Part shown: in pieces, positions 1-64,000 of the stretch
How positions within the stretch are numbered: position 1 is the first letter of the stretch
Layout: every line of letters begins with the position of its first letter
From: a virus
Direction: 5' to 3' (one strand)
Virus record (IMG/VR): IMGVR_UViG_3300001450_000001
Coordinates: 54,609 to 118,608 of that record
Length of the DNA stretch: 64,000 bases
Made by a program: the position numbers and the translations under genes
Notes under the pieces: model-generated
Told to the model about the DNA's origin: nothing
Databases searched by the model: none
The model's input: the letters and a program-made list of their open reading frames with translations, nothing else

Positions 1-1
1 G

Positions 2-430
2 GTACTCTCATTTGGAAAGCAATTCGCAAACTTTTCAACAGATGGGCCAACAACATCAGACAATAAAATAAGATTTATTATTACAGGAGGTCAATGGATA
101 TTGTCAGAAATATCTATAAAGAATAAAAATCAAACAGGCTTCACACCTGCAGACTTTGGTATGCAAATAAAACTAGGAACAGAGCAATATGGCGAAATAA
201 TGGACTTTAAGCTAGAGTTTTATAACTGGTACAACCAAAAAGCAAATAAAGATTATTATTTATATGGACTATGGGTTCAAGGTGGAAATACTTGGACAAA
301 CAATCCATCTGATGTAGCTACCGGAAATACTACCATCCAAGAGGTAGGTGGCGGTGTTAATACTGGAATAACAATATTTGGAGGAGGTGGCCCTAGTATA
401 CCAGATACTGGTGGAGGCCCACAAGGTTAA
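2..430 (+). CDS. C-terminal part of a virion/tail-fibre-type protein (5' truncated by window edge)
   Basis: The reading frame is open from base 2 to the stop at 430 with no start, so this is the last about 142 residues of a gene that begins to the left. A TTG at 101 is in frame, but the frame upstream of it is equally coding-like and the TTG has no role. The visible part alternates beta-strand-like stretches (for example ITGGQWILSEISI and FKLEFYNWYN) and ends in a Gly/Pro-rich tail. This resembles the C-terminal beta-sandwich of phage fibre or adhesin proteins. No catalytic motif is seen. The tail-fibre genes downstream support a virion role. Family identity is inferred from composition and context only. 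Confidence 0.6.
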   Translation, partial: VLSFGKQFANFSTDGPTTSDNKIRFIITGGQWILSEISIKNKNQTGFTPADFGMQIKLGTEQYGEIMDFKLEFYNWYNQKANKDYYLYGLWVQGGNTWTNNPSDVATGNTTIQEVGGGVNTGITIFGGGGPSIPDTGGGPQG

Positions 431-434
431 TATT

Positions 435-839
435 ATGAAGGATGTATTATATAAAAATAATAAAATTGAAGTTAGAAAGTCCAATATACACGGATATGGA
501 GTATTTGCAAAAGAAAGTATAAGTGTAGGCGAACTAATAGAAGAGTGCTACTTTATAGAAATTAATAAAGCAAACTTTGTACCTGAGCTACACAACTATA
601 TATTTAAGTATAATAAATTAATAAAAACAGGACAAATTGAAGAAAGTTTTGCAATACTATTAGGCTTTGGAATGATATATAATTGCTCAGAAACAGCTGA
701 CAAAAGAAATATAACTCACAGGCAGTTTCAAGATGATAAGATATTTTCATTTATGTGTATAAGAGATATTAAAAAAGATGAGGAAATTCTTTCTTATTAT
801 GGAGATGGTTGGATGAAAAAAAGAAATCTAGGGATATAA
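435..839 (+). CDS. SET-domain protein (putative lysine methyltransferase)
   Basis: This 134-residue protein is almost entirely a minimal SET domain. In order it shows the N-terminal HGYGVFA strand (residues 19-25), the cofactor-binding/pseudoknot motif GFGMIYNCSE (77-86, NCS in place of the usual NHS) and the C-terminal EEILSYYG motif containing the catalytic-type tyrosines (about 121-122). SET proteins transfer methyl groups from S-adenosylmethionine to lysine side chains. The target here is unknown; a virion or host protein are both possible. An upstream in-frame ATG at 378 would overlap the previous gene, so ATG 435 is preferred. The post-SET cysteine cluster is absent. It sits between two virion protein genes. 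Confidence 0.8.
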   Translation: MKDVLYKNNKIEVRKSNIHGYGVFAKESISVGELIEECYFIEINKANFVPELHNYIFKYNKLIKTGQIEESFAILLGFGMIYNCSETADKRNITHRQFQDDKIFSFMCIRDIKKDEEILSYYGDGWMKKRNLGI

Positions 840-840
840 A

Positions 841-3800
841 ATGGCAGGAATAAAAAATACATCATATCAAGGCTTTAATGCAGCTTCGTCTTCAAATTCT
901 GGCCCTACTTCTGGCTGGATGCTATGGAGTGGATCATTTGAACTTAAAGATTCAAGCCCAACAACAAGCTATTCAGGTGTAGGAATTGAAGCAATAGCAG
1001 GAAGCGAAAGCTACTTTAGGTTTAGAAGTGATGATGGAGGAGACTTAGATGTAAGAGCAAATAAGTTTTTTATTGGAAATCCAAAACTTCAATTTATGTC
1101 TGGTAGTGCAAGTGATATAGAGATTAGTGGTTCAGGTTTTCATATAAGGCCATTATCAAATGGTGAAACAGAAATAACTGCAAGTGCAGGTAAGATTGGA
1201 AATTGGATAATTAAGGACGGAAAGCTAAGTGGTTCAAATGCAACACTTGATGCAGTTGGTGCAGCTTTATATATGTCTAACAAAGGCCCAGACACAGATA
1301 GTAGTGCAGCATTTGATATATTAAGAGATGAATACTATATAGACTTTACACCGGATGATCAAGGAAATACAACAGACTATTTTGTTAAATTTGGACCTAA
1401 TTTTGCAGTAGATAAAAGTGGAAGCTTACATGCAAGTGGTGCAGTATTTCAAGGTACAATTACAACAAGTGCAGCAAGAATTGGTGACTGGCATGTAGGA
1501 ACAAATAATATATCTTCATCTGGTGGAAATATTGTACTGAATGGAAGTACAAGTCCCGAAATTAAAGTAACAGGTCCGTCTGCTCAACATACTGTTAAAA
1601 TGAAATATAGTAGTGATACTAATTATGGTATCATAGGAGTATCAGGTTCTGGCACCAAAGTATTTGAATTAGGCTCTACAAATCAAATAGCTGGCTGGAC
1701 ATTTACCAATGATAAGCTCTCATCAAACAACTTAGAAATAAAATCATCAGGTGAACTAAAAACTGCAGACTTTACATCAAGTAACCTTCCAGGTAGTGCA
1801 GGTAGGGGATGGAGAATAAAAGCATCAGGTGAGGCTGAATTTGAAAATGCATCAATTAGAGGAACATTAAATACAGCAGTATTTGAAAAGCAAAGTGTAA
1901 ATGTAGTAGGTGGACAATTACTTGTATCAAATGGTACAACAATCACTGGTAGTAGTATAATATTGGCAAGTACAACAACAATTCCAGTAAAGAATGCTGA
2001 TGGATTTGTAGCAAATGAATATATAATTTCTAAGGCAACTGGTAGTACAGGCTTTACTACAGAGACTATGAAAATTACAGGTGTTGATTCAACAAGTGAG
2101 CCAAACACATTAACAGTATCAAGAAATCAAGATGGTGCTGGAACAATACCTAGCATGAGTGCTGGGCAAGTATTGGCTTCTGCAGGTGTAAGTGGAAGTG
2201 GTTATATACACTTAAATGCAGCACCAAGTGATGCAGCAACACCTTATATAGATATTATAGAAAGAACAGGAAGTAATGCAGCATCAGTAAAAAGAAGGGC
2301 TAGGCTAGGTGATTTATCTGGTGTTGCAGGGGAAGGACCAGTTCCAGCAGATCCAGGATTTGGTTTATATAGTGAAAATGTTTATCTATCAGGAACAATA
2401 ACTGCAAGTGCTGGTAAGATAGGTGGATGGAATATTAACTCAAATACATTAAACGATGTAAATAATAAGGTAAAACTAGATGCATCAGGTCTATATCCAT
2501 TCTCATCTTCAGCATTCCAAGTTGACTCAGAAGGTGCAATTACTGCAAGTGCAGGAAAGATAGCTGGCTTTACAGTAGATGCTACACAAATAAAAAGTGT
2601 ACCAGACGCAGGTGGTGGTTATTTACAAATGCTTGCAGATGCCACACCTGACAACAGATTCTTAGTAACACCAGATGGAGATTTATCTGGAGGATCGGGT
2701 AATCTTGTTATGATGTTTAACTACAATTCTGGTACATGGGGTCTGCAAGGTACTAAAAATGGCGATGAATTCTTCCAATTAGGTTCCACAAATCAAATTG
2801 CAGGATGGACATTTGATAATTCAGAATTAAGACAAGCTAAAGTTACAATGAGTAGTGCAGGTAAAATTACTGTAGGTAATCCAGGGGCACAAAGAATAGA
2901 GTTAGATGGTACTAATGCAAGTATGTCATTTTTTGATGGTAGTGGAAATACTGTAATGACACTTGATGATAATATAGATGGAGTAGTACCAGGAATATCT
3001 ATGACAGAAGGAACAATAGTAATTACAGGTTCTACAGATTATGGTGCAGGTGCCACATATGCTTCACCAGGATTTAGTACAGTAATGACAAATGTAACAG
3101 CTGGAGGTGTACCTGGAATTGCTGATAGTAGGGTAGGTGCAATGTTTGCACTTAGTGATGGAGCAACTGTAAATACAGACTACACAGACTTTACAACAAC
3201 ATTTGTTGATTCATGTGGTACAAAAGGCGGAGGTGGTGGAGCTTCATGTTATGATGTAGGAGCAATTGTAGGTAGTGTTCATAACGCACAAGCAACAGTC
3301 GGAATGGTATCTGGATACGGACATGATGCATACGGAATAATGTCAAGAGCAATAGTTGCTGACCCAAGTAAAAACCAACAATATTCTTTTTTTGGTGAAC
3401 ATGGAAACCTTGTAAATTCACAAAGTGCTTGTATTGGAAGTCTTGATGGTCTTAAATCTACAATGCTTACTGTACATGAACCTACTGGTGGAGCCGATAA
3501 AGGAATCTCACTTACAGCTGGAGACTCAGATAGTATATGGGTTCACTTTATGAACTCAACAACAAGCACTACACCAAATACAGATGGTTGGAAAATTGGT
3601 ATGGACTCATCTGAGAGATTCCAAATATACAGTGAAGAACGAAATAAAACTTTATTTATGATAGATGACTCAGACGGAGAAATATATCTAGGCGATAAAG
3701 TAACTATTGGTGATGACAGTGTAGGAACAGCAACAACACTACCTATGTTTTTTGAAGATACTGATCTATCAAACGGTGCATCATGTCTTTTAGTAAAAGC

Positions 3801-4440
3801 ATCTACAAATGCTGAAGTTTCACTTATTGGAGCTATGGGACATAACCACGAGGGTGGAGGTGTTCTTTTTGTTGGACAATCATCCGATGTAGGTGGAGGT
3901 ATTGGATTTGATGGAGGTTCCAGCCACGTTTATGAAATAAATCACTGGTCTCAAGATGCTGTTGTTCTATTTAGAACAGATTATAATGATGTTACAAACC
4001 ATGATGTAATGTGGTGGCAATATAATAGTAATAATGTAAGTGTAAGGGGATCCCTCACTGACGGTGTTTCAGATAAAAGAGTAAAAACAAACGTAAAAGT
4101 TATACCTAATGCACTTGATAAGATATTAAAGGTTAGAGGAGTAACATTTGACTATAATGAAAATGCTAAGGAGATGGGGTATCTTTCTACTAGTGATTGG
4201 GAAGATAAAAAGAAAAGAGATAACCACGTAGGTGTTATTGCTCAAGAAATACAAAAAGTTTTACCAGAAGCAGTTTCTCCAGCACCAATTGATATTGATG
4301 GTAAGAAAGGTGGCTATTTAACTGTTCAATATGACAAATTAACTGCACTTCTTATTGAAGGTATTAAAGAGCAACAAGGCCAAATAGAAGAATTAAAGAA
4401 TGAAATAAAGGAGATCAAAAAATGTTTACCAGGGACATAA
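841..4440 (+). CDS. Large tail fibre/spike with C-terminal S74 intramolecular chaperone
   Basis: This 1199-residue protein is low in Cys and rich in Gly, Ser, Thr and Ala. It is built from repeated short beta modules such as ITASAGKIGGW, ITASAGKIAGF and LGSTNQIAGWTF (twice), typical of trimeric fibre shafts. The C-terminus, from about residue 1070, is an S74 peptidase/intramolecular chaperone. It has the Ser-Lys dyad motif SDKRVK (Ser1077, Lys1082), a GVIAQEIQKVLPEAV block and a final coiled coil. In the family, this domain drives trimerisation and then cuts itself off. The role is host recognition at the tail tip. It starts one base after the SET gene and overlaps the next fibre gene by 19 bases. 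Confidence 0.85.
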   Translation: MAGIKNTSYQGFNAASSSNSGPTSGWMLWSGSFELKDSSPTTSYSGVGIEAIAGSESYFRFRSDDGGDLDVRANKFFIGNPKLQFMSGSASDIEISGSGFHIRPLSNGETEITASAGKIGNWIIKDGKLSGSNATLDAVGAALYMSNKGPDTDSSAAFDILRDEYYIDFTPDDQGNTTDYFVKFGPNFAVDKSGSLHASGAVFQGTITTSAARIGDWHVGTNNISSSGGNIVLNGSTSPEIKVTGPSAQHTVKMKYSSDTNYGIIGVSGSGTKVFELGSTNQIAGWTFTNDKLSSNNLEIKSSGELKTADFTSSNLPGSAGRGWRIKASGEAEFENASIRGTLNTAVFEKQSVNVVGGQLLVSNGTTITGSSIILASTTTIPVKNADGFVANEYIISKATGSTGFTTETMKITGVDSTSEPNTLTVSRNQDGAGTIPSMSAGQVLASAGVSGSGYIHLNAAPSDAATPYIDIIERTGSNAASVKRRARLGDLSGVAGEGPVPADPGFGLYSENVYLSGTITASAGKIGGWNINSNTLNDVNNKVKLDASGLYPFSSSAFQVDSEGAITASAGKIAGFTVDATQIKSVPDAGGGYLQMLADATPDNRFLVTPDGDLSGGSGNLVMMFNYNSGTWGLQGTKNGDEFFQLGSTNQIAGWTFDNSELRQAKVTMSSAGKITVGNPGAQRIELDGTNASMSFFDGSGNTVMTLDDNIDGVVPGISMTEGTIVITGSTDYGAGATYASPGFSTVMTNVTAGGVPGIADSRVGAMFALSDGATVNTDYTDFTTTFVDSCGTKGGGGGASCYDVGAIVGSVHNAQATVGMVSGYGHDAYGIMSRAIVADPSKNQQYSFFGEHGNLVNSQSACIGSLDGLKSTMLTVHEPTGGADKGISLTAGDSDSIWVHFMNSTTSTTPNTDGWKIGMDSSERFQIYSEERNKTLFMIDDSDGEIYLGDKVTIGDDSVGTATTLPMFFEDTDLSNGASCLLVKASTNAEVSLIGAMGHNHEGGGVLFVGQSSDVGGGIGFDGGSSHVYEINHWSQDAVVLFRTDYNDVTNHDVMWWQYNSNNVSVRGSLTDGVSDKRVKTNVKVIPNALDKILKVRGVTFDYNENAKEMGYLSTSDWEDKKKRDNHVGVIAQEIQKVLPEAVSPAPIDIDGKKGGYLTVQYDKLTALLIEGIKEQQGQIEELKNEIKEIKKCLPGT

Positions 4441-5129
4441 TAATATACTCAGGGTCAATCCCAGCATCAGGAAGCTCAGAAGGCCAAAGGCCTGTATCTA
4501 GTTCAACATTTAAGCAAGTTGCAAAGTGGGAAATAGATCCAGATGACGCTTCAAGTATACAGCTTAGAGTACCAAAAGAAATATCAGGAACTGCAAATGA
4601 TAGAATAGCATTCTATGTCTCAGGTAGTGGAAAGATTGGGATAGGAACAAAAGACCCACAATCCGCATTTGATGTAAAAGACATTGGGGAAGACAAGGCA
4701 GATGCATCTAAAACAGACCTATTTAAGGTTGATAAAGATGCAGAAAAGAACCTAGGCTCATTAAAGCTAAAGAATGCAAGAACAATCGGAGGTGTATCAT
4801 TTGATGGAACAGCAAATATAAACTTACCAGGAGTTAATGCAGCAGGAAATCAAAACACAACAGGTAATGCAGATACAGCAACATTAGCAGCAGATGCAAC
4901 AACATTAGCAACAGCAAGAACAATTGGTGGTGTATCATTTGATGGTAGTGCAAATATAGATCTTAAAGGTGTTAATATAGCAGGAGACCAAGACACAACA
5001 GGAAATGCTGCAACAGCAACAGCGGCATCAGGTATTACTGTAGGCAAAACTACTCTTTCATTTACTGTTAAAGGGACAACTCTAACAATTACTGATGGTA
5101 CATCAACATGGACAATACTTGGTAAATAG
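4422..5129 (+). CDS. Tail-fibre-like protein with IGGVSFDG repeats
   Basis: This 235-residue protein starts inside the 3' end of the large fibre gene, behind an AAGGAG Shine-Dalgarno site, which implies coupled translation. Two copies of a repeat with the core ARTIGGVSFDG(T/S)AN are each followed by (I/L)N/DL-GVN-AG-Q-TTGNA. This repeat is common in distal tail fibres of T4-type and lambda-like phages. The segment between them is Ala/Thr-rich. The N-terminal part (YSGSIPASGSSEGQRPVS) recalls attachment regions of other marine phage fibres. It probably forms another part of the adhesion apparatus. There is no enzymatic motif. Confidence 0.75.
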   Translation: MFTRDIIIYSGSIPASGSSEGQRPVSSSTFKQVAKWEIDPDDASSIQLRVPKEISGTANDRIAFYVSGSGKIGIGTKDPQSAFDVKDIGEDKADASKTDLFKVDKDAEKNLGSLKLKNARTIGGVSFDGTANINLPGVNAAGNQNTTGNADTATLAADATTLATARTIGGVSFDGSANIDLKGVNIAGDQDTTGNAATATAASGITVGKTTLSFTVKGTTLTITDGTSTWTILGK

Positions 5130-5151
5130 TTAATTTATTAAATTATAAAGT

Positions 5152-5160
5152 GATATTTAT
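5152..5160 (+). promoter_or_regulatory. GATATTTAT promoter-like motif
   Basis: An exact copy of the GATATTTAT motif ends only 3 bases before the ATG at 5164, which has no Shine-Dalgarno site. If this is a -10-type element, the mRNA would be nearly leaderless. Function is inferred from recurrence upstream of other genes in the window. Confidence 0.45.
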
Positions 5161-5163
5161 ATA

Positions 5164-5496
5164 ATGGCAACAATAACGAAAATAAAATGGAAAGATGCAG
5201 ACTTTAAGTGGAGCTCTGCTCCTCCAAGTAAGACATATAAAACAGGATTTAAGCCAAATGTTTTTCCATATACATGGGATGATGTTGCTTTAGTTGTAGA
5301 CCTTATTAGTGGTGGCTACTCAGACATTGATAAGGTTGATAAGGAAAAGAAGAAAAAGCTTATTAGGCTAATTATGAAAAGAAATGGAATAAAACAATAT
5401 GATGAGTCTAAGGAAGTTAAAAACATAAAAGCAAAAGTTAAAGATGTTGAACTAATAATAAAAGAGGTAAAATCATCAGTAAAGATAGTAATATAA
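5164..5496 (+). CDS. Small conserved-looking protein of unknown function
   Basis: This 110-residue protein is lysine-rich. Its N-terminus is aromatic (KWKDADFKWSS) and includes a KTGFKPNVFPYTWDDVALVVDLI block. The C-terminal half is a charged helical stretch. I do not recognise a family. It lies between two fibre-type genes and directly follows a GATATTTAT motif without a ribosome-binding site. Its 3' end overlaps the atypical small reading frame that starts near 5472. A minor virion or fibre-assembly role is plausible from position only. Confidence 0.6.
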   Translation: MATITKIKWKDADFKWSSAPPSKTYKTGFKPNVFPYTWDDVALVVDLISGGYSDIDKVDKEKKKKLIRLIMKRNGIKQYDESKEVKNIKAKVKDVELIIKEVKSSVKIVI

Positions 5497-5645
5497 AATC
5501 AAAAGGTCTAGGTGATACAATAGAAAAGATCACTAAAGCAACTGGTATAAAGATAGCAGTTAAAAAGATCGTAGGTGACGATTGTGGCTGTGATGATAGA
5601 AAAGACAAACTCAATAAATTATTCCCTTACACGGAGAACAAATAA
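5472..5645 (+). CDS. Small 57-residue gene with no standard start codon
   Basis: From a stop at 5448-5450 this frame stays open to TAA at 5643-5645, with no ATG, GTG or TTG. The translation looks genuinely coding: KGLGDTIEKITKATGIKIAV is followed by KKIVGDDCGCDDRKDKLNKLF, with a CGC motif resembling small proteins I associate with marine T4-like phages. The stop overlaps the next ATG by one base (TAATG), a typical coupling arrangement. An AGAGGT at 5463-5468 lies 3 to 6 bases upstream of tandem ATC codons at 5472 and 5475, so ATC initiation is possible. Alternatives are a frameshift from the preceding gene or a sequence error removing a start codon. Confidence 0.6.
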   Translation: MISKDSNIKSKGLGDTIEKITKATGIKIAVKKIVGDDCGCDDRKDKLNKLFPYTENK

Positions 5646-6220
5646 TGGCATATAAATTATATACAGACAAGAACGAGCTATTTGAATGTGATATTAAGCT
5701 TTCAGGGGCTTCAATAAAGGATTCATTTGCAAGATTAATAGTTGAAGCTAATGATATTAGCTTTGTATTTAATGGTACAATATCAAAATCTGGAAAATGT
5801 AGCATACCAGTAAAAAAGTTAAAAGGCCTTTTAGGTGAAAGCGAATCTGGTAACATTAAGCTGGAAGTAGTTGCAGATGATACATATTTTGTCCCATGGA
5901 AATCAGAATTCTCTGTTGAGGCAAGTAAAAAAGTAACTGTAGAGGTTAAATCTCAAAGCAAGGAAGTAATAAAAGAAGTAGGCAAACCTAAGATCTCAAT
6001 AACTGGCATCAAGGAAAGCAAGGAAGTAACTAGTGTTGATAGAGCTCACATTATAAATATTATGAGACTTCTTATTAAAGAAGACATAAATATAAAAAAC
6101 TTAAACATAAAGAAGGGGAAGCTAAATACAATAGTTGCAGAATACATACAGAAAAATACTGTAAATAAAAAAGAAAAGGTTATAGACGGAATTATAAAAG
6201 TTCTTCAAAAAAGAAAATAA
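5645..6220 (+). CDS. Probable virion-associated protein, unknown function
   Basis: This is a 191-residue protein. The N-terminal half looks like a beta-sandwich (LYTDKNELFECDIKLSGASI, then SFVFNGTISKSGKCSIPVKK and GNIKLEVVADDTYFVPW). A Lys/Glu-rich linker leads to a C-terminal helical segment with IINIMRLLIKEDINIKNLN. No enzymatic motif is visible. Proteins with this layout occur among structural genes of marine myoviruses, but I cannot name a function. The start overlaps the upstream stop by one base. Confidence 0.6.
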   Translation: MAYKLYTDKNELFECDIKLSGASIKDSFARLIVEANDISFVFNGTISKSGKCSIPVKKLKGLLGESESGNIKLEVVADDTYFVPWKSEFSVEASKKVTVEVKSQSKEVIKEVGKPKISITGIKESKEVTSVDRAHIINIMRLLIKEDINIKNLNIKKGKLNTIVAEYIQKNTVNKKEKVIDGIIKVLQKRK

Positions 6221-6230
6221 GGGGTTATAA

Positions 6231-8489
6231 ATGGCTGGACCAAACGATTTTACAAGCCAAAATATACAAGACACTTACCAAAGAGTCTTACAAATATCTG
6301 GCACTCAAGCTAACATATTAACAGATGGAACTGGGTCTTTAGTGACCTTAGGGGCCGACTCTGTTGTTAGCTCTTCATACGCAATATCTGCTTCATATGC
6401 ACTTTCTGCTTCACATGAGATAACATATGAACTATCATCATCATATGCAGAAACTGCCTCATATGTCCCAGATGCTGTGATGAACATAAACACAGGTACT
6501 GGAAACTCAGTAACTGCAACTACATTTGATGGAACAACATACACAAGAACAATAAGTAGTGTAGGCTCATCAGATTGTGCTGATAAAGTTAAAACAATTG
6601 CATGTGACTCAGCTGATGTAAATAGATATTTAACATTTGTTGATGATAATAATTCTCTTGCAGAATGCGAAACTGTTAGAACAAACGAAAACATAATGTG
6701 GAATTGTAGAACAAGAACGCTAATTGTTCAAGGCGCAATTAAGTCAAAAGGTTCTGATATTACAATGATGAGTGGTTCAATTTCTGCATCTGGTGCAATT
6801 ACTGCATCAAATGTTAGTATGAGTGGTGATATGGTTGCAACAACAGGCTCATTTAACCATATAGTAACAGATGGTGACACAATAGAATTTAGAGAGGCAG
6901 GAACAACAACAAAGCTAGGTCACCTAAAATTTTCTGACAAAGGTGCAGAATTTGGAGACTCTGCAGGCACAGGTAAGTCAAATCTGACTGCAAGTATTAT
7001 ATTAGCAACAAGTAAGTTTGTATCAGAAGGTTCTGCAGAATTTAGTGGTGATGTCACAATGTCTGGACATTTTAGTGCCAGTGGTGAATTAGATACAAGT
7101 AAGATAAGAACAGGTAAGATGGTATCTATTAGTCCTGATGGCACAGATCTACAATTTGGAAATGATACAAATGGAACAAGAATACATGGTGACTTTATAC
7201 AATTAGGCAACCCATCTCTAACTACTCAAATTGTTACATCATCTGGTGATATAGTTGCACCAAAATTTGTAGTATCTGGCTCTACAATAAATAGTTTTTC
7301 CCATGGCAATTTAATAATTGCAGGAAATGATGCAGTTGGTGGCCACCTTGCAATTAGAGGAGGGCTGGATGCATCCGGAACACCATCTATAATTGATGGA
7401 TATATTGATTCAGATAATGGACTCAGCATTTTATTAAATGGAGGAGCTATAGGAAATTCTGGATCATTTAATATCTATAATGCAATAAACACATCAGCAT
7501 TACCAGGTGTAAATAGTACTAATATATTTAGTATCGACAAGGCAGGTCATGTAACAGCCTCAGGTAATATAAGTTCAAGTGGAACTGCATACTCTCTATT
7601 TAATACAGCACCTCAAGCCCATTTTGGTAACTCCGCACCAATTCCTAGTGATTATCAATTACAAGTAACTGGGGATACATTTCTTAATGGAGATCTTTAT
7701 ACAAACTCTAATATAACATCATCAGCTAATATAAGTGCAAGTGGTAATATATTTGGTGATAACATATCAGCAGCTACAAAATTTATAGGTACAGAATTAG
7801 AAGGTTCTTCCATAACATTAGATTCAGCAGCTGATATTACATTAGATGCAGCCGGCGATCAAATTTACATGAAAGATAATGGAACTGACAGGTTTACATT
7901 TAATTTAGATTCAACTCCACAAATAGATATTGCAGGAGATCTAATTATTGCACCAACTGGCCTAGATCTTGGTGTCAAAGGTAGGCTTAAAACATATATT
8001 ACAGAATCAACTGACTGTTCCAATTATGCATACGGCGGAATGCAAGGATACCAGAATCATTACTGCATACCAGGCACTGATTTTGTTGGACAAGATCCAT
8101 CGGCAACAGTCTATAGGGCTACTGGGGGAATCGGAGCAACTGGTAATAATGAATTCTATGCTTCATTTATGATTCCACAAGGGATGATAATTGAAGGTAT
8201 TATAGTGCTAGCAAATGACAAATCTTCTGTTAAGTTCTCATCAACACTCTCAACGGGTGCATGTAGTAATACAGATACAGTTTCACTTTTAGCTACTAAG
8301 TGTCCTGCTCAAGACCCAGGTGCAACTTGGAGTTCAACATACACAGCAGATATGACGGTACTTACAGCTGCTGAACAAGCAAAGTTTATAGGTTCAGATC
8401 TAAATATTGCAACAATAAAGGTACTTGCTAAAAATAAGTTTGAGGTATATGCTGCATTCCTTTTTCTATCACCAAGAACTATAATATAA
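6231..8489 (+). CDS. Tail fibre/adhesin-like structural protein
   Basis: This 752-residue protein begins behind an AAGGGG Shine-Dalgarno site. It is dominated by low-complexity Ser/Ala/Gly/Thr beta repeats, such as SSYAISASYALSASHE, GSISASGAITASNVSMSGDM and SSGNISASGNIFGDN. These are common in fibres and appendage proteins of marine myoviruses. The last about 140 residues change character and contain several Cys and a compact domain (YQNHYCIPGTDFVGQDPSAT onward), possibly a receptor-binding head. There is no S74 chaperone motif, in contrast to the fibre at 841. Confidence 0.75.
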   Translation: MAGPNDFTSQNIQDTYQRVLQISGTQANILTDGTGSLVTLGADSVVSSSYAISASYALSASHEITYELSSSYAETASYVPDAVMNINTGTGNSVTATTFDGTTYTRTISSVGSSDCADKVKTIACDSADVNRYLTFVDDNNSLAECETVRTNENIMWNCRTRTLIVQGAIKSKGSDITMMSGSISASGAITASNVSMSGDMVATTGSFNHIVTDGDTIEFREAGTTTKLGHLKFSDKGAEFGDSAGTGKSNLTASIILATSKFVSEGSAEFSGDVTMSGHFSASGELDTSKIRTGKMVSISPDGTDLQFGNDTNGTRIHGDFIQLGNPSLTTQIVTSSGDIVAPKFVVSGSTINSFSHGNLIIAGNDAVGGHLAIRGGLDASGTPSIIDGYIDSDNGLSILLNGGAIGNSGSFNIYNAINTSALPGVNSTNIFSIDKAGHVTASGNISSSGTAYSLFNTAPQAHFGNSAPIPSDYQLQVTGDTFLNGDLYTNSNITSSANISASGNIFGDNISAATKFIGTELEGSSITLDSAADITLDAAGDQIYMKDNGTDRFTFNLDSTPQIDIAGDLIIAPTGLDLGVKGRLKTYITESTDCSNYAYGGMQGYQNHYCIPGTDFVGQDPSATVYRATGGIGATGNNEFYASFMIPQGMIIEGIIVLANDKSSVKFSSTLSTGACSNTDTVSLLATKCPAQDPGATWSSTYTADMTVLTAAEQAKFIGSDLNIATIKVLAKNKFEVYAAFLFLSPRTII

Positions 8490-8490
8490 T

Positions 8491-8499
8491 GATATTTAT
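8491..8499 (+). promoter_or_regulatory. GATATTTAT promoter-like motif
   Basis: An exact motif copy starts just after the fibre stop codon and ends 19 bases before the ATG at 8519. A GGAGA Shine-Dalgarno site lies between. It is placed as the promoter of the ligase-like fusion gene. Confidence 0.45.
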
Positions 8500-8518
8500 A
8501 TAATATGGAGACAATAAT

Positions 8519-10786
8519 ATGAAACTAGATAAATGGCTTGTAGAAAACATCCTTGCCGAGGACTCAAAGATAAAAAATATAGTTGCAATATACCCTGGTA
8601 GGTTCCAGCCTATGGGTAAGCACCATGCACAAACATATAAGTGGTTAAAGTCTAAGTTTAGTGATGCTTATGTGGCTACTAGTGGTAAGGTTAGCCTTCC
8701 AAAGTCTCCATTCTCATTTGCAGAAAAGAAAAAGATAATAAACTCTCACGGAATTAAAAATGTAGTACAAGTAAAAAGCCCTTACCAAGCTACAGAAATA
8801 TTAAAAAAGTATGACCCAGAAACTACTGCTGCAGTGTTTATGTTTGGTGCAAAAGATGCTGGTAGACTAAAAGGTAAATTTTTTCAAGAATGGAAAGGTA
8901 AGGCTGAAGTAGGATATAAAGAAGGTGCATATATAATAGTAGCACCACATGTATCATTAAAGGTCAGTGGATATGGTGAGATGTCAGGTACAACTATTAG
9001 AAAGGCTTTAGGTGACACAACAATAGATAAAAAAGAAAAAGTAAAGCTATTTAAGGGAATATTTGGCCACACAAAAAATTATAACCTTATAGTTAATAAG
9101 TTAGAGTCTTTAACTGAGATTATGGAAAACTTCTGTTATGACAAAAACATTGCAAAAATAATAAAAGAAATATCAACATTCTCTACAGCAAATAGTGCAA
9201 CAGAAGTAGATGATGGTCCTGGTGGATGGTGGGGAAATCAAAAATCATGGAAAAGGTTTGGAAGTGCATTAGAAAAAGATATAAATAGAGGAATGAAAGT
9301 GTTAGATTATATATCTGGAAAAGATGAATTTTTCTTTCACAATACACAATATCCTAAAGGCCCTACTGGTGCAGTTTCATATTGGTCAACTGGAATTAAA
9401 GGTAAGATATCTGGAACAAATGTATACCAAGATCTAGAACCAAAACCTGCATTTACTCAATACAAAAAACATATTATAAGAATAGCATCTCAGATTGGAT
9501 GGGAGTTTGTTAACTGGATAGGTGCAGAAGTAGGTAAAAAGAATAAAGATAAGACTAAGAAAAATAATGACATGCTATCAGAAAGTCTGTTAACAGAAGG
9601 TGGTGCATACGGCCACATGGCTCACCCATTTGATGATAAAGGTTTAACATTTGGTGACTTTAAAGAAATAATAAGAGTATCGCTACAAGGTAAGCTTGAT
9701 CTAAACCAAATAGCTACAGAAAAGACAGACGGACAAAATTTATTTATTAGTTGGAATAATGGACTAAGAGCTGCAAGAAATACTGGTGATGTTAAAAAGG
9801 GCGGTATGGACTCTAAGGCTGTAGCAAAAAAGTTTAAGAATAGAGGAAATATTGAAAAAGCATTTAACTATGCAATGAATGATTTGTCTAAGTCTATTGG
9901 AAGCCTAAATAATAAGCAAAGAACTAAAATATTTAATAACGGTAATAACTGGGTTAATATGGAAATCATATACCCTGCTTCCGCAAACGTAATTAACTAT
10001 GATGCACCGTACCTGCAATTCCACAATGTATTACAGTATAAAGATGGTAAGGCAATTGGTGCAGTAAATGATGGAGCAAGAATTCTTGCCGGTATGGTTG
10101 CACAAGCTAACCAAAGTGTACAAAAAAACTTTAAAGTAATAGGACCTAAAGTCCTAAAGATGAAACCTCATCAAGACTTCTCTGATAAACAATCTTACTT
10201 TATTAAAAAGCTCTCAAAGTTAATGTCAGTATACGGAATGAAAGATTCAAATACTTTTGGTGAATATCATCAAGCATGGTGGGAAAACTTTATAGATAAA
10301 AAGTTAGGCAATATTGAAAATAGAATTAAGATGGGCCTAGTTAAGAGATGGGCATTCTTTGATAAGTCATTTAGATTAAATAAGAAGACAATAGAAGATG
10401 AAAGTATCTTAGCTAAGTCAATTGAATTTGATAAGCTAAAGCATGCAGATCAAATAAAAAAGAATATGTTTGCATTTGAAACTCTATTTTTCGAGTTAGG
10501 AGCTGAGGTTCTTAAAAATGTTGATGGCTTCCTTGCTGCAAATCCAGATAAAACAGTACAAAATATGAGAAAGCAAGTTGCAGCTGCAATTAAGCATGTT
10601 AGGAAAGGTGGAGACATAAAAAATATGAATAAGCTTTCTGCCCAACTTAATAAAGTAGCTGCTATGGGTGGCTTTAAGACAATAGTACCATCAGAGGGTT
10701 TAGTATTTGTATATAAAGGAAACACATATAAACTTACAGGAGCATTTGCACCAATTAATCAAATTACAGGAATGATATACTTTTAA
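8519..10786 (+). CDS. Cytidylyltransferase (NMNAT-like) fused to a covalent nucleotidyltransferase/ligase-like domain
   Basis: This is a 755-residue two-domain protein. Residues 21-165 carry nucleotidylyltransferase signatures: YPGRFQPMGKHH (25-36), in which the usual HxGH reads GKHH, and SGTTIR (156-161), the ISxTxxR counterpart. The C-terminal part carries the motif set of covalent nucleotidyltransferases (nucleic-acid ligases and capping enzymes): I, EKTDG with Lys402; III, NMEIIYP with Glu482; IV, SEGLVF with Glu726; V, YKLTG with Lys738. A candidate prohead-protease site, SLLTE|G (Glu360), separates the halves. The N-terminus MKLDKWLVENILAE resembles leaders on neighbouring genes. Substrate is unknown; NAD synthesis or RNA repair are only possibilities. 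The gene lies among virion genes rather than in the metabolism block. Confidence 0.75.
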   Translation: MKLDKWLVENILAEDSKIKNIVAIYPGRFQPMGKHHAQTYKWLKSKFSDAYVATSGKVSLPKSPFSFAEKKKIINSHGIKNVVQVKSPYQATEILKKYDPETTAAVFMFGAKDAGRLKGKFFQEWKGKAEVGYKEGAYIIVAPHVSLKVSGYGEMSGTTIRKALGDTTIDKKEKVKLFKGIFGHTKNYNLIVNKLESLTEIMENFCYDKNIAKIIKEISTFSTANSATEVDDGPGGWWGNQKSWKRFGSALEKDINRGMKVLDYISGKDEFFFHNTQYPKGPTGAVSYWSTGIKGKISGTNVYQDLEPKPAFTQYKKHIIRIASQIGWEFVNWIGAEVGKKNKDKTKKNNDMLSESLLTEGGAYGHMAHPFDDKGLTFGDFKEIIRVSLQGKLDLNQIATEKTDGQNLFISWNNGLRAARNTGDVKKGGMDSKAVAKKFKNRGNIEKAFNYAMNDLSKSIGSLNNKQRTKIFNNGNNWVNMEIIYPASANVINYDAPYLQFHNVLQYKDGKAIGAVNDGARILAGMVAQANQSVQKNFKVIGPKVLKMKPHQDFSDKQSYFIKKLSKLMSVYGMKDSNTFGEYHQAWWENFIDKKLGNIENRIKMGLVKRWAFFDKSFRLNKKTIEDESILAKSIEFDKLKHADQIKKNMFAFETLFFELGAEVLKNVDGFLAANPDKTVQNMRKQVAAAIKHVRKGGDIKNMNKLSAQLNKVAAMGGFKTIVPSEGLVFVYKGNTYKLTGAFAPINQITGMIYF

Positions 10787-10808
10787 TAACACTTTTAAGT
10801 TAAAAGAA

Positions 10809-10817
10809 GATATTTAT
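10809..10817 (+). promoter_or_regulatory. GATATTTAT promoter-like motif
   Basis: An exact motif copy ends 5 bases before the ATG at 10823, with no Shine-Dalgarno site between. A transcript starting just downstream of it would be nearly leaderless. Confidence 0.45.
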
Positions 10818-10822
10818 ATTAT

Positions 10823-11446
10823 ATGATAAAGCTGAAAAAGATATTAGAACATACACCTACAGATGTAGGCTTACCGAGTGGTGATGCATGGCCTGATGGT
10901 ATATATGTTAAGGCTGGAAGAGAGAGACACATCTCACCATCTGGCTTAGGTAAGGGGATGACACAAGTTCAGTTTCCTATTGCAGATTCAATATATGACA
11001 GTGAGGAGGAGCATGCAGGTGAGCTTAGAGATGATACTCCACCACTAAGCCCAGAGCAAAGAACTTGGAGAGGTCATGGTGATAATACATACCATATTCC
11101 CCCAGAAAGCTTAAATTATGTAAGCCTATCAACGGGAGATGAAGAGGCTTGGCCGTGGGCAGGACAACTTTCACCAGAGGATGCTCCAGAAGCAGGAACT
11201 CCAGAACCTAGCGGTAAGTATAGAAGACAGCAGAATTCTCCAACAAATCTAAATGATCTTGATAAAGTAAAAAATTATCATAGAAGAATGAAAACAAATG
11301 CACAAGATGGAGTACAATCATACTCACAAAGAAATAAAGAGACCTCTGCAAGGCTAAAGAACCAGCCAAAAGATTGGTGGAACCCAAAAGGGAAGGGTGA
11401 AATGGCAGATGGTTTAATATTAGGTAAATTAAAGGATTTAATATAG
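10823..11446 (+). CDS. Unknown protein with leader-like N-terminus
   Basis: This 207-residue protein starts MIKLKKILEHTPTDVG, a lysine-rich amphipathic leader like those on several neighbours. The rest is hydrophilic, rich in Pro, Asp, Glu and Trp, and looks largely disordered. The C-terminus is basic (DWWNPKGKGEMADGLILGK). No family is recognised. It stands between the ligase-like fusion and the zinc-ribbon gene and is probably co-transcribed with them. The leader contains a candidate I-L-E protease motif. Packaging into the virion is an inference. Confidence 0.55.
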   Translation: MIKLKKILEHTPTDVGLPSGDAWPDGIYVKAGRERHISPSGLGKGMTQVQFPIADSIYDSEEEHAGELRDDTPPLSPEQRTWRGHGDNTYHIPPESLNYVSLSTGDEEAWPWAGQLSPEDAPEAGTPEPSGKYRRQQNSPTNLNDLDKVKNYHRRMKTNAQDGVQSYSQRNKETSARLKNQPKDWWNPKGKGEMADGLILGKLKDLI

Positions 11447-11450
11447 TTAT

Positions 11451-12023
11451 ATGAAAAAGTCAATAAAAGAAAGTAGAGTAAGTAGAATGAGAAACCTGGC
11501 AACAGGAAACTATAATTCAGCTACAGAAATACAAACAGGTTATAAAGCAAGAAGATTAAGAAAACAAGAAGGTGATGTCTGGACAGAAAGAGGAAAGACA
11601 TGGACAATCCAGGATGGTGTAAAGCAAAATGTTACAAAGCTAGATGCAGCAAGGCAAGTATTACGAGTACCTATTAGTTGCCCTAAGTGTAATACTAGGA
11701 TGAAGCACAAATTTGATAAAGGTGCATGGAACCTAATGAAGCACTGCTTCCATTGTCATGTAAAGTGGGAAACCAGAATGATAATTGATGGTACAAGGGA
11801 TGAGTTCTTTAAAAGAGAACACGGAAAGAATTTTGATGCATGGATTGCTGATGTACAATCTGAGTATGTTGAATTTTTATCAACAAGAGAAGGTGAAAAA
11901 TATGTCACTGAAGATGGAAGTATCGAGAAGTGGACTGGAGGTCAAGGCATAGAAGAGTTAAAATCTATATTTAATAATCGAGTAAAAGAATTAGAGGACG
12001 GAGCTAAAAAATGGCGAGACTAA
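11451..12023 (+). CDS. Zinc-ribbon protein of unknown function with leader-like N-terminus
   Basis: This 190-residue protein starts MKKSIKESRVSRMRN (I-K-E leader motif). A four-cysteine zinc ribbon is clear: Cys77-x2-Cys80 and Cys99-x2-Cys102, embedded in SCPKCNTRM and HCFHCHVKW. The region after it is helical and acidic, with several Trp. Zinc ribbons commonly bind nucleic acid or protein; nothing here identifies the partner. It starts four bases after the previous stop and overlaps the next gene by 13 bases. Confidence 0.6.
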   Translation: MKKSIKESRVSRMRNLATGNYNSATEIQTGYKARRLRKQEGDVWTERGKTWTIQDGVKQNVTKLDAARQVLRVPISCPKCNTRMKHKFDKGAWNLMKHCFHCHVKWETRMIIDGTRDEFFKREHGKNFDAWIADVQSEYVEFLSTREGEKYVTEDGSIEKWTGGQGIEELKSIFNNRVKELEDGAKKWRD

Positions 12024-12223
12024 CAAACGAACAACTTCATGCCGAGCTATTAGAGCTTAAGGCAGACATTAGAGAGATTAAAGTAAGATTATTAGATCCA
12101 GATGATGGAACAATATCAAGAGTTAATAGAAATACAGACTTTAGAAAGAAGGCAAATGGGGCATTATGGTCTGTTTGGATTGCTGTGTTAGGGATACTAG
12201 GTAAGCTAATATTTTGGAACTAA
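12011..12223 (+). CDS. Small membrane protein, holin-accessory (XhlA-like) type
   Basis: This 70-residue protein has an N-terminal coiled-coil-like helix (NEQLHAELLELKADIREIKV), a short polar linker and one C-terminal membrane segment (ALWSVWIAVLGILGKLIF). That order, coiled coil then a single transmembrane helix at the very end, is the pattern of XhlA-like accessory lysis proteins. A GGACGGAG Shine-Dalgarno-like sequence lies inside the upstream coding region. The 3-TM-like holin gene 1.6 kb downstream supports a lysis role, but small membrane proteins are hard to assign by eye. Confidence 0.5.
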   Translation: MARLTNEQLHAELLELKADIREIKVRLLDPDDGTISRVNRNTDFRKKANGALWSVWIAVLGILGKLIFWN

Positions 12224-12226
12224 GCT

Positions 12227-12235
12227 GATATTTAT
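12227..12235 (+). promoter_or_regulatory. GATATTTAT promoter-like motif
   Basis: An exact motif copy lies three bases after the preceding stop and 32 bases before the ATG at 12268, with an AGGGA site between. Confidence 0.45.
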
Positions 12236-12267
12236 TATAATAACAGAAAACATACAGGGAAATAGAG

Positions 12268-13266
12268 ATGAATAAAAAAGAATTAAGAAGTTTAATAAAA
12301 GAAAGCTTTGTTGAGCTAATTAAAGAAGGCCTATTAACAGAGAAGTTTGCATCTAAGAATATTGCAACAATAAGTAAGAAGTTAAGAGGTAGAGATAAAG
12401 ATGTATTTCAGATGCTACATAATGCACACGGAATTGCTTGGGACCAAGTAACTGATGACTTTGCAAAGAAAGGCGCAGATACTAGTAAAGGTATAAATTT
12501 CTTTTTTATTAATAAGACAGCAAAAAATCCATACTCAAAAAATTCCTGGGATGACACTATACATGGACCTAATCTTATAGGCGTTACTATTGGAAAGAAG
12601 GTAGTATATACATCTAGAGAATCTTTCTCAACTACAAAGAGATCAGGCTACAGAAGTGGTAACTCACAAATGGGGGTTAATGCTAAGGAGATGAATAACT
12701 TTAAAAGATTTAATGAGCTAGCAGATGAAGTGTGGAATGTAGATTATAAAGGTGCTGCAAAAGACTTCTCAACATCAGGCAAGACTGCAGATAGATCAGC
12801 TGCAAAACAAGGTGCAACTGCACTAGTAGCGGCAAGCAAGGTTGCAGCAGAAAATAGAACAAGATATGAAAAAGCATTACGAGACAGATTAGCTAATACA
12901 GGACCTGGAGACCAGGTTGTAAAAATGGTTAGTAAGATCAACCAGGAATATAAAAAGTCTTTAGATGTAAAAGTTGCAATGCTTAAAAAAGGAAAGGTTG
13001 GACAAGGATGGGGTGGCTATCTAGGAACAGTATCTAGTGCATATGATGATATCATGAGGGACTTCGAATACTTTATGAGAGAAGAAAAAGCTATGGCTAT
13101 AGGCAAGAAGAAAGATATGGAAAAAGGTGGAGAAGGTGAGTGGTCTGAAGAGAAATACTATAAAAAGAGAATGCTAGAATATGCTAGAGGCATTCAGTCA
13201 AAGTATAAAAGGTTTAAGTCTGATCTTAAAAAAGTAGATATGGAAAAGTCATTCTACAATATATAG
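12268..13266 (+). CDS. Unknown basic protein with leader-like N-terminus
   Basis: This is a 332-residue protein. The first 27 residues (MNKKELRSLIKESFVELIKE, then GLLTEKF) contain two I-K-E motifs and one L-T-E motif, matching the putative prohead-protease pattern. The central region has a possible small fold (NFFFINKTAKNPYSKNSWDD; LIGVTIGKKVVYTSRESFS). The C-terminal half is strongly helical and lysine-rich. No family is recognised. It is followed after nine bases by another leader-bearing gene. A DNA-associated or capsid-internal role is conceivable from the charge and leader but unproven. Confidence 0.55.
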   Translation: MNKKELRSLIKESFVELIKEGLLTEKFASKNIATISKKLRGRDKDVFQMLHNAHGIAWDQVTDDFAKKGADTSKGINFFFINKTAKNPYSKNSWDDTIHGPNLIGVTIGKKVVYTSRESFSTTKRSGYRSGNSQMGVNAKEMNNFKRFNELADEVWNVDYKGAAKDFSTSGKTADRSAAKQGATALVAASKVAAENRTRYEKALRDRLANTGPGDQVVKMVSKINQEYKKSLDVKVAMLKKGKVGQGWGGYLGTVSSAYDDIMRDFEYFMREEKAMAIGKKKDMEKGGEGEWSEEKYYKKRMLEYARGIQSKYKRFKSDLKKVDMEKSFYNI

Positions 13267-13275
13267 GGTAGTGCT

Positions 13276-13836
13276 ATGAATGTAAAAGATATTATTAAAG
13301 AAGAAATAATGAATGTTCTAGAAATTTCTATGACAAAGAGATTTACTAAAGCAGTTGAGGCACTACAAAAGGTACAGTTGGAGCAACAGAAGATTAGAAA
13401 AGCTTTTGTAGCAGAAAAGGACCCAAAGAAGAAAGAAAAGCTTAAGGATGCATTGATAAAGATGCATAAAATTGTTCAAAAGGCTGAGTCTACATTTAAC
13501 GATGCTGTTAAAGGTGAGCCAATTGATATGGATGAGTCAATTAATGAAGATGTATTTAAGTCTTTCTTAGCTGATGATCCAGCATTTAAAGTGTATACAG
13601 CAACAAATACAGATAAAAGAAAATCTGTAATGGCTAGAAAAACAGATAAGACATGGGATGATGGAGTCCCTGTGTTAAAATACATTGCAAGAGCTTCTAA
13701 AAAAGATTCACCTCTGCCAAAAGGTAAGTTTAAGATTATAGAAGACAATAAGCATGGATGGTGGTACTACCTAAATGGTAGCACATGGTATGGTATTCAA
13801 CAAAAAGACTATGGCACACCACCATTTGAATACTAA
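13276..13836 (+). CDS. Unknown protein with leader-like N-terminus and compact C-terminal domain
   Basis: This 186-residue protein starts MNVKDIIKEEIMNVLEISM. A lysine-rich coiled-coil region follows, then an acidic hinge (DMDESINEDVFKSFLADD) with a candidate I-N-E motif. The C-terminal about 80 residues look like a small beta domain with conserved aromatics (NKHGWWYYLNGSTWYGIQQ). The arrangement suggests a leader, a coil and a ligand-binding module, possibly SH3-like. No family is recognised. Confidence 0.55.
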   Translation: MNVKDIIKEEIMNVLEISMTKRFTKAVEALQKVQLEQQKIRKAFVAEKDPKKKEKLKDALIKMHKIVQKAESTFNDAVKGEPIDMDESINEDVFKSFLADDPAFKVYTATNTDKRKSVMARKTDKTWDDGVPVLKYIARASKKDSPLPKGKFKIIEDNKHGWWYYLNGSTWYGIQQKDYGTPPFEY

Positions 13837-13848
13837 AAAGGAGAAGTT

Positions 13849-14247
13849 ATGTCAGGAATTTTAGGCAAAATATTTAGCTCAGGAGCTAATGAGTTAGTTA
13901 AAGGTGTAGGTGGAGTGCTAGATAACCTAACAACATCTAAGGAAGAGAAGCTAGAAGCAAAAAGAAAGATGAAAGAATTAATTGCCAACCATGAAGCAAA
14001 GATGGAGCAAAACATTACAGATCGTTGGTCTGCAGATATGAATTCTGATTCATGGTTATCAAAAAATGTAAGACCATTAGTGTTAATATTTTTAGTTGTA
14101 TGTACTGTATTAATGATATTTATTGATGCAGGTTCTATTAAGTTCGTAGTAGAAGAAAAGTGGACAGACTTATTACAATTGGTACTTATAACAGTTATTG
14201 GTGCTTATTTTGGTGGTAGATCACTTGAAAAAAGAGCTAAAAAGTAA
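13849..14247 (+). CDS. Holin-like membrane protein (3-TM holin family type)
   Basis: This 132-residue protein has a strong AAAGGAGAAG ribosome-binding site. An amphipathic charged N-terminal region contains KMKELIANHEAKMEQNITDRW. Hydrophobic segments follow at about residues 75-95 (RPLVLIFLVVCTVLMIFIDAG) and 107-124 (LLQLVLITVIGAYFGG), then a basic tail (LEKRAKK). The W-SADMNSDSWLSKNVRP block before the first membrane helix is characteristic of gene-transfer-agent/3TM-type holins. The role would be timed permeabilisation of the inner membrane for lysis. No endolysin is adjacent. Confidence 0.65.
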   Translation: MSGILGKIFSSGANELVKGVGGVLDNLTTSKEEKLEAKRKMKELIANHEAKMEQNITDRWSADMNSDSWLSKNVRPLVLIFLVVCTVLMIFIDAGSIKFVVEEKWTDLLQLVLITVIGAYFGGRSLEKRAKK

Positions 14248-14278
14248 TACTATAATTTTTATTTTTCAATAAATTTTA

Positions 14279-14286
14279 TTATATTA
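14279..14286 (+). promoter_or_regulatory. TTATATTA promoter-like motif
   Basis: TTATATTA preceded by AAATTT-rich sequence lies 15 bases upstream of the terminase ATG, with AAGG between. It is one of eight clear copies upstream of genes in the window. Confidence 0.45.
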
Positions 14287-14301
14287 ACTTAAGGTAATTT
14301 T

Positions 14302-15885
14302 ATGTCGAATATCAAACAATTAATAGCTAAAGAATATCAAAAGTGTGCTACTGATCCGGTGCACTTTATGCGCAAGTATTGTTATATACAGCACCCAACA
14401 AAAGGAAAGATACTATTTAATCTTTTCCCATTCCAAGAGAAGTGTATAGATGAGTTTGCAACAAATGACTATAATATTATATTAAAGTCTAGGCAGCTAG
14501 GAATATCAACACTGTCAGCTGGTATATCATTATGGCATATGATCTTTCAAGATGACTTTAACTGTCTGGTAATTGCAACTAAGCAAGATGTAGCAAAAAA
14601 CCTTGTAACGAAGGTAAGAACAATGCATCAGTATTTACCATCATGGTTAAAGAATAAGTCAATAGAAGATAATAAGCTAAGTTTAAGGTTTGCAAATGGC
14701 TCACAAATTAAGGCAATATCATCTGGCGGAGATGCTGGTAGATCAGAGGCACTTTCGCTATTAATTATTGATGAGGCTGCATTTGTTGATAGGATAGATG
14801 ATATATGGGCTTCATCTCAACAGACACTTGCAACTGGTGGTAAGGCAATAATACTTTCTACACCAAATGGTGTTGGTAATTTCTTTCATAAAACATGGGT
14901 AAAGGCAGAAGACGGCGAAAACGACTTTAATACAATTAGGCTCCACTGGTCATTGCACCCAGAGAGAGAACAAGATTGGAGAGATAAACAAGACGGATTG
15001 CTAGGACCTAAGATGGCAGCGCAAGAATGTGACTGTGACTTTATTAGCTCTGGTGCATCTGTAGTCGAACCTAAAATACTAGAATGGTATAAAGAAAACT
15101 ATGCAGAAGAGCCTACTGAAAGAAGAGGGGTTGATGGCAATTATTGGATATGGGAATACCCAGACTTTTCAAAAGATTATGTAGTAGTTGCTGATGTATC
15201 TAGAGGAGATGGAAGTGACTATTCAACATTTCATGTATTAGACATACAAGGCTTAAAGCAAGTTGCAGAATATAAAGGTCAGCCAAGCACAAAAGATTTT
15301 GGGAATATGTTAGTTACAGTAGCTACCGAATGGAATAATGCATTGCTAGTTATAGAAAACGCAAATGTTGGGTGGGCAGCAATACAGCAGGCAATAGATA
15401 GAGACTACCAAAATTTATATTATACATATAAACATGAAGGAGTTACTGACTCTGCAACACATTTAACAAAAGGATACGACTTAAAAGATAAGTCTCAGAT
15501 GGTTCCAGGATTTACAACTTCTTCGAGGACTAGACCACTTTTAGTGTCTAAGCTTGATATTTATTTTAGAGAAAAGGACATTATAGTAAGATCAAGAAGA
15601 CTCTTAGATGAGCTATCTGTATTTATTTGGAAAAATAATAGGCCAGAAGCTCAAAGTGGATATAATGATGACTTGGTAATGGCCTTCGCAATTGGACTGT
15701 TTGTAAGAGACTCAGCTCTAAAACTGAGAAACGAAGGATTGGCAATGAATAAGAATGCGCTAAGATTAATGGGCAAGACTGGTGCAGGAGGATTTAGTAA
15801 CTCAAGCCACTTAACAAGTGACCCATGGAAGATGAAGATGGGAAATAAAGGCCCAGACGAAGACTTAACTTGGTTAATAAAATAG
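14302..15885 (+). CDS. Terminase large subunit (gp17-like)
   Basis: This 527-residue protein is the ATP-driven DNA-packaging motor and nuclease of the head. The ATPase domain shows a Walker A-like motif, SRQLGIST (63-70), and Walker B, LLIIDEAAF with Asp157-Glu158, followed by a coupling motif region (ILSTPNGVGNFFH). The C-terminal nuclease domain contains acidic residues expected of the RNase H fold (VVVADVSRGDGSDYS and GYNDDLVMAF). Length is normal for T4-like large terminases. The portal follows after nine bases, as usual. No small terminase was identified in the window. Confidence 0.93.
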   Translation: MSNIKQLIAKEYQKCATDPVHFMRKYCYIQHPTKGKILFNLFPFQEKCIDEFATNDYNIILKSRQLGISTLSAGISLWHMIFQDDFNCLVIATKQDVAKNLVTKVRTMHQYLPSWLKNKSIEDNKLSLRFANGSQIKAISSGGDAGRSEALSLLIIDEAAFVDRIDDIWASSQQTLATGGKAIILSTPNGVGNFFHKTWVKAEDGENDFNTIRLHWSLHPEREQDWRDKQDGLLGPKMAAQECDCDFISSGASVVEPKILEWYKENYAEEPTERRGVDGNYWIWEYPDFSKDYVVVADVSRGDGSDYSTFHVLDIQGLKQVAEYKGQPSTKDFGNMLVTVATEWNNALLVIENANVGWAAIQQAIDRDYQNLYYTYKHEGVTDSATHLTKGYDLKDKSQMVPGFTTSSRTRPLLVSKLDIYFREKDIIVRSRRLLDELSVFIWKNNRPEAQSGYNDDLVMAFAIGLFVRDSALKLRNEGLAMNKNALRLMGKTGAGGFSNSSHLTSDPWKMKMGNKGPDEDLTWLIK

Positions 15886-15894
15886 GAATAAATT

Positions 15895-17745
15895 ATGGCA
15901 GATAAAACATTATTTGGAAGGCTACAAACACTATTTTCTACTGGTAGTATAATCAGAAGAACAGGTGAAAAGAAGCTAAAAGTAGTAGATATAAACAGAG
16001 TTCAATCATCAAACCTTGAAACTAATAGGCTGGTTGATAGATTTAATAGATTATATACCTCATCTAGAAATACAGGATATAACTTTCAGCAAAACTATCA
16101 TACACACAGGTTACAGCTATTTACGGACTACGAAATGATGGATGAAGATTCTATTATTGCCTCTGCATTAGATATTTATGCTGATGAGTCAACAATGAAG
16201 AATGAGTATGGTGATATACTAAATATAAAGAGTTCCAATGATGATACTCAGAAGATATTACATAACTTATTCTATGACATATTAAATATAGAATTTAATT
16301 TATGGCCATGGGTAAGAAACTTAGTTAAATATGGAGACTTCTATCTTAAACTAGATATAACAGAAAAATATGGAGTTACTAATGTAATTCCAATTACACC
16401 TTATGAGATGCTAAGAGAAGAAGGATTCGACCCTTCTAAGCCTGAATCTGTATTATTCCATCACGACCCATCACTAGGAGGTGCAGGTAATTACGGCGCA
16501 TCAAATTCAAATACAGTAAAATATGAAAATTATGAAATAGCTCACCTTAGAATGCTAAGTGATGCAAACTTTTTACCTTATGGTAAGTCTATGCTTGAAG
16601 GTGCTAGAAAAAACTGGAAGCAATTAACTCTTATGGAAGATGCAATGATGATTCATAGAATTATGAGGGCTCCAGAGAAAAGAGTTTTTAAGGTTGATAT
16701 TGGAAATATTCCACCGAATGAGGTAGACCAATACATGCAAAGAGTTATGACATCAATGAAAAAGACTCCATTCATAGACCAAGATACTGGTAATTATAAC
16801 CTTAAGTTTAATTTACAAAATATGATGGAAGACTTTTATTTACCTGTTAGAGGAGGTCAAAGTGGGACAGAAATAGACTCTCTTTCCGGTATGGAGTTTG
16901 GAGGCATTGAAGATATTGAGTACCTAAGAAACAGAATGTTTGCTGCACTAAAGATACCAAAAGCATTTTTAGGGTATGATGAGTCAACATCTGGGAAAGC
17001 AACATTAGCTGCAGAGGATGTAAGGTTTGCAAGAACAATAGAAAGAATACAGAAGATAGTAACATCTGAGCTAACTAAGATAGCAATAGTGCATTTGCAT
17101 TCACAAGGTATGGATGGAGAAGACTTAGTTAACTTTTCACTAAACTTAACTAATCCTTCTAAGATATATGAACAAGAACAAGTAGAGCTATGGTCTAGTA
17201 AAGTGACATTAGCATCAGATATACAAACTGGAAAGCTGTTAGGCGAGAAATGGATATATGAAAATATATTTAATATGAGTGAAGAGGAGATGAATAGAAA
17301 CAGAAAGGAAGTTGAAGATGATAGAAAAAGGGTATTTTTACACAATGAGCTTGAAGATGGAAATAACCCTAAAGTATCTAAGATATCTGTTTCAACTGAT
17401 TGGGCACTACAGCAAGGTGGTACGCCTCCCGAAGGAGAAGACGGTGGTTTTGAACCAGATGCACCAGATGTAACTAATTTCTTTTCAGATGATGAAATGA
17501 CAGAGAATAAGCCAGGTCAAGGTAGGCCAAAGGATGGGGCAAAACCAGGAACAGATAAGTCTGCAAGAGGTAGAGACCCATTAGGCAAAAAGAAGAGAAA
17601 ATCAGATCATAAAAATAGAGATAGATCTATTAGACATAACTTTAGAGAAAATAATCAAAAAATAGTAAGATCACTATTTAATGATAAGCAAGAAGGCGAA
17701 AGTGGCCTATTAAACGAAAATAACCTTATAGATGATAATTTATAA
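15895..17745 (+). CDS. Portal protein (gp20-like)
   Basis: This 616-residue protein lies immediately after the terminase. The core matches T4 gp20-type portals: YEMMDEDSIIASALDIYADEST near residue 82, APEKRVFKVDIGNIPPNEV and the GGIEDIEYLRNRMFAALKIP block. These proteins form the dodecameric ring through which DNA enters and to which the neck attaches. The C-terminal about 110 residues are low-complexity and basic (KPGQGRPKDGAKPGTDKSAR), ending in GLLNENNLIDDNL with a candidate L-N-E protease site. This extension is not part of the usual fold. Confidence 0.92.
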   Translation: MADKTLFGRLQTLFSTGSIIRRTGEKKLKVVDINRVQSSNLETNRLVDRFNRLYTSSRNTGYNFQQNYHTHRLQLFTDYEMMDEDSIIASALDIYADESTMKNEYGDILNIKSSNDDTQKILHNLFYDILNIEFNLWPWVRNLVKYGDFYLKLDITEKYGVTNVIPITPYEMLREEGFDPSKPESVLFHHDPSLGGAGNYGASNSNTVKYENYEIAHLRMLSDANFLPYGKSMLEGARKNWKQLTLMEDAMMIHRIMRAPEKRVFKVDIGNIPPNEVDQYMQRVMTSMKKTPFIDQDTGNYNLKFNLQNMMEDFYLPVRGGQSGTEIDSLSGMEFGGIEDIEYLRNRMFAALKIPKAFLGYDESTSGKATLAAEDVRFARTIERIQKIVTSELTKIAIVHLHSQGMDGEDLVNFSLNLTNPSKIYEQEQVELWSSKVTLASDIQTGKLLGEKWIYENIFNMSEEEMNRNRKEVEDDRKRVFLHNELEDGNNPKVSKISVSTDWALQQGGTPPEGEDGGFEPDAPDVTNFFSDDEMTENKPGQGRPKDGAKPGTDKSARGRDPLGKKKRKSDHKNRDRSIRHNFRENNQKIVRSLFNDKQEGESGLLNENNLIDDNL

Positions 17746-17753
17746 AATAAGAT

Positions 17754-17762
17754 GATATTTAT
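17754..17762 (+). promoter_or_regulatory. GATATTTAT promoter-like motif
   Basis: An exact motif copy lies 33 bases before the ATG at 17796, which has a strong AGGAGAG site. It probably starts the transcript for the head-assembly group. Confidence 0.5.
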
Positions 17763-17795
17763 AACATATAAGTATATATAACTTAGGAGAGATTA

Positions 17796-18650
17796 ATGGC
17801 CAGAGACAGACATTCAAAATACAAAAATACAGGCATACTGTTTGAGTTATTGGTGAGACAAATAACTAATGATATGATGCTAGGTAATGAGAATTCACCA
17901 GCAGTATCACTAGTAAAAGAGTTCTTTAGAAGAGGAACATCACTAAACAGGGAGCTTGAATTATATCAAACTCTACAAAAGACAAAGTTTTCAAACAGTG
18001 AAAAGGCTGGAAGGCTTATTGATACTGTTATCTCTGAGTATAAAAAGATAAATAAGTCTTTACTAAATAAGCAAAAATACAATCTTATTAAGGAGATTAA
18101 AAGGTGTTATATAATAGAAGACTTTTTTAGAACGAAGGTGCCAACTTATAAGATGAATGCATCGATATGGAGAATGCTTGAAGGAAATGGGCTAAATCCT
18201 GCAAAAACAGTGTCTTCTAGATACTTTATTATAGAAAACATTACAGAATCAAAGCCAAACAAGAAGAGGGTTGATGAGGTTCAAAATGAGCTTACCAAGC
18301 ACGATAAAGACCTAAGAATATTATCATATAAAATATTATTAGAAAAGTTTAATGATAAGTATGGTGCAAAGCTAGGTATAAGCCAGAAAAGACTTCTTAG
18401 GGCATATATAGAAAATATATCAAATACAAATTCACTTAAAGAAGTTGTAAGTGATGAAATACAAAGTATATCTAAGGCAATATCACTACTAAGTAATAAG
18501 GTTAATGATAAAATTGTAAAGATAAAGCTTAATGAAGTAAAAAGTCAACTAATTAAGCTAAAAGACTTAAAGTCTATTAATGAAACACATATACTTTCAT
18601 GTATGAGATCACATTCACTTATTAAGGAGCTAAAAAATGTCACTAAATAA
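17796..18650 (+). CDS. Conserved T4-like head-region protein, unknown function
   Basis: This 284-residue protein is almost wholly helical and basic. Recognisable stretches are HSKYKNTGILFELLVRQITN at the N-terminus and IKRCYIIEDFFRTKVPTYK in the middle. Proteins of this type lie between portal and prohead protease in marine T4-like phages, but I know of no assigned activity. The next start lies within its last codons, behind AAGGAG, indicating coupling. A head-assembly or scaffold role fits the position. Confidence 0.6.
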   Translation: MARDRHSKYKNTGILFELLVRQITNDMMLGNENSPAVSLVKEFFRRGTSLNRELELYQTLQKTKFSNSEKAGRLIDTVISEYKKINKSLLNKQKYNLIKEIKRCYIIEDFFRTKVPTYKMNASIWRMLEGNGLNPAKTVSSRYFIIENITESKPNKKRVDEVQNELTKHDKDLRILSYKILLEKFNDKYGAKLGISQKRLLRAYIENISNTNSLKEVVSDEIQSISKAISLLSNKVNDKIVKIKLNEVKSQLIKLKDLKSINETHILSCMRSHSLIKELKNVTK

Positions 18651-19095
18651 AAAGTTAGATGAGCTTCTAGAAAGCTGGGAAAGCTATAAGAAGGAAGATG
18701 TGGATGAGCACAACACTTCTTCTGCAGCGGGCCCATATAAGACTCCAAATGCATTTAGTAAGAAAAAGAAGGAAGATGAGAATAAAAACGCTGAGGTATT
18801 AGGTTACAAGAAAGTTAAGGAATCGACATTTATGAAGATGCAAAAGGCAATGAACGAAATTTCATACAGCGCTTATAAAAAGGATGAGTCTAGAACATCT
18901 AAGAATAAAGTTAATAGTGCAATAAAAGAGGTGCACAGTAAGCTTATTAAAATTGAAAGAATTATTAATCAAAATATTAAGCTTAAAACAGAGGAAGGTA
19001 TTGATAATAGGCAGTATTGGAAGTCAACAAGAAAAGGTCTTTATAAGATATCTGAAAGAATGATGAGAATAGGTGAAAAGCTAAGAAAATTTTAA
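18637..19095 (+). CDS. Head-region protein, unknown function
   Basis: This 152-residue protein starts inside the previous gene behind AAGGAG. It is highly charged. The N-terminal half is acidic and probably disordered (AAGPYKTPNAFSKKKKED), while the C-terminal half is helical (NSAIKEVHSKLIKIERIINQ). No family is recognised. Location between portal and prohead protease suggests a minor head or core component. Confidence 0.55.
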   Translation: MSLNKKLDELLESWESYKKEDVDEHNTSSAAGPYKTPNAFSKKKKEDENKNAEVLGYKKVKESTFMKMQKAMNEISYSAYKKDESRTSKNKVNSAIKEVHSKLIKIERIINQNIKLKTEEGIDNRQYWKSTRKGLYKISERMMRIGEKLRKF

Positions 19096-19096
19096 T

Positions 19097-19225
19097 ATGA
19101 AAAGGTCAAAAAAAATAATTAAAGAAGAGCTTACTGAACAACAAGTAAGAGATATAATTAGGCAAGAGATTGCTAAAGTATTTTTTGACTTATACAGAAA
19201 AAGACAATCGTGGACAAAAGCATGA
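19097..19225 (+). CDS. Small 42-residue protein with leader-like sequence
   Basis: The gene runs from ATG 19097 to TGA 19223-19225. The product starts MKRSKKIIKEELTEQQVRD and continues IIRQEIAKVFFDLYRKRQSW. Its first half matches the leader pattern seen on larger proteins in the window, with I-K-E and L-T-E motifs. Its last codons overlap the protease start (ATGA), so translation is probably coupled. I associate similar short proteins with the same site in marine T4-like phages. It could be a protease cofactor or a small core component. No function can be shown. Confidence 0.6.
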   Translation: MKRSKKIIKEELTEQQVRDIIRQEIAKVFFDLYRKRQSWTKA

Positions 19226-19887
19226 AACAAATATTAATAGACACAATACCATTCCAGATATCAAGACAGCAAATAGCTGAGTCTGAACAAAAGAATAATG
19301 GAAAGATTATAGTACAAGGTGTGCTACAAAGATCTGGAGCAAAAAATCAAAATGGAAGAATTTACCCTAAGGAGGTACTAATGAGGGAGGCAAATAAATA
19401 TAATGCTTCTCAAATTAAAGAGAGAAGAGCTCTAGGTGAATTAGATCACCCAGAATCTTCAGTAGTAAACCTTCAAAATGTGTCACATAATATTAGTAAG
19501 ATATGGTGGGAAGGTGATGATTTAATGGGTAAGGTTGAGGTGCTAAGTACACCATCTGGAAATATATTAAAAGAGCTACTTAAGTGCGATATTAAATTAG
19601 GTATATCATCTAGAGGCTTAGGTTCTGTAAATAATGAAATAAGTGAAGATACAGGAGAGGAAACTTTAATTGTACAAGATGACTTTGAATTGGTATGTTG
19701 GGACTTTGTTTCTAATCCATCAACTCACGGAGCATTTATGCACCCAACAAGTAAAATACCAGGTGTAAATGAGTCATATTCTCCAGTAGCTAAAAAAGCA
19801 AACAAATATGAGAAAGTAGAAAACATAATATCAGAAATGTTATGCGAACTAACTTGTAAGTGTTCATTGCCGAGAAAAAGAAAATGA
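19222..19887 (+). CDS. Prohead protease (gp21-like)
   Basis: This 221-residue serine protease cuts scaffold and capsid proteins during head maturation. Evidence is the N-terminal IIVQGVLQRSGAKNQNGRIY strand region, the catalytic His in GELDHPESS and the catalytic Ser in KLGISSRGLGS, the order seen in T4 gp21-type herpesvirus-fold proteases. ATG 19222 overlaps the previous stop; an in-frame GTG at 19210 is less likely. The N-terminal QQIAE|S sequence fits self-processing. Scaffold and capsid genes follow downstream. The C-terminus ends in a Cys/Lys-rich tail (CKCSLPRKRK). Confidence 0.88.
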   Translation: MKQILIDTIPFQISRQQIAESEQKNNGKIIVQGVLQRSGAKNQNGRIYPKEVLMREANKYNASQIKERRALGELDHPESSVVNLQNVSHNISKIWWEGDDLMGKVEVLSTPSGNILKELLKCDIKLGISSRGLGSVNNEISEDTGEETLIVQDDFELVCWDFVSNPSTHGAFMHPTSKIPGVNESYSPVAKKANKYEKVENIISEMLCELTCKCSLPRKRK

Positions 19888-21050
19888 TTAGACTATCAGA
19901 ACTTATAGATAACGATATGATACCTAAGCCACCTGAGCAGATTAAAACTCTTGATGATGAGCTTGATAATTATAATAAGAAGGCTAAACCCTCAGTAAAA
20001 GATGAGGAAGAGCCAAATATAGACCTAAAAACAATAGAAACTGAAATAGGAGAAAATACAATGGGAATAAAACTTTCAACGCTTATGGAAAGTGAACAGC
20101 AAAAGCTTACTCCAAGGCAAAAAAGAGAAGTTCTTGAGGCAGTAAAAAACTTTAATGAGTTTGCATCAAAGATATACAGAACAGACGAGATAAAAGAGAT
20201 GGTTGAGTCAATAAAACTTATGGCTTCAAGTGCTGGCCAATTAGCATTACAAGAGACAGATGGTTGGTTTGATTCAGTTACTGTAAAGAATGATGTAAAA
20301 GGGATTGGTGGTTCAGTTGATCAGCTAACAAAAACTGCAAATGAAATGAATACATTACAGCAAAGATTGGAATCTGTGTTTGAAGACATTGGCCACAAGC
20401 TTGGTAAATACTACGAAATATCAGAGGCTTTAGACTCAGTCGGAAAAGAAGACGGAGATATAGATAATGATGGTGATGAAGATGAATCAGATAAGTATTT
20501 AGCTAAGAAAAGAGCTGCAATTGCAAATGCTATTGACGATGAGGAAGATGGGTCTGTTAATGAATCTGTTGGAGGGTTTAGAGGTATTGCAACTGGAAGA
20601 AACAACTTTGGAAAAGTAAGATATGATGGTTGGAAAAGAACTCACATTAAGGAAGCTGCTCCATCAGCAGAAAAAGGTCTTAAAACAATTCCTGCAGTAT
20701 TATCTTGGGACATAGAACAATTTCTGAAAAAACAAAAAGATGCTAAAAAACTAACCAAGGGCAGTTTTACAGATCTAGTAAAAGCACTACATTCTAGAGG
20801 CTTTGCAGATAGACTTAATGGAGCAAACCTTAGAAACTTCCAAGCTGTAGCTAAGAAGCATATCAAAGAAGCTGCTCCTAAGATGAAAACTTCAAAGGAG
20901 ACAAAGGAAATTAACAATATAATGAAAATGGTATCCAATGCTAAAAAGGCTGGTGGATCAGGAAGATATGGAAAAGAATTTGATTCAGCAAAAAAGAAAG
21001 CACTTAAAGCAATTAATGATATGCTAACATACTCAAGAATAGGAGCTTAA
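19884..21050 (+). CDS. Head-core-type protein with EF-hand-like loop and repeated HIKEAAP sites
   Basis: ATG 19884 overlaps the protease stop (ATGA); an upstream GTG at 19860 is in frame but lies inside the protease gene. The 388-residue product begins MIRLSELIDNDMIPKPP. A helical region (LTPRQKREVLEAVKNFNEFA onward) is followed by a calcium-loop-like segment, DGDIDNDGDEDESDKYL, resembling dockerin/EF-hand loops. The C-terminal part has two copies of HIKEAAP (near 20644 and 20864) with intervening helices. Both contain I-K-E|A, the pattern also present at the capsid-protein site. It is probably a prohead core component processed by the neighbouring protease. Function is inferred. Confidence 0.6.
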   Translation: MIRLSELIDNDMIPKPPEQIKTLDDELDNYNKKAKPSVKDEEEPNIDLKTIETEIGENTMGIKLSTLMESEQQKLTPRQKREVLEAVKNFNEFASKIYRTDEIKEMVESIKLMASSAGQLALQETDGWFDSVTVKNDVKGIGGSVDQLTKTANEMNTLQQRLESVFEDIGHKLGKYYEISEALDSVGKEDGDIDNDGDEDESDKYLAKKRAAIANAIDDEEDGSVNESVGGFRGIATGRNNFGKVRYDGWKRTHIKEAAPSAEKGLKTIPAVLSWDIEQFLKKQKDAKKLTKGSFTDLVKALHSRGFADRLNGANLRNFQAVAKKHIKEAAPKMKTSKETKEINNIMKMVSNAKKAGGSGRYGKEFDSAKKKALKAINDMLTYSRIGA

Positions 21051-21052
21051 TA

Positions 21053-21655
21053 ATGAAACTTAAAGATATATTAAAAGAACATGCATACTTAGGTGAGCTA
21101 CCTTCTTCAAAATTAAAAAAGATGAGATGGAATCCAGTATTGAATCCTAAAAGAAAGGATGAAGCTGTTAAGCTTGATAAAGGCGACCAGGTTGGAACAT
21201 CATTAAATTATACCTTTGATAAAAAAGGCCATGACATAGCTATGAAGTGGCTTAAAAAGAATAAGGTTAGAGATGTATTAGGTTCAATGAAAGAAAAGTA
21301 TTCTGATTCTGCAATTATTAATGTTGATGGAAGAAAATATACTATTTATGCTAAGTATGGCCAATTAAGAATTGGTGGTGGTGGTAAGTTAGGAAACACA
21401 TGGCGTAAAGGTGATGAGGCTAACTTATTAAAGCAAATGCAGGAAAATAAAATTCTTGAATGGAACACACAGAAGACTACAATTACAGAAGAATACATTG
21501 AAATCATGAGAGATCTTGATGAAGGCTTAATGTTAATTAAAGATGGTTGGTTAGACTGGAAAAATGGTCCTATGACAGAGAAAGGTGACATTAAACCTGC
21601 CCAGAAAGAGCTAATGCAATACGTAAACTCTTGGATGAAAAAAAATATTAAATAA
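21053..21655 (+). CDS. Unknown protein with leader-like N-terminus
   Basis: This 200-residue protein starts MKLKDILKEHAYLGELPSSK, the cleanest match to the shared leader pattern (L-K-E). The body contains a compact alpha/beta region (DKGDQVGTSLNYTFDKKGHD; NVDGRKYTIYAKYGQLRIGG) and a helical C-terminus ending WMKKNIK. No family is recognised. It closes the protease/core gene group, two bases after the previous stop and with AGGAG before it. Confidence 0.55.
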   Translation: MKLKDILKEHAYLGELPSSKLKKMRWNPVLNPKRKDEAVKLDKGDQVGTSLNYTFDKKGHDIAMKWLKKNKVRDVLGSMKEKYSDSAIINVDGRKYTIYAKYGQLRIGGGGKLGNTWRKGDEANLLKQMQENKILEWNTQKTTITEEYIEIMRDLDEGLMLIKDGWLDWKNGPMTEKGDIKPAQKELMQYVNSWMKKNIK

Positions 21656-21679
21656 ATTTTTTTATTAAGCAGAAATTGT

Positions 21680-21687
21680 TTATATTA
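21680..21687 (+). promoter_or_regulatory. TTATATTA promoter-like motif (bS21 gene)
   Basis: AAATTGTTTATATTATAT is a copy of the TTATATTA class motif. It precedes an A-rich leader lacking a Shine-Dalgarno site before the ATG at 21719. Confidence 0.4.
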
Positions 21688-21718
21688 TATACAATTAATT
21701 AATACAAAAAAAACATTT

Positions 21719-22063
21719 ATGTCAGATAAAAGAAAGCATACACCAAGAGATAGGTCTGGAAGGCCAATTAAAAATTATAGGAAGCGTTCAGACTTTATTA
21801 TACCAGGAGTACCAGGAGGAGTTAAGGTTCCAGGTTCAACACCAGGAGACCTAGAAAAGGCCCTTAAAATATTTAAGAGACAAATAAAGGACTCAGGGAA
21901 GCTAGATGAGTATAAGGAAAGGAGATACTTTGAAGGTAATTCTGCAAAAAGAGTTAAAAAGATGGACTATGCCAAAGCCATGCAAAAGAGAGAGACTGCA
22001 AGACAAAAGAGGCATGATAAGAACCATATATGGACTGTAATTAGAGATGGTAAGGCTGTTTAA
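21719..22063 (+). CDS. rpsU: Phage-encoded ribosomal protein bS21-like
   Basis: This 114-residue basic protein has a C-terminal two thirds that aligns by eye with bacterial bS21. VKV (start of the fold) is followed by ALKIFKRQIKDSGKLDEYKE, RRYFEG and a Lys/Arg-rich helical tail; E. coli S21 has [20 protein letters not shown] in the same place. The first about 28 residues (KRKHTPRDRSGRPIKNYRKR) are an added basic arm. bS21 sits on the 30S platform beside the anti-Shine-Dalgarno sequence. Phage copies are thought to enter host ribosomes and bias initiation. The gene itself has an A-rich leader and no Shine-Dalgarno site. It stands alone between two promoter-like regions. Confidence 0.82.
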   Translation: MSDKRKHTPRDRSGRPIKNYRKRSDFIIPGVPGGVKVPGSTPGDLEKALKIFKRQIKDSGKLDEYKERRYFEGNSAKRVKKMDYAKAMQKRETARQKRHDKNHIWTVIRDGKAV

Positions 22064-22070
22064 CAACTAA

Positions 22071-22121
22071 TTGTTAATAACTTTCTAAAAATAATACGTG
22101 AGAAATTTTTTTTCTTGCGTA
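22071..22121 (+). repeat. Intergenic repeat element, copy 1 (hairpin plus T-tract)
   Basis: This about 50-base element starts TTGTTAATAACTTTCTAAAA and is nearly identical at 45491 and related at 57722. Its 3' half can fold: TACGTGAGAAA pairs with TTTCTTGCGTA (11 pairs including two G-T wobbles, loop of T). It sits directly after a stop codon and before the next gene. A terminator joined to a promoter is the simplest reading. Confidence 0.6.
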
Positions 22122-22178
22122 TTTTTGTTTATATTTATATATAAATAACTAATTAACATACTAACGAAAAACAGACTT

Positions 22179-22364
22179 ATGAAAAAGACCTTTCCAAATT
22201 ACACCGTCAAACTATCAGGAACACTAATATCAATTGTTGAAAATAAAACAACATTTGTAATCAAAGCTTATGATGCTGAAAACATTCATACTGCACCAGA
22301 AGAATTTGACTACGCATGTAAGGTGGTTGAAAAACAAGAATCAAAACTAATAAATAATAAATAA
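22179..22364 (+). CDS. Small protein of unknown function
   Basis: This 61-residue protein is preceded by an A-rich leader without a Shine-Dalgarno site, downstream of intergenic repeat copy 1. It looks like a small beta-rich fold (NYTVKLSGTLISIVENKTTF) followed by a short helix. No family is recognised. It precedes a two-helix membrane protein by three bases and is probably co-transcribed with it. Confidence 0.5.
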   Translation: MKKTFPNYTVKLSGTLISIVENKTTFVIKAYDAENIHTAPEEFDYACKVVEKQESKLINNK

Positions 22365-22367
22365 AAT

Positions 22368-22586
22368 ATGAAAAGTTCTACTCAAAATTTACTAACCCTT
22401 ATGGGAGGTTTAATCTCATTATACGTAGCATATATTACAGCTACTGGTACAATACTAAACTATATATCGTTTGCAGACCCACTTAACGAAATGGGCTTCT
22501 GTTTTGTATCTTTTAGCTTAGGTTTAATGTGTATATATTGTGGAATCCCACAGCGTCACTGGAATAAATTAAACCCATTTAGTTAA
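22368..22586 (+). CDS. Small membrane protein, unknown function
   Basis: This 72-residue protein has two predicted membrane segments (LLTLMGGLISLYVAYITATG and MGFCFVSFSLGLMCIYCGI) joined by a short loop, ending in a polar tail. There is no Shine-Dalgarno site. Small membrane proteins of early phage operons often target host processes, but no motif supports a particular role here. Confidence 0.5.
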   Translation: MKSSTQNLLTLMGGLISLYVAYITATGTILNYISFADPLNEMGFCFVSFSLGLMCIYCGIPQRHWNKLNPFS

Positions 22587-22706
22587 AAAGTTTTAGAAAA
22601 ACGATACTTTTTATATATCTATATATATTTATATTCGATTAACAATTATACGTAAAAACGCATGTGATAACTAGATACATTGCAAACGTATTAAAATAAA
22701 TTCTAT

Positions 22707-22726
22707 TATAGCTCCTAATAGCTATA
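22707..22726 (+). promoter_or_regulatory. Hairpin in the leader of the scaffold/capsid operon
   Basis: A perfect 7-base inverted repeat, TATAGCT / AGCTATA, with loop CCTAAT lies about 32 bases upstream of the scaffold start. It has no T-tract, so it is not an obvious terminator. It may stabilise the highly expressed scaffold/capsid mRNA. The surrounding 172-base gap is otherwise AT-rich with promoter-like TATATAT sequence and no gene. Confidence 0.45.
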
Positions 22727-22758
22727 CTTCCTAAACATAAATTAAGAGGAGACACAAA

Positions 22759-23718
22759 ATGTCAAAAAACTTGTTAAAAGAAGCTATAGCTGATGCGAAA
22801 GCAGTTAGAGAAACTGCAATTGCGAATGCTAAACTAGCTTTAGAAGAGGCTTTTACCCCTAGACTACAATCTATGTTATCTCAAAAGATCGCTGAAGAAT
22901 CTGAAGATTTTGATGATGAAGAAGAACTAGCTGATACTCCAGAAGCTACTGTTGAAATGGACGCAGATGACTCAACCGACTTAGGTCAGGCTGATGAAAC
23001 TGAAGAAGCATACAACGAAGTAGGTGAAGATGAATCAGAAGGTGGTGAAGACACTGATGAAGAAATACATGAAACTGAAGATGATGACATGTATGAAACT
23101 GAAGATGAAGACGACTTAGAACTTGAATCAATCATTAAAGAATTAGAAGACGATGGTGAAGAAATGGAAACTGAAGATGAAGACCACAGTGATGATGAAG
23201 AACCTGTGACTGAAACTGAAGATTCTGATGAAAAACCAATGGACGAAACTGAAGATGATGAACCATCTGATGATACAGAGATAGATTTAGACGAGGTAAT
23301 TAAAGCACTTCAAGAAGAAGATGAGGACGAAGATGAGCCTACAAATGAAACTGAAAAAGATGAAGATCTTAAAGAAGCTTACAAAACTATTAAGTTCCTA
23401 AAAGATAAGATCAATGAAGTTAATTTGTTGAATGCAAAACTTTTATTCTCAAACAAACTATTTAGAAGTAACGGTCTAAATGAATCACAAAAAATGAAAA
23501 TTATTGAAACTTTCGATAGGGCAGGTTCAGTAAGAGAAGTTAAATTAGTATACACTACTTTAGCAGAATCTTTAACTGGATACAAACCAACTAAGAAGAG
23601 ATCAGTAACTGAAGGTTTTGCTTCAAAAGCCGTTAATTCGACTAAACCAAATAAAAACGTAATTGTTGAATCTAACAACTTTTCATCTAGAATGAAGAAG
23701 TTGGCAGGTTTACTATAA
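22759..23718 (+). CDS. Prohead core/scaffold protein (gp22-like)
   Basis: This 319-residue protein is directly upstream of the capsid gene with a strong GAGGAG site. Its middle (about residues 50-205) is extremely acidic, with repeated ETED/DDE runs. The flanks are helical: MSKNLLKEAIADAKAVRE at the N-terminus and NLLNAKLLFSNKLFRSNGL further on, with an SRMKKLAGLL C-terminus. Helical acidic scaffolds next to the capsid gene are typical of T4 gp22, which is degraded by the prohead protease. Candidate (L/V)-x-E sites occur at both ends (LLKE|A, SVTE|G). Its acidity suits an internal scaffold that is removed before DNA enters. Confidence 0.82.
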   Translation: MSKNLLKEAIADAKAVRETAIANAKLALEEAFTPRLQSMLSQKIAEESEDFDDEEELADTPEATVEMDADDSTDLGQADETEEAYNEVGEDESEGGEDTDEEIHETEDDDMYETEDEDDLELESIIKELEDDGEEMETEDEDHSDDEEPVTETEDSDEKPMDETEDDEPSDDTEIDLDEVIKALQEEDEDEDEPTNETEKDEDLKEAYKTIKFLKDKINEVNLLNAKLLFSNKLFRSNGLNESQKMKIIETFDRAGSVREVKLVYTTLAESLTGYKPTKKRSVTEGFASKAVNSTKPNKNVIVESNNFSSRMKKLAGLL

Positions 23719-23735
23719 AAAATTAGGAGACAAAA

Positions 23736-25373
23736 ATGTCAAACGTAAGTAATTTACTTAACGACGCTCAAAATACTTATAGGCAACAAATTGCTGAAAC
23801 TAAAGCTTATGTAAATAAGTGGGAAAAAACTGGTCTTTTAGAAGGAATCGATGCAGAGTATGAAAAACATAATACTGCTATTCTTTTAGAAAATCAAGCA
23901 AGACAATTGATCCAAGAAGCTAATGCTACCGGTACAGGTGGTAGTAAAGAAGAATGGTCAGGAGTTGCACTTCCACTAGTAAGAAGAATTTTCGGTGAAA
24001 TTGCTGCAAAAGATTTTGTAAGCGTACAACCAATGAATCTACCATCAGGTCTAGTATTTTTCCTAGACTTCAAATATGGGTCTGATTCAGGCGTAGGCGG
24101 AACTGCCGCTAACACTCACACAGTAGCTACTGGTGATAAAATAATGGGTACTACAGATACCAAAAATGTTGATCCTTCTGGAGGCCTTTATGGTTCTGGA
24201 AAGTTCGGATATTCAACTAACAGATCTGCATCTACAGGTGTAGCTGACGCTTTAACTGCAGCATCTACTGCTTCTTTAGCTGATGTTAACTTTGATTCTA
24301 GTTTAGAAACTTTAGTTACTGCTAAGAGATTAAAGAAGGTTGTAATTACAACTGAAAACACTAATCTTGATGAACAGGCTGCACAAGCTTTCCAAGTTTC
24401 TGCATCTGACTTTAAAGTATATCCACAGTTTACTACTGCTACTGCTGCAGGTGTTGTAACTTTCATCGGTGAAACTGCTGCTGAACTACCAACATGGGCT
24501 GATACTTTTGGATTAGGTCAAATCAAGACTTCATTTGTAATCAAGAATGCTAATGACCAGTCAAGAGGTGATTTTGAGGATAAAGATCCTACATCTTATG
24601 CTGCTGGAACTGCAACAGACTTGAATATTCCTGAAGTAAATGTTGAATTAAGATCTGAGGCAATTGTAGCTAAGACAAGAAAGTTAAAAGTAATCTGGAC
24701 TCCAGAATTTGCTCAAGACTTAAATGCTTATCACTCAATTGATGCTGAGGCTGAATTAACATCTATGTTATCTGAATATATTTCTATGGAAATAGATTTA
24801 GAAATCTTAGGTATGTTATCTGCAAATGCAAACACAACTGATTCATGGCATGCAGACGGACAGGCATTAAATGCTGCTGGAACTGCATTTTCTGCTGTTG
24901 GTTCACAATATGCTTATCAACAAACTTCATGGTTTGCAACATTAGGTACAAAAGTACAAAAAGTAAGTAACAAAATTCATGCAAAAACAATGCGTGGTGG
25001 TGCTAACTTCTTAGTATGTGGACCTGAGGTTTCTACTGTGTTAGAATCTATTTCTGGATTCGGTGTTGATACAGATGGTGCTCAACAATCATTTGCAATG
25101 GGCGTAACTAAAATCGGTAGCTTAGCTAACAGATTTACAGTTTACAAAAACCCTTACATGCAATCAAATGAGATTATTATGGGATTCCGTGGTACTCAAT
25201 TCTTGGAAACTGGTGCAGTTTATGCTCCTTATATTCCATTAATTATGACTCCACTAGTATACGATCCAACTAACTTTACTCCAAGAAAAGGTGTAATGAC
25301 TAGGTATGCTAAGAAAGTTGTAAGACCAGAATTCTACGGTAAGATTAATGTATCTGGATTAAACACTATTTAA
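23736..25373 (+). CDS. Major capsid protein (gp23-like)
   Basis: This 545-residue HK97-fold capsid protein has a strong AGGAGA site and uses codons typical of a highly expressed gene. The N-terminal about 61 residues form a helical delta-like region ending QLIQE|ANATGTGG (Glu61). This matches the (I/L)-x-E rule of T4-type prohead proteases and lies close to the position where T4 gp23 loses its first 65 residues. The mature part has the expected LVRRIFGEIAAKDFVSVQPM start and the C-terminal PYIPLIMTPLVYDPTNFTPR block. A strong terminator follows. Confidence 0.92.
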   Translation: MSNVSNLLNDAQNTYRQQIAETKAYVNKWEKTGLLEGIDAEYEKHNTAILLENQARQLIQEANATGTGGSKEEWSGVALPLVRRIFGEIAAKDFVSVQPMNLPSGLVFFLDFKYGSDSGVGGTAANTHTVATGDKIMGTTDTKNVDPSGGLYGSGKFGYSTNRSASTGVADALTAASTASLADVNFDSSLETLVTAKRLKKVVITTENTNLDEQAAQAFQVSASDFKVYPQFTTATAAGVVTFIGETAAELPTWADTFGLGQIKTSFVIKNANDQSRGDFEDKDPTSYAAGTATDLNIPEVNVELRSEAIVAKTRKLKVIWTPEFAQDLNAYHSIDAEAELTSMLSEYISMEIDLEILGMLSANANTTDSWHADGQALNAAGTAFSAVGSQYAYQQTSWFATLGTKVQKVSNKIHAKTMRGGANFLVCGPEVSTVLESISGFGVDTDGAQQSFAMGVTKIGSLANRFTVYKNPYMQSNEIIMGFRGTQFLETGAVYAPYIPLIMTPLVYDPTNFTPRKGVMTRYAKKVVRPEFYGKINVSGLNTI

Positions 25374-25398
25374 TAAATAGTTTTTAATTATTCTTAAG

Positions 25399-25432
25399 AA
25401 GGGCCCCATTAATTTGGGGCTCTTTTTTTTTG
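25399..25432 (+). terminator. Rho-independent terminator after the capsid gene
   Basis: GCCCC (25403-25407) pairs with GGGGC (25416-25420), extended by outer A-T, G-C and G-T pairs. The loop is 8 bases (ATTAATTT) and a run of T follows. It is one of only two G+C-rich hairpins noticed in the window and separates head from neck/tail genes. Confidence 0.88.
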
Positions 25433-25447
25433 TTTTAACTTTTAGCT

Positions 25448-25456
25448 GATATTTAT
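25448..25456 (+). promoter_or_regulatory. GATATTTAT promoter-like motif
   Basis: An exact motif copy lies downstream of the capsid terminator, 44 bases before the ATG at 25501. A new promoter is needed after a terminator, which makes this one of the stronger placements. Confidence 0.55.
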
Positions 25457-25500
25457 TATTGTACAATATTGAGTTTATATTTATATAAAAGGGGAAATCT

Positions 25501-26661
25501 ATGGCAACAGAAGTAAAAATATGGGACGGAACAGCTACTTGGTCGGGAACAGATGATACACCATTTGGTCTTTATGATCATGATGACACATACACACAGT
25601 CTGCAATTAGTACAGCTAAGTGGTGTGCTAAAAGAATGGGATATCCTATAGTTAATATTGAATTGCAATCAGGCTCATTTTTTGCATGTTTTGAGGAGGC
25701 AGTAACAGAATACAATGCACAAGTTAACAGGTTTAATATAAGAGAAAATCTACTTGGAGCACAAGGTCAACCAACATCCTCAAATCTATCAGGTAAAACA
25801 ATTGATGGCACAGGATTAAACAGACTAATTACGCTAAGTAATGAATATGGCTCTGAGGCTGGTGTAGGTGGAAACGTAACATGGTATTCAGGTTCTATAA
25901 CAACACAGAATCAAATACAAACATATGATTTAACAAGTACTGGCTCAACAACATTTGAATCGGGGACACCAGGAACAGATGAAATTGAAATAAAGAAAGT
26001 ATTTCACCAAGCTTCACCTGCAATGACAAGATTCTTTGACCCTTATGTAGGAACCGCTACTGCAACATCTCAACAAATGAATGAATTTGGGTGGAGTGGA
26101 TTTAGCCCTGCAATTAATCATATGATGATGCCAATGTATGATGATCTAATGAGAGTTCAGGCAATTGAATTTAATGACCATGTTAGAAAGTCTGCTTATG
26201 GATTTGAGATACAAAATAATAGAATGCGTATATTTCCAATTCCTTCTGGAAGCTTTAAAATACACTTCCAGTATATCTTAACAGGAGATAGAAATAATAC
26301 TTCAGGAGCAACTGATAAAATATCAGACTTTTCAAACATAACATATAATCATATAGAATATGAATACATAAATAATCCAGGAAAGCAATGGATAAGAAAA
26401 TACACACTGGCACTTGCAAAAGAGCTATTAGGTATAGTAAGAAGTAAGTATGGAAGTATACCTTCACCAGGAGAGGCACTAAGCTTGGATGGAGACACTT
26501 TAAGAAGTGAAGGTTTGGCAGAGAAAGAGACACTAGTATCAGAACTAAGAGAAGACTTAGAGGCTTCTTCTAGAAGGAATGCTATGGAAAGACAAAATGA
26601 TGAGGCAAACTTTCATCAAGAAACAATTAATAAAGTACCACTAACAATCTATATAGGATAA
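25501..26661 (+). CDS. Neck protein, gp13-like (putative)
   Basis: This 386-residue protein starts a neck/tail operon after the capsid terminator, with an AAGGGGAAA site. The N-terminal QSGSFFACFEEAVTEYNAQV segment and the long helical C-terminus ending NKVPLTIYIG fit T4-like neck proteins that cap the portal. Gene order (capsid, this gene, small connector, sheath stabiliser, sheath, tube) supports the head-completion role. Sequence identity to T4 gp13 is too low to judge by eye, so the name rests mainly on order and length. Confidence 0.6.
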   Translation: MATEVKIWDGTATWSGTDDTPFGLYDHDDTYTQSAISTAKWCAKRMGYPIVNIELQSGSFFACFEEAVTEYNAQVNRFNIRENLLGAQGQPTSSNLSGKTIDGTGLNRLITLSNEYGSEAGVGGNVTWYSGSITTQNQIQTYDLTSTGSTTFESGTPGTDEIEIKKVFHQASPAMTRFFDPYVGTATATSQQMNEFGWSGFSPAINHMMMPMYDDLMRVQAIEFNDHVRKSAYGFEIQNNRMRIFPIPSGSFKIHFQYILTGDRNNTSGATDKISDFSNITYNHIEYEYINNPGKQWIRKYTLALAKELLGIVRSKYGSIPSPGEALSLDGDTLRSEGLAEKETLVSELREDLEASSRRNAMERQNDEANFHQETINKVPLTIYIG

Positions 26662-26663
26662 TT

Positions 26664-27179
26664 ATGGCATTATTTTCAGGTAATAGAGATACACAGTTAT
26701 TTAGAAAGCTAAGTGACGAATTAGTAGATAGAATTTTAGGAACAGAAATTGATATTTATAAGATATCAAACACACTTACAAAAGAGAATGTATATGGTGA
26801 GGCTGTTAGAAAGATCTATAAAACTGCTGTGAGGGTAGGTTGTATAATTTCACCTGAAGGCAAGGAGTGGGCAGATAACGGAATGGGTGAAGATGTAAGC
26901 CAAATATGTAATTTTTCATTTGTAAGAGAAACAATAAAAGATACAAACTTGGTAATACAGGTTGGAGATATATTTAAGTGGGATGCATCTTATTGGGAGG
27001 TAGATTCAGTTAATGATGAGCAATATCACATGGCACACAATCCTGACACAACAACATTAGGTGATGAATTTGGTGCAAGTATATCAATATTGTGTAAAAC
27101 ACACATGGCAAGAAGAAGTAGTTTATCTATAGAAAACACTAGTATAGGAAATGCAGGAATAATACCTGACAATATATAA
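26664..27179 (+). CDS. Head-tail connector/neck protein (gp14-like, putative)
   Basis: This 171-residue protein starts two bases after the previous stop. It has an N-terminal helix (FRKLSDELVDRILGTEIDIY) and a beta-rich centre in which VIQVGDIFKWDASYWEVDSV resembles connector or head-closure proteins of other myoviruses. Position between a gp13-like and a gp15-like gene suggests the gp14 role. No catalytic features are seen. Identity is by context. Confidence 0.55.
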   Translation: MALFSGNRDTQLFRKLSDELVDRILGTEIDIYKISNTLTKENVYGEAVRKIYKTAVRVGCIISPEGKEWADNGMGEDVSQICNFSFVRETIKDTNLVIQVGDIFKWDASYWEVDSVNDEQYHMAHNPDTTTLGDEFGASISILCKTHMARRSSLSIENTSIGNAGIIPDNI

Positions 27180-27180
27180 T

Positions 27181-28086
27181 ATGGCAATATCTGAATTAAA
27201 TAAAAATCAAAGAGACAAAAAGTCTGCACCAGAATTAAGCCACAGAGGTGGAGAGGTAAGAGCTGGAAAGGTAGCTAGAAAGCTAGATATTAAGCTAGGC
27301 TTAATTGACATAGATAGTGTTATTGTTGACTATTTTGAGAACGCAATAATGCCAGAAATTACAGACAGTACGGGCCAAAGGGTGCAAGTACCTATAATGT
27401 ATGGGAATCCAGAGAGATGGTCTAGTATACAAAAAAGTAGGGTATATAGAGATAATAAGGGTAAATTACAATTACCTTTAATTATGTTTAAAAGAACAGG
27501 CATAGAAAAGCAAAGAGGCCTTGCGAATAAAATAGATGCAAACTCACCTAAGCTATATCAAGGTTTTGAAAATAACTTTAATATGGCAAATAAATATGAC
27601 AACTTTCATAAGCTAAATGGGTTTACAAAAAAGAAGACATATAAAAGAGTTGTTGTGCCTGATTATGTAGATTTAAGCTATGACTTTATTGTGACCACTG
27701 AGTTTATAGAACAAATGAATTCAATAATAGAAGCTGTTAACTACGCAGAAGGTGCATACTGGGGTCAAAAAGAAAGATATAACTTTAAAAGTAAGATTGA
27801 CTCATTTGATAATGTAACTGAAGTTGAGTCTGGAGCTGATAGAGTTATAACATCAAACTTTTCTTTAACATTGTCTGGGTTTTTAATACCTGATATATTA
27901 CAGAAGAAAATAGCAGCTGAGTCTGAAGATGTAATATCTCATATGGCAGTTCAGATAGGTGAAAGCATCGTAGGGCATCAAGGTGTTGAAACAATTAGTC
28001 CGGAAGTGTCTACGAATCAAACAGAAGTTGAGTCTGGAAACTCAAACGGTGGTTATCACCCATTAGGATCAAATACAAATAGTTAA
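27181..28086 (+). CDS. Tail sheath stabiliser/completion protein (gp15-like)
   Basis: This is a 301-residue protein. Its layout follows T4 gp15: an N-terminal QRVQVPIMYGNPERWSSIQK strand region, a basic middle, then YVDLSYDFIVTTEFIEQMN and a beta-strand block (SNFSLTLSGFLIPDI), with a disordered Asn/Ser/Gly-rich tail. gp15 forms the hexameric cap that finishes the tail and holds the sheath. It has no Shine-Dalgarno site (ATATAATATGG) and follows the previous stop after one base, so translation is probably by reinitiation. Confidence 0.65.
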   Translation: MAISELNKNQRDKKSAPELSHRGGEVRAGKVARKLDIKLGLIDIDSVIVDYFENAIMPEITDSTGQRVQVPIMYGNPERWSSIQKSRVYRDNKGKLQLPLIMFKRTGIEKQRGLANKIDANSPKLYQGFENNFNMANKYDNFHKLNGFTKKKTYKRVVVPDYVDLSYDFIVTTEFIEQMNSIIEAVNYAEGAYWGQKERYNFKSKIDSFDNVTEVESGADRVITSNFSLTLSGFLIPDILQKKIAAESEDVISHMAVQIGESIVGHQGVETISPEVSTNQTEVESGNSNGGYHPLGSNTNS

Positions 28087-28114
28087 GTTTTATAAAAATA
28101 ATAAAGGGAAAAAC

Positions 28115-28363
28115 ATGAACAAGAAGTTTACAACAGACGAATTAACAAAAATAAAAGAAACAAGAGAAAGATATCTAATAATACAAGATAAATTAGGTGG
28201 AATTGAAATTCAAAGTGCAATGCTACAAGAATCAAAGACATCTATACTCAAGGATCTACAAATCTTACAGAAAGATGAAAGTGACTTAGGGGAAACATTA
28301 AGATTAAAGTATGGTGAAGGTACAATTGATATGGACAAAGGAGAGTTTATACCAAAATCGTAA
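28115..28363 (+). CDS. Small coiled-coil protein, unknown function
   Basis: This 82-residue protein has an AAAGGG site. It is mostly one long heptad-like helix (KFTTDELTKIKETRERYLII onward) with a short C-terminal beta segment. No family is recognised. It ends the neck gene group just upstream of the sheath promoter region. Confidence 0.5.
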   Translation: MNKKFTTDELTKIKETRERYLIIQDKLGGIEIQSAMLQESKTSILKDLQILQKDESDLGETLRLKYGEGTIDMDKGEFIPKS

Positions 28364-28380
28364 TTTTACAGTTTTAATCT

Positions 28381-28389
28381 GATATTTAT
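28381..28389 (+). promoter_or_regulatory. GATATTTAT promoter-like motif (sheath operon)
   Basis: An exact motif copy is 64 bases before the sheath ATG at 28454, leaving room for a normal leader ending in AGGAGAG. It is the longest leader of the set. Confidence 0.5.
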
Positions 28390-28453
28390 ATAACGAATAG
28401 AATACATAAACGTATTGGATATTATATCAAAACAAGAGATAGGAGAGAAATAA

Positions 28454-30265
28454 ATGGCTGAGAAAATTGTATCACCAGGTGTATTTACCTCGGAAAAAGA
28501 TTTATCATTCTTACCACAAGCTGTAGGTGAGATTGGTGCTGCTGTTATTGGGCCAACAGCTAAGGGGCCTGCGATGGCACCTACAATGGTGTCAAATTAT
28601 AGTGAATATGTTCAAATTTTTGGAGACGTGGTATCATCAGGTAGTTCCGATGCAGACACAAAAAATTATTCATATTTAACAAATACTGCTGCAAAAGAAT
28701 ATTTAAAGAATGGAAGTGCACTAACTGTAGTTAGAATGTTATCAGGTAGTTATACTGCTGCAACATGTAAGGTACCAGTTTCTGCATCAATAAATGCAGG
28801 TACTGCCCTAAACAACTATGCAGTCCAAGCATTAATAACTGCATCATTTACTACAGAAACACTATCACACGGTGTATTACAAACCAGTTCAGGGTCTATT
28901 TCAAACCATGTATTAACTGGAGCAGGTGATAAAGATAATTTAAGACTAGAAGTTAGTTCTGTTAATGACACAAAAGGTACATTTACACTAACTATTAGGC
29001 GAGGTGATGACTCTAAAAAGAGAAAGGTTGCTTTAGAATCATGGAATGGAGTTAATCTAGATCCTAATTCTACCAACTACATTGAAAGAGTTATTGGAAA
29101 TCAAACCCACACTATTGCTGGATCAGGCAATACAAGATATGTTAAGACAACAGGTAAGTATCCAAACAAATCTAAATATATTAGAATAAAGTCTGTAGAT
29201 TTTGCAACACCAAACTATTTATTAGAAGATGGAAGCATAAGATTAAACTCAGCTACTGGTTCACTACCTACAAGGGTTGTTACTGGAGGAGTTTGGTCAG
29301 GTTCATTTACTGGAGGAAGTGATGGAAGTGCTGGGCCAAACAATGTAGTAGCAAATTGGCATGAAACTATTGATTCAACAAACGTTCAAGGATATGACTA
29401 TTCTACATTAACATCATGCGATGAATTATATTCAGCAATACTTTTAATGGGTAATGCAGATGATTATGATATTAATATGTTATTAGTACCAGGTGTTCTT
29501 GCAGGTGAACATAGTGCATTAGCAACTCAAATTCTTAACTCATGTGAGGAAAGAGGTGATTGTATGGCAATTCTTGATCCTGTAAAATGGGATCAAAATG
29601 TAGCTACTGCTGCAACTCAAGGTGATAATTTTGATTCATCTTATGGTGCAATGTACTACCCATGGTGTTTAACAAATGATAGTTCAACTAATCAATTAGT
29701 ATGGGTGCCGGCATCTACTTTAATGGCAGGTGTATTTGCATTCAATGACCAAGTTGCTCACGAATGGTTTGCTCCTGCAGGTTTGAATAGAGGTGGACTT
29801 GATTCTGCTATACAAGCTGAAAGAAAGCTACCACATTCAGACAGAGATACATTATACGAAAAAGGTATTAATCCTATTGCAACATTCCCTGGACAAGGTG
29901 TATGTGCTTGGGGACAAAAGACACTACAAAGAAAAGCATCTGCACTTGATCGTGTAAATGTTAGAAGACTATTAATTAGACTTAAGAAGTTTATTGCATC
30001 TACATCTAGATTCTTAGTATTTGAAAATAATACTGCTGCAACTAGAAATAGGTTCTTATCAGCTGTTAATCCTTATATGGCAGATGTACAAACGAAACAA
30101 GGTTTGTTTGCCTTTAGAGTTGTAATGGATGAATCAAATAACACACCTGATGTAATTGACAGAAACATCTTAAAAGGTGAAATATTCTTACAACCGGCTA
30201 AGGCTGCAGAATTTATAGTAATTGACTTTAACGTATTACCAACTGGTGCAACTTTTGGTGAATAA
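28454..30265 (+). CDS. Tail sheath protein (gp18-like)
   Basis: This 603-residue protein has a strong AGGAGAG site. Recognisable sheath elements are the N-terminal SPGVFTSEKDLSFLPQAVGE and the C-terminal core: AGLNRGGLDSAIQAERKLPH, LYEKGINPIATFPGQG, CAWGQKTLQRKASALDRVNV and a final IVIDFNVLPTGATF strand. These are hallmarks of contractile sheaths. The insertion domain (about residues 100-300) is Ser/Thr-rich and variable. It is followed directly by the tube gene, as in T4. Confidence 0.94.
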   Translation: MAEKIVSPGVFTSEKDLSFLPQAVGEIGAAVIGPTAKGPAMAPTMVSNYSEYVQIFGDVVSSGSSDADTKNYSYLTNTAAKEYLKNGSALTVVRMLSGSYTAATCKVPVSASINAGTALNNYAVQALITASFTTETLSHGVLQTSSGSISNHVLTGAGDKDNLRLEVSSVNDTKGTFTLTIRRGDDSKKRKVALESWNGVNLDPNSTNYIERVIGNQTHTIAGSGNTRYVKTTGKYPNKSKYIRIKSVDFATPNYLLEDGSIRLNSATGSLPTRVVTGGVWSGSFTGGSDGSAGPNNVVANWHETIDSTNVQGYDYSTLTSCDELYSAILLMGNADDYDINMLLVPGVLAGEHSALATQILNSCEERGDCMAILDPVKWDQNVATAATQGDNFDSSYGAMYYPWCLTNDSSTNQLVWVPASTLMAGVFAFNDQVAHEWFAPAGLNRGGLDSAIQAERKLPHSDRDTLYEKGINPIATFPGQGVCAWGQKTLQRKASALDRVNVRRLLIRLKKFIASTSRFLVFENNTAATRNRFLSAVNPYMADVQTKQGLFAFRVVMDESNNTPDVIDRNILKGEIFLQPAKAAEFIVIDFNVLPTGATFGE

Positions 30266-30267
30266 CA

Positions 30268-30276
30268 GATATTTAT
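30268..30276 (+). promoter_or_regulatory. GATATTTAT promoter-like motif (tube gene)
   Basis: An exact motif copy lies between sheath and tube, 19 bases before the tube ATG, which has an AGAGGAG site. It may boost tube transcription beyond the sheath transcript. Confidence 0.45.
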
Positions 30277-30295
30277 ATTAAAGAGGAGATAAAAT

Positions 30296-30784
30296 ATGGC
30301 TCAAGTAATAGACCCTAATGAACTAATGTTCACAGCATTCCAACCTAAAACATCAAATAGGTTTGTACTATATGTTGATGGTGTCCCAAGTTTTATTTGC
30401 AAGAAGGTTAACAGACCAACAATTGCAATTGAAGCAAAGGAACTAGATCACATTAATACAAAAAGAAAGATTCAAGGTAAGGCTACATGGGAAAACGTAA
30501 CAATAGAAATGTATGATCCAGTAGTACCTTCAGGTGCTCAGGCAGTGATGGAATGGGTTAGACTAGGATATGAATCAGTAACAGGTAGAGCAGGATATGC
30601 AGACTTTTATAAGAAAGATGTAACTATTAATGTACTTGGACCTGTAGGTGATAAGGTTGAGGAATGGACATTGAAAGGTGCTTTTCCAGTTAACGCAACA
30701 TTCGGTGACTTGGAATGGGCAACAGATGACCCAATCAATATATCATTGGAACTAGCTTACGACTACGCAATCTTACAATACTAA
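30296..30784 (+). CDS. Tail tube protein (gp19-like)
   Basis: This 162-residue protein directly follows the sheath. It contains RFVLYVDGVPSFICKKVNRP, the IEMYDPVVPSGAQAVMEWVR block and a C-terminal YDYAILQY, the pattern of T4 gp19-type tube subunits that stack as hexamers inside the sheath. Length matches the family (163 residues in T4). Confidence 0.92.
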   Translation: MAQVIDPNELMFTAFQPKTSNRFVLYVDGVPSFICKKVNRPTIAIEAKELDHINTKRKIQGKATWENVTIEMYDPVVPSGAQAVMEWVRLGYESVTGRAGYADFYKKDVTINVLGPVGDKVEEWTLKGAFPVNATFGDLEWATDDPINISLELAYDYAILQY

Positions 30785-30795
30785 GGAGAATTTGA

Positions 30796-31005
30796 ATGGC
30801 AAATTTTGATACAATAACTAAAATTTTAGTAGGTGATGCAGCAGATGGAGAAATTTCTACTACTGCAGGCAGCTTTGCAGAAGAAGTTAACACATATCTA
30901 GAAACAATAGATGATGCAAAGTTACTATCAATCACTACAGCTTTTCAACCAACTAGAACTAACGGTGAGTACAAATTAGCAGTAGTAGTAATTACTAAAG
31001 TTTAG
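30796..31005 (+). CDS. Small unknown protein after the tube gene
   Basis: This 69-residue protein has an AAGGAGAA site and lies 11 bases after the tube stop, before a terminator. It is acidic, probably a small alpha/beta fold (GSFAEEVNTYLETIDDAKLL and YKLAVVVITKV). Its operon position suggests a virion or tail-assembly part, but no family is recognised. Confidence 0.55.
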   Translation: MANFDTITKILVGDAADGEISTTAGSFAEEVNTYLETIDDAKLLSITTAFQPTRTNGEYKLAVVVITKV

Positions 31006-31037
31006 TGATTAACAAAAACAAAAATAATTAGAGAAAG

Positions 31038-31063
31038 ATGCCCCCAATCGGGGCATTTTTTTT
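31038..31063 (+). terminator. Rho-independent terminator after the tube operon
   Basis: ATGCCCC (31038-31044) and GGGGCAT (31050-31056) form a perfect 7-base stem with loop CAATC, followed by a run of eight T. It ends the sheath/tube transcript. Confidence 0.9.
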
Positions 31064-31070
31064 CTATAGT

Positions 31071-31079
31071 TATATTTAT
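31071..31079 (+). promoter_or_regulatory. Variant TATATTTAT promoter-like motif
   Basis: This one-base variant of GATATTTAT sits between the tube terminator and the ATG at 31120. A promoter is expected here because the terminator ends the upstream transcript. Confidence 0.4.
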
Positions 31080-31119
31080 ATATAAGGTTATTATAAAACA
31101 ACAATAAAGGAGAACAATA

Positions 31120-31995
31120 ATGGTAGATAAATTAGATACCGACTATCCAAACTCGAAAAAAGGTTCTGGAAACGAAGACTTAAAAAAACAACTTGTACAA
31201 GATTTTGAAAATGATGGAGGTGTGCTAAAGCATGACTTTCCAACTGAGATGATTGATTTACCATCTGGTGGAGTATTATACGAAGATGACAATCCATTAA
31301 AGTCAGGTAAGGTTGAAATTAAATATATGACAGCAAAAGAAGAAGATATCTTAACTTCTCAGAACCTTATACAACAAGGTGTTGTTATTGATAAACTATT
31401 AAAATCACTGGTAGTTGGAAGTATTCCTTATCATAAGCTACTTTTAGGTGATAAAAACGCAATTATGGTAGCTGCAAGGATATTAGGTTATGGTGCAGAC
31501 TATGAAGTAGAAATTGCAGACCCATGGACAGGTGATAAGGAGAAGGTAAAAGTTGACTTACAAGACCTAAAGCATAAGAATGGCTTAGATAAAGCAAATT
31601 ATGAACAAGGTGTAAATAAGTTTAATTTTGAACTACCAGTATCTAAAAAGAAAATTACTTGGAAAATACTTAATCATGGTGATGAGGTTAAAATTGGACT
31701 TGATCTTAAAAAGTCTAATAGAGGTAAAAGAAAGGATGATCCAAGACAAGAGTTTACAACAAGACTAAGATATATGATTGTTGCAGTTGATGGTGATGAT
31801 TCTGAAATTACTGTTAATAAGTTTGTAAAAAATCAATTCTTAGCACAAGACTCAAAAGCATTTAGGGACCATATTCAAGAGATATCACCAGATGTTGATA
31901 TGACATTTTGGTACTTTAGTGAATCAACAGGTAATGAGCAGCAAATGAAGCTGCCACTTGGTGTCAACTTTTTTTGGCCTGGGGCCGGCGTATAG
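31120..31995 (+). CDS. Baseplate hub/tail-assembly chaperone-like protein (T4 gp26/gp51 type)
   Basis: This is a 291-residue protein with a GGAGAA site. The segment TEMIDLPSGGVLYEDDNPLK followed by YMTAKEEDIL and a GDKNAIMVAARILGYG block is characteristic of the T4 baseplate-hub assembly family. It lies between the tube and tape-measure genes, the site used by G/GT-type tail-assembly chaperones in other tailed phages. Near its 3' end a run of seven T (31969-31975) precedes an overlapping second frame that carries a different, conserved-looking C-terminus. The normal product stops at 31995. Confidence 0.7.
   Translation: MVDKLDTDYPNSKKGSGNEDLKKQLVQDFENDGGVLKHDFPTEMIDLPSGGVLYEDDNPLKSGKVEIKYMTAKEEDILTSQNLIQQGVVIDKLLKSLVVGSIPYHKLLLGDKNAIMVAARILGYGADYEVEIADPWTGDKEKVKVDLQDLKHKNGLDKANYEQGVNKFNFELPVSKKKITWKILNHGDEVKIGLDLKKSNRGKRKDDPRQEFTTRLRYMIVAVDGDDSEITVNKFVKNQFLAQDSKAFRDHIQEISPDVDMTFWYFSESTGNEQQMKLPLGVNFFWPGAGV
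31969..31975 (+). promoter_or_regulatory. Candidate ribosomal frameshift site (seven T)
   Basis: In the zero frame the codons read AAC TTT TTT TGG. A slip of +1 (or -2) on the T run moves ribosomes from the hub-chaperone frame into the downstream frame that begins GGC CTG GGG. No strong independent start or Shine-Dalgarno site serves the downstream frame. Confidence 0.55.
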
Positions 31996-32224
31996 ACCTG
32001 CCCTTCATAAAACAATCTTTCAAATTGTGTATCACTCTGGTGGAGGCTTCTCGTTTAGCGACGTTTACAACCTCCCTATATGGATGCGAAGATTCTACAT
32101 GAAAGAGCTTGAAGAACAAATGAAAAAGGAAAATGATGCACAAAAACGAGCATCTAAAGGTAGAGGGTCTAACTCAAAACCTCCAAGTTTTTCAAAACCA
32201 TCCACACCGTCTAGACGTAGATAA
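31976..32224 (+). CDS. Frameshift extension of the tail-assembly chaperone-like protein
   Basis: An open frame entered after the T run encodes about 82 residues. The compact segment TIFQIVYHSGGGFSFSDVYN and LPIWMRRFYMKELEEQMKKE is followed by a basic Ser/Pro-rich tail. The frame extends back only to a TTG at 31958, which lacks a ribosome-binding site, and the coding-like part starts where the upstream frame ends. An extended G-GT-like fusion that contacts the tape-measure protein is the best fit. Independent initiation at the TTG or the next GTG is the alternative. Confidence 0.6.
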   Translation, partial: GLGPAYRPALHKTIFQIVYHSGGGFSFSDVYNLPIWMRRFYMKELEEQMKKENDAQKRASKGRGSNSKPPSFSKPSTPSRRR

Positions 32225-32236
32225 TTTGAACTAATT

Positions 32237-32245
32237 GATATTTAT
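32237..32245 (+). promoter_or_regulatory. GATATTTAT promoter-like motif
   Basis: An exact motif copy lies 25 bases before the ATG at 32271, which has an AGGAGAA site. It precedes the small gene and the tape measure. Confidence 0.45.
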
Positions 32246-32270
32246 AATAAACTAATTAGGAGAATTATCT

Positions 32271-32603
32271 ATGTCGAAAACAAATGAAGAGCTAAAAAAC
32301 TTAATAAAATTAGAGATAAAAAAGAATATCTCAGAATTTGGACCACTATCCACACTGCAAGGAATAGCCAGTGGTATTTTAGATAAAATAGCAACAAAGC
32401 ATAAAAATGCTGTCAACATGTCTTATGATAAGAAAATTGCAGCTGCAAAAGGTGAACATGCAAAAGCTACTGATTCAGTACTTAAATTAGCCAAAACTTT
32501 AGAAAAGAGATACGGATCTTGGGATAAAGTTCCAGATGGCTTTAAGATGACAATAGATAAAAAAATTCCAAATATTAAGAATAAGTTAAAAAACTTCGCA
32601 TAG
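32271..32603 (+). CDS. Small unknown protein upstream of the tape measure
   Basis: This 110-residue, lysine-rich, largely helical protein starts MSKTNEELKNLIKLEIKKNI, partly like the leader-bearing proteins. The rest contains GPLSTLQGIASGILDKIATK and a basic C-terminus. No family is recognised. It lies nine bases ahead of the tape measure and is probably co-translated. Confidence 0.5.
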   Translation: MSKTNEELKNLIKLEIKKNISEFGPLSTLQGIASGILDKIATKHKNAVNMSYDKKIAAAKGEHAKATDSVLKLAKTLEKRYGSWDKVPDGFKMTIDKKIPNIKNKLKNFA

Positions 32604-32612
32604 GGATAAACC

Positions 32613-35105
32613 ATGTCAGATGACGCAGCAAGGAGTGCCAAAGAGTTAAGAGATGCCTATATTGATGCCAATAAAGAGGCTAAGTCTTTTGCATCGATGC
32701 TACAAGGCACAGTAAGTCACCTCAAAGAAGGTGGTGCAGCTGCAGACGTAATGGCTTCTGCAACTCAAAGCATGCAAGATGCAATGGCCGACAATCTTAC
32801 AGCTAGTGAGAAGTTAAATTCACTATTGACTGCACAAGATCAAATGATGCAGGATGCAGCTAAGGCTGGTTATAAGGTCAATGGCGCATTCATGGCAATA
32901 CTACAGACTCAAATAGATATACAAAAGGCTGCAGAGGAGTTCGAAAAAACACAAGAGACTATTAAAAGCCTAGAGGAAGAGAGGAAAGAAAAGATAGAGG
33001 AGCTAGCAGATGAGTATGACACATTAGGCAATAAGGCAAAACAATTCTCTGATCTTGTAAAAGACCCAAAGATGATGGGCGTTTTGGCAATAGGCTTGCT
33101 AATGAAAGAGGTAGGTGCTGTTGGTAAAGCAACTAGAGATCTTGTAAAAGATTTAGGTGCAGTAGGAGGTCAGGCATTTGAAATAGGTGCTCAGGTTACT
33201 GAAACTACTGCTAAGTTTAGGATGATGGGTGTAGATGCTGAAGAGGCTGCAGCTGCAGTTGGTGCAATTTATATGAATACTGCATTAACTGGTGAAGAGA
33301 TGGATGCAGCAATTGATAAGGTTGCAGTACTTACAGAAGGATTTGGAATGTCAGCTGATCAAGCTGCAGAGATGGTTGAGATGAGTGCAAATGCAGGACT
33401 TAATGCTGATGATATGGCAATTAGCCTTGCAAGAGCTAGGGGTGTAGCACCAGGAGCTATATTAGCAGATATGGCAACTAGCACAGAAGAAATTGCAAGG
33501 TTTGGTAAGGACGGAGCTGCCAGTTTTGTTGAGGCATCTGTAGGTGCAAAGCAATTAGGTATAGAAGTTAAGTCTGTAGTTGATGCAGGAAGAAGCTTAC
33601 TAGATGTTGAATCTAGTATTGAAAAGCAAATGGAAGCTGAGGTACTTCTTGGTAGACAATTAAACTTAGATAGGGCAAGACAGGCAGCATTAGTAGGTGA
33701 TCAAGCTACTGTAATGGAAGAGATACTTAAAAATGTAGGAAGTATAGCAGAATTCCAGTCTATGAATGTTATAGAGCAACAGGCATTTGCAGATGCATTA
33801 GGTATGTCAGTACCAGATATAATTAACATGGCAGCAAATCAAGAAAAGGTTGCTGGTTTATCTCTAGAAGCAAAAGAACATTACGAAGCTACAGGTGAAA
33901 TACTTTCAGAAAATAACTCTTTAAGTGAAGGTGCAGTTCAGGCCATGACACAATTAGGGCTAGCTGCTGCACAAGCTGTAATACAATTTGGTTTAATGAA
34001 AGGTATGCAGGCAATGTTTGGAGGTAATAAGACTGGAGGGATGTCTGATGTAGTCTCCGCACCAAAAGCTCCTGCAACACCAAAAGGTGGTGTAAGTGAT
34101 ATGGGTGTATCAAAAGTTGGTAAGAATATGAAAAATATTGTTGCTGGTGCCGCTGCAATGATACTTATAGCTGCTGCAGTATTTGTATTTGCAAAAGCAG
34201 TTCAAGAATTTATGAAGGTTAGTTGGGGTGCAATAGCAATGGCAGTTGTATCAATGTTAGCATTAGTAGGTGCAGTTGCACTTATTGGAGCAATAATGAT
34301 GTCTGGTGTAGGTGCACTTGCAATTATTGCTGGTGCTGCTGCAATGTTAATAGTAGCTGCTGCAGTATTAGTATTAGCAGCTGCTTTATATGTAATGTCA
34401 ATGGCAATACCTAACTTTTTACTATTAATAGATGTACTACCACAATTAGCAATAGGAATGATGATGATGTATCCTGCAATCCCTGCTATGATGTTAATGG
34501 GATATGCTCTAATACCATTAGGTGTAGGATTATTATTTGCATCATTGGGGATATTAGCATTTACTGCTGCTGGTGGAATTGAAGGAATTATGGCACTAGG
34601 AATGGGCTTACCACTGTTATCACAGGCAAATCCAGCAACACTAGGAGCATTAGGTTGGGCATTCTTATCTTTAGGTCTAGGACTTGTATTCCTTGGGATG
34701 GGACTAGCTGTACTAGGACCATCTGTAGGTGCACTTTTAGCACTAGGTATAGCAATGCCAATATTATCAACAGAATTGACAAACTTAGCAGGCTTAGGTG
34801 GAGCATTATTTACAGTTGCACTAGGTATTGGGTCAATTGCATTATCAATAGTAGGCTTAGCTGCATCACTATTATTACTTACTCCAATGCTACCAACACT
34901 ACTACTATTAGGCTCAGTCTTAGGAGGTACCTTAGGTGAAGTCTTGACTGGTGGTGGAGGCGAAGGCGGAGGAGGTAAAGACTCTGCAATTGTAGATAGG
35001 TTAGATAAATTAGAAAAGGCAATACTAGGTATGGAAGTTAAAATGGATGGCCAGAAAGTAGGAGAGATAATCTCATTATCTGGCGGAGCAAAAGGAGTAT
35101 TCTAA
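32613..35105 (+). CDS. Tail tape measure protein
   Basis: This 830-residue protein sets tail length. It is rich in Ala, Met and Gly, with a helical N-terminal half containing a long coiled coil (EEFEKTQETIKSLEEERKEK) and the MGVDAEEAAAAVGAIYMNTA block. The C-terminal half (about residues 500-790) has many hydrophobic segments in near-tandem repeats, such as GALALIGAIMMSGVGALAI, typical of tape-measure regions that later enter the host membrane. Position after the chaperone-like pair and before baseplate genes supports the call. The stop overlaps the next start. Confidence 0.82.
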   Translation: MSDDAARSAKELRDAYIDANKEAKSFASMLQGTVSHLKEGGAAADVMASATQSMQDAMADNLTASEKLNSLLTAQDQMMQDAAKAGYKVNGAFMAILQTQIDIQKAAEEFEKTQETIKSLEEERKEKIEELADEYDTLGNKAKQFSDLVKDPKMMGVLAIGLLMKEVGAVGKATRDLVKDLGAVGGQAFEIGAQVTETTAKFRMMGVDAEEAAAAVGAIYMNTALTGEEMDAAIDKVAVLTEGFGMSADQAAEMVEMSANAGLNADDMAISLARARGVAPGAILADMATSTEEIARFGKDGAASFVEASVGAKQLGIEVKSVVDAGRSLLDVESSIEKQMEAEVLLGRQLNLDRARQAALVGDQATVMEEILKNVGSIAEFQSMNVIEQQAFADALGMSVPDIINMAANQEKVAGLSLEAKEHYEATGEILSENNSLSEGAVQAMTQLGLAAAQAVIQFGLMKGMQAMFGGNKTGGMSDVVSAPKAPATPKGGVSDMGVSKVGKNMKNIVAGAAAMILIAAAVFVFAKAVQEFMKVSWGAIAMAVVSMLALVGAVALIGAIMMSGVGALAIIAGAAAMLIVAAAVLVLAAALYVMSMAIPNFLLLIDVLPQLAIGMMMMYPAIPAMMLMGYALIPLGVGLLFASLGILAFTAAGGIEGIMALGMGLPLLSQANPATLGALGWAFLSLGLGLVFLGMGLAVLGPSVGALLALGIAMPILSTELTNLAGLGGALFTVALGIGSIALSIVGLAASLLLLTPMLPTLLLLGSVLGGTLGEVLTGGGGEGGGGKDSAIVDRLDKLEKAILGMEVKMDGQKVGEIISLSGGAKGVF

Positions 35106-36952
35106 TGGCATTTATTAAAACATCAGTAGATTTATTAAAGTTTTGGGAAGATAATACCTCAAAGCATCAGAAGGTACCAAAAGATACAGCGGCTCCTGCA
35201 ACAAATGAGTTCAAGAATAAAAAATTATCAGGTACACAGATTAATCTAGATAAGATTAAGGACAGAGAAGACTCTAACATTTTAAAGCAATATGAAAAGT
35301 TTAGCCTAAGAGATGATGCAACTCCAAATATGGGTTGGTTTAAGCAGCCTTTTATTATGAGAGGAATACAGAGAAGAAAGAATAAAAAGCCACAATTTTG
35401 GGGCAGCTTTGGAGTATCTCCTTATGCAAAAAGAGGAGGTGAGATATTTTCTATGCCTTCAAATGTAACTAGAGGAGGTATTGCATCAATCGAAAGGCCT
35501 CTGGTAGACGGATTAAGAATATTAAAGTTTATGACAGGTGGTGCACATGGATTGCTATTCGTAGCACAACAAATAGGCTTACAACTAACTGCACCAAAAC
35601 TAGAAAAGAACGCTGGACTAATAACTCCAATCCCAAATATAGTTTCTAGAGCAACAAGAGTATATAACCCTGCATCAACACTATTACAGATAGCAGGAAT
35701 GGGGTCTGGTTTACACTTAACCAGACATGGAATACTTTCTAACTTAAGTGTTACTTTACAAAGATACGAAAATGTTGCAAAACCTAGAAACACTGCTTTT
35801 CTTGGTAATGATTGGAAGTTAATTGATATAACAAGAATGCCAACTATGGGAGGCCAATCATATGAAAATGGATATAACAGATTAATTAACTTAACTAATG
35901 ATGCATTTCACTCAAGAGGAGTACATCACTTAGCTGCAAATTTGGCTGGGGTATGGACATATCTTGATGGCCCTGGAGGTCCTAACTCAACCTATGGACT
36001 AGGTGGCGGAAAGCCTAAAAGAGTTGAGAATACTGAGGCTGGGCTTATTCCAAATTCTCCAAATTCATACATAGCCATGAACACAATCAAGAGAGATCAG
36101 GCAATTGCAGACAGAGATGGCTCAAAGCTAATAGACTTTAGAGTATATAAGCAAGAAGGAGTATTATTACCTGGATATTCTAAAGGTGACACATACAGAG
36201 AGGGCATCAATGACAAAGACATTACGCTAGATGGAAGGATGGGATATAGTAGGGCTCAAGTAGATCAAAAGCCTAACCCCAACGATGATGGAAAAACAGT
36301 ATTAGATGAATCGGGATATCCAGACTCAATAGATGAGATGGGTGTTGTTAATAGTGGAGCTGGAGGTGTTGATAGCTGGACAACTGCAAAGTATAATGCA
36401 ACATATGACTTAATACCTTTTGTATTTCAAGATATAGAAGCAGGAAAGAATGTAATGCAGTTTAGAGCAACACTTGAATCAATAACTGATACATTCTCAC
36501 CAGAATGGACTTCTGAAAATTATATGGGTAGGGCAGAACCAGTATGGCACTACAAAGGTGCAGATTCTAGAAAAGTAAGTACAGGTTTTACTGCATACGC
36601 TACAAATAGAAGGAGCCTTAAGGCAATGTATCAAAAGCTAAATAGACTAGCAGGCTATACTATGCCAGAATATGTTGGTGGAAATTTTAATCAAATGTCT
36701 GCGCCCTTACTTAGACTTACTATAGGTGATTATCTTAGAAATCAGCCTGGGTTTTTATCTTCTTTGACATTCAACATAGAAAATGATGTTCCATGGGAGG
36801 TCACTAAGTCTGAGAATGCAAAAGGTGATATAACAACATATAGAGTGCCAAGAACAATAAAAGTAGATTTTGAATATACAATAATAGAAGAGAATCTAGT
36901 TCAAAGATACAAACCAAGTTTTGGAACTAAGGACTGGTTAGATAGGGTTTAA
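35105..36952 (+). CDS. Baseplate/tail-tube-proximal structural protein
   Basis: This 615-residue protein begins at the tape-measure stop, behind AAAGGAG. The C-terminal third has a pattern seen in tube-initiator and baseplate proteins of contractile tails: FRATLESITDTFSPEWTSEN, then YMGRAEPVWHYKGADSRKVS, a LNRLAGYTMPEYVGG helix and SLTFNIENDVPWEV. By order it may play the part of T4 gp48/gp54, which start the tube on the baseplate. The N-terminal third is basic and unfamiliar. Exact homology cannot be settled by eye. Confidence 0.6.
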   Translation: MAFIKTSVDLLKFWEDNTSKHQKVPKDTAAPATNEFKNKKLSGTQINLDKIKDREDSNILKQYEKFSLRDDATPNMGWFKQPFIMRGIQRRKNKKPQFWGSFGVSPYAKRGGEIFSMPSNVTRGGIASIERPLVDGLRILKFMTGGAHGLLFVAQQIGLQLTAPKLEKNAGLITPIPNIVSRATRVYNPASTLLQIAGMGSGLHLTRHGILSNLSVTLQRYENVAKPRNTAFLGNDWKLIDITRMPTMGGQSYENGYNRLINLTNDAFHSRGVHHLAANLAGVWTYLDGPGGPNSTYGLGGGKPKRVENTEAGLIPNSPNSYIAMNTIKRDQAIADRDGSKLIDFRVYKQEGVLLPGYSKGDTYREGINDKDITLDGRMGYSRAQVDQKPNPNDDGKTVLDESGYPDSIDEMGVVNSGAGGVDSWTTAKYNATYDLIPFVFQDIEAGKNVMQFRATLESITDTFSPEWTSENYMGRAEPVWHYKGADSRKVSTGFTAYATNRRSLKAMYQKLNRLAGYTMPEYVGGNFNQMSAPLLRLTIGDYLRNQPGFLSSLTFNIENDVPWEVTKSENAKGDITTYRVPRTIKVDFEYTIIEENLVQRYKPSFGTKDWLDRV

Positions 36953-36954
36953 TT

Positions 36955-37305
36955 ATGGCAAATAAAAGATATAAAAATACAAGTCAAGTTTCAGGCAAAA
37001 GCAAATTTGAAACAACACACTTTCAGTCTATACCACCTGGTAGTAATGATCTATATATAATAGCAAAAAAGTATGATAGATTAGATCTATTAGCACATAA
37101 GTATTATGGTGATAGAAATCTTTGGTGGATAATTGCAGTATCAAATGAGATGGTTAATGGCTCAGTAGTAGTACCTACTGGTAAAAGAATAAGAATTCCA
37201 GCATCAGGTATAGGATTTATGGATTCTATAGATAAGTCTACATTTGACATAAAGTCTGAGAGTGGAGGCGGTTTGCCTGATGGACTTGGAGGAGGAGCTT
37301 ATTAA
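36955..37305 (+). CDS. LysM-like baseplate wedge protein (gp53-like)
   Basis: This 116-residue protein has a LysM-type core, with IAKKYDRLDLLAHKYYGDRN, LWWIIAVSNEM and a final VPTGKRIRIP strand, followed by a short Gly-rich tail. LysM modules of this kind occur in T4 gp53-like wedge proteins and P2 gpX-like tail proteins, where they bind other baseplate parts rather than peptidoglycan. It lies two bases after the previous gene and its stop overlaps the next start. Confidence 0.75.
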   Translation: MANKRYKNTSQVSGKSKFETTHFQSIPPGSNDLYIIAKKYDRLDLLAHKYYGDRNLWWIIAVSNEMVNGSVVVPTGKRIRIPASGIGFMDSIDKSTFDIKSESGGGLPDGLGGGAY

Positions 37306-40300
37306 TGTCTGTAAAAGCTAGCCATAGAGGAATAACACTAGATCCTTTACACCCAAATGTTTCACAATTAGTTTCAAAATATGAAAGTGTATGGGGAGAT
37401 GGAAGGTCTACTGAAACACTAAAAGAGATACACTCAAGAACGCCTTTTATTACAGTATCATCAAATGCATTAGTAGGGGGAATAAATGGGTCTCAATACC
37501 AGTTGCAAGGTGATTGGCAAGCTCATTCAAGCTTTGAGAAATTAGCAAACAAGCGTACTGGATTTGCAAATACACGAGAATCAAAGTTTATGTATTATGG
37601 AGGCAAGGCTAGATATCTACCAAAAGCAGGTGTGTCTGAGCTAAGTGTTGATTCAAAAGGTGGCTTAGGTTCTATAAGATATGGATCGCTAAAGCTAAAA
37701 GCTTTTAGAAAAGATGATCTGGAAATAATAGAAAAATACTATATGGTTCCAGGCATGAGAATCTTAGTTCAGTGGGGATGGAGTACATTTAGTGGTGAGC
37801 TAATAGATCTTTATGACAAAAAGTATAATCATGGAAATGGTGAGATAGATGTACAACAAGACATAGTAAAAAAAGTGTTAGGTGTATCTTCTTTATATGA
37901 ATCTGTACCAGCAGAAGGTAGTGATGATAATACTCCTGGAAGATATGATGCAATGATAGGTCTAGTAACTAAGTTTGACTGGTCACTAGATGAAGGTGGT
38001 GCTTATAACATAACTATAGAGTTGACTAGTACAAATGGTCTTATGTTAACGACTCCAATGGACTCTGCTCAACTGGCTGCAGCTTTAATAACTACAAAAG
38101 ATACATATGAGGACAATTACGGGTGGCCATTTGGAGAAGGTGATCAAAATTACAGCGAAACAGAATCAAACAGGCCAATTGGTGATATAGAAGCAATCTT
38201 ATTTGGCCTAGAAGATTCTAGTGGCAAAGGTGTATGGACTGGTGAAGGTGGTGATGACGGAATGATGGACTTTGATGGTAGCTCAGTTCAAAGAAACACA
38301 AAATTATATATAGGAAATAAATATATACAAAAGCAAGCACCATATTCTTTTGGGATGAAGAAGGAGATTCCAGTTCTTGTTAAAGATGAAAGTAATGATG
38401 GCGACTTAGGTAATAAGGTTGCTACTGCTACATTCAGGCCTATTATTACAAAAAAGATTGCTGGAACAACTAAGCCTTTAGATTGGTCTCAAATAACCGG
38501 CAAAGACAGATCAATTATTAGAGGTCCGATAAGAGCAGTAGAACACACTGATTCTTGGCATGGCCAAACTTACGGATATCAAGGTGCATTATCAAACACT
38601 GATGCAGGAAACATACAGAAAATAATAAGTTGTAATAAAATAGGAACATGGATAAGTTATAGATTTATTGAAGATATATTAATAAACTTTATAGGTATAC
38701 CAAAGAATGGCGAAGGGCTACCCGTTGTAGGTCTAAGTAGTACACACGAAGTATTTGGTGATTGGACTAAATATACTAGTGCTCATAAGCCATTAACTTC
38801 TGGGTATGCAAATAAAAGATACTTAAGCAATAAATGTGTTAACCACCCACACCTAAGATCAACAAATCCAGATGTGTGTATGCTTCCAGGCCAGCAAGGT
38901 TTTCCATGTACAACAGATGAGATGGAAAAATTAGTAATGGAAGCTTGTAGTGGAAGAGAAGATGACTGGAGTAATGCAGCTGCATTTGGCTTTTGGGCAA
39001 CAAGTGTCGGGAACGGCTTAACTAAAGGGACTTCAGGCTTTTATCAATCGGGCACAACAGGTGCTTTGTCATGGTCAAGAAATAGATATGACAGAGATGA
39101 ATTTGATACTTTTTCTGCTAATAGTAAATGTAATGAAGGATATATTAGGAACATAATGTTCAATACACAATTTGTTGCAGAGACATATAGAAATAATCCC
39201 TCTATGGATAACTTTCTTAAAGCACTACTAGAAGGTGCTAATAATGCATGTGGTAATGTGTGGGACTTTACTATAAAGGCAAATCCAAATGACAATGGAT
39301 TAATACAAGTTACTGATAATAACTTGGCCCCAGGATTAAAAGAGATAGTAAAGAAAAAGCTAAAGGTATATCAATTAAAAGCGAATAGTGCACAAACAAT
39401 ACTTACAAATGTACAGATGACATCTAAGCTTCCAGATGCAGTTAAGAATGCAGCAATGTGTGCTATGACAGCAACTGAACCAGATAATACTACAAATGAA
39501 GATAGTGTACTATTTAAGATGTATGGTATTGGAGTAGAAGACAGGTTTACAAGAAAGGCAAGGAAGGAGTGGAAAGAAGGCCCTGGTCTTACTGAGAAAG
39601 AGGAGAAAGAAAAGTATGATAAAGCAGCTAAGAAGGTAGATGAGCTAGAAGAGAAAGGATTCTTAAAGTGGTCTGCTGGTGATTTAGAAGACTATAAAGC
39701 TGCACTAGCAATAACAGGTGGTGCAGGAACAATACCGGCAGATCTAAAATATAAACAGTGGTGCTATTCATACTGGTACTCAGTAATAACAGGAAATCAA
39801 ACTGATCAAAGAACTGCAGCTACAAATCTAAAGGAGTATATCTCTCAGGAAATGAATTTTGGTGAGGGGCAAGAATCTACATCAACACTAATGCCAATAG
39901 AGTTGTCATTTGATATTGAAGGAATCTCTGGGTTTTTAATGGGTAATGCAATTAGTTGTGCACCGGTATCAAAAGGGGGAATACTACCAGATAGATATCA
40001 TAACTCAGCACTTTTTCAAGTTGCAAAGGTCGACCATTCAATAGGAAGAGAATCTTGGAAGACATCAGTAACTACACTTATGAGGATGACAAATGCACAA
40101 GTTCCAAAAAGATCTGCAAATGTCATTAAGACAACTACTCCAGTAACGCACAAAAGGACAGCAACTAGTCCTCCAGGTGATTATAATCCACCAGTAGCAA
40201 AAGGTAAAGCTGAAGACTATCTTAATTATGATTCATTTGAAAAAACATGGAAAAAGAAAGGCTATACATGGATGACAAATGGCGAAGTAAACTCTGGTGC

Positions 40301-40874
40301 TATTAGAGTTAATAACTTTGAAAGGCATGGTACAACTGGTAAAAGGAAAGATGGGATGGGCTTCATTGATTGGTTCTGTCATGCATATATTGAGGACGGA
40401 AAGAAAGTATTCGAAGCTCATGCATGCACAACCCTTCCTGGATCAAGTGTATTGACAAAGCCAAATTCCCTACATAAATCAGGAGGTTGGGCAATATTAA
40501 AGCCGGGAATGTATTACTCTCACACTTATGATTGGCATAATAGATCTAAAAAGTCTGGCCACTTAGCTGGGTCGCAAAGGGCAGGTAGTGTAACAGTATA
40601 TAGAGATGCAACACTAGATAACAAACATGATCTTAACTCAACTACACTAACAACAGGTTATTTTGGAATAAACTTGCACAGATCACACCCAACAGGTCAG
40701 GCATCTAGGGTAGGAAACTATTCTTGGGGTTGCCAGGTATTTCTAAATAACTCAGACTTTTTAAGATGGACAGCAGCTGTGTCTAGTAAAAACTCAAAAA
40801 GTAAAACAAAACCAAAAAAGATTGGAATTCCATTTGCACTATTTGATGAAGGTGATATGGTACTTAAAACCTAG
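37305..40874 (+). CDS. Giant baseplate hub/spike protein with C-terminal YkuD-like domain
   Basis: This 1189-residue protein has a strong GGAGGAGG site. The N-terminal part (KARYLPKAGVSELSVDSKGG; YYMVPGMRILVQWGWSTFSG) looks like a hub module. The middle contains many Cys and a charged helical stretch. The last about 200 residues contain GYFGINLHRSHP (His1125) and NYSWGCQVF (Ser1140, Cys1143). This H-...-S-x-G-C arrangement is the signature of the L,D-transpeptidase/YkuD fold and related cell-wall-acting domains. A role in piercing or trimming peptidoglycan at infection is inferred. A fused enzyme on the hub would parallel T4 gp5 lysozyme, but with another fold. Confidence 0.7.
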   Translation: MSVKASHRGITLDPLHPNVSQLVSKYESVWGDGRSTETLKEIHSRTPFITVSSNALVGGINGSQYQLQGDWQAHSSFEKLANKRTGFANTRESKFMYYGGKARYLPKAGVSELSVDSKGGLGSIRYGSLKLKAFRKDDLEIIEKYYMVPGMRILVQWGWSTFSGELIDLYDKKYNHGNGEIDVQQDIVKKVLGVSSLYESVPAEGSDDNTPGRYDAMIGLVTKFDWSLDEGGAYNITIELTSTNGLMLTTPMDSAQLAAALITTKDTYEDNYGWPFGEGDQNYSETESNRPIGDIEAILFGLEDSSGKGVWTGEGGDDGMMDFDGSSVQRNTKLYIGNKYIQKQAPYSFGMKKEIPVLVKDESNDGDLGNKVATATFRPIITKKIAGTTKPLDWSQITGKDRSIIRGPIRAVEHTDSWHGQTYGYQGALSNTDAGNIQKIISCNKIGTWISYRFIEDILINFIGIPKNGEGLPVVGLSSTHEVFGDWTKYTSAHKPLTSGYANKRYLSNKCVNHPHLRSTNPDVCMLPGQQGFPCTTDEMEKLVMEACSGREDDWSNAAAFGFWATSVGNGLTKGTSGFYQSGTTGALSWSRNRYDRDEFDTFSANSKCNEGYIRNIMFNTQFVAETYRNNPSMDNFLKALLEGANNACGNVWDFTIKANPNDNGLIQVTDNNLAPGLKEIVKKKLKVYQLKANSAQTILTNVQMTSKLPDAVKNAAMCAMTATEPDNTTNEDSVLFKMYGIGVEDRFTRKARKEWKEGPGLTEKEEKEKYDKAAKKVDELEEKGFLKWSAGDLEDYKAALAITGGAGTIPADLKYKQWCYSYWYSVITGNQTDQRTAATNLKEYISQEMNFGEGQESTSTLMPIELSFDIEGISGFLMGNAISCAPVSKGGILPDRYHNSALFQVAKVDHSIGRESWKTSVTTLMRMTNAQVPKRSANVIKTTTPVTHKRTATSPPGDYNPPVAKGKAEDYLNYDSFEKTWKKKGYTWMTNGEVNSGAIRVNNFERHGTTGKRKDGMGFIDWFCHAYIEDGKKVFEAHACTTLPGSSVLTKPNSLHKSGGWAILKPGMYYSHTYDWHNRSKKSGHLAGSQRAGSVTVYRDATLDNKHDLNSTTLTTGYFGINLHRSHPTGQASRVGNYSWGCQVFLNNSDFLRWTAAVSSKNSKSKTKPKKIGIPFALFDEGDMVLKT

Positions 40875-40883
40875 GAGAAGATT

Positions 40884-41774
40884 ATGGCATTTATTAACAG
40901 ACTTATTAAGCCCTTACCTAGCTTAGGTGGAAGAGCACAAGTAGAAGATGAACAAGATGTTGAGTCTGGAGCAGTACAAGAACAAGAATCTGAAAAGCAA
41001 GATGGCTCTCCAGGATATGCAACAACATCTGAGACATTTACATATAATGAGCTAATGGCAAATCAAATTAAATTAATTGCAAATACTAGAATTGAAAGTA
41101 AACAAAATCCACCTTCTGAAGATGATTATAAAAAAGGCTTTTTTATGAGATATTTTGTAAAAAGATATGATAGCTTACCAACTGAAGTAGATAAAGATAC
41201 CTTAGCAACAGTCAAGGAAAAGTCAGCAGACTCTCCAGGCCTATATAGTACTGCAGCAATAAAGTGGCATCTATCTGTTGAAAGGTTAGATCTGCTATTA
41301 GACTTAACAAATGATAGCGTACTTATGAAAGTAAAGTCTATGGAGCTAGGGCAAATGAAGAGGGATGTATCTAAGGTAAACGAAAGATATACAATGATAG
41401 CGAATAATAGGTGCCCAGGTATAATGGATGTAATAGATGAAAACTATACAGAGTATACAGTTGAAAAAAGCACAGATAGTGTAAAAAGCTACTTATATAC
41501 AAATGGGTCTGAATTTAAGAGGCCAAATGGGCAAGACTATGTAGGATATTATCACATACACAGCTCAAAAGGCGCAATGGTTGGTGCAAAGCACTCAGAT
41601 AAAGCTCATGACAAGCTAATATCAGTTAAAGACCTTGATATTAAGGTAAAAAGTGTATCTTATACTCCAAGCACTCAGAATGACACTAATAATTATAACA
41701 GTATGGTTCAGGAATCTCCAGCAACTAGTCCAGATGCATCAACTGGCGGTGGAGGAAACACTTCGTCATATTAA
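40884..41774 (+). CDS. Unknown virion/baseplate-associated protein
   Basis: This is a 296-residue protein with an AGGAGAAG site. An acidic disordered N-terminus is followed by a helical and mixed domain (KKGFFMRYFVKRYDSLPTEV; NRCPGIMDVIDENYTEYTVE) with the pattern DYVGYYHIHSSKGAMVGAKH. The C-terminus is Ser/Thr/Gly-rich and disordered. It ends the baseplate gene cluster. The HIHSSKG segment could suggest metal binding, but no family is recognised. Confidence 0.5.
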   Translation: MAFINRLIKPLPSLGGRAQVEDEQDVESGAVQEQESEKQDGSPGYATTSETFTYNELMANQIKLIANTRIESKQNPPSEDDYKKGFFMRYFVKRYDSLPTEVDKDTLATVKEKSADSPGLYSTAAIKWHLSVERLDLLLDLTNDSVLMKVKSMELGQMKRDVSKVNERYTMIANNRCPGIMDVIDENYTEYTVEKSTDSVKSYLYTNGSEFKRPNGQDYVGYYHIHSSKGAMVGAKHSDKAHDKLISVKDLDIKVKSVSYTPSTQNDTNNYNSMVQESPATSPDASTGGGGNTSSY

Positions 41775-41797
41775 TTTTTTTATTTAAGCTTTTTTTA

Positions 41798-41805
41798 TTA
41801 TATTA
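41798..41805 (+). promoter_or_regulatory. TTATATTA promoter-like motif
   Basis: This copy lies 7 bases before the ATG at 41813, with no Shine-Dalgarno site. Transcription starting a few bases downstream would give a nearly leaderless mRNA. Confidence 0.45.
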
Positions 41806-41812
41806 AGACTGT

Positions 41813-42847
41813 ATGAAAGTAAAAGATGTAATAGAAGAGTGTAATAGACTGAAAGATGAAATTTCACTATTATACTACCTTAAAAATAATAGCAGCATAG
41901 ATGTAGACAAGATAACAACATCAGCTCACAGATTCTATGAAAGACTGTATCCAAATAGAAATGACATAGACAGTATAATTCCACGTGGAAAACACATGGA
42001 GAGATTGTCACTGTTGAATGAAAAGTATAACGAGTTATATAATATTGATGGAGCAGCTACCGATATCTTTAATTTTTACAAGAATAAAATAATACCAACG
42101 TTTAGAGGTATAGAGACAAATAAATTATATACTGTTGCAGGTGAATATGAAAAGTCAAGATTTAATTTATTCACAACAACAGGAAGGCCTTCAAACAGTA
42201 ATAACGGAATTAACTATGCAGCATTAAATAAGGAAGATGGGTCAAGAGACAAATACATCTCTAGATTTGATAATGGAAAGATAGTTGAAATGGACTACGA
42301 TGCATTCCATCTAAGGTTAATTGCAAAAATAATAGATTATAAGACACCAGATGAAAGTTTTCATAAATATCTAGGAAAACAATACTTTAGTTCTGACAAT
42401 TTAACTGATGATCAATACTCTGAATCTAAAAAGATAACATTTAGAATTCTATATGGTGGACTACCAGATGAATACAGACACATAAAATTCTTTTCTAAGA
42501 CAGACGAATATATTTCTAAGCTATGGGATATTTATATTAACAAAGGTTATATTAAGACACCAAAAGGTAAAAGGTTTTATAGGGCAAATCTAGGAAAAAC
42601 AACTCCACAAAAACTTTTTAACTATGTAATTCAGGCATATGAGACTGAATTTAATACAGAAATAATTAGTAATGTTTCTAAGATTATTAATAAGTCTAAA
42701 ATAATTCTTTATATCTATGATGCATTAGTATTTGATATGCATCCAGATGAGATTTGTAAACTAAAAGAAATAGAAAAGGCAATGGAGTTACCAGTAAAAA
42801 CACTAGTAGGTAGTAATTACGGAAGCTTAACTGATATTTATATTTAA
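41813..42847 (+). CDS. Family-A DNA polymerase catalytic core (no exonuclease domain)
   Basis: This 344-residue protein covers only the polymerase part of a Pol I-type enzyme. GRPSNSNNGINYAALNKEDG precedes motif A, MDYDAFHLRL (Asp161). Motif B is KKITFRILYGG (Lys206, Tyr214) and motif C is YIYDALVFD (Asp303). Both catalytic aspartates remain. The usual Glu after motif-C Asp is Ala, the His before it is Tyr, and the motif-A Glu position is His. There is no 3'-5' exonuclease or 5' nuclease part. It may be a repair or accessory polymerase beside the split DnaE at 57.8-61.3 kb. The N-terminus MKVKDVIEECNRLKDE is also leader-like. Confidence 0.78.
   Translation: MKVKDVIEECNRLKDEISLLYYLKNNSSIDVDKITTSAHRFYERLYPNRNDIDSIIPRGKHMERLSLLNEKYNELYNIDGAATDIFNFYKNKIIPTFRGIETNKLYTVAGEYEKSRFNLFTTTGRPSNSNNGINYAALNKEDGSRDKYISRFDNGKIVEMDYDAFHLRLIAKIIDYKTPDESFHKYLGKQYFSSDNLTDDQYSESKKITFRILYGGLPDEYRHIKFFSKTDEYISKLWDIYINKGYIKTPKGKRFYRANLGKTTPQKLFNYVIQAYETEFNTEIISNVSKIINKSKIILYIYDALVFDMHPDEICKLKEIEKAMELPVKTLVGSNYGSLTDIYI
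42833..42841 (+). promoter_or_regulatory. GATATTTAT motif inside the polymerase 3' end
   Basis: An exact copy overlaps the last codons of the polymerase gene (encoding DIYI) and lies 5 bases before the ATG at 42847. It could be coincidental coding sequence; GATATTTAT also occurs inside several genes. Confidence 0.25.
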
Positions 42848-43050
42848 TGGAAAAGTTATTTAACATATTAAACAAGAACCTTTGGATAGAAGTAACACCT
42901 TCAATTGACACAAAAAATGATGAGTGGGTAGTTGCAATATATAAGAGAAAGAATAGTGAATGGATGCCTGAACTGACTGAAGGTGGCTTTAGAACTGCTC
43001 AGGATGCATATATATGGGCTTTTGGCCAAGTTGATTATGACAAAGATTAG
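42847..43050 (+). CDS. Small unknown protein
   Basis: This 67-residue acidic protein starts at a TAATG overlap with the polymerase stop. It contains many aromatics (DEWVVAIYKRKNSEWMPELT) and probably forms a small alpha/beta fold. The next long gene starts inside its 3' end. No family is recognised. Coupling to both neighbours suggests a shared operon. Confidence 0.5.
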   Translation: MEKLFNILNKNLWIEVTPSIDTKNDEWVVAIYKRKNSEWMPELTEGGFRTAQDAYIWAFGQVDYDKD

Positions 43051-45088
43051 TATTAATAAAATAGTAAGTGAATGGGCTTATAGAGTTAAGAACGGATGCC
43101 CAGACCCTAGCAATAAAGAGCATATAAGAATACTCTCTGAAGTCTTGAGTGGTTTTAATTGCTCAAATAGTGACGTCGACAATATAATAGCCAATCTACA
43201 GAACCCCAATAACGGCGTAGAAGACTTTCAAAGGTTTTGTGTAGAGATTGGAAGATCACTAAGCAAAGATGAGTTAATAACTGAAGCTTCAATTTTCAAA
43301 AGTGAATATCCAGTAGGCCACCAAGTGATTCTTAAGGATAAGGACATTGGATGGTGGACAAAAAGATTTGGAAAAATACCTAAAATAATAAAAAAAGCAA
43401 AACCACAAGATGTACCAGAAGAAAACATAGGAACTGCTGGCTCAGGAACTACGGAGGTATATTTAACTGATGGCACAAATGTTTGGAAGATAGTAGGAAA
43501 AGCTGATACAATAGGTAATAAGTTTAGCCACTATGGTGATGATAAAGCAGGTGTAAAGTGGAAAGATACAACACTTGAATCTGCAGCATTGGCAGGCCTT
43601 AGTTTTAATCCTCAACCATATATTAATGCAATGCTAAGTGGTAACGAAAAGGTAGCTGCTAAGGCTCAAAAGGATGCAATAAAGGATATGAAGTCTGCAC
43701 TAGGAAGTAGTGAGATGAGAGCAGGAAGCTTAGTAGCTTCTGGAATAGAAGGTAGTATCCCAGATCTAATTATGGCACTTGAATTAGCTAACGGAACTCA
43801 TAAGTTTGCTAGTGACAAAGGTTGTATAGGCTGGAACTTTATTCATAAAAAGATTGACACATACTATACAGCTCATAATTCAAATCCAAAATTAGCTGAT
43901 TCAAAAGCTGGAGGAAAGGTACCAACACCAGACTGCATTATAGTTAAAGGTAGTCCAGATTCATTAATAAAAAATATAGCAAAAGACGAAGTAACATATA
44001 CAAGTGATGGAAAATGTACAACATCTTCTGGAGACGTATTCTGGCAGATAAGTAATAAAAAATCAGCATCAGGTGCACAATTAGGTAGAGTTACTGGCTT
44101 AGTTAAAGCAAGATACGGACTTCCAAAGTGGAGTGACGCTGTTAAATTTATGTTTGAGGATATTGGCAGATATGAAAATAGTGAATTTTTATTAAATGAA
44201 GGATTAAAAGATTATTTCAAAAAAGGTCTTGAATACCTAAAAGATAAATACCAATCAGCAATATCAGCAGTTAGAGGTAGACTAAAAGGGTTTAGTTCAT
44301 CAATATTGTCTGCACTAAAAAAGACAAATACTAAACCTATTGACAGTTTAATAAAAAAGTTAGGCAAGGGGTTTGAGAAAACATTAATGGAAGCAAAAGC
44401 TCCTTCGCTAAACCCTTGGTCATTCTCTCAAGCTGTCACAAATGAGTACCATCAAGGAAATACAAAAAGATATAAAGGTGTTGTTAATCATGCTGTAAAA
44501 GCCTATAAAGATGTAACTGGAAAGGTTAATCCTAGTAATGGTATAACAAAAACACCTGGCTCAAACCCACCTACACCAGCTTCACTACCAAAAGGTAATC
44601 CAGGTGCAAATACTGTAATAAAATTTATGGTAAACTTTTTAGCCTATGATACTATGAAGACAATGATGTCTAACCAGTCTGGAAATATAAAAACTGCATC
44701 AAAAATCTTAGAAGACTTTGTAGAACTAGAAAAGGAAATGCATTTTGGCTCAACAAACCTTCCTATATATAAGGTATATATGAGCAATGATGGTAGTGGT
44801 GCATATAGCTATCTATTTTCTGGAGCAGAATTTAGAGAGAAAAAGTCAAGTATACTAGATGAATTTAAGACAAAGAATGTGCCCGGACTAGTAATAGAAT
44901 CAAACGTACAATCAGCTGGATATACAAATAATGGTATTTATGTACTAAATGACTTTTTACAAGATGGCCCTACATATACACAGGTTGCATACAGATCAAG
45001 TGGAGACAATAAGCTTACATTCAGTGTTCAAGGTACAACAACTAGAAGTTGGGCCTGGATGCTAAAAAATAAAAAGGTAATAATGTAA
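43037..45088 (+). CDS. Large unknown protein with candidate protease sites
   Basis: ATG 43037 overlaps the previous gene's end; an upstream in-frame ATG at 42983 would overlap it by 68 bases and is less likely. The 683-residue product starts MTKISINKIVSEWAYRVKNG. It contains three (I/L)-x-E motifs at domain boundaries (ELITE|ASIF, FLLNE|GLKD, TLMEAKAPS). The centre (GWWTKRFGKIPKIIKKAKPQ; ASDKGCIGWNFIHKKIDTYY) and the basic coil (SAISAVRGRLKGFSSSILSA) match nothing I can name. The layout of separated domains fits a processed capsid-internal protein, which is inference only. Confidence 0.55.
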   Translation: MTKISINKIVSEWAYRVKNGCPDPSNKEHIRILSEVLSGFNCSNSDVDNIIANLQNPNNGVEDFQRFCVEIGRSLSKDELITEASIFKSEYPVGHQVILKDKDIGWWTKRFGKIPKIIKKAKPQDVPEENIGTAGSGTTEVYLTDGTNVWKIVGKADTIGNKFSHYGDDKAGVKWKDTTLESAALAGLSFNPQPYINAMLSGNEKVAAKAQKDAIKDMKSALGSSEMRAGSLVASGIEGSIPDLIMALELANGTHKFASDKGCIGWNFIHKKIDTYYTAHNSNPKLADSKAGGKVPTPDCIIVKGSPDSLIKNIAKDEVTYTSDGKCTTSSGDVFWQISNKKSASGAQLGRVTGLVKARYGLPKWSDAVKFMFEDIGRYENSEFLLNEGLKDYFKKGLEYLKDKYQSAISAVRGRLKGFSSSILSALKKTNTKPIDSLIKKLGKGFEKTLMEAKAPSLNPWSFSQAVTNEYHQGNTKRYKGVVNHAVKAYKDVTGKVNPSNGITKTPGSNPPTPASLPKGNPGANTVIKFMVNFLAYDTMKTMMSNQSGNIKTASKILEDFVELEKEMHFGSTNLPIYKVYMSNDGSGAYSYLFSGAEFREKKSSILDEFKTKNVPGLVIESNVQSAGYTNNGIYVLNDFLQDGPTYTQVAYRSSGDNKLTFSVQGTTTRSWAWMLKNKKVIM

Positions 45089-45489
45089 TGAGAACTCAGC
45101 TACTATGTACATTTTCAAATAGCAAGGCTTTAACAAAGACTGTTGACGTAGTTGTTAAAACATATGATGTCTTATATAATAAAGTATTTGTGTTAAAAAA
45201 TATTAATGATGCAAGAGAATTAATGTGTACGTATAATGTTGAGGCAAGTACCGATATTACAATATTAGAAAATACTATATCACTACATAGAAAGAAGAAT
45301 ACAAACACACTATATACAATTAATGCACTAAATAGATTAATTGAATCTGTAAATAATGGAGTATTAGATACAACATACCAAGTAGATTGGGAAAATTACA
45401 GAAATTGTATGCTACTAACAAATGATGAGGGATTAAAAAGGGTAGATACAGAGGTACACGAAATTATCTACATTAAGGTAAAAAAATAG
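45088..45489 (+). CDS. Conserved-looking small protein, unknown function
   Basis: This 133-residue protein starts at the previous stop. It is an alpha/beta protein with VVVKTYDVLYNKVFVLKNIN, then ENTISLHRKKNTNTLYTINA and LNRLIESVNNGVLDTTYQVD. I associate similar proteins with marine T4-like phages, without known function. It closes the operon and is followed by intergenic repeat copy 2. Confidence 0.55.
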   Translation: MRTQLLCTFSNSKALTKTVDVVVKTYDVLYNKVFVLKNINDARELMCTYNVEASTDITILENTISLHRKKNTNTLYTINALNRLIESVNNGVLDTTYQVDWENYRNCMLLTNDEGLKRVDTEVHEIIYIKVKK

Positions 45490-45490
45490 A

Positions 45491-45540
45491 TTGTTAATAA
45501 CTTTCTAAAATAATACGTTAGAAATTTTTTTTCTTGCGTA
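45491..45540 (+). repeat. Intergenic repeat element, copy 2
   Basis: The 50-base element starts TTGTTAATAACTTTCTAAAA and ends TTTCTTGCGTA, one base shorter and two bases different from the copy at 22071. The same fold with T-rich loop is possible. It lies just after a stop codon and before a TTATATTA motif. Confidence 0.6.
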
Positions 45541-45547
45541 AAATTTA

Positions 45548-45555
45548 TTATATTA
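45548..45555 (+). promoter_or_regulatory. TTATATTA promoter-like motif
   Basis: AAATTTATTATATTAA lies 35 bases before the ATG at 45591, directly following repeat copy 2. The leader is A-rich without Shine-Dalgarno. Confidence 0.45.
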
Positions 45556-45590
45556 ATAATAATTAAAAAATAACAAATAAAAACTGTATT

Positions 45591-45935
45591 ATGAGTAAAC
45601 TCACACTGACGATTCTGTTCTTCCTAACAGGTCAAATCTTAATTTGGTTCCAAACAAATGGCCAATTCCTTTGGACATGGTTCCAGAAAAATCCACTAAT
45701 TCTATCTTTAGTAGGTGGCACAACAATTTCATACTGTTTTATAATGGGTACAAAGTTTGCATATGAATCCTTTGACGGCTTATTATGGCCAGGTAGATTC
45801 TTAGGCTTTGCTTTAGGTATATCATCATACGCAATTTTAACTTGGGCATTTATGGGAGAAGGACTTTCATTAAAAACAATAACTTCACTAATTTTATCTG
45901 CTGGTATAATTTGTGTACAATTGTTTTGGAAATAA
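45591..45935 (+). CDS. Small multi-pass membrane protein
   Basis: This 114-residue protein has four hydrophobic segments. The first (LTLTILFFLTGQILIWFQTN) and the last (TSLILSAGIICVQLFWK) flank two central helices. The shape resembles half of an EamA/small-multidrug-type transporter, but there is no signature. It lacks a Shine-Dalgarno site. A role in altering the host membrane is possible but not shown. Confidence 0.55.
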   Translation: MSKLTLTILFFLTGQILIWFQTNGQFLWTWFQKNPLILSLVGGTTISYCFIMGTKFAYESFDGLLWPGRFLGFALGISSYAILTWAFMGEGLSLKTITSLILSAGIICVQLFWK

Positions 45936-45946
45936 ATAAAAATTTA

Positions 45947-45954
45947 TTATATTA
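45947..45954 (+). promoter_or_regulatory. TTATATTA promoter-like motif (uvdE)
   Basis: AATTTATTATATTAA ends 4 bases before the ATG at 45959. With the motif as a -10 element, transcription would start at or near the ATG. Confidence 0.45.
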
Positions 45955-45958
45955 AACT

Positions 45959-46981
45959 ATGGCAAAACAACTAGGATACGCATGTATAAATATGCAACTA
46001 CGTAAGGAAGGCATTCACGCAAAACGTGGCCTTATAAAAAGAACATTTGACACAAAAGGACTCCCATATGTATCAGAGCTATGTGTCGAAAATGTAAAAG
46101 GACTAATTGAAATTATTAAGTGGAATCATAACAACGGAATCAAGGTATACAGAATGCCATCAGATATATTCCCTTGGATGTCACACTATAATTTTTCAGA
46201 CCTACCAGACTACAAAAAAATATGTACATTACTCAGCGGTGCAGGCTCATTGGCTAAAAAATATGGTCAAAGACTATCATTCCACCCAGGCCAGTTTTGT
46301 GTATTGGCATCACCTAATCCAGATGTTGTAGATGCTGCTATTGGAGAATTGGATAAAAATGCAGAAATTATGGATCTTATGGGGCTACCTAAATCTCGCA
46401 TGTCAAAGATAAATATACATATTGGTGGTGCATACGGTGATAAAAAGTCTGCACTAGACAGATTCTGTAAAAATTACCTAAGGACGTCACCATCTGTTCA
46501 AGCAAGGCTCACTGTGGAAAATGATGACAAAGCATCTATGTATTCAGTCCATGATCTATATTACAGTGTATATGAACGTGTTGGTATCCCAATTGTATTC
46601 GACTATCACCACCATAAATTCTGTCCAGGTGAATTATCAGAAGAGGAGGCTCTAAAATTGGCTGCATCTACTTGGCCACCTGGAGTAAAGCAATGCACTC
46701 ACTACTCAGAATCACGCAGAAAAGAACAAACACTCATCGTAGAAGAGTTCTTAAATAAAAGTAATATAACACTAAATAATATTGGTGAATTTCCAACAAT
46801 GGAAAAGCTGTATAAGGAAGCAAATAAAATAAAAGTACAAGCTCATTCAGATCTTATCGTAGATGAAATATATGACTATGGTCTTGATATAGATGTTGTT
46901 GTCGAGGCAAAACATAAAGAGGTTGCAGTATTAGGATACTTAAATAAATACGAAAAAAGCTTAGTAAAAGTTTCAAGTTAA
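45959..46981 (+). CDS. uvdE: UV damage endonuclease (UvdE-like)
   Basis: This 340-residue TIM-barrel nuclease cuts 5' of UV photoproducts and other lesions, starting an alternative excision repair. The family signatures are in order: LGYACINMQL at the N-terminus, YRMPSDIFPWMSHYNF, RLSFHPGQFCVLASPNPDVV (metal-binding His), INIHIGGAYGDK, LTVENDDKASMYSV (Glu-Asn-Asp) and VFDYHHHKFCPGE, followed by CTHYSESR and AHSDLI. Length is normal. It is monocistronic behind a TTATATTA motif, with no Shine-Dalgarno site. Confidence 0.92.
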   Translation: MAKQLGYACINMQLRKEGIHAKRGLIKRTFDTKGLPYVSELCVENVKGLIEIIKWNHNNGIKVYRMPSDIFPWMSHYNFSDLPDYKKICTLLSGAGSLAKKYGQRLSFHPGQFCVLASPNPDVVDAAIGELDKNAEIMDLMGLPKSRMSKINIHIGGAYGDKKSALDRFCKNYLRTSPSVQARLTVENDDKASMYSVHDLYYSVYERVGIPIVFDYHHHKFCPGELSEEEALKLAASTWPPGVKQCTHYSESRRKEQTLIVEEFLNKSNITLNNIGEFPTMEKLYKEANKIKVQAHSDLIVDEIYDYGLDIDVVVEAKHKEVAVLGYLNKYEKSLVKVSS

Positions 46982-46992
46982 GGAAATTTTTA

Positions 46993-47000
46993 TTATATTA
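46993..47000 (+). promoter_or_regulatory. TTATATTA promoter-like motif (H1-like/gp32 operon)
   Basis: AAATTTTTATTATATTAA lies 40 bases before the ATG at 47041, which does have an AGGAGAA site. It probably starts the replication operon. Confidence 0.45.
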
Positions 47001-47040
47001 AACAATAATCAATAATTAATAACAAAAACAGGAGAAAAAC

Positions 47041-47214
47041 ATGGTTTCAACAGAAAACATCCAAGCGACCCTAACTAACATTCTAACAGATGTTGACAAA
47101 TTCAATAATGGAAATATGTCAGCAGGAACAAGAATTAGAAAGGCAATGCAAGAACTAAAGGCTCAAGCACAAGAGTTAAGATTAAATGTGCAAGAAATTA
47201 AAAATAATAAATAA
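47041..47214 (+). CDS. Histone H1-like (Hc1-type) small protein
   Basis: This 57-residue protein has a strong CAGGAG site. The segment FNNGNMSAGTRIRKAMQELK, continuing AQAQELRLNVQEIKN, matches the core of Hc1-type histone-H1-like proteins known from Chlamydiae and Bacteroidota (pattern GNK-AGTR-RK-LQE-K). Those proteins are helical and bind DNA or RNA. It lies directly upstream of the gp32-like gene with which it must be co-transcribed. A nucleoid or replication-associated role is inferred. The net charge is only mildly basic, so strong DNA compaction is doubtful. Confidence 0.65.
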   Translation: MVSTENIQATLTNILTDVDKFNNGNMSAGTRIRKAMQELKAQAQELRLNVQEIKNNK

Positions 47215-47230
47215 TTAAAAGGAGAAGAAA

Positions 47231-47989
47231 ATGGCAATTGATCTAAATGCAATCCGAGCTAAGCTCAACAATTTACAAAGTCAAACGACTAGAACAAATA
47301 ATCTTTGGAAGCCTGATCCAGGCAAAAACCAAGTAAGAATAGTACCTTACCAATTTAATAAAGATAATCCATTCATAGAAATGTATTTTCATTATGACTT
47401 AGGAAAGAAAAACTATTTATCACCAGTAACATTTGGTGAAACTGACCCAGTAGTAGAATTTTCTGAGAAACTAAAATCATCGGGTAATAGAGATGATTGG
47501 AAATTAGGAAAGAAAATGGAACCTAAAATGAGATGTTATCTACCAGTATTGGTAAGAGGTGCAGAATCAGAAGGTGTAAAGCTATGGGGATTTGGTAAAA
47601 CTGTTTACCAAGAGTTATTACAATTTATAGCTGATCCTGACTATGGTGACATCACAGATGTTAATAGTGGTAGAGATGTAGTGGTGACTTTTCATCCAGC
47701 TGAAGGAGCTGAAAGGTTCCCTAAGACTACTATCATGGTAAAACCAAATCAGACACCAGCAACTGAAGATAAAAACATTGCTGATAAGATCATGAATGGT
47801 CAACAAGACATCTTTGATATCTATAAAAAAGTAGACTATGATACAATGAAGGCTGCACTACAAACTTGGCTTGATGGAGGCGAAGAGGAATCTTCTCAAC
47901 CAGCACAAGTAGCTGCTGCACCTGCAGGTGTTGAAAAGAAAGATGATATTGGTGATGCATTTGATGACTTATTTAATGACAAAAACTAA
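47231..47989 (+). CDS. Single-stranded DNA-binding protein (gp32-like)
   Basis: This 252-residue protein starts MAIDLNAIRAKLNNLQSQTT (cooperativity arm). An OB-fold core follows, with NLWKPDPGKNQVRIVPYQFN, FHYDLGKKNYLSPVTFGETD and KLWGFGKTVYQELLQFIADP. It ends in an acidic tail, DDIGDAFDDLFNDKN, which in T4 gp32 recruits replication partners. The T4 zinc-binding His/Cys set is not visible. It precedes UvsX, RNase H and helicase, its expected partners. Confidence 0.9.
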   Translation: MAIDLNAIRAKLNNLQSQTTRTNNLWKPDPGKNQVRIVPYQFNKDNPFIEMYFHYDLGKKNYLSPVTFGETDPVVEFSEKLKSSGNRDDWKLGKKMEPKMRCYLPVLVRGAESEGVKLWGFGKTVYQELLQFIADPDYGDITDVNSGRDVVVTFHPAEGAERFPKTTIMVKPNQTPATEDKNIADKIMNGQQDIFDIYKKVDYDTMKAALQTWLDGGEEESSQPAQVAAAPAGVEKKDDIGDAFDDLFNDKN

Positions 47990-47999
47990 GAGGTAATAC

Positions 48000-49124
48000 A
48001 TGGCTAAGAAAAACAAAAGAGATGATTTGGCAACTGTGCTTGCTGACTCACTAAATAAAAAGTTTAAGGACTTTAAGGTTGCTTATTTCTTGGATGGATC
48101 TGAGGATACACCTACAGATCTAACTGAATGGATAAGTACAGGCTCTTCTGTTCTTGACCTAGCTATTGCCAATAGACCTCATGGTGGAATACCAGTAGGT
48201 AGAATAACTGAGATAACGGGTATGGAAGCAAGTGGTAAGTCACTGCTTTCTGCCCATCTCTTGGCTAATACACAAAAGCAAGGTGGTACTGCAGTCTATA
48301 TTGATACTGAAAATGCTATGAATGAAGAGTTCTTAAGAGCAATTGGAATAGATGTATCAAAAATGTTATATGTTCAGCTGGAAACAGTTGAGGATATATT
48401 TGAGGTAATGGAAACTATTATTATAAAAGCTAGGGAATCTAATAAGGATAAGCTAGTAACTATAGTTGTAGATTCAATTGCAGCTGCAACCACAAGAGTT
48501 GAACAGTCAGCAGACTATGATAAGGACGGTTGGTCTACTGGAAAGGCAATTGTAATGTCTAAGGCAATGAGGAAAATTACAAACCTTATTGGTAGACAAA
48601 GAGTTGCATGTGTATTTACTAATCAGCTTAGGCAAAAGCTTGGAGTAATGTTTGGAGACCCTTGGACAACAAGTGGTGGAAAGGCACTACAATTCCATGC
48701 AAGTTGTAGGTTGAGGTTAAAGGCTGCAGGCCAAATTAAGGCTAAGGTTAATGGCAAAGAACAGGTTATTGGAATTAAGACTAAGTGTGTTGTTGTAAAA
48801 AACAGAATGGGACCACCATTAAGGACTGCTGAGTTTAACATATTCTTTGAATCTGGTGTAGATGACATAGGTGGATGGCTACAGGTACTAAAAGACTATA
48901 AACTAGTCACAGTATCTGGTGCATGGTACACTTATACAGACCCAGAAACAAATGAAGAAATTAAGTTCCAGTCTAAGGACTTCGAATCAAGAGTACTAAA
49001 GGATGATGTTAATAAAAAGAGAATCTATAAGATGATTTGTGATGCTCTTGTTATGAACTATAAGGCAGATGAATTTGGTATTGATGATATCGTAATTGGT
49101 AATGATGATGTCCCTACGGGATAA
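48000..49124 (+). CDS. uvsX: UvsX/RecA-like recombinase
   Basis: This 374-residue ATPase carries out strand exchange for recombination-dependent replication and repair. Walker A is EITGMEASGKSLL (about 74-83), Walker B is LVTIVVDSIAAA and a conserved ACVFTNQLRQKLGVMF segment corresponds to the L2/DNA-binding region. Length matches T4 UvsX (391). It lies 10 bases after gp32, with a GAGG site. Confidence 0.92.
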   Translation: MAKKNKRDDLATVLADSLNKKFKDFKVAYFLDGSEDTPTDLTEWISTGSSVLDLAIANRPHGGIPVGRITEITGMEASGKSLLSAHLLANTQKQGGTAVYIDTENAMNEEFLRAIGIDVSKMLYVQLETVEDIFEVMETIIIKARESNKDKLVTIVVDSIAAATTRVEQSADYDKDGWSTGKAIVMSKAMRKITNLIGRQRVACVFTNQLRQKLGVMFGDPWTTSGGKALQFHASCRLRLKAAGQIKAKVNGKEQVIGIKTKCVVVKNRMGPPLRTAEFNIFFESGVDDIGGWLQVLKDYKLVTVSGAWYTYTDPETNEEIKFQSKDFESRVLKDDVNKKRIYKMICDALVMNYKADEFGIDDIVIGNDDVPTG

Positions 49125-49143
49125 AATAAAAAGGTTATAATTT

Positions 49144-50205
49144 ATGGATGAAAGAAGAGAAAGGTATTTTAGGATACTTGACGGTCTAAAAAAGGCCACT
49201 GAGGAGACTCACAAAAATAGTAGGATTCTACTAATTGATGGACTAAATACATTTATCAGAAGCTTTGCTGTTAACCCCAGCTCAAATGATGATGGTGTAC
49301 ATGTAGGTGGTATGACTGGCTTCCTTCAATCCGTAGGTTATGCTGTAAGGAATATTAAGCCTACTAGAGTTATTATATGCTGGGATGGAAAAGGAGGATC
49401 TGCAAAACGTAGGAAGATATTTCCAGACTATAAAGCAAATAGAAAAGTTAGGACAAGACTAACTAGGATGTCTAATTATGGAAATGTTAGCGATGAGTCA
49501 ATTGCAATGGGCCAACAAATAAAAAGGCTCACACAATACTTAGAAACACTACCAGTTACTGTATTAGCAACAGAGAACATAGAAGCAGATGATGCAATAG
49601 CTTATATATGTGAACAAATATACCCTAATTCTCAGAAATTTATAATGTCTACAGATAAAGATTATTTGCAGCTTGTAAATGATAAGGTTCAGGTTTGGTC
49701 CCCTACAAAGAAAAAGTTTTACTTTGAGGAAACAATACTTGAGGAATTTAAGGTACCGGCAAAGAACTTTTTGGAATATAGAACACTACTAGGTGACAGC
49801 TCAGATAATATTCCAGGTATTAAAGGTTGTGGCCTTAAAACTCTACAGAAAAGATTACCAATAATATTTGAGGACAAGAAAATTAGCGTTCAAGATATTA
49901 TTAGCTATGCAGAAGACCACAAAGATGAGGCAAAAGTCTTAAAAGATATATCAGAACAATCAAAGAAGATAGAGCTTAATTTTGATCTAATGCAACTAAG
50001 AGAGGTTGATATATCTGGATATGCTAAAACTTCTATTATGGATATAGTAAAAAGGCCAATACAAAGGCTTATAAAGTTTGAATTCCTAAAAATGTTCTTA
50101 GAGGACAGAATAAATAGTACAATGAAGAACCCAGAGTTTTGGCTTCAAGATACATGGAAAGGCTTAGATTCATATTCAATAGTAGAGGACAAAAATGAGC
50201 AATAA
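49144..50205 (+). CDS. 5'-3' exonuclease/RNase H (FEN family)
   Basis: This 353-residue protein resembles T4 RNase H and the 5' nuclease of Pol I, which remove RNA primers and flaps. Metal-binding acidic motifs are seen in RILLIDGLNTFIRSFAVNP, IICWDGKGGSAKRRKIFPDY, ENIEADDAIAYICEQIY and MSTDKDYLQL. The helix-hairpin-helix region is DSSDNIPGIKGCGLKTLQKR. It overlaps the helicase gene by 11 bases. The family-A polymerase at 41813 lacks this domain, so the nuclease is supplied separately. Confidence 0.88.
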   Translation: MDERRERYFRILDGLKKATEETHKNSRILLIDGLNTFIRSFAVNPSSNDDGVHVGGMTGFLQSVGYAVRNIKPTRVIICWDGKGGSAKRRKIFPDYKANRKVRTRLTRMSNYGNVSDESIAMGQQIKRLTQYLETLPVTVLATENIEADDAIAYICEQIYPNSQKFIMSTDKDYLQLVNDKVQVWSPTKKKFYFEETILEEFKVPAKNFLEYRTLLGDSSDNIPGIKGCGLKTLQKRLPIIFEDKKISVQDIISYAEDHKDEAKVLKDISEQSKKIELNFDLMQLREVDISGYAKTSIMDIVKRPIQRLIKFEFLKMFLEDRINSTMKNPEFWLQDTWKGLDSYSIVEDKNEQ

Positions 50206-51553
50206 ACTATCAGAATACGGATATGCGTTTCAGATAAAGGTATTGACTTGCCTATTTACTGACAAAGCATTTACTCAGCAGATCATAGACATATTAAGTT
50301 CTGAATTCTTTGAGAATGATGCAAATAAGTTTTTGGTAGATGTTATAAGAGATTATTTTGCTGAGTATAAAGGAGTACCAACAAAAGAGGTACTTAAGGT
50401 AAAGGTGACAGAGATAGATAATGATGTCCTAAAGGAGACTGTGATATCTCATCTAAAAGATGTTTATAGATATATTGGTGCAGAGGATCTTGACTTTGTT
50501 AAGGAGCAAACACTAGACTTCTGTAAAAATCAGAATCTAAAGAATGCAATTGTTAAGTCTGTTGATCTACTAAAAGGTGGTGAATATGACTCAATAAAGC
50601 AGCTAATTGATGATGCAATGAAGGCTGGTGCAGAAAGAAACCTGGGGCATGAGTATATGGAAAATATTGATGACAGATACTCTGAGTCAGTAAGAAATAC
50701 TTGTACTACTGGTTGGGATGTAATAGATGAATTGGCAGATGGAGGCTTAGGTAAAGGCGAACTAGGAGTTATGGTTGCCCCTGCAGGTATTGGTAAGTCT
50801 TGGGCATTGGTTAATGTTGCTGCAAATGCAGTTAAGGCAGGAAAGACAGTATTACACTATACACTTGAGCTAAATGAGGCATATGTAGGATTAAGATATG
50901 ATAGTGTATTTACAGGCATTGCAGCACAAAACTTAAAGTATAATATAGATGAGGTAAAAGAGACTGTTGAAAAACTAACAGGAAATCTTATAGTAAAATA
51001 CTATCCTACAAAAGGTGCATCTGTAAGTACAATTGCAGGTCATATTGAAAGATGTAGGATGCAAGGAATAAACCCAGACCTTGTTATAGTTGACTACGCA
51101 GATCTATTAAGAGGTCAAGGCAAAACAACTGAGCTAAGAATACAGCTAGGTAATATCTATGAAGACTTAAGAGGCCTAGCAGGAGAACAAGAGATACCAG
51201 TATGGACTGCATCTCAAGCAAATAGGTCTGCATTGCAAGAAGACATAATACAGGCAGATAAAATTGCTGAATCATATAGTAAAATTATGACAGCAGACTT
51301 TGTAGTTTCTTTAAGTAGAAAGATAGAAGACAAGGTCGATGGAACAGGAAGATGGCATGTAATTAAGAATAGATTTGGACCAGATGGAATTACACTACCA
51401 AGTAAGATGAATGCAAGTAACGGACACATAGAGATATTTGCACAATCATCAGTACAAGGTAAGGAGGTTCAGCATAAAATGGATAATCATGAGGAGACAA
51501 CCAGAAAATTACTTAAAAATAAATTTCAGGAGCTTAATGAGGAACCATCTTAA
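50195..51553 (+). CDS. Replicative DNA helicase (DnaB/gp41-like)
   Basis: This is a 452-residue protein. An N-terminal helical domain is followed by the RecA-like motor: GKGELGVMVAPAGIGKSWAL (Walker A about 195-203), the VLHYTLELNEAYVGLRYD block, Walker B NPDLVIVDYADLL and WTASQANRSA. It unwinds DNA at the fork as a hexamer. No primase gene was identified in the window. It is translationally overlapped with the flap nuclease and closes the replication operon. Confidence 0.92.
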   Translation: MSNKLSEYGYAFQIKVLTCLFTDKAFTQQIIDILSSEFFENDANKFLVDVIRDYFAEYKGVPTKEVLKVKVTEIDNDVLKETVISHLKDVYRYIGAEDLDFVKEQTLDFCKNQNLKNAIVKSVDLLKGGEYDSIKQLIDDAMKAGAERNLGHEYMENIDDRYSESVRNTCTTGWDVIDELADGGLGKGELGVMVAPAGIGKSWALVNVAANAVKAGKTVLHYTLELNEAYVGLRYDSVFTGIAAQNLKYNIDEVKETVEKLTGNLIVKYYPTKGASVSTIAGHIERCRMQGINPDLVIVDYADLLRGQGKTTELRIQLGNIYEDLRGLAGEQEIPVWTASQANRSALQEDIIQADKIAESYSKIMTADFVVSLSRKIEDKVDGTGRWHVIKNRFGPDGITLPSKMNASNGHIEIFAQSSVQGKEVQHKMDNHEETTRKLLKNKFQELNEEPS

Positions 51554-51567
51554 TATACATATATAAT

Positions 51568-51576
51568 GATATTTAT
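51568..51576 (+). promoter_or_regulatory. GATATTTAT promoter-like motif (nrdB)
   Basis: An exact motif copy lies 32 bases before the nrdB ATG, which has a GGAGAA site. It starts the nucleotide-metabolism block. Confidence 0.45.
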
Positions 51577-51608
51577 AGATACAAAAATAAAAATAAACGG
51601 AGAATAAT

Positions 51609-52601
51609 ATGGCGCTTTTTGAGGAAAGAGTGCCTTTTAAGCCTTTTGAATACCCTATATATTATACAGAGGGTTGGCTTAAACAGGCACAAGCATTTTG
51701 GTTGCATACAGAAATAGCAATGCAAGGTGATGTAAAAGACTGGAAAGAAAATCTTTCACCAGCAGAAAAAAATTTAGTTGGAAATATACTTTTAGGGTTT
51801 GCACAAACTGAGTGTGCAGTTTCTGACTATTGGACAAATATGGTTACTAAATGGTATCCAAAGCATGAGATAAGGCAAATGGCAATGATGTTTGGTTCAC
51901 AAGAGACAATACATGCAGTTGCATATAGCTACTTAAACGAAACACTAGGCTTAGAAGATTTTGAGGCATTTTTACATGAACCTGCAACTGCAGATAAGTT
52001 TGATCTACTAATGAATACTGGTGGTGATTATACTCACGAAGACTTAGCAACTTCACCAGATGCTAGAAAGGAAGTTGCAAAAAGTTTGGCAATCTTCTCC
52101 GCATTTGCAGAAGGTGTAAGCTTATATAGTTCATTTGCAGTACTATATAGCTTTCAGATGAGAAACATGCTAAAAGGTGTAGGTCAACAAATGAAATGGA
52201 GTGTAAGAGATGAATCTCTACATAGTAGAATGGGTTGCCAACTATTTAATCATACGTGTGATGAATTTCCAGAATTAAGAGAGCAATCTAAGGAGTCAAT
52301 ACTAGAAGCTGCAAGGCTTATTGTTGATTTGGAAGAAAAGTTTATAGATAAAATGTTTGAAATGGGTGACTTGGAGAATTTATCAGCATCAGACTTAAAG
52401 GAGTTTATTAAACAAAGAACAAATGATAAATTAAAGGAGCTAGGATATGAACAAATTTTCACAGTTAATGAAAAGCAAGCCAGCAATCTGGATTGGTTCT
52501 ATCATCTTACTGGTGGCCATACTCATACTGACTTTTTTAGTATTAGGCCTACTGATTATAGCAAAGCCGGTGAAGATGATAATTGGGATGAAATATTTTA
52601 A
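51609..52601 (+). CDS. nrdB: Ribonucleotide reductase class I small subunit (NrdB)
   Basis: This 330-residue protein holds the di-iron/tyrosyl radical cofactor. Metal ligands and radical are visible: SQETIHAVAYSYL (Glu, His and the Tyr at the E. coli Tyr122 position), EGVSLYSSFAVLYSF (Glu) and RDESLHSRMGCQLF (Glu and His). The C-terminal tail DDNWDEIF resembles peptides that dock into NrdA. The NrdA gene follows after 14 bases. Length is slightly short of E. coli NrdB (376). Confidence 0.95.
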   Translation: MALFEERVPFKPFEYPIYYTEGWLKQAQAFWLHTEIAMQGDVKDWKENLSPAEKNLVGNILLGFAQTECAVSDYWTNMVTKWYPKHEIRQMAMMFGSQETIHAVAYSYLNETLGLEDFEAFLHEPATADKFDLLMNTGGDYTHEDLATSPDARKEVAKSLAIFSAFAEGVSLYSSFAVLYSFQMRNMLKGVGQQMKWSVRDESLHSRMGCQLFNHTCDEFPELREQSKESILEAARLIVDLEEKFIDKMFEMGDLENLSASDLKEFIKQRTNDKLKELGYEQIFTVNEKQASNLDWFYHLTGGHTHTDFFSIRPTDYSKAGEDDNWDEIF

Positions 52602-52615
52602 GAGGAGAGTTATAA

Positions 52616-54385
52616 ATGAAAAATCACGCAGAACACTTAGGTTGGGAAATAGATGTAGACTTCCCAAGTTGGGCAAATAATCAAGTATATGTACAAACAA
52701 TATCCAATGGATATCTGTATAATGGAGAGAAGCCTAAAGATGCATACTGGAGAGTATGTACAACGGTAGCAAAAAGGTTAGATAGACCTGAGTTGGCAAC
52801 AAAATTCTTTGACTATATATGGAAAGGTTGGCTATGTTTAGCTAGTCCAGTACTAAGTAACACAGGCCTAGAAAGAGGACTGCCAATTAGCTGCTTTGGA
52901 ATAGATGTAGCAGATAGTATTGTTGATATTGGTAGAAAGAATCTGGAAATGATGTTGCTAGCAAAACATGGTGGAGGTGTAGGTATAGGAATAAACCAAA
53001 TAAGACCAGCTGGAGCAAAAATATCAGGTAATGGAACCAGTGATGGAGTTGTTCCGTTTTGTAAGATATATGACTCTACAATACTTGCAACAAATCAAGG
53101 TGCAGTAAGAAGAGGTGCAGCTAGTGTTAATCTAAATATCGAACATCCAGATTTTGATGATTGGCTAGAAATAAGAGAACCAAAAGGTGATGTAAATAGA
53201 CAGTCTCTTAATATGCACCAGTGTGCAGTTGTTGGTGACAAGTTTATGAGAAACCTTGAGGCAGGAGATCCAGAATCTAGAAGAAAGTGGATGAACCTAC
53301 TTAAGAAGAGAAGACAAACTGGTGAGCCTTATGTAATGTATAGAGGAAATGTTAATAAACAAAACCCAGAGGCATATAAAAAGAATGCACTAAAGGTGTA
53401 TATGACAAATATATGTAGTGAAATAGTATTACATACAGATGAAAGTCACTCTTTTGTTTGCTGTCTAAGCTCACTGAATCTATCAAAATATGAGGAATGG
53501 AAAGATACAGATCTAATCTATACAGCAACTTGGTTCTTAGATGGTGTCTTGCAAGAGTTTATTGAAAAGGCTAAGCATAGACAAGGATTTGAAAACTCAG
53601 TGAGGAGTGCAGAGAAAGGTAGGGCATTAGGGCTAGGTGTGTTAGGATGGCATACATATCTACAGCAAAAAGGTATCCCTTTTGAAGGTTTGCCTGCACA
53701 ATTTGAAACAAGAAGAATATTTGGACAAATAAAGACTGAATCTGATCATGCATCAAGAGATCTTGCAACAAAGTTTGGTGAACCACTATGGTGTGTTGGA
53801 ACAGGAATGAGAAATACACACCTAAGAGCAGTTGCACCAACTGTATCAAATTCAAAGTTGGCTGGTGGTGTTAGTTCTGGAATTGAACCAATACCGGCAA
53901 ATGTATATACAGAACAAAGTGCAAAAGGTACATTTATTAGAAAGAATAAAGAATTAGAAAAAGTATTAAGAAAAGCAGGAATAAATAATAAAGAGACTTG
54001 GGATAAAATACTTGCAGATGGAGGAAGTGTGCAAGATATTAAAGAATTGGATAAGTGGTGCTACTTAAATGGAAAGTTAATTTTATGTAGTGACTCAACG
54101 GAGTTAGATGATCCAGTTTCGGTTAAAGAGGTTTATAAAACTTTTAAGGAAATTAACCAATTAGAACTAGTAAGACAGGGTGGTATTAGACAACAATATA
54201 TTGACCAAGCAGTCTCTCTTAATCTAGCTTTCCCAAAAGAGGCTACACCAAAGTGGATTAATCAAGTTCACTTGGAAGCCTGGAAGCAAGGTATAAAAAC
54301 TCTATATTATTTTAGAACAGAAAGTGTTCTTAGAGGAGATATTGCTGCTAATGCCATGAAGGAGTGTGCTGTCTGTGAGGGATAA
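52616..54385 (+). CDS. nrdA: Ribonucleotide reductase class I large subunit (NrdA)
   Basis: This 589-residue protein reduces ribonucleoside diphosphates. Catalytic residues are present: ISCFGID (Cys), MTNICSEI (Asn, Cys, Glu), HSFVCCLSSLNLS (partner Cys), TLYYFRTES (Tyr-Tyr radical path) and a C-terminal ECAVCEG cysteine pair for re-reduction. The N-terminal ATP-cone regulatory domain found in E. coli NrdA is absent, explaining the shorter length and suggesting reduced dATP feedback. A strong GAGGAG site precedes it. Confidence 0.95.
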   Translation: MKNHAEHLGWEIDVDFPSWANNQVYVQTISNGYLYNGEKPKDAYWRVCTTVAKRLDRPELATKFFDYIWKGWLCLASPVLSNTGLERGLPISCFGIDVADSIVDIGRKNLEMMLLAKHGGGVGIGINQIRPAGAKISGNGTSDGVVPFCKIYDSTILATNQGAVRRGAASVNLNIEHPDFDDWLEIREPKGDVNRQSLNMHQCAVVGDKFMRNLEAGDPESRRKWMNLLKKRRQTGEPYVMYRGNVNKQNPEAYKKNALKVYMTNICSEIVLHTDESHSFVCCLSSLNLSKYEEWKDTDLIYTATWFLDGVLQEFIEKAKHRQGFENSVRSAEKGRALGLGVLGWHTYLQQKGIPFEGLPAQFETRRIFGQIKTESDHASRDLATKFGEPLWCVGTGMRNTHLRAVAPTVSNSKLAGGVSSGIEPIPANVYTEQSAKGTFIRKNKELEKVLRKAGINNKETWDKILADGGSVQDIKELDKWCYLNGKLILCSDSTELDDPVSVKEVYKTFKEINQLELVRQGGIRQQYIDQAVSLNLAFPKEATPKWINQVHLEAWKQGIKTLYYFRTESVLRGDIAANAMKECAVCEG

Positions 54386-54390
54386 ACACT

Positions 54391-54597
54391 ATGAAACCAG
54401 TAGAAAATCTTAATGATAAGATTAAAGGTTTACAAAAAGAAATAAATAAAATACAAAAAGAGTGTACACATAAAATGCAAGAGCTATCATTTTTGGAAGG
54501 TAGCAGTAACATAATGTGGGTATGTAAAGATTGCAAAAAGGAGATAAGGTGGCCATCACAAGAGGATACAATAGATTTTGTTTCGAAAAAGAAATGA
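54391..54597 (+). CDS. Small putative zinc-binding protein
   Basis: This 68-residue protein has an N-terminal coiled coil and a Cys/His set: CTH within KECTHKMQELSF and CKDC within VCKDCKKEIRW, spaced as a small treble-clef or ribbon. It has no ribosome-binding site, starts five bases after nrdA and overlaps the next start (ATGA). Its placement between NrdA and cysteine synthase suggests a metabolic or redox link, but function is unknown. Confidence 0.55.
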   Translation: MKPVENLNDKIKGLQKEINKIQKECTHKMQELSFLEGSSNIMWVCKDCKKEIRWPSQEDTIDFVSKKK

Positions 54598-55478
54598 GAT
54601 TAAGCAAAAATGTAGGTAATACACCGCTTATACCAATTAGATTTGGAAAGTATACAGTATGGGGCAAATGTGAGTTTATGAACCCAGGAGGTAGTGTTAA
54701 AGACAGAATGGCAACATACATATTAAATGATGCCGAAAATAGAAAGCTAATTAAAAAAGGAGGCACACTAATAGAGGCAACTTCGGGCAATACAGGAATA
54801 GCTTTTGCAATGTTAGCAGCAGAAAGGGGCTATAAGATGAAAATTGTTATGCCATCTAATATGTCTGAAGAGCGAAAACAAATGCTAAAGTTTTACGGAG
54901 CAGACTTAATACAAGTTGATGCCGGAGATTTTGATGGAGCAATAGAAACTAGAGATACTTTAGCAGAAACATTTGGATACTTTAATTGCAATCAATTTCA
55001 TAACCCACTTAATATAGAGGCACACTACAAAACAACAGGACCAGAAATACATGATGAATACTATGAACTAACAGATCACTGGCCAGAGGCATTTGTAGTA
55101 GGCACAGGAACTGGAGGAACTATAATGGGTGCAGGAGGATATCTAAAGGAGCAAGTTCCAGGAATAAATATAGTAGCAGTTGAGCCAGAGGAAAGTGCAG
55201 TAATGAGCGGAGGAGAACCAGGACTTCATGGCATACAAGGAATTGGTGATGGAAGCAAATTTTTAGTAGATCTAAACTTTGTTTCTGATATTGTACCAGT
55301 TAAAACTGAATGTGCTAAGGCAGCTGCAAGACACTTAGCTCTAAGATATGGACTATTTGTAGGAATAAGTGCAGGTGCTAATGTTAAAGCTGCATTTCAA
55401 TGGTTAAGAGATAATGATAAAACAAACGCAATTACAATACTATGTGACAGAGGTGAAAGATATTTAAGTTGCTTATAA
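54594..55478 (+). CDS. cysK: Cysteine synthase (O-acetylserine sulfhydrylase-like)
   Basis: This 294-residue PLP enzyme makes L-cysteine from O-acetylserine and sulfide. Signatures are MNPGGSVKDRMATY (PLP lysine Lys36), EATSGNTGIAFAMLAAERGY, GTGTGGTIMGAGGYLKE and FVGISAGANVKAA. ATG 54594 overlaps the preceding stop; an in-frame upstream ATG at 54531 lies inside the zinc-protein gene and is less likely. It is a host-type metabolic gene, presumably acquired, but its base composition matches its neighbours, so any transfer is old. Confidence 0.93.
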   Translation: MRLSKNVGNTPLIPIRFGKYTVWGKCEFMNPGGSVKDRMATYILNDAENRKLIKKGGTLIEATSGNTGIAFAMLAAERGYKMKIVMPSNMSEERKQMLKFYGADLIQVDAGDFDGAIETRDTLAETFGYFNCNQFHNPLNIEAHYKTTGPEIHDEYYELTDHWPEAFVVGTGTGGTIMGAGGYLKEQVPGINIVAVEPEESAVMSGGEPGLHGIQGIGDGSKFLVDLNFVSDIVPVKTECAKAAARHLALRYGLFVGISAGANVKAAFQWLRDNDKTNAITILCDRGERYLSCL

Positions 55479-55501
55479 TTTTTTTTATTCACAAAAATTT
55501 G

Positions 55502-55509
55502 TTATATTA
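55502..55509 (+). promoter_or_regulatory. TTATATTA promoter-like motif
   Basis: AAAATTTGTTATATTAA ends 4 bases before the ATG at 55514, with no Shine-Dalgarno site, suggesting a nearly leaderless mRNA. Confidence 0.45.
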
Positions 55510-55513
55510 AAGT

Positions 55514-56473
55514 ATGAAAGAAAATAAAATGAAACAAGGTTGTATATTAGGTGGAGGTCCGGCAGGTTTAATAGCTGGATACTACTTTCCAGAATATGCT
55601 GTTTATGATGAAAATCCACTAGGCCAGTTAAATTTACCGTTTATTCCAGGACCTAGATTAATCCAAAAAACAGAAAATTCAGAAAAATTCGTTAGAAGTG
55701 TATTAAATGATGCAGGTTTGCATTCATATAGAATAAAAACAGTTGTAGCAATTGTTGGGTATGAGGAAGATGGAAAAAGAGACGTAGTCCTACCTCCAGG
55801 TTTTAAGAATAAGTATACAAAACTTACTAGAGGAAAAAGTAAGTCTGAGTCAAGCTACCTATCTGAAGGCAAGAATGAAATACAGCACCTAGAAATAGAA
55901 GACATGGGTGAGGATAGCTATAAATTCTTATTTGAAACACTATTAAAAATAATTGATATTGATAGAGGTCAGCTTAAAAGAGAAAGAATTACAAAGGTAG
56001 ACTCACACGGATACATATATGCAAAGGATGGTGCAGGACCTTCAATGTGTAGAAGCTATAATGTTGTTATAAACACACTTAATCTAAAGCTTCTTACTAA
56101 GGAATCTCCACTTGGTTCAATATGGGATGGAGATGAGCTAGATAAATATGATCTTACAACACTACCAAAATGTTTCTACCAGACAAATAAAGGTGAGCTA
56201 TCCAAGTTTGACTATATTTATGGTCACACAGAAGGCTGGTCAAGAAAGACATACTTTAATAATTATATGGTATATGAGTCTGTGGAGCCAATAACTCCAC
56301 CTTATCCTATAATACATAAATTTGAAGGCTTGCCATTCCAAATTCAAAATAGTATTAATCTAGATAAGATAGACAAAATATATATGTTAGGTAGATTCGC
56401 ACAATGGAATCATAAGGTAAAGGCAAATGAGGTACTAGATAGAGTTCTAGGATGGACAAAGGAATTAAGATGA
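55514..56473 (+). CDS. FAD-dependent oxidoreductase-like protein
   Basis: This 319-residue protein has a dinucleotide-binding start, GCILGGGPAGLIAGYYFPEY (GxGxxG-type Rossmann motif), and a C-terminal segment KIYMLGRFAQWNHKVKANEV like the second FAD-contacting motif of UDP-galactopyranose-mutase/amine-oxidase folds. The middle is divergent and Lys/Glu-rich. The substrate is unknown. Its neighbours in nucleotide metabolism, including a ThyX-like (flavin-dependent) gene, make a reductant or dTMP-linked role thinkable. A second in-frame ATG at 55529 is possible as start. Confidence 0.65.
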   Translation: MKENKMKQGCILGGGPAGLIAGYYFPEYAVYDENPLGQLNLPFIPGPRLIQKTENSEKFVRSVLNDAGLHSYRIKTVVAIVGYEEDGKRDVVLPPGFKNKYTKLTRGKSKSESSYLSEGKNEIQHLEIEDMGEDSYKFLFETLLKIIDIDRGQLKRERITKVDSHGYIYAKDGAGPSMCRSYNVVINTLNLKLLTKESPLGSIWDGDELDKYDLTTLPKCFYQTNKGELSKFDYIYGHTEGWSRKTYFNNYMVYESVEPITPPYPIIHKFEGLPFQIQNSINLDKIDKIYMLGRFAQWNHKVKANEVLDRVLGWTKELR

Positions 56474-57402
56474 AAGATAAATTAAAAGAAATTTTCGAAT
56501 TACAAAAGAGCTTTACAGAGAAGTTCTTTAAAGATAAACACAATCTTACAATAGATGATGTCGTTAATGATAAGGAATTAAAGATAAAATGGAATAAAGA
56601 ATATGTTCTAGCATTATCTAAGGAAGTATATGAAGTACTAGATGAAATAGATTGGAAGATGCACACATCAAAAAAGACTGAAGATGTAAATGATAATGTA
56701 TTAGAGGAATGTGTTGATGTATTAAAATATCTATTTGGAATAATTCAACTTAATGGCTTTAGTGTAGATGACTTATATGAAAAGTTTATGGACAAATCAA
56801 GAGTTGTAGAGGCTAAATTTAACCAAGAAAAGGTAATGAAAAAGATTAAGGCATCTGATAAAAAGATTGCTTTTATAGATATAGATGGTGTACTTGCAGA
56901 TTGGCCAGGTGGATTCTTAAAGTGGTCTGGCTATGAAAGTCTAAGTCAATTCAAATCAGAAGTTGATAAAAAAGAACAATATAGAATAAAATCTGAATAT
57001 AGAACATGTGGTGTAAAAGCAACATTAGATGTGCTAGATGGTGCAAAGCAGTTTATGAAAGACGCATGCAAGAAATATAGTGTTGTACTTCTTACCGCAA
57101 GGCCATATAAAAAGTATTTTAGAATATATTCAGACACAATTAAGTGGCTTAAGGACAATGGTATATGCTATGATGCAATTGTGTTTGATGAAGAGAAGGA
57201 AAAGTATATTATAAATAACTTTGACCCCGAACAGGTTGCATTTTGTATAGATGATGATATAAATAATGCAAATAAATTAAATGATAGTGGATTTGAAGTA
57301 TACTTAAAGCCAAACTTTGGCTTATATACAGAAGAGACACTAGATAGAAAACTAAATAAAGGTATAAAACATGAAAGTAAAATTAACAACCTGCTTCTAT
57401 GA
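56470..57402 (+). CDS. All-alpha dUTPase/MazG-type pyrophosphatase fused to a HAD nucleotidase
   Basis: ATG 56470 overlaps the upstream stop (ATGA); the in-frame ATG at 56452 is less likely. The 310-residue product has an N-terminal all-alpha NTP-pyrophosphatase-type domain (LKEIFELQKSFTEKFF; LALSKEVYEVLDEIDWKMHT; EECVDVLKYLFG) like dimeric dUTPases. The C-terminal HAD phosphatase has motif I FIDIDGVLADWPG (Asp137 and Asp139), motif II VVLLTARPYKK and motif IV FCIDDDINNA. The dUTPase makes dUMP for dTMP synthesis. The HAD half resembles a 5'-nucleotidase. Pairing in one chain would let nucleotide pools be trimmed in successive steps. Exact substrates are inferred. Confidence 0.75.
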   Translation: MKDKLKEIFELQKSFTEKFFKDKHNLTIDDVVNDKELKIKWNKEYVLALSKEVYEVLDEIDWKMHTSKKTEDVNDNVLEECVDVLKYLFGIIQLNGFSVDDLYEKFMDKSRVVEAKFNQEKVMKKIKASDKKIAFIDIDGVLADWPGGFLKWSGYESLSQFKSEVDKKEQYRIKSEYRTCGVKATLDVLDGAKQFMKDACKKYSVVLLTARPYKKYFRIYSDTIKWLKDNGICYDAIVFDEEKEKYIINNFDPEQVAFCIDDDINNANKLNDSGFEVYLKPNFGLYTEETLDRKLNKGIKHESKINNLLL

Positions 57403-57721
57403 AAATCCAGCTGCAAAGGCTGAGATTAAATTTTGGGAATCACAAGTAGAGAGTAATATAGATTCAAGATTATATATAGATGACTTTTGGAGCTATATAC
57501 TAAATAGAGAAGACGGCACAAAAGAGTTCATGTTTTGCTTTCCCACTAATCTCATACAGTATCATGATATAAAAGGTTTGCAAAATTTAATAGATAACTA
57601 TCTTTCAACACACCTCCCAAATGATAAGCTAGAAAGTGTGCACTATAAGACACTAACGTTTGGCAGACTGGAAAAAGAATACCTTAAGTTTTACGGAAAG
57701 TGGATGAACCATTGCATGTAA
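57371..57721 (+). CDS. Small unknown protein
   Basis: This 116-residue protein overlaps the HAD gene end by 32 bases, with an AAAGG site. It is a mixed protein with FYENPAAKAEIKFWESQVES and several Trp/Tyr/Phe, ending GKWMNHCM. No family is recognised. It closes the operon before intergenic repeat copy 3. Confidence 0.5.
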   Translation: MKVKLTTCFYENPAAKAEIKFWESQVESNIDSRLYIDDFWSYILNREDGTKEFMFCFPTNLIQYHDIKGLQNLIDNYLSTHLPNDKLESVHYKTLTFGRLEKEYLKFYGKWMNHCM

Positions 57722-57771
57722 TTGTTAATAACTTTCAAAAATAATACGTAAAAAGTTTTTTTACTTCAATA
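57722..57771 (+). repeat. Intergenic repeat element, copy 3 (diverged)
   Basis: It starts TTGTTAATAACTTTC like copies 1 and 2 and keeps AATAATACGT, but the 3' half differs: GTAAAAA pairs with TTTTTAC around a two-base GT loop. It again lies one base after a stop and before a TTATATTA motif. Confidence 0.55.
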
Positions 57772-57778
57772 AAAATTG

Positions 57779-57786
57779 TTATATTA
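57779..57786 (+). promoter_or_regulatory. TTATATTA promoter-like motif (dnaE)
   Basis: AAAATTGTTATATTA ends 5 bases before the ATG at 57792, without Shine-Dalgarno. It probably starts the polymerase III transcript. Confidence 0.45.
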
Positions 57787-57791
57787 GTACT

Positions 57792-59075
57792 ATGATAAAA
57801 CCCAGGAAAGATGTTAAGAATGGCTTCGTACAAATACATTGCCATAGTGAATTTTCAACCAGAGATGCACTTTCAAAGTTGCAGGAACTTATTGACTTCG
57901 GCAAGGAGAACAATTTAAGTCACTTAGCAATTACTGATCACGGTGTGATCTCATCCTGGGCCAGGTTATGGAAGTATGCTAGACAAGAGGGTATTACTCC
58001 TGTGTTTGGTTGTGAACTATATGTTAACAATCACAGATTTATGTCTGAGGGTGATAGGCAGATAGATGAAAACAAACAAAAATACAGAAAGTATTTTCAC
58101 CTTCTTGTCTTAGCATATAATAATAAAGGAATAAAAAATCTAATTAGAATTAATAATGATGCCCACATGAATGGCTTCTATTCTAAACCAAGAACAGATT
58201 TTGAAATGCTTAGTAAATATGGTGAGGGTCTTGTAATCACTTCTGCATGTCTAGGTGGTGAAATACCGTTTCATTTAATGAATGGTGACTACGAACAGGC
58301 CAAAAGTGTGGCCAAAAGATATAAGGACAGATTTGGCGACAAATACTTTATAGAACTACAAGTACATCAGATGCAAGAACAAATTGATTGTAATAAACAA
58401 CTTGTTCAGATTGCAAAAGAACTTGATATAGAAACAGTTGTGACCAATGACGCTCACTATATTCGCTATGATGATCAGGAAGTTCATGACATGCTAATAA
58501 CAATTAGAGATAGATCTAATAAGGATGGTATTACTGATTGTGAAAACTTAAAAGGTTATCATGCCAGAGAACTTTATTATAAAAACTATGACGAAATGCA
58601 TGCATCTTGGAAAAAGCACCACTGCAATGAGTGGTTTACTGAAGATGTATTTATTGAATCGGCAAATAACTGTCACAAAATACTTGACCTTGTTCAAGAC
58701 ACAAACTTTGATGCCGATGTAAAGCTTCCAAAATTATATGATGATGAACAAGTCATATTTCAAGAAAAGATAAAACATGGACTTAAGTACAGATTTGGCA
58801 ATGATATATCAGATGAGGTAAAAGATAGGATAAGATATGAATATTCAGTATTACGTAAAATGAATTACATTGGATACTTTCTTATACTTGAGGACATAAT
58901 ACAATATTGTAATAAAGAAAAGATATATATTGGACCTGGTAGAGGTTCAGTTGCAGGAAGCCTAATTGCATTTGTGCTAGGCTTAACAGAAGTCAATCCA
59001 CTAGATTGGGGTTTAATCTTTGAGAGGTTCTTAGACCTAGGTAGAGATAAAGCTTCATTCCCAAAAATGATATAA
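57792..59075 (+). CDS. DNA polymerase III alpha subunit, N-terminal half (PHP and first palm part)
   Basis: This is a 427-residue protein. The PHP domain shows QIHCHSEFS (His16, His18), LAITDHGVISSWARLW and VFGCELYVNN, with a VVTNDAHYIRYDDQEVHDML block. It continues to YIGPGRGSVAGSLIAFVL (from about 380) and WGLIFERFLDLGRD, the region just before the catalytic Asp motif of the palm. It then stops after ASFPKMI, exactly where the family reads PD-x-D-x-D. The catalytic aspartates are on the next gene. The two halves must associate to make an active polymerase. This gene lacks a Shine-Dalgarno site. Confidence 0.85.
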   Translation: MIKPRKDVKNGFVQIHCHSEFSTRDALSKLQELIDFGKENNLSHLAITDHGVISSWARLWKYARQEGITPVFGCELYVNNHRFMSEGDRQIDENKQKYRKYFHLLVLAYNNKGIKNLIRINNDAHMNGFYSKPRTDFEMLSKYGEGLVITSACLGGEIPFHLMNGDYEQAKSVAKRYKDRFGDKYFIELQVHQMQEQIDCNKQLVQIAKELDIETVVTNDAHYIRYDDQEVHDMLITIRDRSNKDGITDCENLKGYHARELYYKNYDEMHASWKKHHCNEWFTEDVFIESANNCHKILDLVQDTNFDADVKLPKLYDDEQVIFQEKIKHGLKYRFGNDISDEVKDRIRYEYSVLRKMNYIGYFLILEDIIQYCNKEKIYIGPGRGSVAGSLIAFVLGLTEVNPLDWGLIFERFLDLGRDKASFPKMI

Positions 59076-59076
59076 T

Positions 59077-61323
59077 ATGAGTAAGATACTAATTGGAGAT
59101 AAAATATTTACGAATGCATCAAAGGTCCTTAGGGAAAGAGGTCTTGATGAGCATATTGCTTGGCTACAACAAGAGTGTGATGCAATCGATTTTTACCAGG
59201 CACGATATCCAGACCAGTACAAGCAGATTCAGGCGTTTATAACCGAAAATAAAGGCAAGAAATTGCCAGGTAATAAACAAAATAGTCTGTTGTACTGGCT
59301 GTTGGATATTTATGAGGAAAACCCCATTGAAACAAATAAAAAGCCAGAGATTATAACTGATGGTGATGTCGATCTTGTTGATATTGATCAAGATGTATGT
59401 AGGCATGGAAGGCAAAAGGTCATTAATTACATCTATGAAAGGTTTGGTAGAGAAAAGGTAAAACAAATTGGTGTATATCAGCTTGCAAAAACAAGGGCAA
59501 TTATACAAGATGTTGCTGGTGCATTAGGTGTCCCTGCAAAGGATACATTCGGTATGACAAAGACTATCATGGCTGGTGAGTCAACTGAAAAGAAAACATT
59601 TGATGAACTTGCTAATGACTTTGACAAACTAAAACAATACTTTACAAAATACCCCAAGGTTAAATTCTATGCAGAAAAGATTAGAGGTATGCTTAGGAAT
59701 TACGGAACACATCCAGCTGGTGTTATTATATCATCTGAAAACTTAGATGAAAATATTGCACTAAATAAAATTGGTGATGGTATATCATCAGCATGGGAGG
59801 AAGGTACTGGAACTTACGGCCTTAAGCATATGGGATATGTAAAGTTTGATATACTTGGCCTTAAAAATGTATCAATAGTAGGTGCAACTATGGACCTTGT
59901 TAATAAAAGGCATGGACTTAATCTAAAACTAGGTGACATTCCACTAGATGATGAATATACATTTAAGAAAATATTCCACACATCAGATACTGATACAATA
60001 TTTCAATTTGAATCAGGCACAGCAAAAGGTATCTTAAAAGATGTTAAGGCAGACTCAGTTGCTGAACTATCAGCAGTTTCTGCACTATTAAGACCTGGCC
60101 CACTTATGGAAGGTATGCCAACTGAGTATGCCAAACGTAAACATTCAGGTGAGTACGAAAGGTGGCCAGAACCACTTAACACAGTCCTAGAAGAAACATA
60201 TGGAATTATTACCTATCAAGAACAAATTATGAAACTGGCACTTATTGCAGGGTTTACAGATTCAGAATCAAATAAGTTTAGAAAGGTATTAGTTAAGTAC
60301 CGTGACTGGGAATCAATGGAGCAAAGGCAAAAGAATATTGGTCTATACAAGGAAAAGTTTATCAAAGGCTTATCAGTTCATATCAAGGAATCAGATGCAA
60401 TGGATCTATTTGAAAAGTGTGCTGCATTTGCAGCCTATGGCTTTAATCAAGCCCATTCTGTATCTTATTCATTAATATCTTATTGGGGTGGATACTTTAA
60501 GGCAAATTACCCAATTGAATATATGAAGGTTATGCTTGACAACTCTGAACCAGGAACTGATATGATGAAGCACATTAATGTTGCAAAGAAACTAGGCTTT
60601 AAAGTTGAACGTGCAAATATAAATGCATCTCAAAAAGGATTTACAATAGTTGATAAAAGTATACTATTTGGCTTTGATGCAATTAAGACTGTTTCACCTA
60701 GTGATGTGGAGCTAATACTAAATCACGCACCATATAATAGCTTCCAGGACTTCTTGGACAGATCTGAAATTAAAAATAAGTCAAAGGTTGAAAACTTAAT
60801 ATTTGCAGGTGCATTTGATTCATGGGATGAGGAGGTGGATACTTATAATCAATTTCATAAAGGTAGGCTACCAAAGAAAAAGCAACCTGACTATGAAGAT
60901 AAAAAGTTTAACTTTACAGAGTTAAAAGAACTTGAATATGGTGCAATGTCTACTAATGTAAAGTATCTTATAAATGACACTATTAAAGAGATGGTACAAA
61001 TACTTACAGAAAGAGACTTTAAGTTTCAAAATACAATGCTACCAAGTGAAGTAAGGATGAAACTTGGTGACAAGATGGGTTGTTATATTATAGGTATAGT
61101 AGATAAATATATTGCAAAAAGAAGTAAGTCTTCTGGTAAGCCTATGGGTATTGCAACACTAAAAGATGACAATGGCTCAATAGACTTCTTTATATGGCAG
61201 AATAAGATGAAAGGTTTTGAGGAAATAGAACCTGGTGAATTGGTGCTAATATCTCTTGGTAGATTTAAAGATAGTGAGACAATGTTCTTAAATAAAATTT
61301 ATGAAAGGTTTAATGATGAATAA
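59077..61323 (+). CDS. DNA polymerase III alpha subunit, C-terminal half (catalytic palm to OB-fold)
   Basis: This 748-residue protein starts two bases after the N-terminal half. An about 95-residue segment unlike DnaE comes first. The catalytic motif follows as DLVDIDQDVCRHGRQ (Asp102 and Asp104), then VYQLAKTRAIIQDVAGALG, FQFESGTAKGIL, ALLRPGPLMEGMP, ITYQEQIMKLA and AAYGFNQAHSVSYSLISYW. An OB-fold region is near the C-terminus (CYIIGIVDKYIAKRSKSSGK; GSIDFFIWQNKM). The third acidic position, Asp555 in E. coli by my alignment, reads Glu330 here. It is the probable replicative polymerase of the phage. Confidence 0.87.
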   Translation: MSKILIGDKIFTNASKVLRERGLDEHIAWLQQECDAIDFYQARYPDQYKQIQAFITENKGKKLPGNKQNSLLYWLLDIYEENPIETNKKPEIITDGDVDLVDIDQDVCRHGRQKVINYIYERFGREKVKQIGVYQLAKTRAIIQDVAGALGVPAKDTFGMTKTIMAGESTEKKTFDELANDFDKLKQYFTKYPKVKFYAEKIRGMLRNYGTHPAGVIISSENLDENIALNKIGDGISSAWEEGTGTYGLKHMGYVKFDILGLKNVSIVGATMDLVNKRHGLNLKLGDIPLDDEYTFKKIFHTSDTDTIFQFESGTAKGILKDVKADSVAELSAVSALLRPGPLMEGMPTEYAKRKHSGEYERWPEPLNTVLEETYGIITYQEQIMKLALIAGFTDSESNKFRKVLVKYRDWESMEQRQKNIGLYKEKFIKGLSVHIKESDAMDLFEKCAAFAAYGFNQAHSVSYSLISYWGGYFKANYPIEYMKVMLDNSEPGTDMMKHINVAKKLGFKVERANINASQKGFTIVDKSILFGFDAIKTVSPSDVELILNHAPYNSFQDFLDRSEIKNKSKVENLIFAGAFDSWDEEVDTYNQFHKGRLPKKKQPDYEDKKFNFTELKELEYGAMSTNVKYLINDTIKEMVQILTERDFKFQNTMLPSEVRMKLGDKMGCYIIGIVDKYIAKRSKSSGKPMGIATLKDDNGSIDFFIWQNKMKGFEEIEPGELVLISLGRFKDSETMFLNKIYERFNDE

Positions 61324-62269
61324 AAGACTACAATTGATATTTGAAGGACCTGACTGTTCAGGTAAGACAACTCAATACCAAAAGGTTTGGGAAATTATAC
61401 AATCTGGCAACGACTATGACGTCCTCTTAAACGATAGAGGCTTGATGTCAATAATGGCTTACGGCATGCTACATAACAGATTCGACAATAATGAAGAAAG
61501 AGAACATGAGTTTATATCTTATCTTAATGACAATATAGTTTTCTATTTTGACATTAGTGAGGCAGAGTTGCATAGGAGATATTGTAATAGGGGAGATGAA
61601 TTCCAGTCTTGGTCGTCAATAAAGCATGTGGCAAGAATATATAAAGATCTATGCATTAGATTTGAAAAGCATAGAAACTTTTGGGTAATAGATGGAGAGG
61701 ATGATCCAGGATCTATTGCAAAAAGAATTAATGGCATTATAGAAATGTATAATGAATTTTTATTAAGCCCAGAGCACCAAATAGGAACAGCAATGACTGC
61801 ATTACAGGAATACGGAGCTAGTGTTGGTGGTACTAAGGAGCTTATAAATTATAAGATGGATTTAGATATGTCTTATGACGATGTGGAAAGTTGGGCATCA
61901 AAAGATCTATATACAGGGTTGGAGAATATAAATGACTATATGCAGCTTGAAGTTGACAGTTATAAATTCCAATTAGCTAAATTCACAAAAAAGATAGAAT
62001 CAGAGCTATCAGGATACTATGGAAAGAAGGAAGACTCACATAGTAGAAGATTTGTATTTACAGATGATGAGTGCCTGTCATATGTTCATATTCTACTTAG
62101 AAATAATACATTAAATGTAAGTGTAAACTTTAGGTCCTCAAACGTAGGGCTATTTAACCATGACTTTATATCTATATGCAAAATGATAAAAATCTGGTTT
62201 GATAAAAATACTAAAGTAGAAAATATTAAAATAAATATAAAATTTGATTCGTTACATTTTTATATTTAA
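61316..62269 (+). CDS. Thymidylate-kinase-like protein with ThyA-like C-terminal region
   Basis: ATG 61316 overlaps the polymerase end; ATGs at 61301 and 61313 are in frame, and an AAAGG at 61304-61308 favours 61316. The product has 317 residues. The N-terminal half is a P-loop nucleoside/thymidylate kinase fold: LIFEGPDCSGKTTQYQKV (Walker A), YFDISEAELHRRYCNRGDEF and WVIDGEDDP. The C-terminal half (TDDECLSYVHILLRNNTLNV and SVNFRSSNVGLFNHDF) recalls the nucleotide-binding strands of thymidylate synthase ThyA, without its catalytic Cys. It may phosphorylate dTMP or sense it. ThyA-type relation is a weak visual match. Confidence 0.6.
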   Translation: MNKRLQLIFEGPDCSGKTTQYQKVWEIIQSGNDYDVLLNDRGLMSIMAYGMLHNRFDNNEEREHEFISYLNDNIVFYFDISEAELHRRYCNRGDEFQSWSSIKHVARIYKDLCIRFEKHRNFWVIDGEDDPGSIAKRINGIIEMYNEFLLSPEHQIGTAMTALQEYGASVGGTKELINYKMDLDMSYDDVESWASKDLYTGLENINDYMQLEVDSYKFQLAKFTKKIESELSGYYGKKEDSHSRRFVFTDDECLSYVHILLRNNTLNVSVNFRSSNVGLFNHDFISICKMIKIWFDKNTKVENIKINIKFDSLHFYI

Positions 62270-62271
62270 GA

Positions 62272-62287
62272 GATATTTATTATATTA
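62272..62287 (+). promoter_or_regulatory. Overlapping GATATTTAT and TTATATTA motifs (thyX-like)
   Basis: The sequence GATATTTATTATATTA contains both motif classes, overlapping by one base, and ends 18 bases before the ATG at 62306. It is the only noticed site where both are exact, suggesting expression in more than one phase. Confidence 0.45.
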
Positions 62288-62305
62288 TAAAGGTTATATA
62301 AAATT

Positions 62306-63124
62306 ATGGAAGATAAATTAAGTTACGAGGTTGTAGAAAACCTAAGAAAAGTTATGGGAACTCTCCCAGAAGAGAGGCCACCAGTTGTTACTGAATTTCA
62401 CGATATGATTGATGAGGTTGAGGTCACATTAGAAGACCACATGACAAATCCTTATAAGTCAATGTTTGTGACAAGTACTTCTACTTGGGGTGACAATAAG
62501 TTTAAGCAAAAATGGCCAGAAACAACTCCTGAAGGTAAGTTTGAGGTTGTAAAAGCTGTATTGACTCACAATACACTACCACAAGCAAGAGAAATGGTAC
62601 AATTTATATTCAGAGTAAGAGGTGTACCAAGATGGCTATTTGACTACCACACTCAGACCCCATTCACAAGTTTTATGAGTATAGGATGCAGAGACAATAA
62701 TAAGTCTGATGTAGACATTATTACTGTAGGCAAAAGAAAACTATCATCAGAAGAAAAGAAAACATTTAATGACTTAAAGCAAATATATGCAGATGTATTA
62801 AATGAAGATCAATCAAGTTGGCAGTCTGGTAGAACATTCTTACCACAAAGCTATCAACACTCATATCATTTTGGCCAAAATTTACTTTCATTAGTATCAA
62901 TGAGAGGATTCAATGCATCAGGAAAGTTTGGTGATAATGTAAAAGAGCAGTCATTGGCAATACTCTATAAAGAACTTGTAAGTGTTGTTGAAAAACAATT
63001 CCCATTTATAGGTTTATATCTGAGTGTAATATTTGAAAATACAGATGTTGTATTACATAAGATAAGAGAATATAAATTTGAAGATTTAAGCAAAAAGGAT
63101 AAAGAATTATTTTATGAAAGTTAA
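62306..63124 (+). CDS. Flavin-dependent thymidylate synthase-like protein (ThyX-like, diverged)
   Basis: This 272-residue protein matches the ThyX layout. An N-terminal KAVLTHNTLPQAREMVQFIF helix and strand is followed by RVRGVPRWLFDYHTQTPFTS and FMSIGCRDNN at the place of the RHRxxSxNExSxR motif. The C-terminal GRTFLPQSYQHSYHFGQNLL helix leads to SLVSMRG. The RHR signature is not conserved (YHTQTPFTSFMSIGCRD), so dUMP/FAD handling may differ or activity may be lost. ThyX makes dTMP from dUMP, consistent with the neighbouring dUTPase. The next gene overlaps by 11 bases. Confidence 0.68.
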   Translation: MEDKLSYEVVENLRKVMGTLPEERPPVVTEFHDMIDEVEVTLEDHMTNPYKSMFVTSTSTWGDNKFKQKWPETTPEGKFEVVKAVLTHNTLPQAREMVQFIFRVRGVPRWLFDYHTQTPFTSFMSIGCRDNNKSDVDIITVGKRKLSSEEKKTFNDLKQIYADVLNEDQSSWQSGRTFLPQSYQHSYHFGQNLLSLVSMRGFNASGKFGDNVKEQSLAILYKELVSVVEKQFPFIGLYLSVIFENTDVVLHKIREYKFEDLSKKDKELFYES

Positions 63125-63833
63125 TAACATTGAAATAAAGTGTGGAGTGAAAGGTCTAGAAGTAGACATTTTGAATTGGCATCAGGCTTCTGGTATGATA
63201 ACATATAGAGTAAAAGGGACACCAATTTGCCAATATGATCAACATTCAAGGGCTAGAGTAGGAATTAAATTTAAGCAATATGAGGTTAATCCAAACCCAA
63301 CATATGTGGTTTATACTCAGGTATATGAGTTAATGGAGAAGAACTCAGACTTTCGCGACAAAACCATAAAAACGCTATCTGAACTGGAAAAGCACAGAGT
63401 ATCTGAAAGCGAAAATCCTGAATTGTTTAATTTAATGTCAAGAGAATGTACATACGTAGTTGAGCAAAATATTAATTCTCTTAGAGGACAGATGATGAGA
63501 AGGCTTAAGTTTTGCGAGGAAGAGTTTATTGTAGGTTTACATTGGCTATTAAGAGAGAAGATGATCGATATGGGAATTGAAGCTGCAAAAAGCTTCAAGC
63601 CAGGATGTGACTTAATAGGAAAGTGTGACTACGCAGCTGCAGATTATTTATCAAATGCATTTGGGTGTCTATTTGCAGGTTGTGGAAGGTTCCCAAGTAA
63701 AACAGATTTTGCAAGCTTTAACCAGTCTTGCACAACACCAGAAGTAATGAAAGACCAATTAGGAATATCATGTGTAAGAAGCTCACATGAAATAGAAAAT
63801 AAATTAAGAATTAAAGATAAGGAGGCAATATAA
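63114..63833 (+). CDS. Unknown Cys-rich protein coupled to the ThyX-like gene
   Basis: This 239-residue protein overlaps the ThyX-like gene by 11 bases and so is probably translated with it. It starts as a beta-rich domain (IEIKCGVKGLEVDILNWHQA; TYRVKGTPICQYDQHSRARV) and continues into helices with conserved-looking Cys (PGCDLIGKCDYAAADYLSNA; FGCLFAGCGRFPS; CTTPEVM). QYDQHSRARVGIKF could be a vestige of a ThyX motif, but the rest does not fit. A partner or paralogue of the ThyX-like protein is possible. No family is recognised. Confidence 0.5.
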   Translation: MKVNNIEIKCGVKGLEVDILNWHQASGMITYRVKGTPICQYDQHSRARVGIKFKQYEVNPNPTYVVYTQVYELMEKNSDFRDKTIKTLSELEKHRVSESENPELFNLMSRECTYVVEQNINSLRGQMMRRLKFCEEEFIVGLHWLLREKMIDMGIEAAKSFKPGCDLIGKCDYAAADYLSNAFGCLFAGCGRFPSKTDFASFNQSCTTPEVMKDQLGISCVRSSHEIENKLRIKDKEAI

Positions 63834-64000
63834 TGTTTACACCAACAGGAGGAAATGTAGTATTAAAAGGATTAGAACCAGATGAAATGACATCAGGTGG
63901 AGTAATTATGCCAGAAGTTGATGCAGAAGTATCACTTAAAGGCGAAGTATTAGCAGTAGGTCCCGGCCCACTACTAAATACTGGAAAAAGAGGTCATATG
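63833..64000 (+). CDS. groES: GroES/gp31-like co-chaperonin (3' truncated by window edge)
   Basis: ATG 63833 overlaps the previous stop (TAATG) behind AAGGAGG. The first 56 residues fit the GroES family: FTPTGGNVVLKGLEPDEMTS, then GGVIMPEVDAE and KGEVLAVGPGPLLNTGKR. The GGVIMP segment corresponds to the mobile loop that binds GroEL. T4 gp31 replaces host GroES so that the capsid protein can fold; the same role is likely here for the capsid protein at 23736. The gene continues beyond the window. Confidence 0.88.
   Translation, partial: MFTPTGGNVVLKGLEPDEMTSGGVIMPEVDAEVSLKGEVLAVGPGPLLNTGKRGHM

Follow-up and report, generated by a model that had tools for sequence, protein, structure and literature searches.

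A conserved phage gene joining an NMNAT-type domain to an RNA-ligase-like domain across a candidate prohead protease site

Within the window, a 64,000-nucleotide portion of a 145,441-base virus record, an uncharacterised gene joins an NMNAT-type adenylyltransferase domain to an RNA-ligase-like domain. The gene is real and conserved; its parts are of known kinds, and their combination with an internal site of the head-protease type is new. We would give about an even chance to the reading of its product as a late precursor that is directed to the head and comprises two enzymes, which would be delivered with the phage DNA for RNA repair and NAD-linked chemistry. The pairing of the two domains might be explained either by such a delivered kit or by a ligation cycle coupled directly to NAD/NMN. 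Published surveys cover RNA repair and NAD salvage by phages as well as polyvalent effectors (PMC7824862, PMC9503650, PMC5512222); in the accessible portions of these surveys, an NMNAT/RNA-ligase pair is not described.

The fusion gene, its surroundings and its relatives

The open reading frame at 8519-10786 (plus strand) begins with ATG, has zero internal stops and is intact (Table 1). On one side of it lie tail-fibre genes (841-5129), and on the other the T4-type terminase (14302), portal, gp21 and gp23 genes, which agrees with the first-pass annotation in placing it among virion genes. The motifs read in that annotation (GRFQPMGKHH, SGTTIR, LLTE|G, K402, E482, E726 and K738) were all found at the residues given there.

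Table 1. Features of the fusion gene and of related virion genes in the window
Feature	Position	Strand	Remark
Coding sequence, 755 aa	8519..10786	+	leader, NMNAT-like domain, middle region, leader-like linker, RNA-ligase-like domain
N-terminal leader MKLDKWLVENILAE	8519..8560	+	capsid-targeting-like; family consensus MSLGxWLAxQILxE
NMNAT-type adenylyltransferase domain, residues 20-200	8576..9118	+	
HIGH-type motif GRFQPMGKHH, residues 27-36	8597..8626	+	
SGTTIR motif, residues 156-161	8984..9001	+	
Middle region, residues 205-335	9131..9523	+	DDGP motif; low model confidence
Putative gp21-type cleavage site LLTE|G, residues 357-361	9587..9601	+	
RNA-ligase-like covalent nucleotidyltransferase domain (predicted), residues 361-755	9599..10783	+	
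Motif I EKTDG (Lys402)	9719..9733	+	invariant; pairs unforced with T4 Rnl1 K99
Motif III NMEIIYPASANVINY (Glu482, Pro486, Tyr494; E482 in NMEIIYP)	9956..10000	+	T4 Rnl1 E159, P163 and Y171 stand at identical spacing
Motif IV SEGLV (Glu726)	10691..10705	+	invariant
Motif V YKLTG (Lys738)	10727..10741	+	invariant
Terminase large subunit	14302..15885	+	syntenic anchor
gp21-type prohead core protease (Peptidase_S77)	19210..19887	+	presumed cutter; Pfam E=5.6e-29
gp23 major capsid protein	23736..25373	+	own candidate site TGLLE|GID, residue 36

Scanning viral contigs with the whole protein yielded 119 relatives, and a further scan with the C-domain of a Microcystis phage yielded 304. Of 99 complete ORFs, 85 have the terminase at their locus. 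In an alignment of 84 homologues, residues G27, R28, F29, P31, H36, S156, G157, T158 and R161 of the N-domain and K402, R420, E482, E726 and K738 of the C-domain are invariant wherever covered, and the ligase residue set is still kept in a 43-sequence alignment down to 25% identity, which extends to contigs assigned to rumen Firmicutes. Such invariance of the catalytic residues of both domains across the homologues examined argues against a structural or scaffold protein of the virion with two catalytically dead domains, a reading that we regard as most improbable, although the position among virion genes and the low-confidence, possibly unstructured middle region would agree with it.

A gene with CPKC...CFHC zinc-ribbon-like motifs (11451-12023 of the window) adjoins the fusion gene in 91 of 99 loci. 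Short leader-like N-termini were seen in the neighbour genes at 10823, 11451, 12268, 13276 and 21053, with LLTE|K in that at 12268; judging from these N-termini, the neighbours may together specify a group of proteins destined for the head. A search for T4-like late promoters (TATAAATA) gave 6 matches against about 11 expected and was uninformative.

The two domains

The N-terminal part almost certainly has the NMNAT-type fold that the first-pass annotation ascribed to it. Its model is confident over residues 21-200, and the best matches in a fold search of the PDB were PPAT, NMNAT and NadM (prob 1.00), that is, phosphopantetheine and nicotinamide/nicotinate mononucleotide adenylyltransferases, NadM included. 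The Pfam family CTP_transf_like matches the window protein weakly (E=0.008) and the homologue L082 clearly (E=1.5e-8). Both motifs of NMN adenylyltransferases (GxFxPxxxxH and SxTxxR) are present together with the fold, but the curated NMNAT cut-off is missed: the NCBIfam matches, mainly to NMN or nicotinate-nucleotide adenylyltransferases, all fall under their curated cut-offs, and we therefore do not assign NMN specificity. In most members, the HIGH motif is a GxHH variant with the first His replaced by Gly, and some homologues (L082, L085 and L173) retain the canonical HxGH. Thus, the N-domain has its fold and motifs in common with the NMN adenylyltransferases NadM and NadR of phages, and differs from them in the variant HIGH motif, in having neither a Nudix nor a NadR kinase partner, and in being fused to a ligase-like domain.

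As for the C-terminal part, sequence and model taken together indicate that it is very probably a covalent nucleotidyltransferase, and RNA-ligase function is a likely prediction. When its AlphaFold2 model (pLDDT 79.7) was compared with the PDB by Foldseek, the top eight matches were all RNA ligases (T4 Rnl1 in three entries, a fungal tRNA ligase, T4 Rnl2 and relatives), each of them weak (E 0.011-0.6, TM ~0.2), and the remainder was noise. In the BFVD ranking, direct relatives were followed by RNA ligases, among which is the enzyme of Rhodothermus phage RM378, and a protein of cyanophage S-PM2 was also matched. Since RNA ligases top these lists, the readings as a capping enzyme or a DNA ligase were set aside. 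The 'nucleic-acid end or capping chemistry' proposed earlier is accordingly narrowed: the fold matches speak for a Rnl1-like RNA-ligase type, while capping enzymes gave zero matches. The more general claim of a covalent nucleotidyltransferase is supported, as structure prediction and fold search did not place this part outside that superfamily and K402 is not lost in any homologue covering the position.

A profile comparison of the C-domain with the T4 Rnl1 family scored 26.0 at a low absolute hhalign probability, pairing K402 with K99 and E482 with E159 unguided; with DUF6267, a cyanophage family, it scored 24.6, with the HxxH and KxDG motifs aligned. Controls (24 column shuffles, two reversals and six unrelated families) peaked at 21.5. 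T4 Rnl1 (RnlA, gp63) and the fungal tRNA ligase, the best fold-search matches, share with the C-domain the KxDG of motif I, the EG of motif IV and the Lys of motif V, as well as the Glu of motif III with Pro at +4 and Tyr at +12, the pattern E-x3-P-x7-Y being spaced identically in T4 Rnl1. Unlike T4 Rnl1, however, the C-domain has a mostly helical insert of about 200 residues between motifs III and IV in place of a C-terminal domain, and its motif V reads KxT, with the first Lys (K738) invariant and the second Lys of the T4 KxK replaced by Thr. An extra HxxHPF upstream of motif I, the fusion to an NMNAT-type domain and the late, virion-region setting of the gene further set the window protein apart.

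Direct family matching of the window protein returned the weak CTP_transf_like match and nothing for the C-domain. When the PDB was searched with a C-domain profile, the result was noise, with zero sequence-level matches to solved structures. The Rnl1 model (PF09511) was unmatched in the phage record, so the C-domain is to be taken as a distant relative and not as a member of Rnl1. The DUF6267 model (PF19782) was likewise unmatched in that record, where controls matched nowhere either, and hmmscan of the window protein was blank for it. Plain membership of the window protein in Rnl1 or in DUF6267 was rejected on these family-model tests.

Leader, linker site and possible delivery in the head

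In T4, propeptides steer proteins into the head and are then removed by gp21 (PMC9026906). The marks of such head-targeted proteins, an N-terminal leader, an (L/I)xE site and a gp21 protease in the genome, are present here. A second site lies inside the protein: of 137 unique homologues, 129 have (L/I)xE immediately ahead of the GG at which the ligase domain begins. The protease-like site noticed between the two parts in the first-pass annotation is conserved. The eight other homologues are without [LI]xE at the linker, four to five of them reading LLLM, LLLC or similar, and linker cleavage would therefore not be universal. For 22 of the 51 unique pairs, that of the window among them, the linker is the best match to the leader elsewhere in the protein (about 480-760 positions scanned); in the homologue L020, for instance, SLGNWLADQIISE at the N-terminus is echoed by SLGQWLANQILLVE before GG. 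A linker that resembles a copy of the leader suggests the fusion of two leader-bearing genes, and two standalone ligases (L083 and L088) have a leader of their own ending in ILE|GG. The N-terminal site of the window protein has Asp at P1'.

Going by the conserved site, the linker is probably cut by the prohead protease, and we consider packaging of the fusion protein into the head only slightly less probable. The T4 internal head proteins (IPI-III and Alt) offer a close likeness: their short N-terminal leaders end in a Glu site and, as here, the genome encodes a gp21-type protease. The window protein differs in having a second, leader-like candidate site internally. We found no virion proteomics for any carrier phage, and a literature search on one carrier, Microcystis phage Mel-JY01, found nothing.

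In the scenario that we infer, the capsid-targeting-like leader would take the precursor into the prohead core, where gp21 would cut after the leader and again after LLTE-360. Two products would result: an NMNAT-type adenylyltransferase that retains the middle region, and an RNA-ligase-like enzyme of 395 residues forming lysyl-AMP on K402. Both would then be ejected along with the DNA. The ligase would seal RNA, most likely tRNAs cleaved by anticodon nucleases of the host, while early in infection the NMNAT-like enzyme would make a dinucleotide, of which NAD is the likeliest. If this is true, the virion carries RNA-repair and NAD-linked enzymes that are ready ahead of any phage gene expression and that counter defences which cut tRNA or drain NAD. 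Against this scenario we counted the lack of a sequence match between the C-domain and solved structures, the weak Foldseek E and TM values, the low hhalign probability, the KxT of motif V, the missing C-terminal domain, the HIGH motif without its first His, the non-universal linker site and the Asp at P1'.

Relatives of up to 2412 aa carry extra modules upstream of the ligase domain (L090, L092, L107, L143, L155 and L106), among them kinase, CCA-adding, HD, ParB-like, Zn-protease and PAP2-like modules in one ORF, the last assigned from a reading of the L106 sequence. A P-loop kinase (AAA_33/Zeta-like) occurs in 19 complete ORFs of the wider family, CCA-adding head and RNA-binding domains occur in L090 and L092 (E 6.5e-30 and 5.2e-31), and in L082 (4581-7325) a ParB-like domain (E=4e-4) precedes the NMNAT and ligase parts. 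The company of CCA-adding enzyme, kinase and ligase points to tRNA repair. It also bears on a very unlikely alternative, in which an A(5')pp(5')X compound made by the NMNAT-like domain supplies pX, which the Rnl1-like domain attaches to the 3' ends of RNA, so that host RNA is marked or blocked. Dinucleoside pyrophosphates can serve T4 Rnl1 as donors, and both domains make or use one type of linkage, but the relatives bear repair-type enzymes such as the CCA-adding one and not obviously RNA-damaging ones.

The same modules recall polyvalent proteins (Iyer et al. 2017, PMC5512222), which unite several enzymes in one polypeptide and are predicted to be delivered alongside phage DNA, and one might suppose that the two domains hit different host targets, NAD supply and RNA or protein modification, with no common pathway. 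We consider this improbable: NMNAT and ligase are near-constant partners (96 of 98 complete ORFs or neighbours), whereas the other modules vary. The window protein has candidate gp21-type sites and not the zincin processing of polyvalent proteins, and no NMNAT/RNA-ligase combination was found among those described in the accessible portion of that paper. A short module, VGDTILxGxFKNKxxxVKSI...INGRxAxxFR, recurs at N-termini and in linkers of the family (L053 linker, L143 and L111 N-termini, L086).

Recurrence of the pair and DUF6267 of cyanophages

An NMNAT is encoded in the same ORF as the C-domain in 91 of 98 complete cases and by a nearby gene in five, and is absent in two. An apparent C-before-N order in five ORFs of the window family was rejected as an artefact of spurious low-scoring second matches. 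In the huge phage LR756500, a standalone ligase gene is followed after 22 bases by an NMNAT-bearing ORF.

A comparable pair was found in T4-like cyanophages, where DUF6267 has a 'cytitidyltransferase' neighbour (T4-GC 71 and 190). In S-PM2 (L213:5486-7258), a single protein carries DUF6267 (E=1.6e-111) and CTP_transf_like in an order opposite to that of the window protein, and in P-SSM4, S-SSM4 and S-CAM4, the DUF6267 and NMNAT-like genes are adjacent and overlapping. DUF6267 has ligase-type motifs of its own (KxDG, QGD, EG and a motif-V-like Lys; S-PM2 L213 and L294, L295, L298) and an early HxxH(P/L)xD stretch resembling the HxxHP that is invariant upstream of motif I in the window family. 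By these motifs, this family of unknown function looks RNA-ligase-related; a literature search on it found nothing. Its similarity to the window C-domain is distant, seen between profiles and lying under Pfam detection. In contrast to the window protein, the cyanophage pair has reversed order where fused, lies in the replication region away from virion genes, and shows neither leader nor cut site. The pairing thus does not require a virion role. The idea that DUF6267 is always paired with an NMNAT was rejected, since the short freshwater-phage DUF6267 proteins have zero NMNAT within 2.5 kb; the pairing is common, not universal.

Repeated linkage in both orders, non-virion cyanophage loci included, suggests direct chemical coupling and not merely a shared ride in the virion, and the cyanophage cases favour some such coupling. 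In its plainest form, the ligase would take AMP from NAD and free NMN, from which, with ATP, the NMNAT-like domain would remake NAD, so that ligation could keep running where NAD or ATP pools are disturbed. The recurrence of the pair as an N-to-C fusion (window), a reverse fusion (S-PM2) and adjacent genes (P-SSM4, S-SSM4, LR756500), in virion as well as replication regions, would fit this cycle. NAD-dependent DNA ligases have an NMN-binding Ia domain ahead of motif I, and HxxHP occupies the corresponding place here. However, NAD-dependent ligases are absent among the listed fold-search matches, the idea that the HxxH motif binds NMN is guesswork, and the freshwater DUF6267 proteins do without a nearby NMNAT; we hold this cycle to be unlikely.

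Delivery of two separate enzymes for RNA repair and NAD-linked chemistry remains our preferred reading. It is tempting, if doubtful, to combine it with coupling: an NMNAT-like enzyme and an unrecognised RNA-ligase-like family, comprising the C-domain and DUF6267, may share an NAD/NMN reaction cycle, such as an NAD-dependent RNA ligation in which the protein itself recycles the NMN. In this lineage, the pair would travel in the head as a precursor, to be split in two by the prohead protease. The repeated pairing would in that case point to a connection of a new kind between NAD metabolism and RNA sealing. The present findings offer a testable function for a protein family present in hundreds of marine viral contigs and for DUF6267 of cyanophages. 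Finally, the virus record holds a second CTP_transf_like match (E=2.7e-4), outside the window, in a 119-aa frame at 123499-123633.
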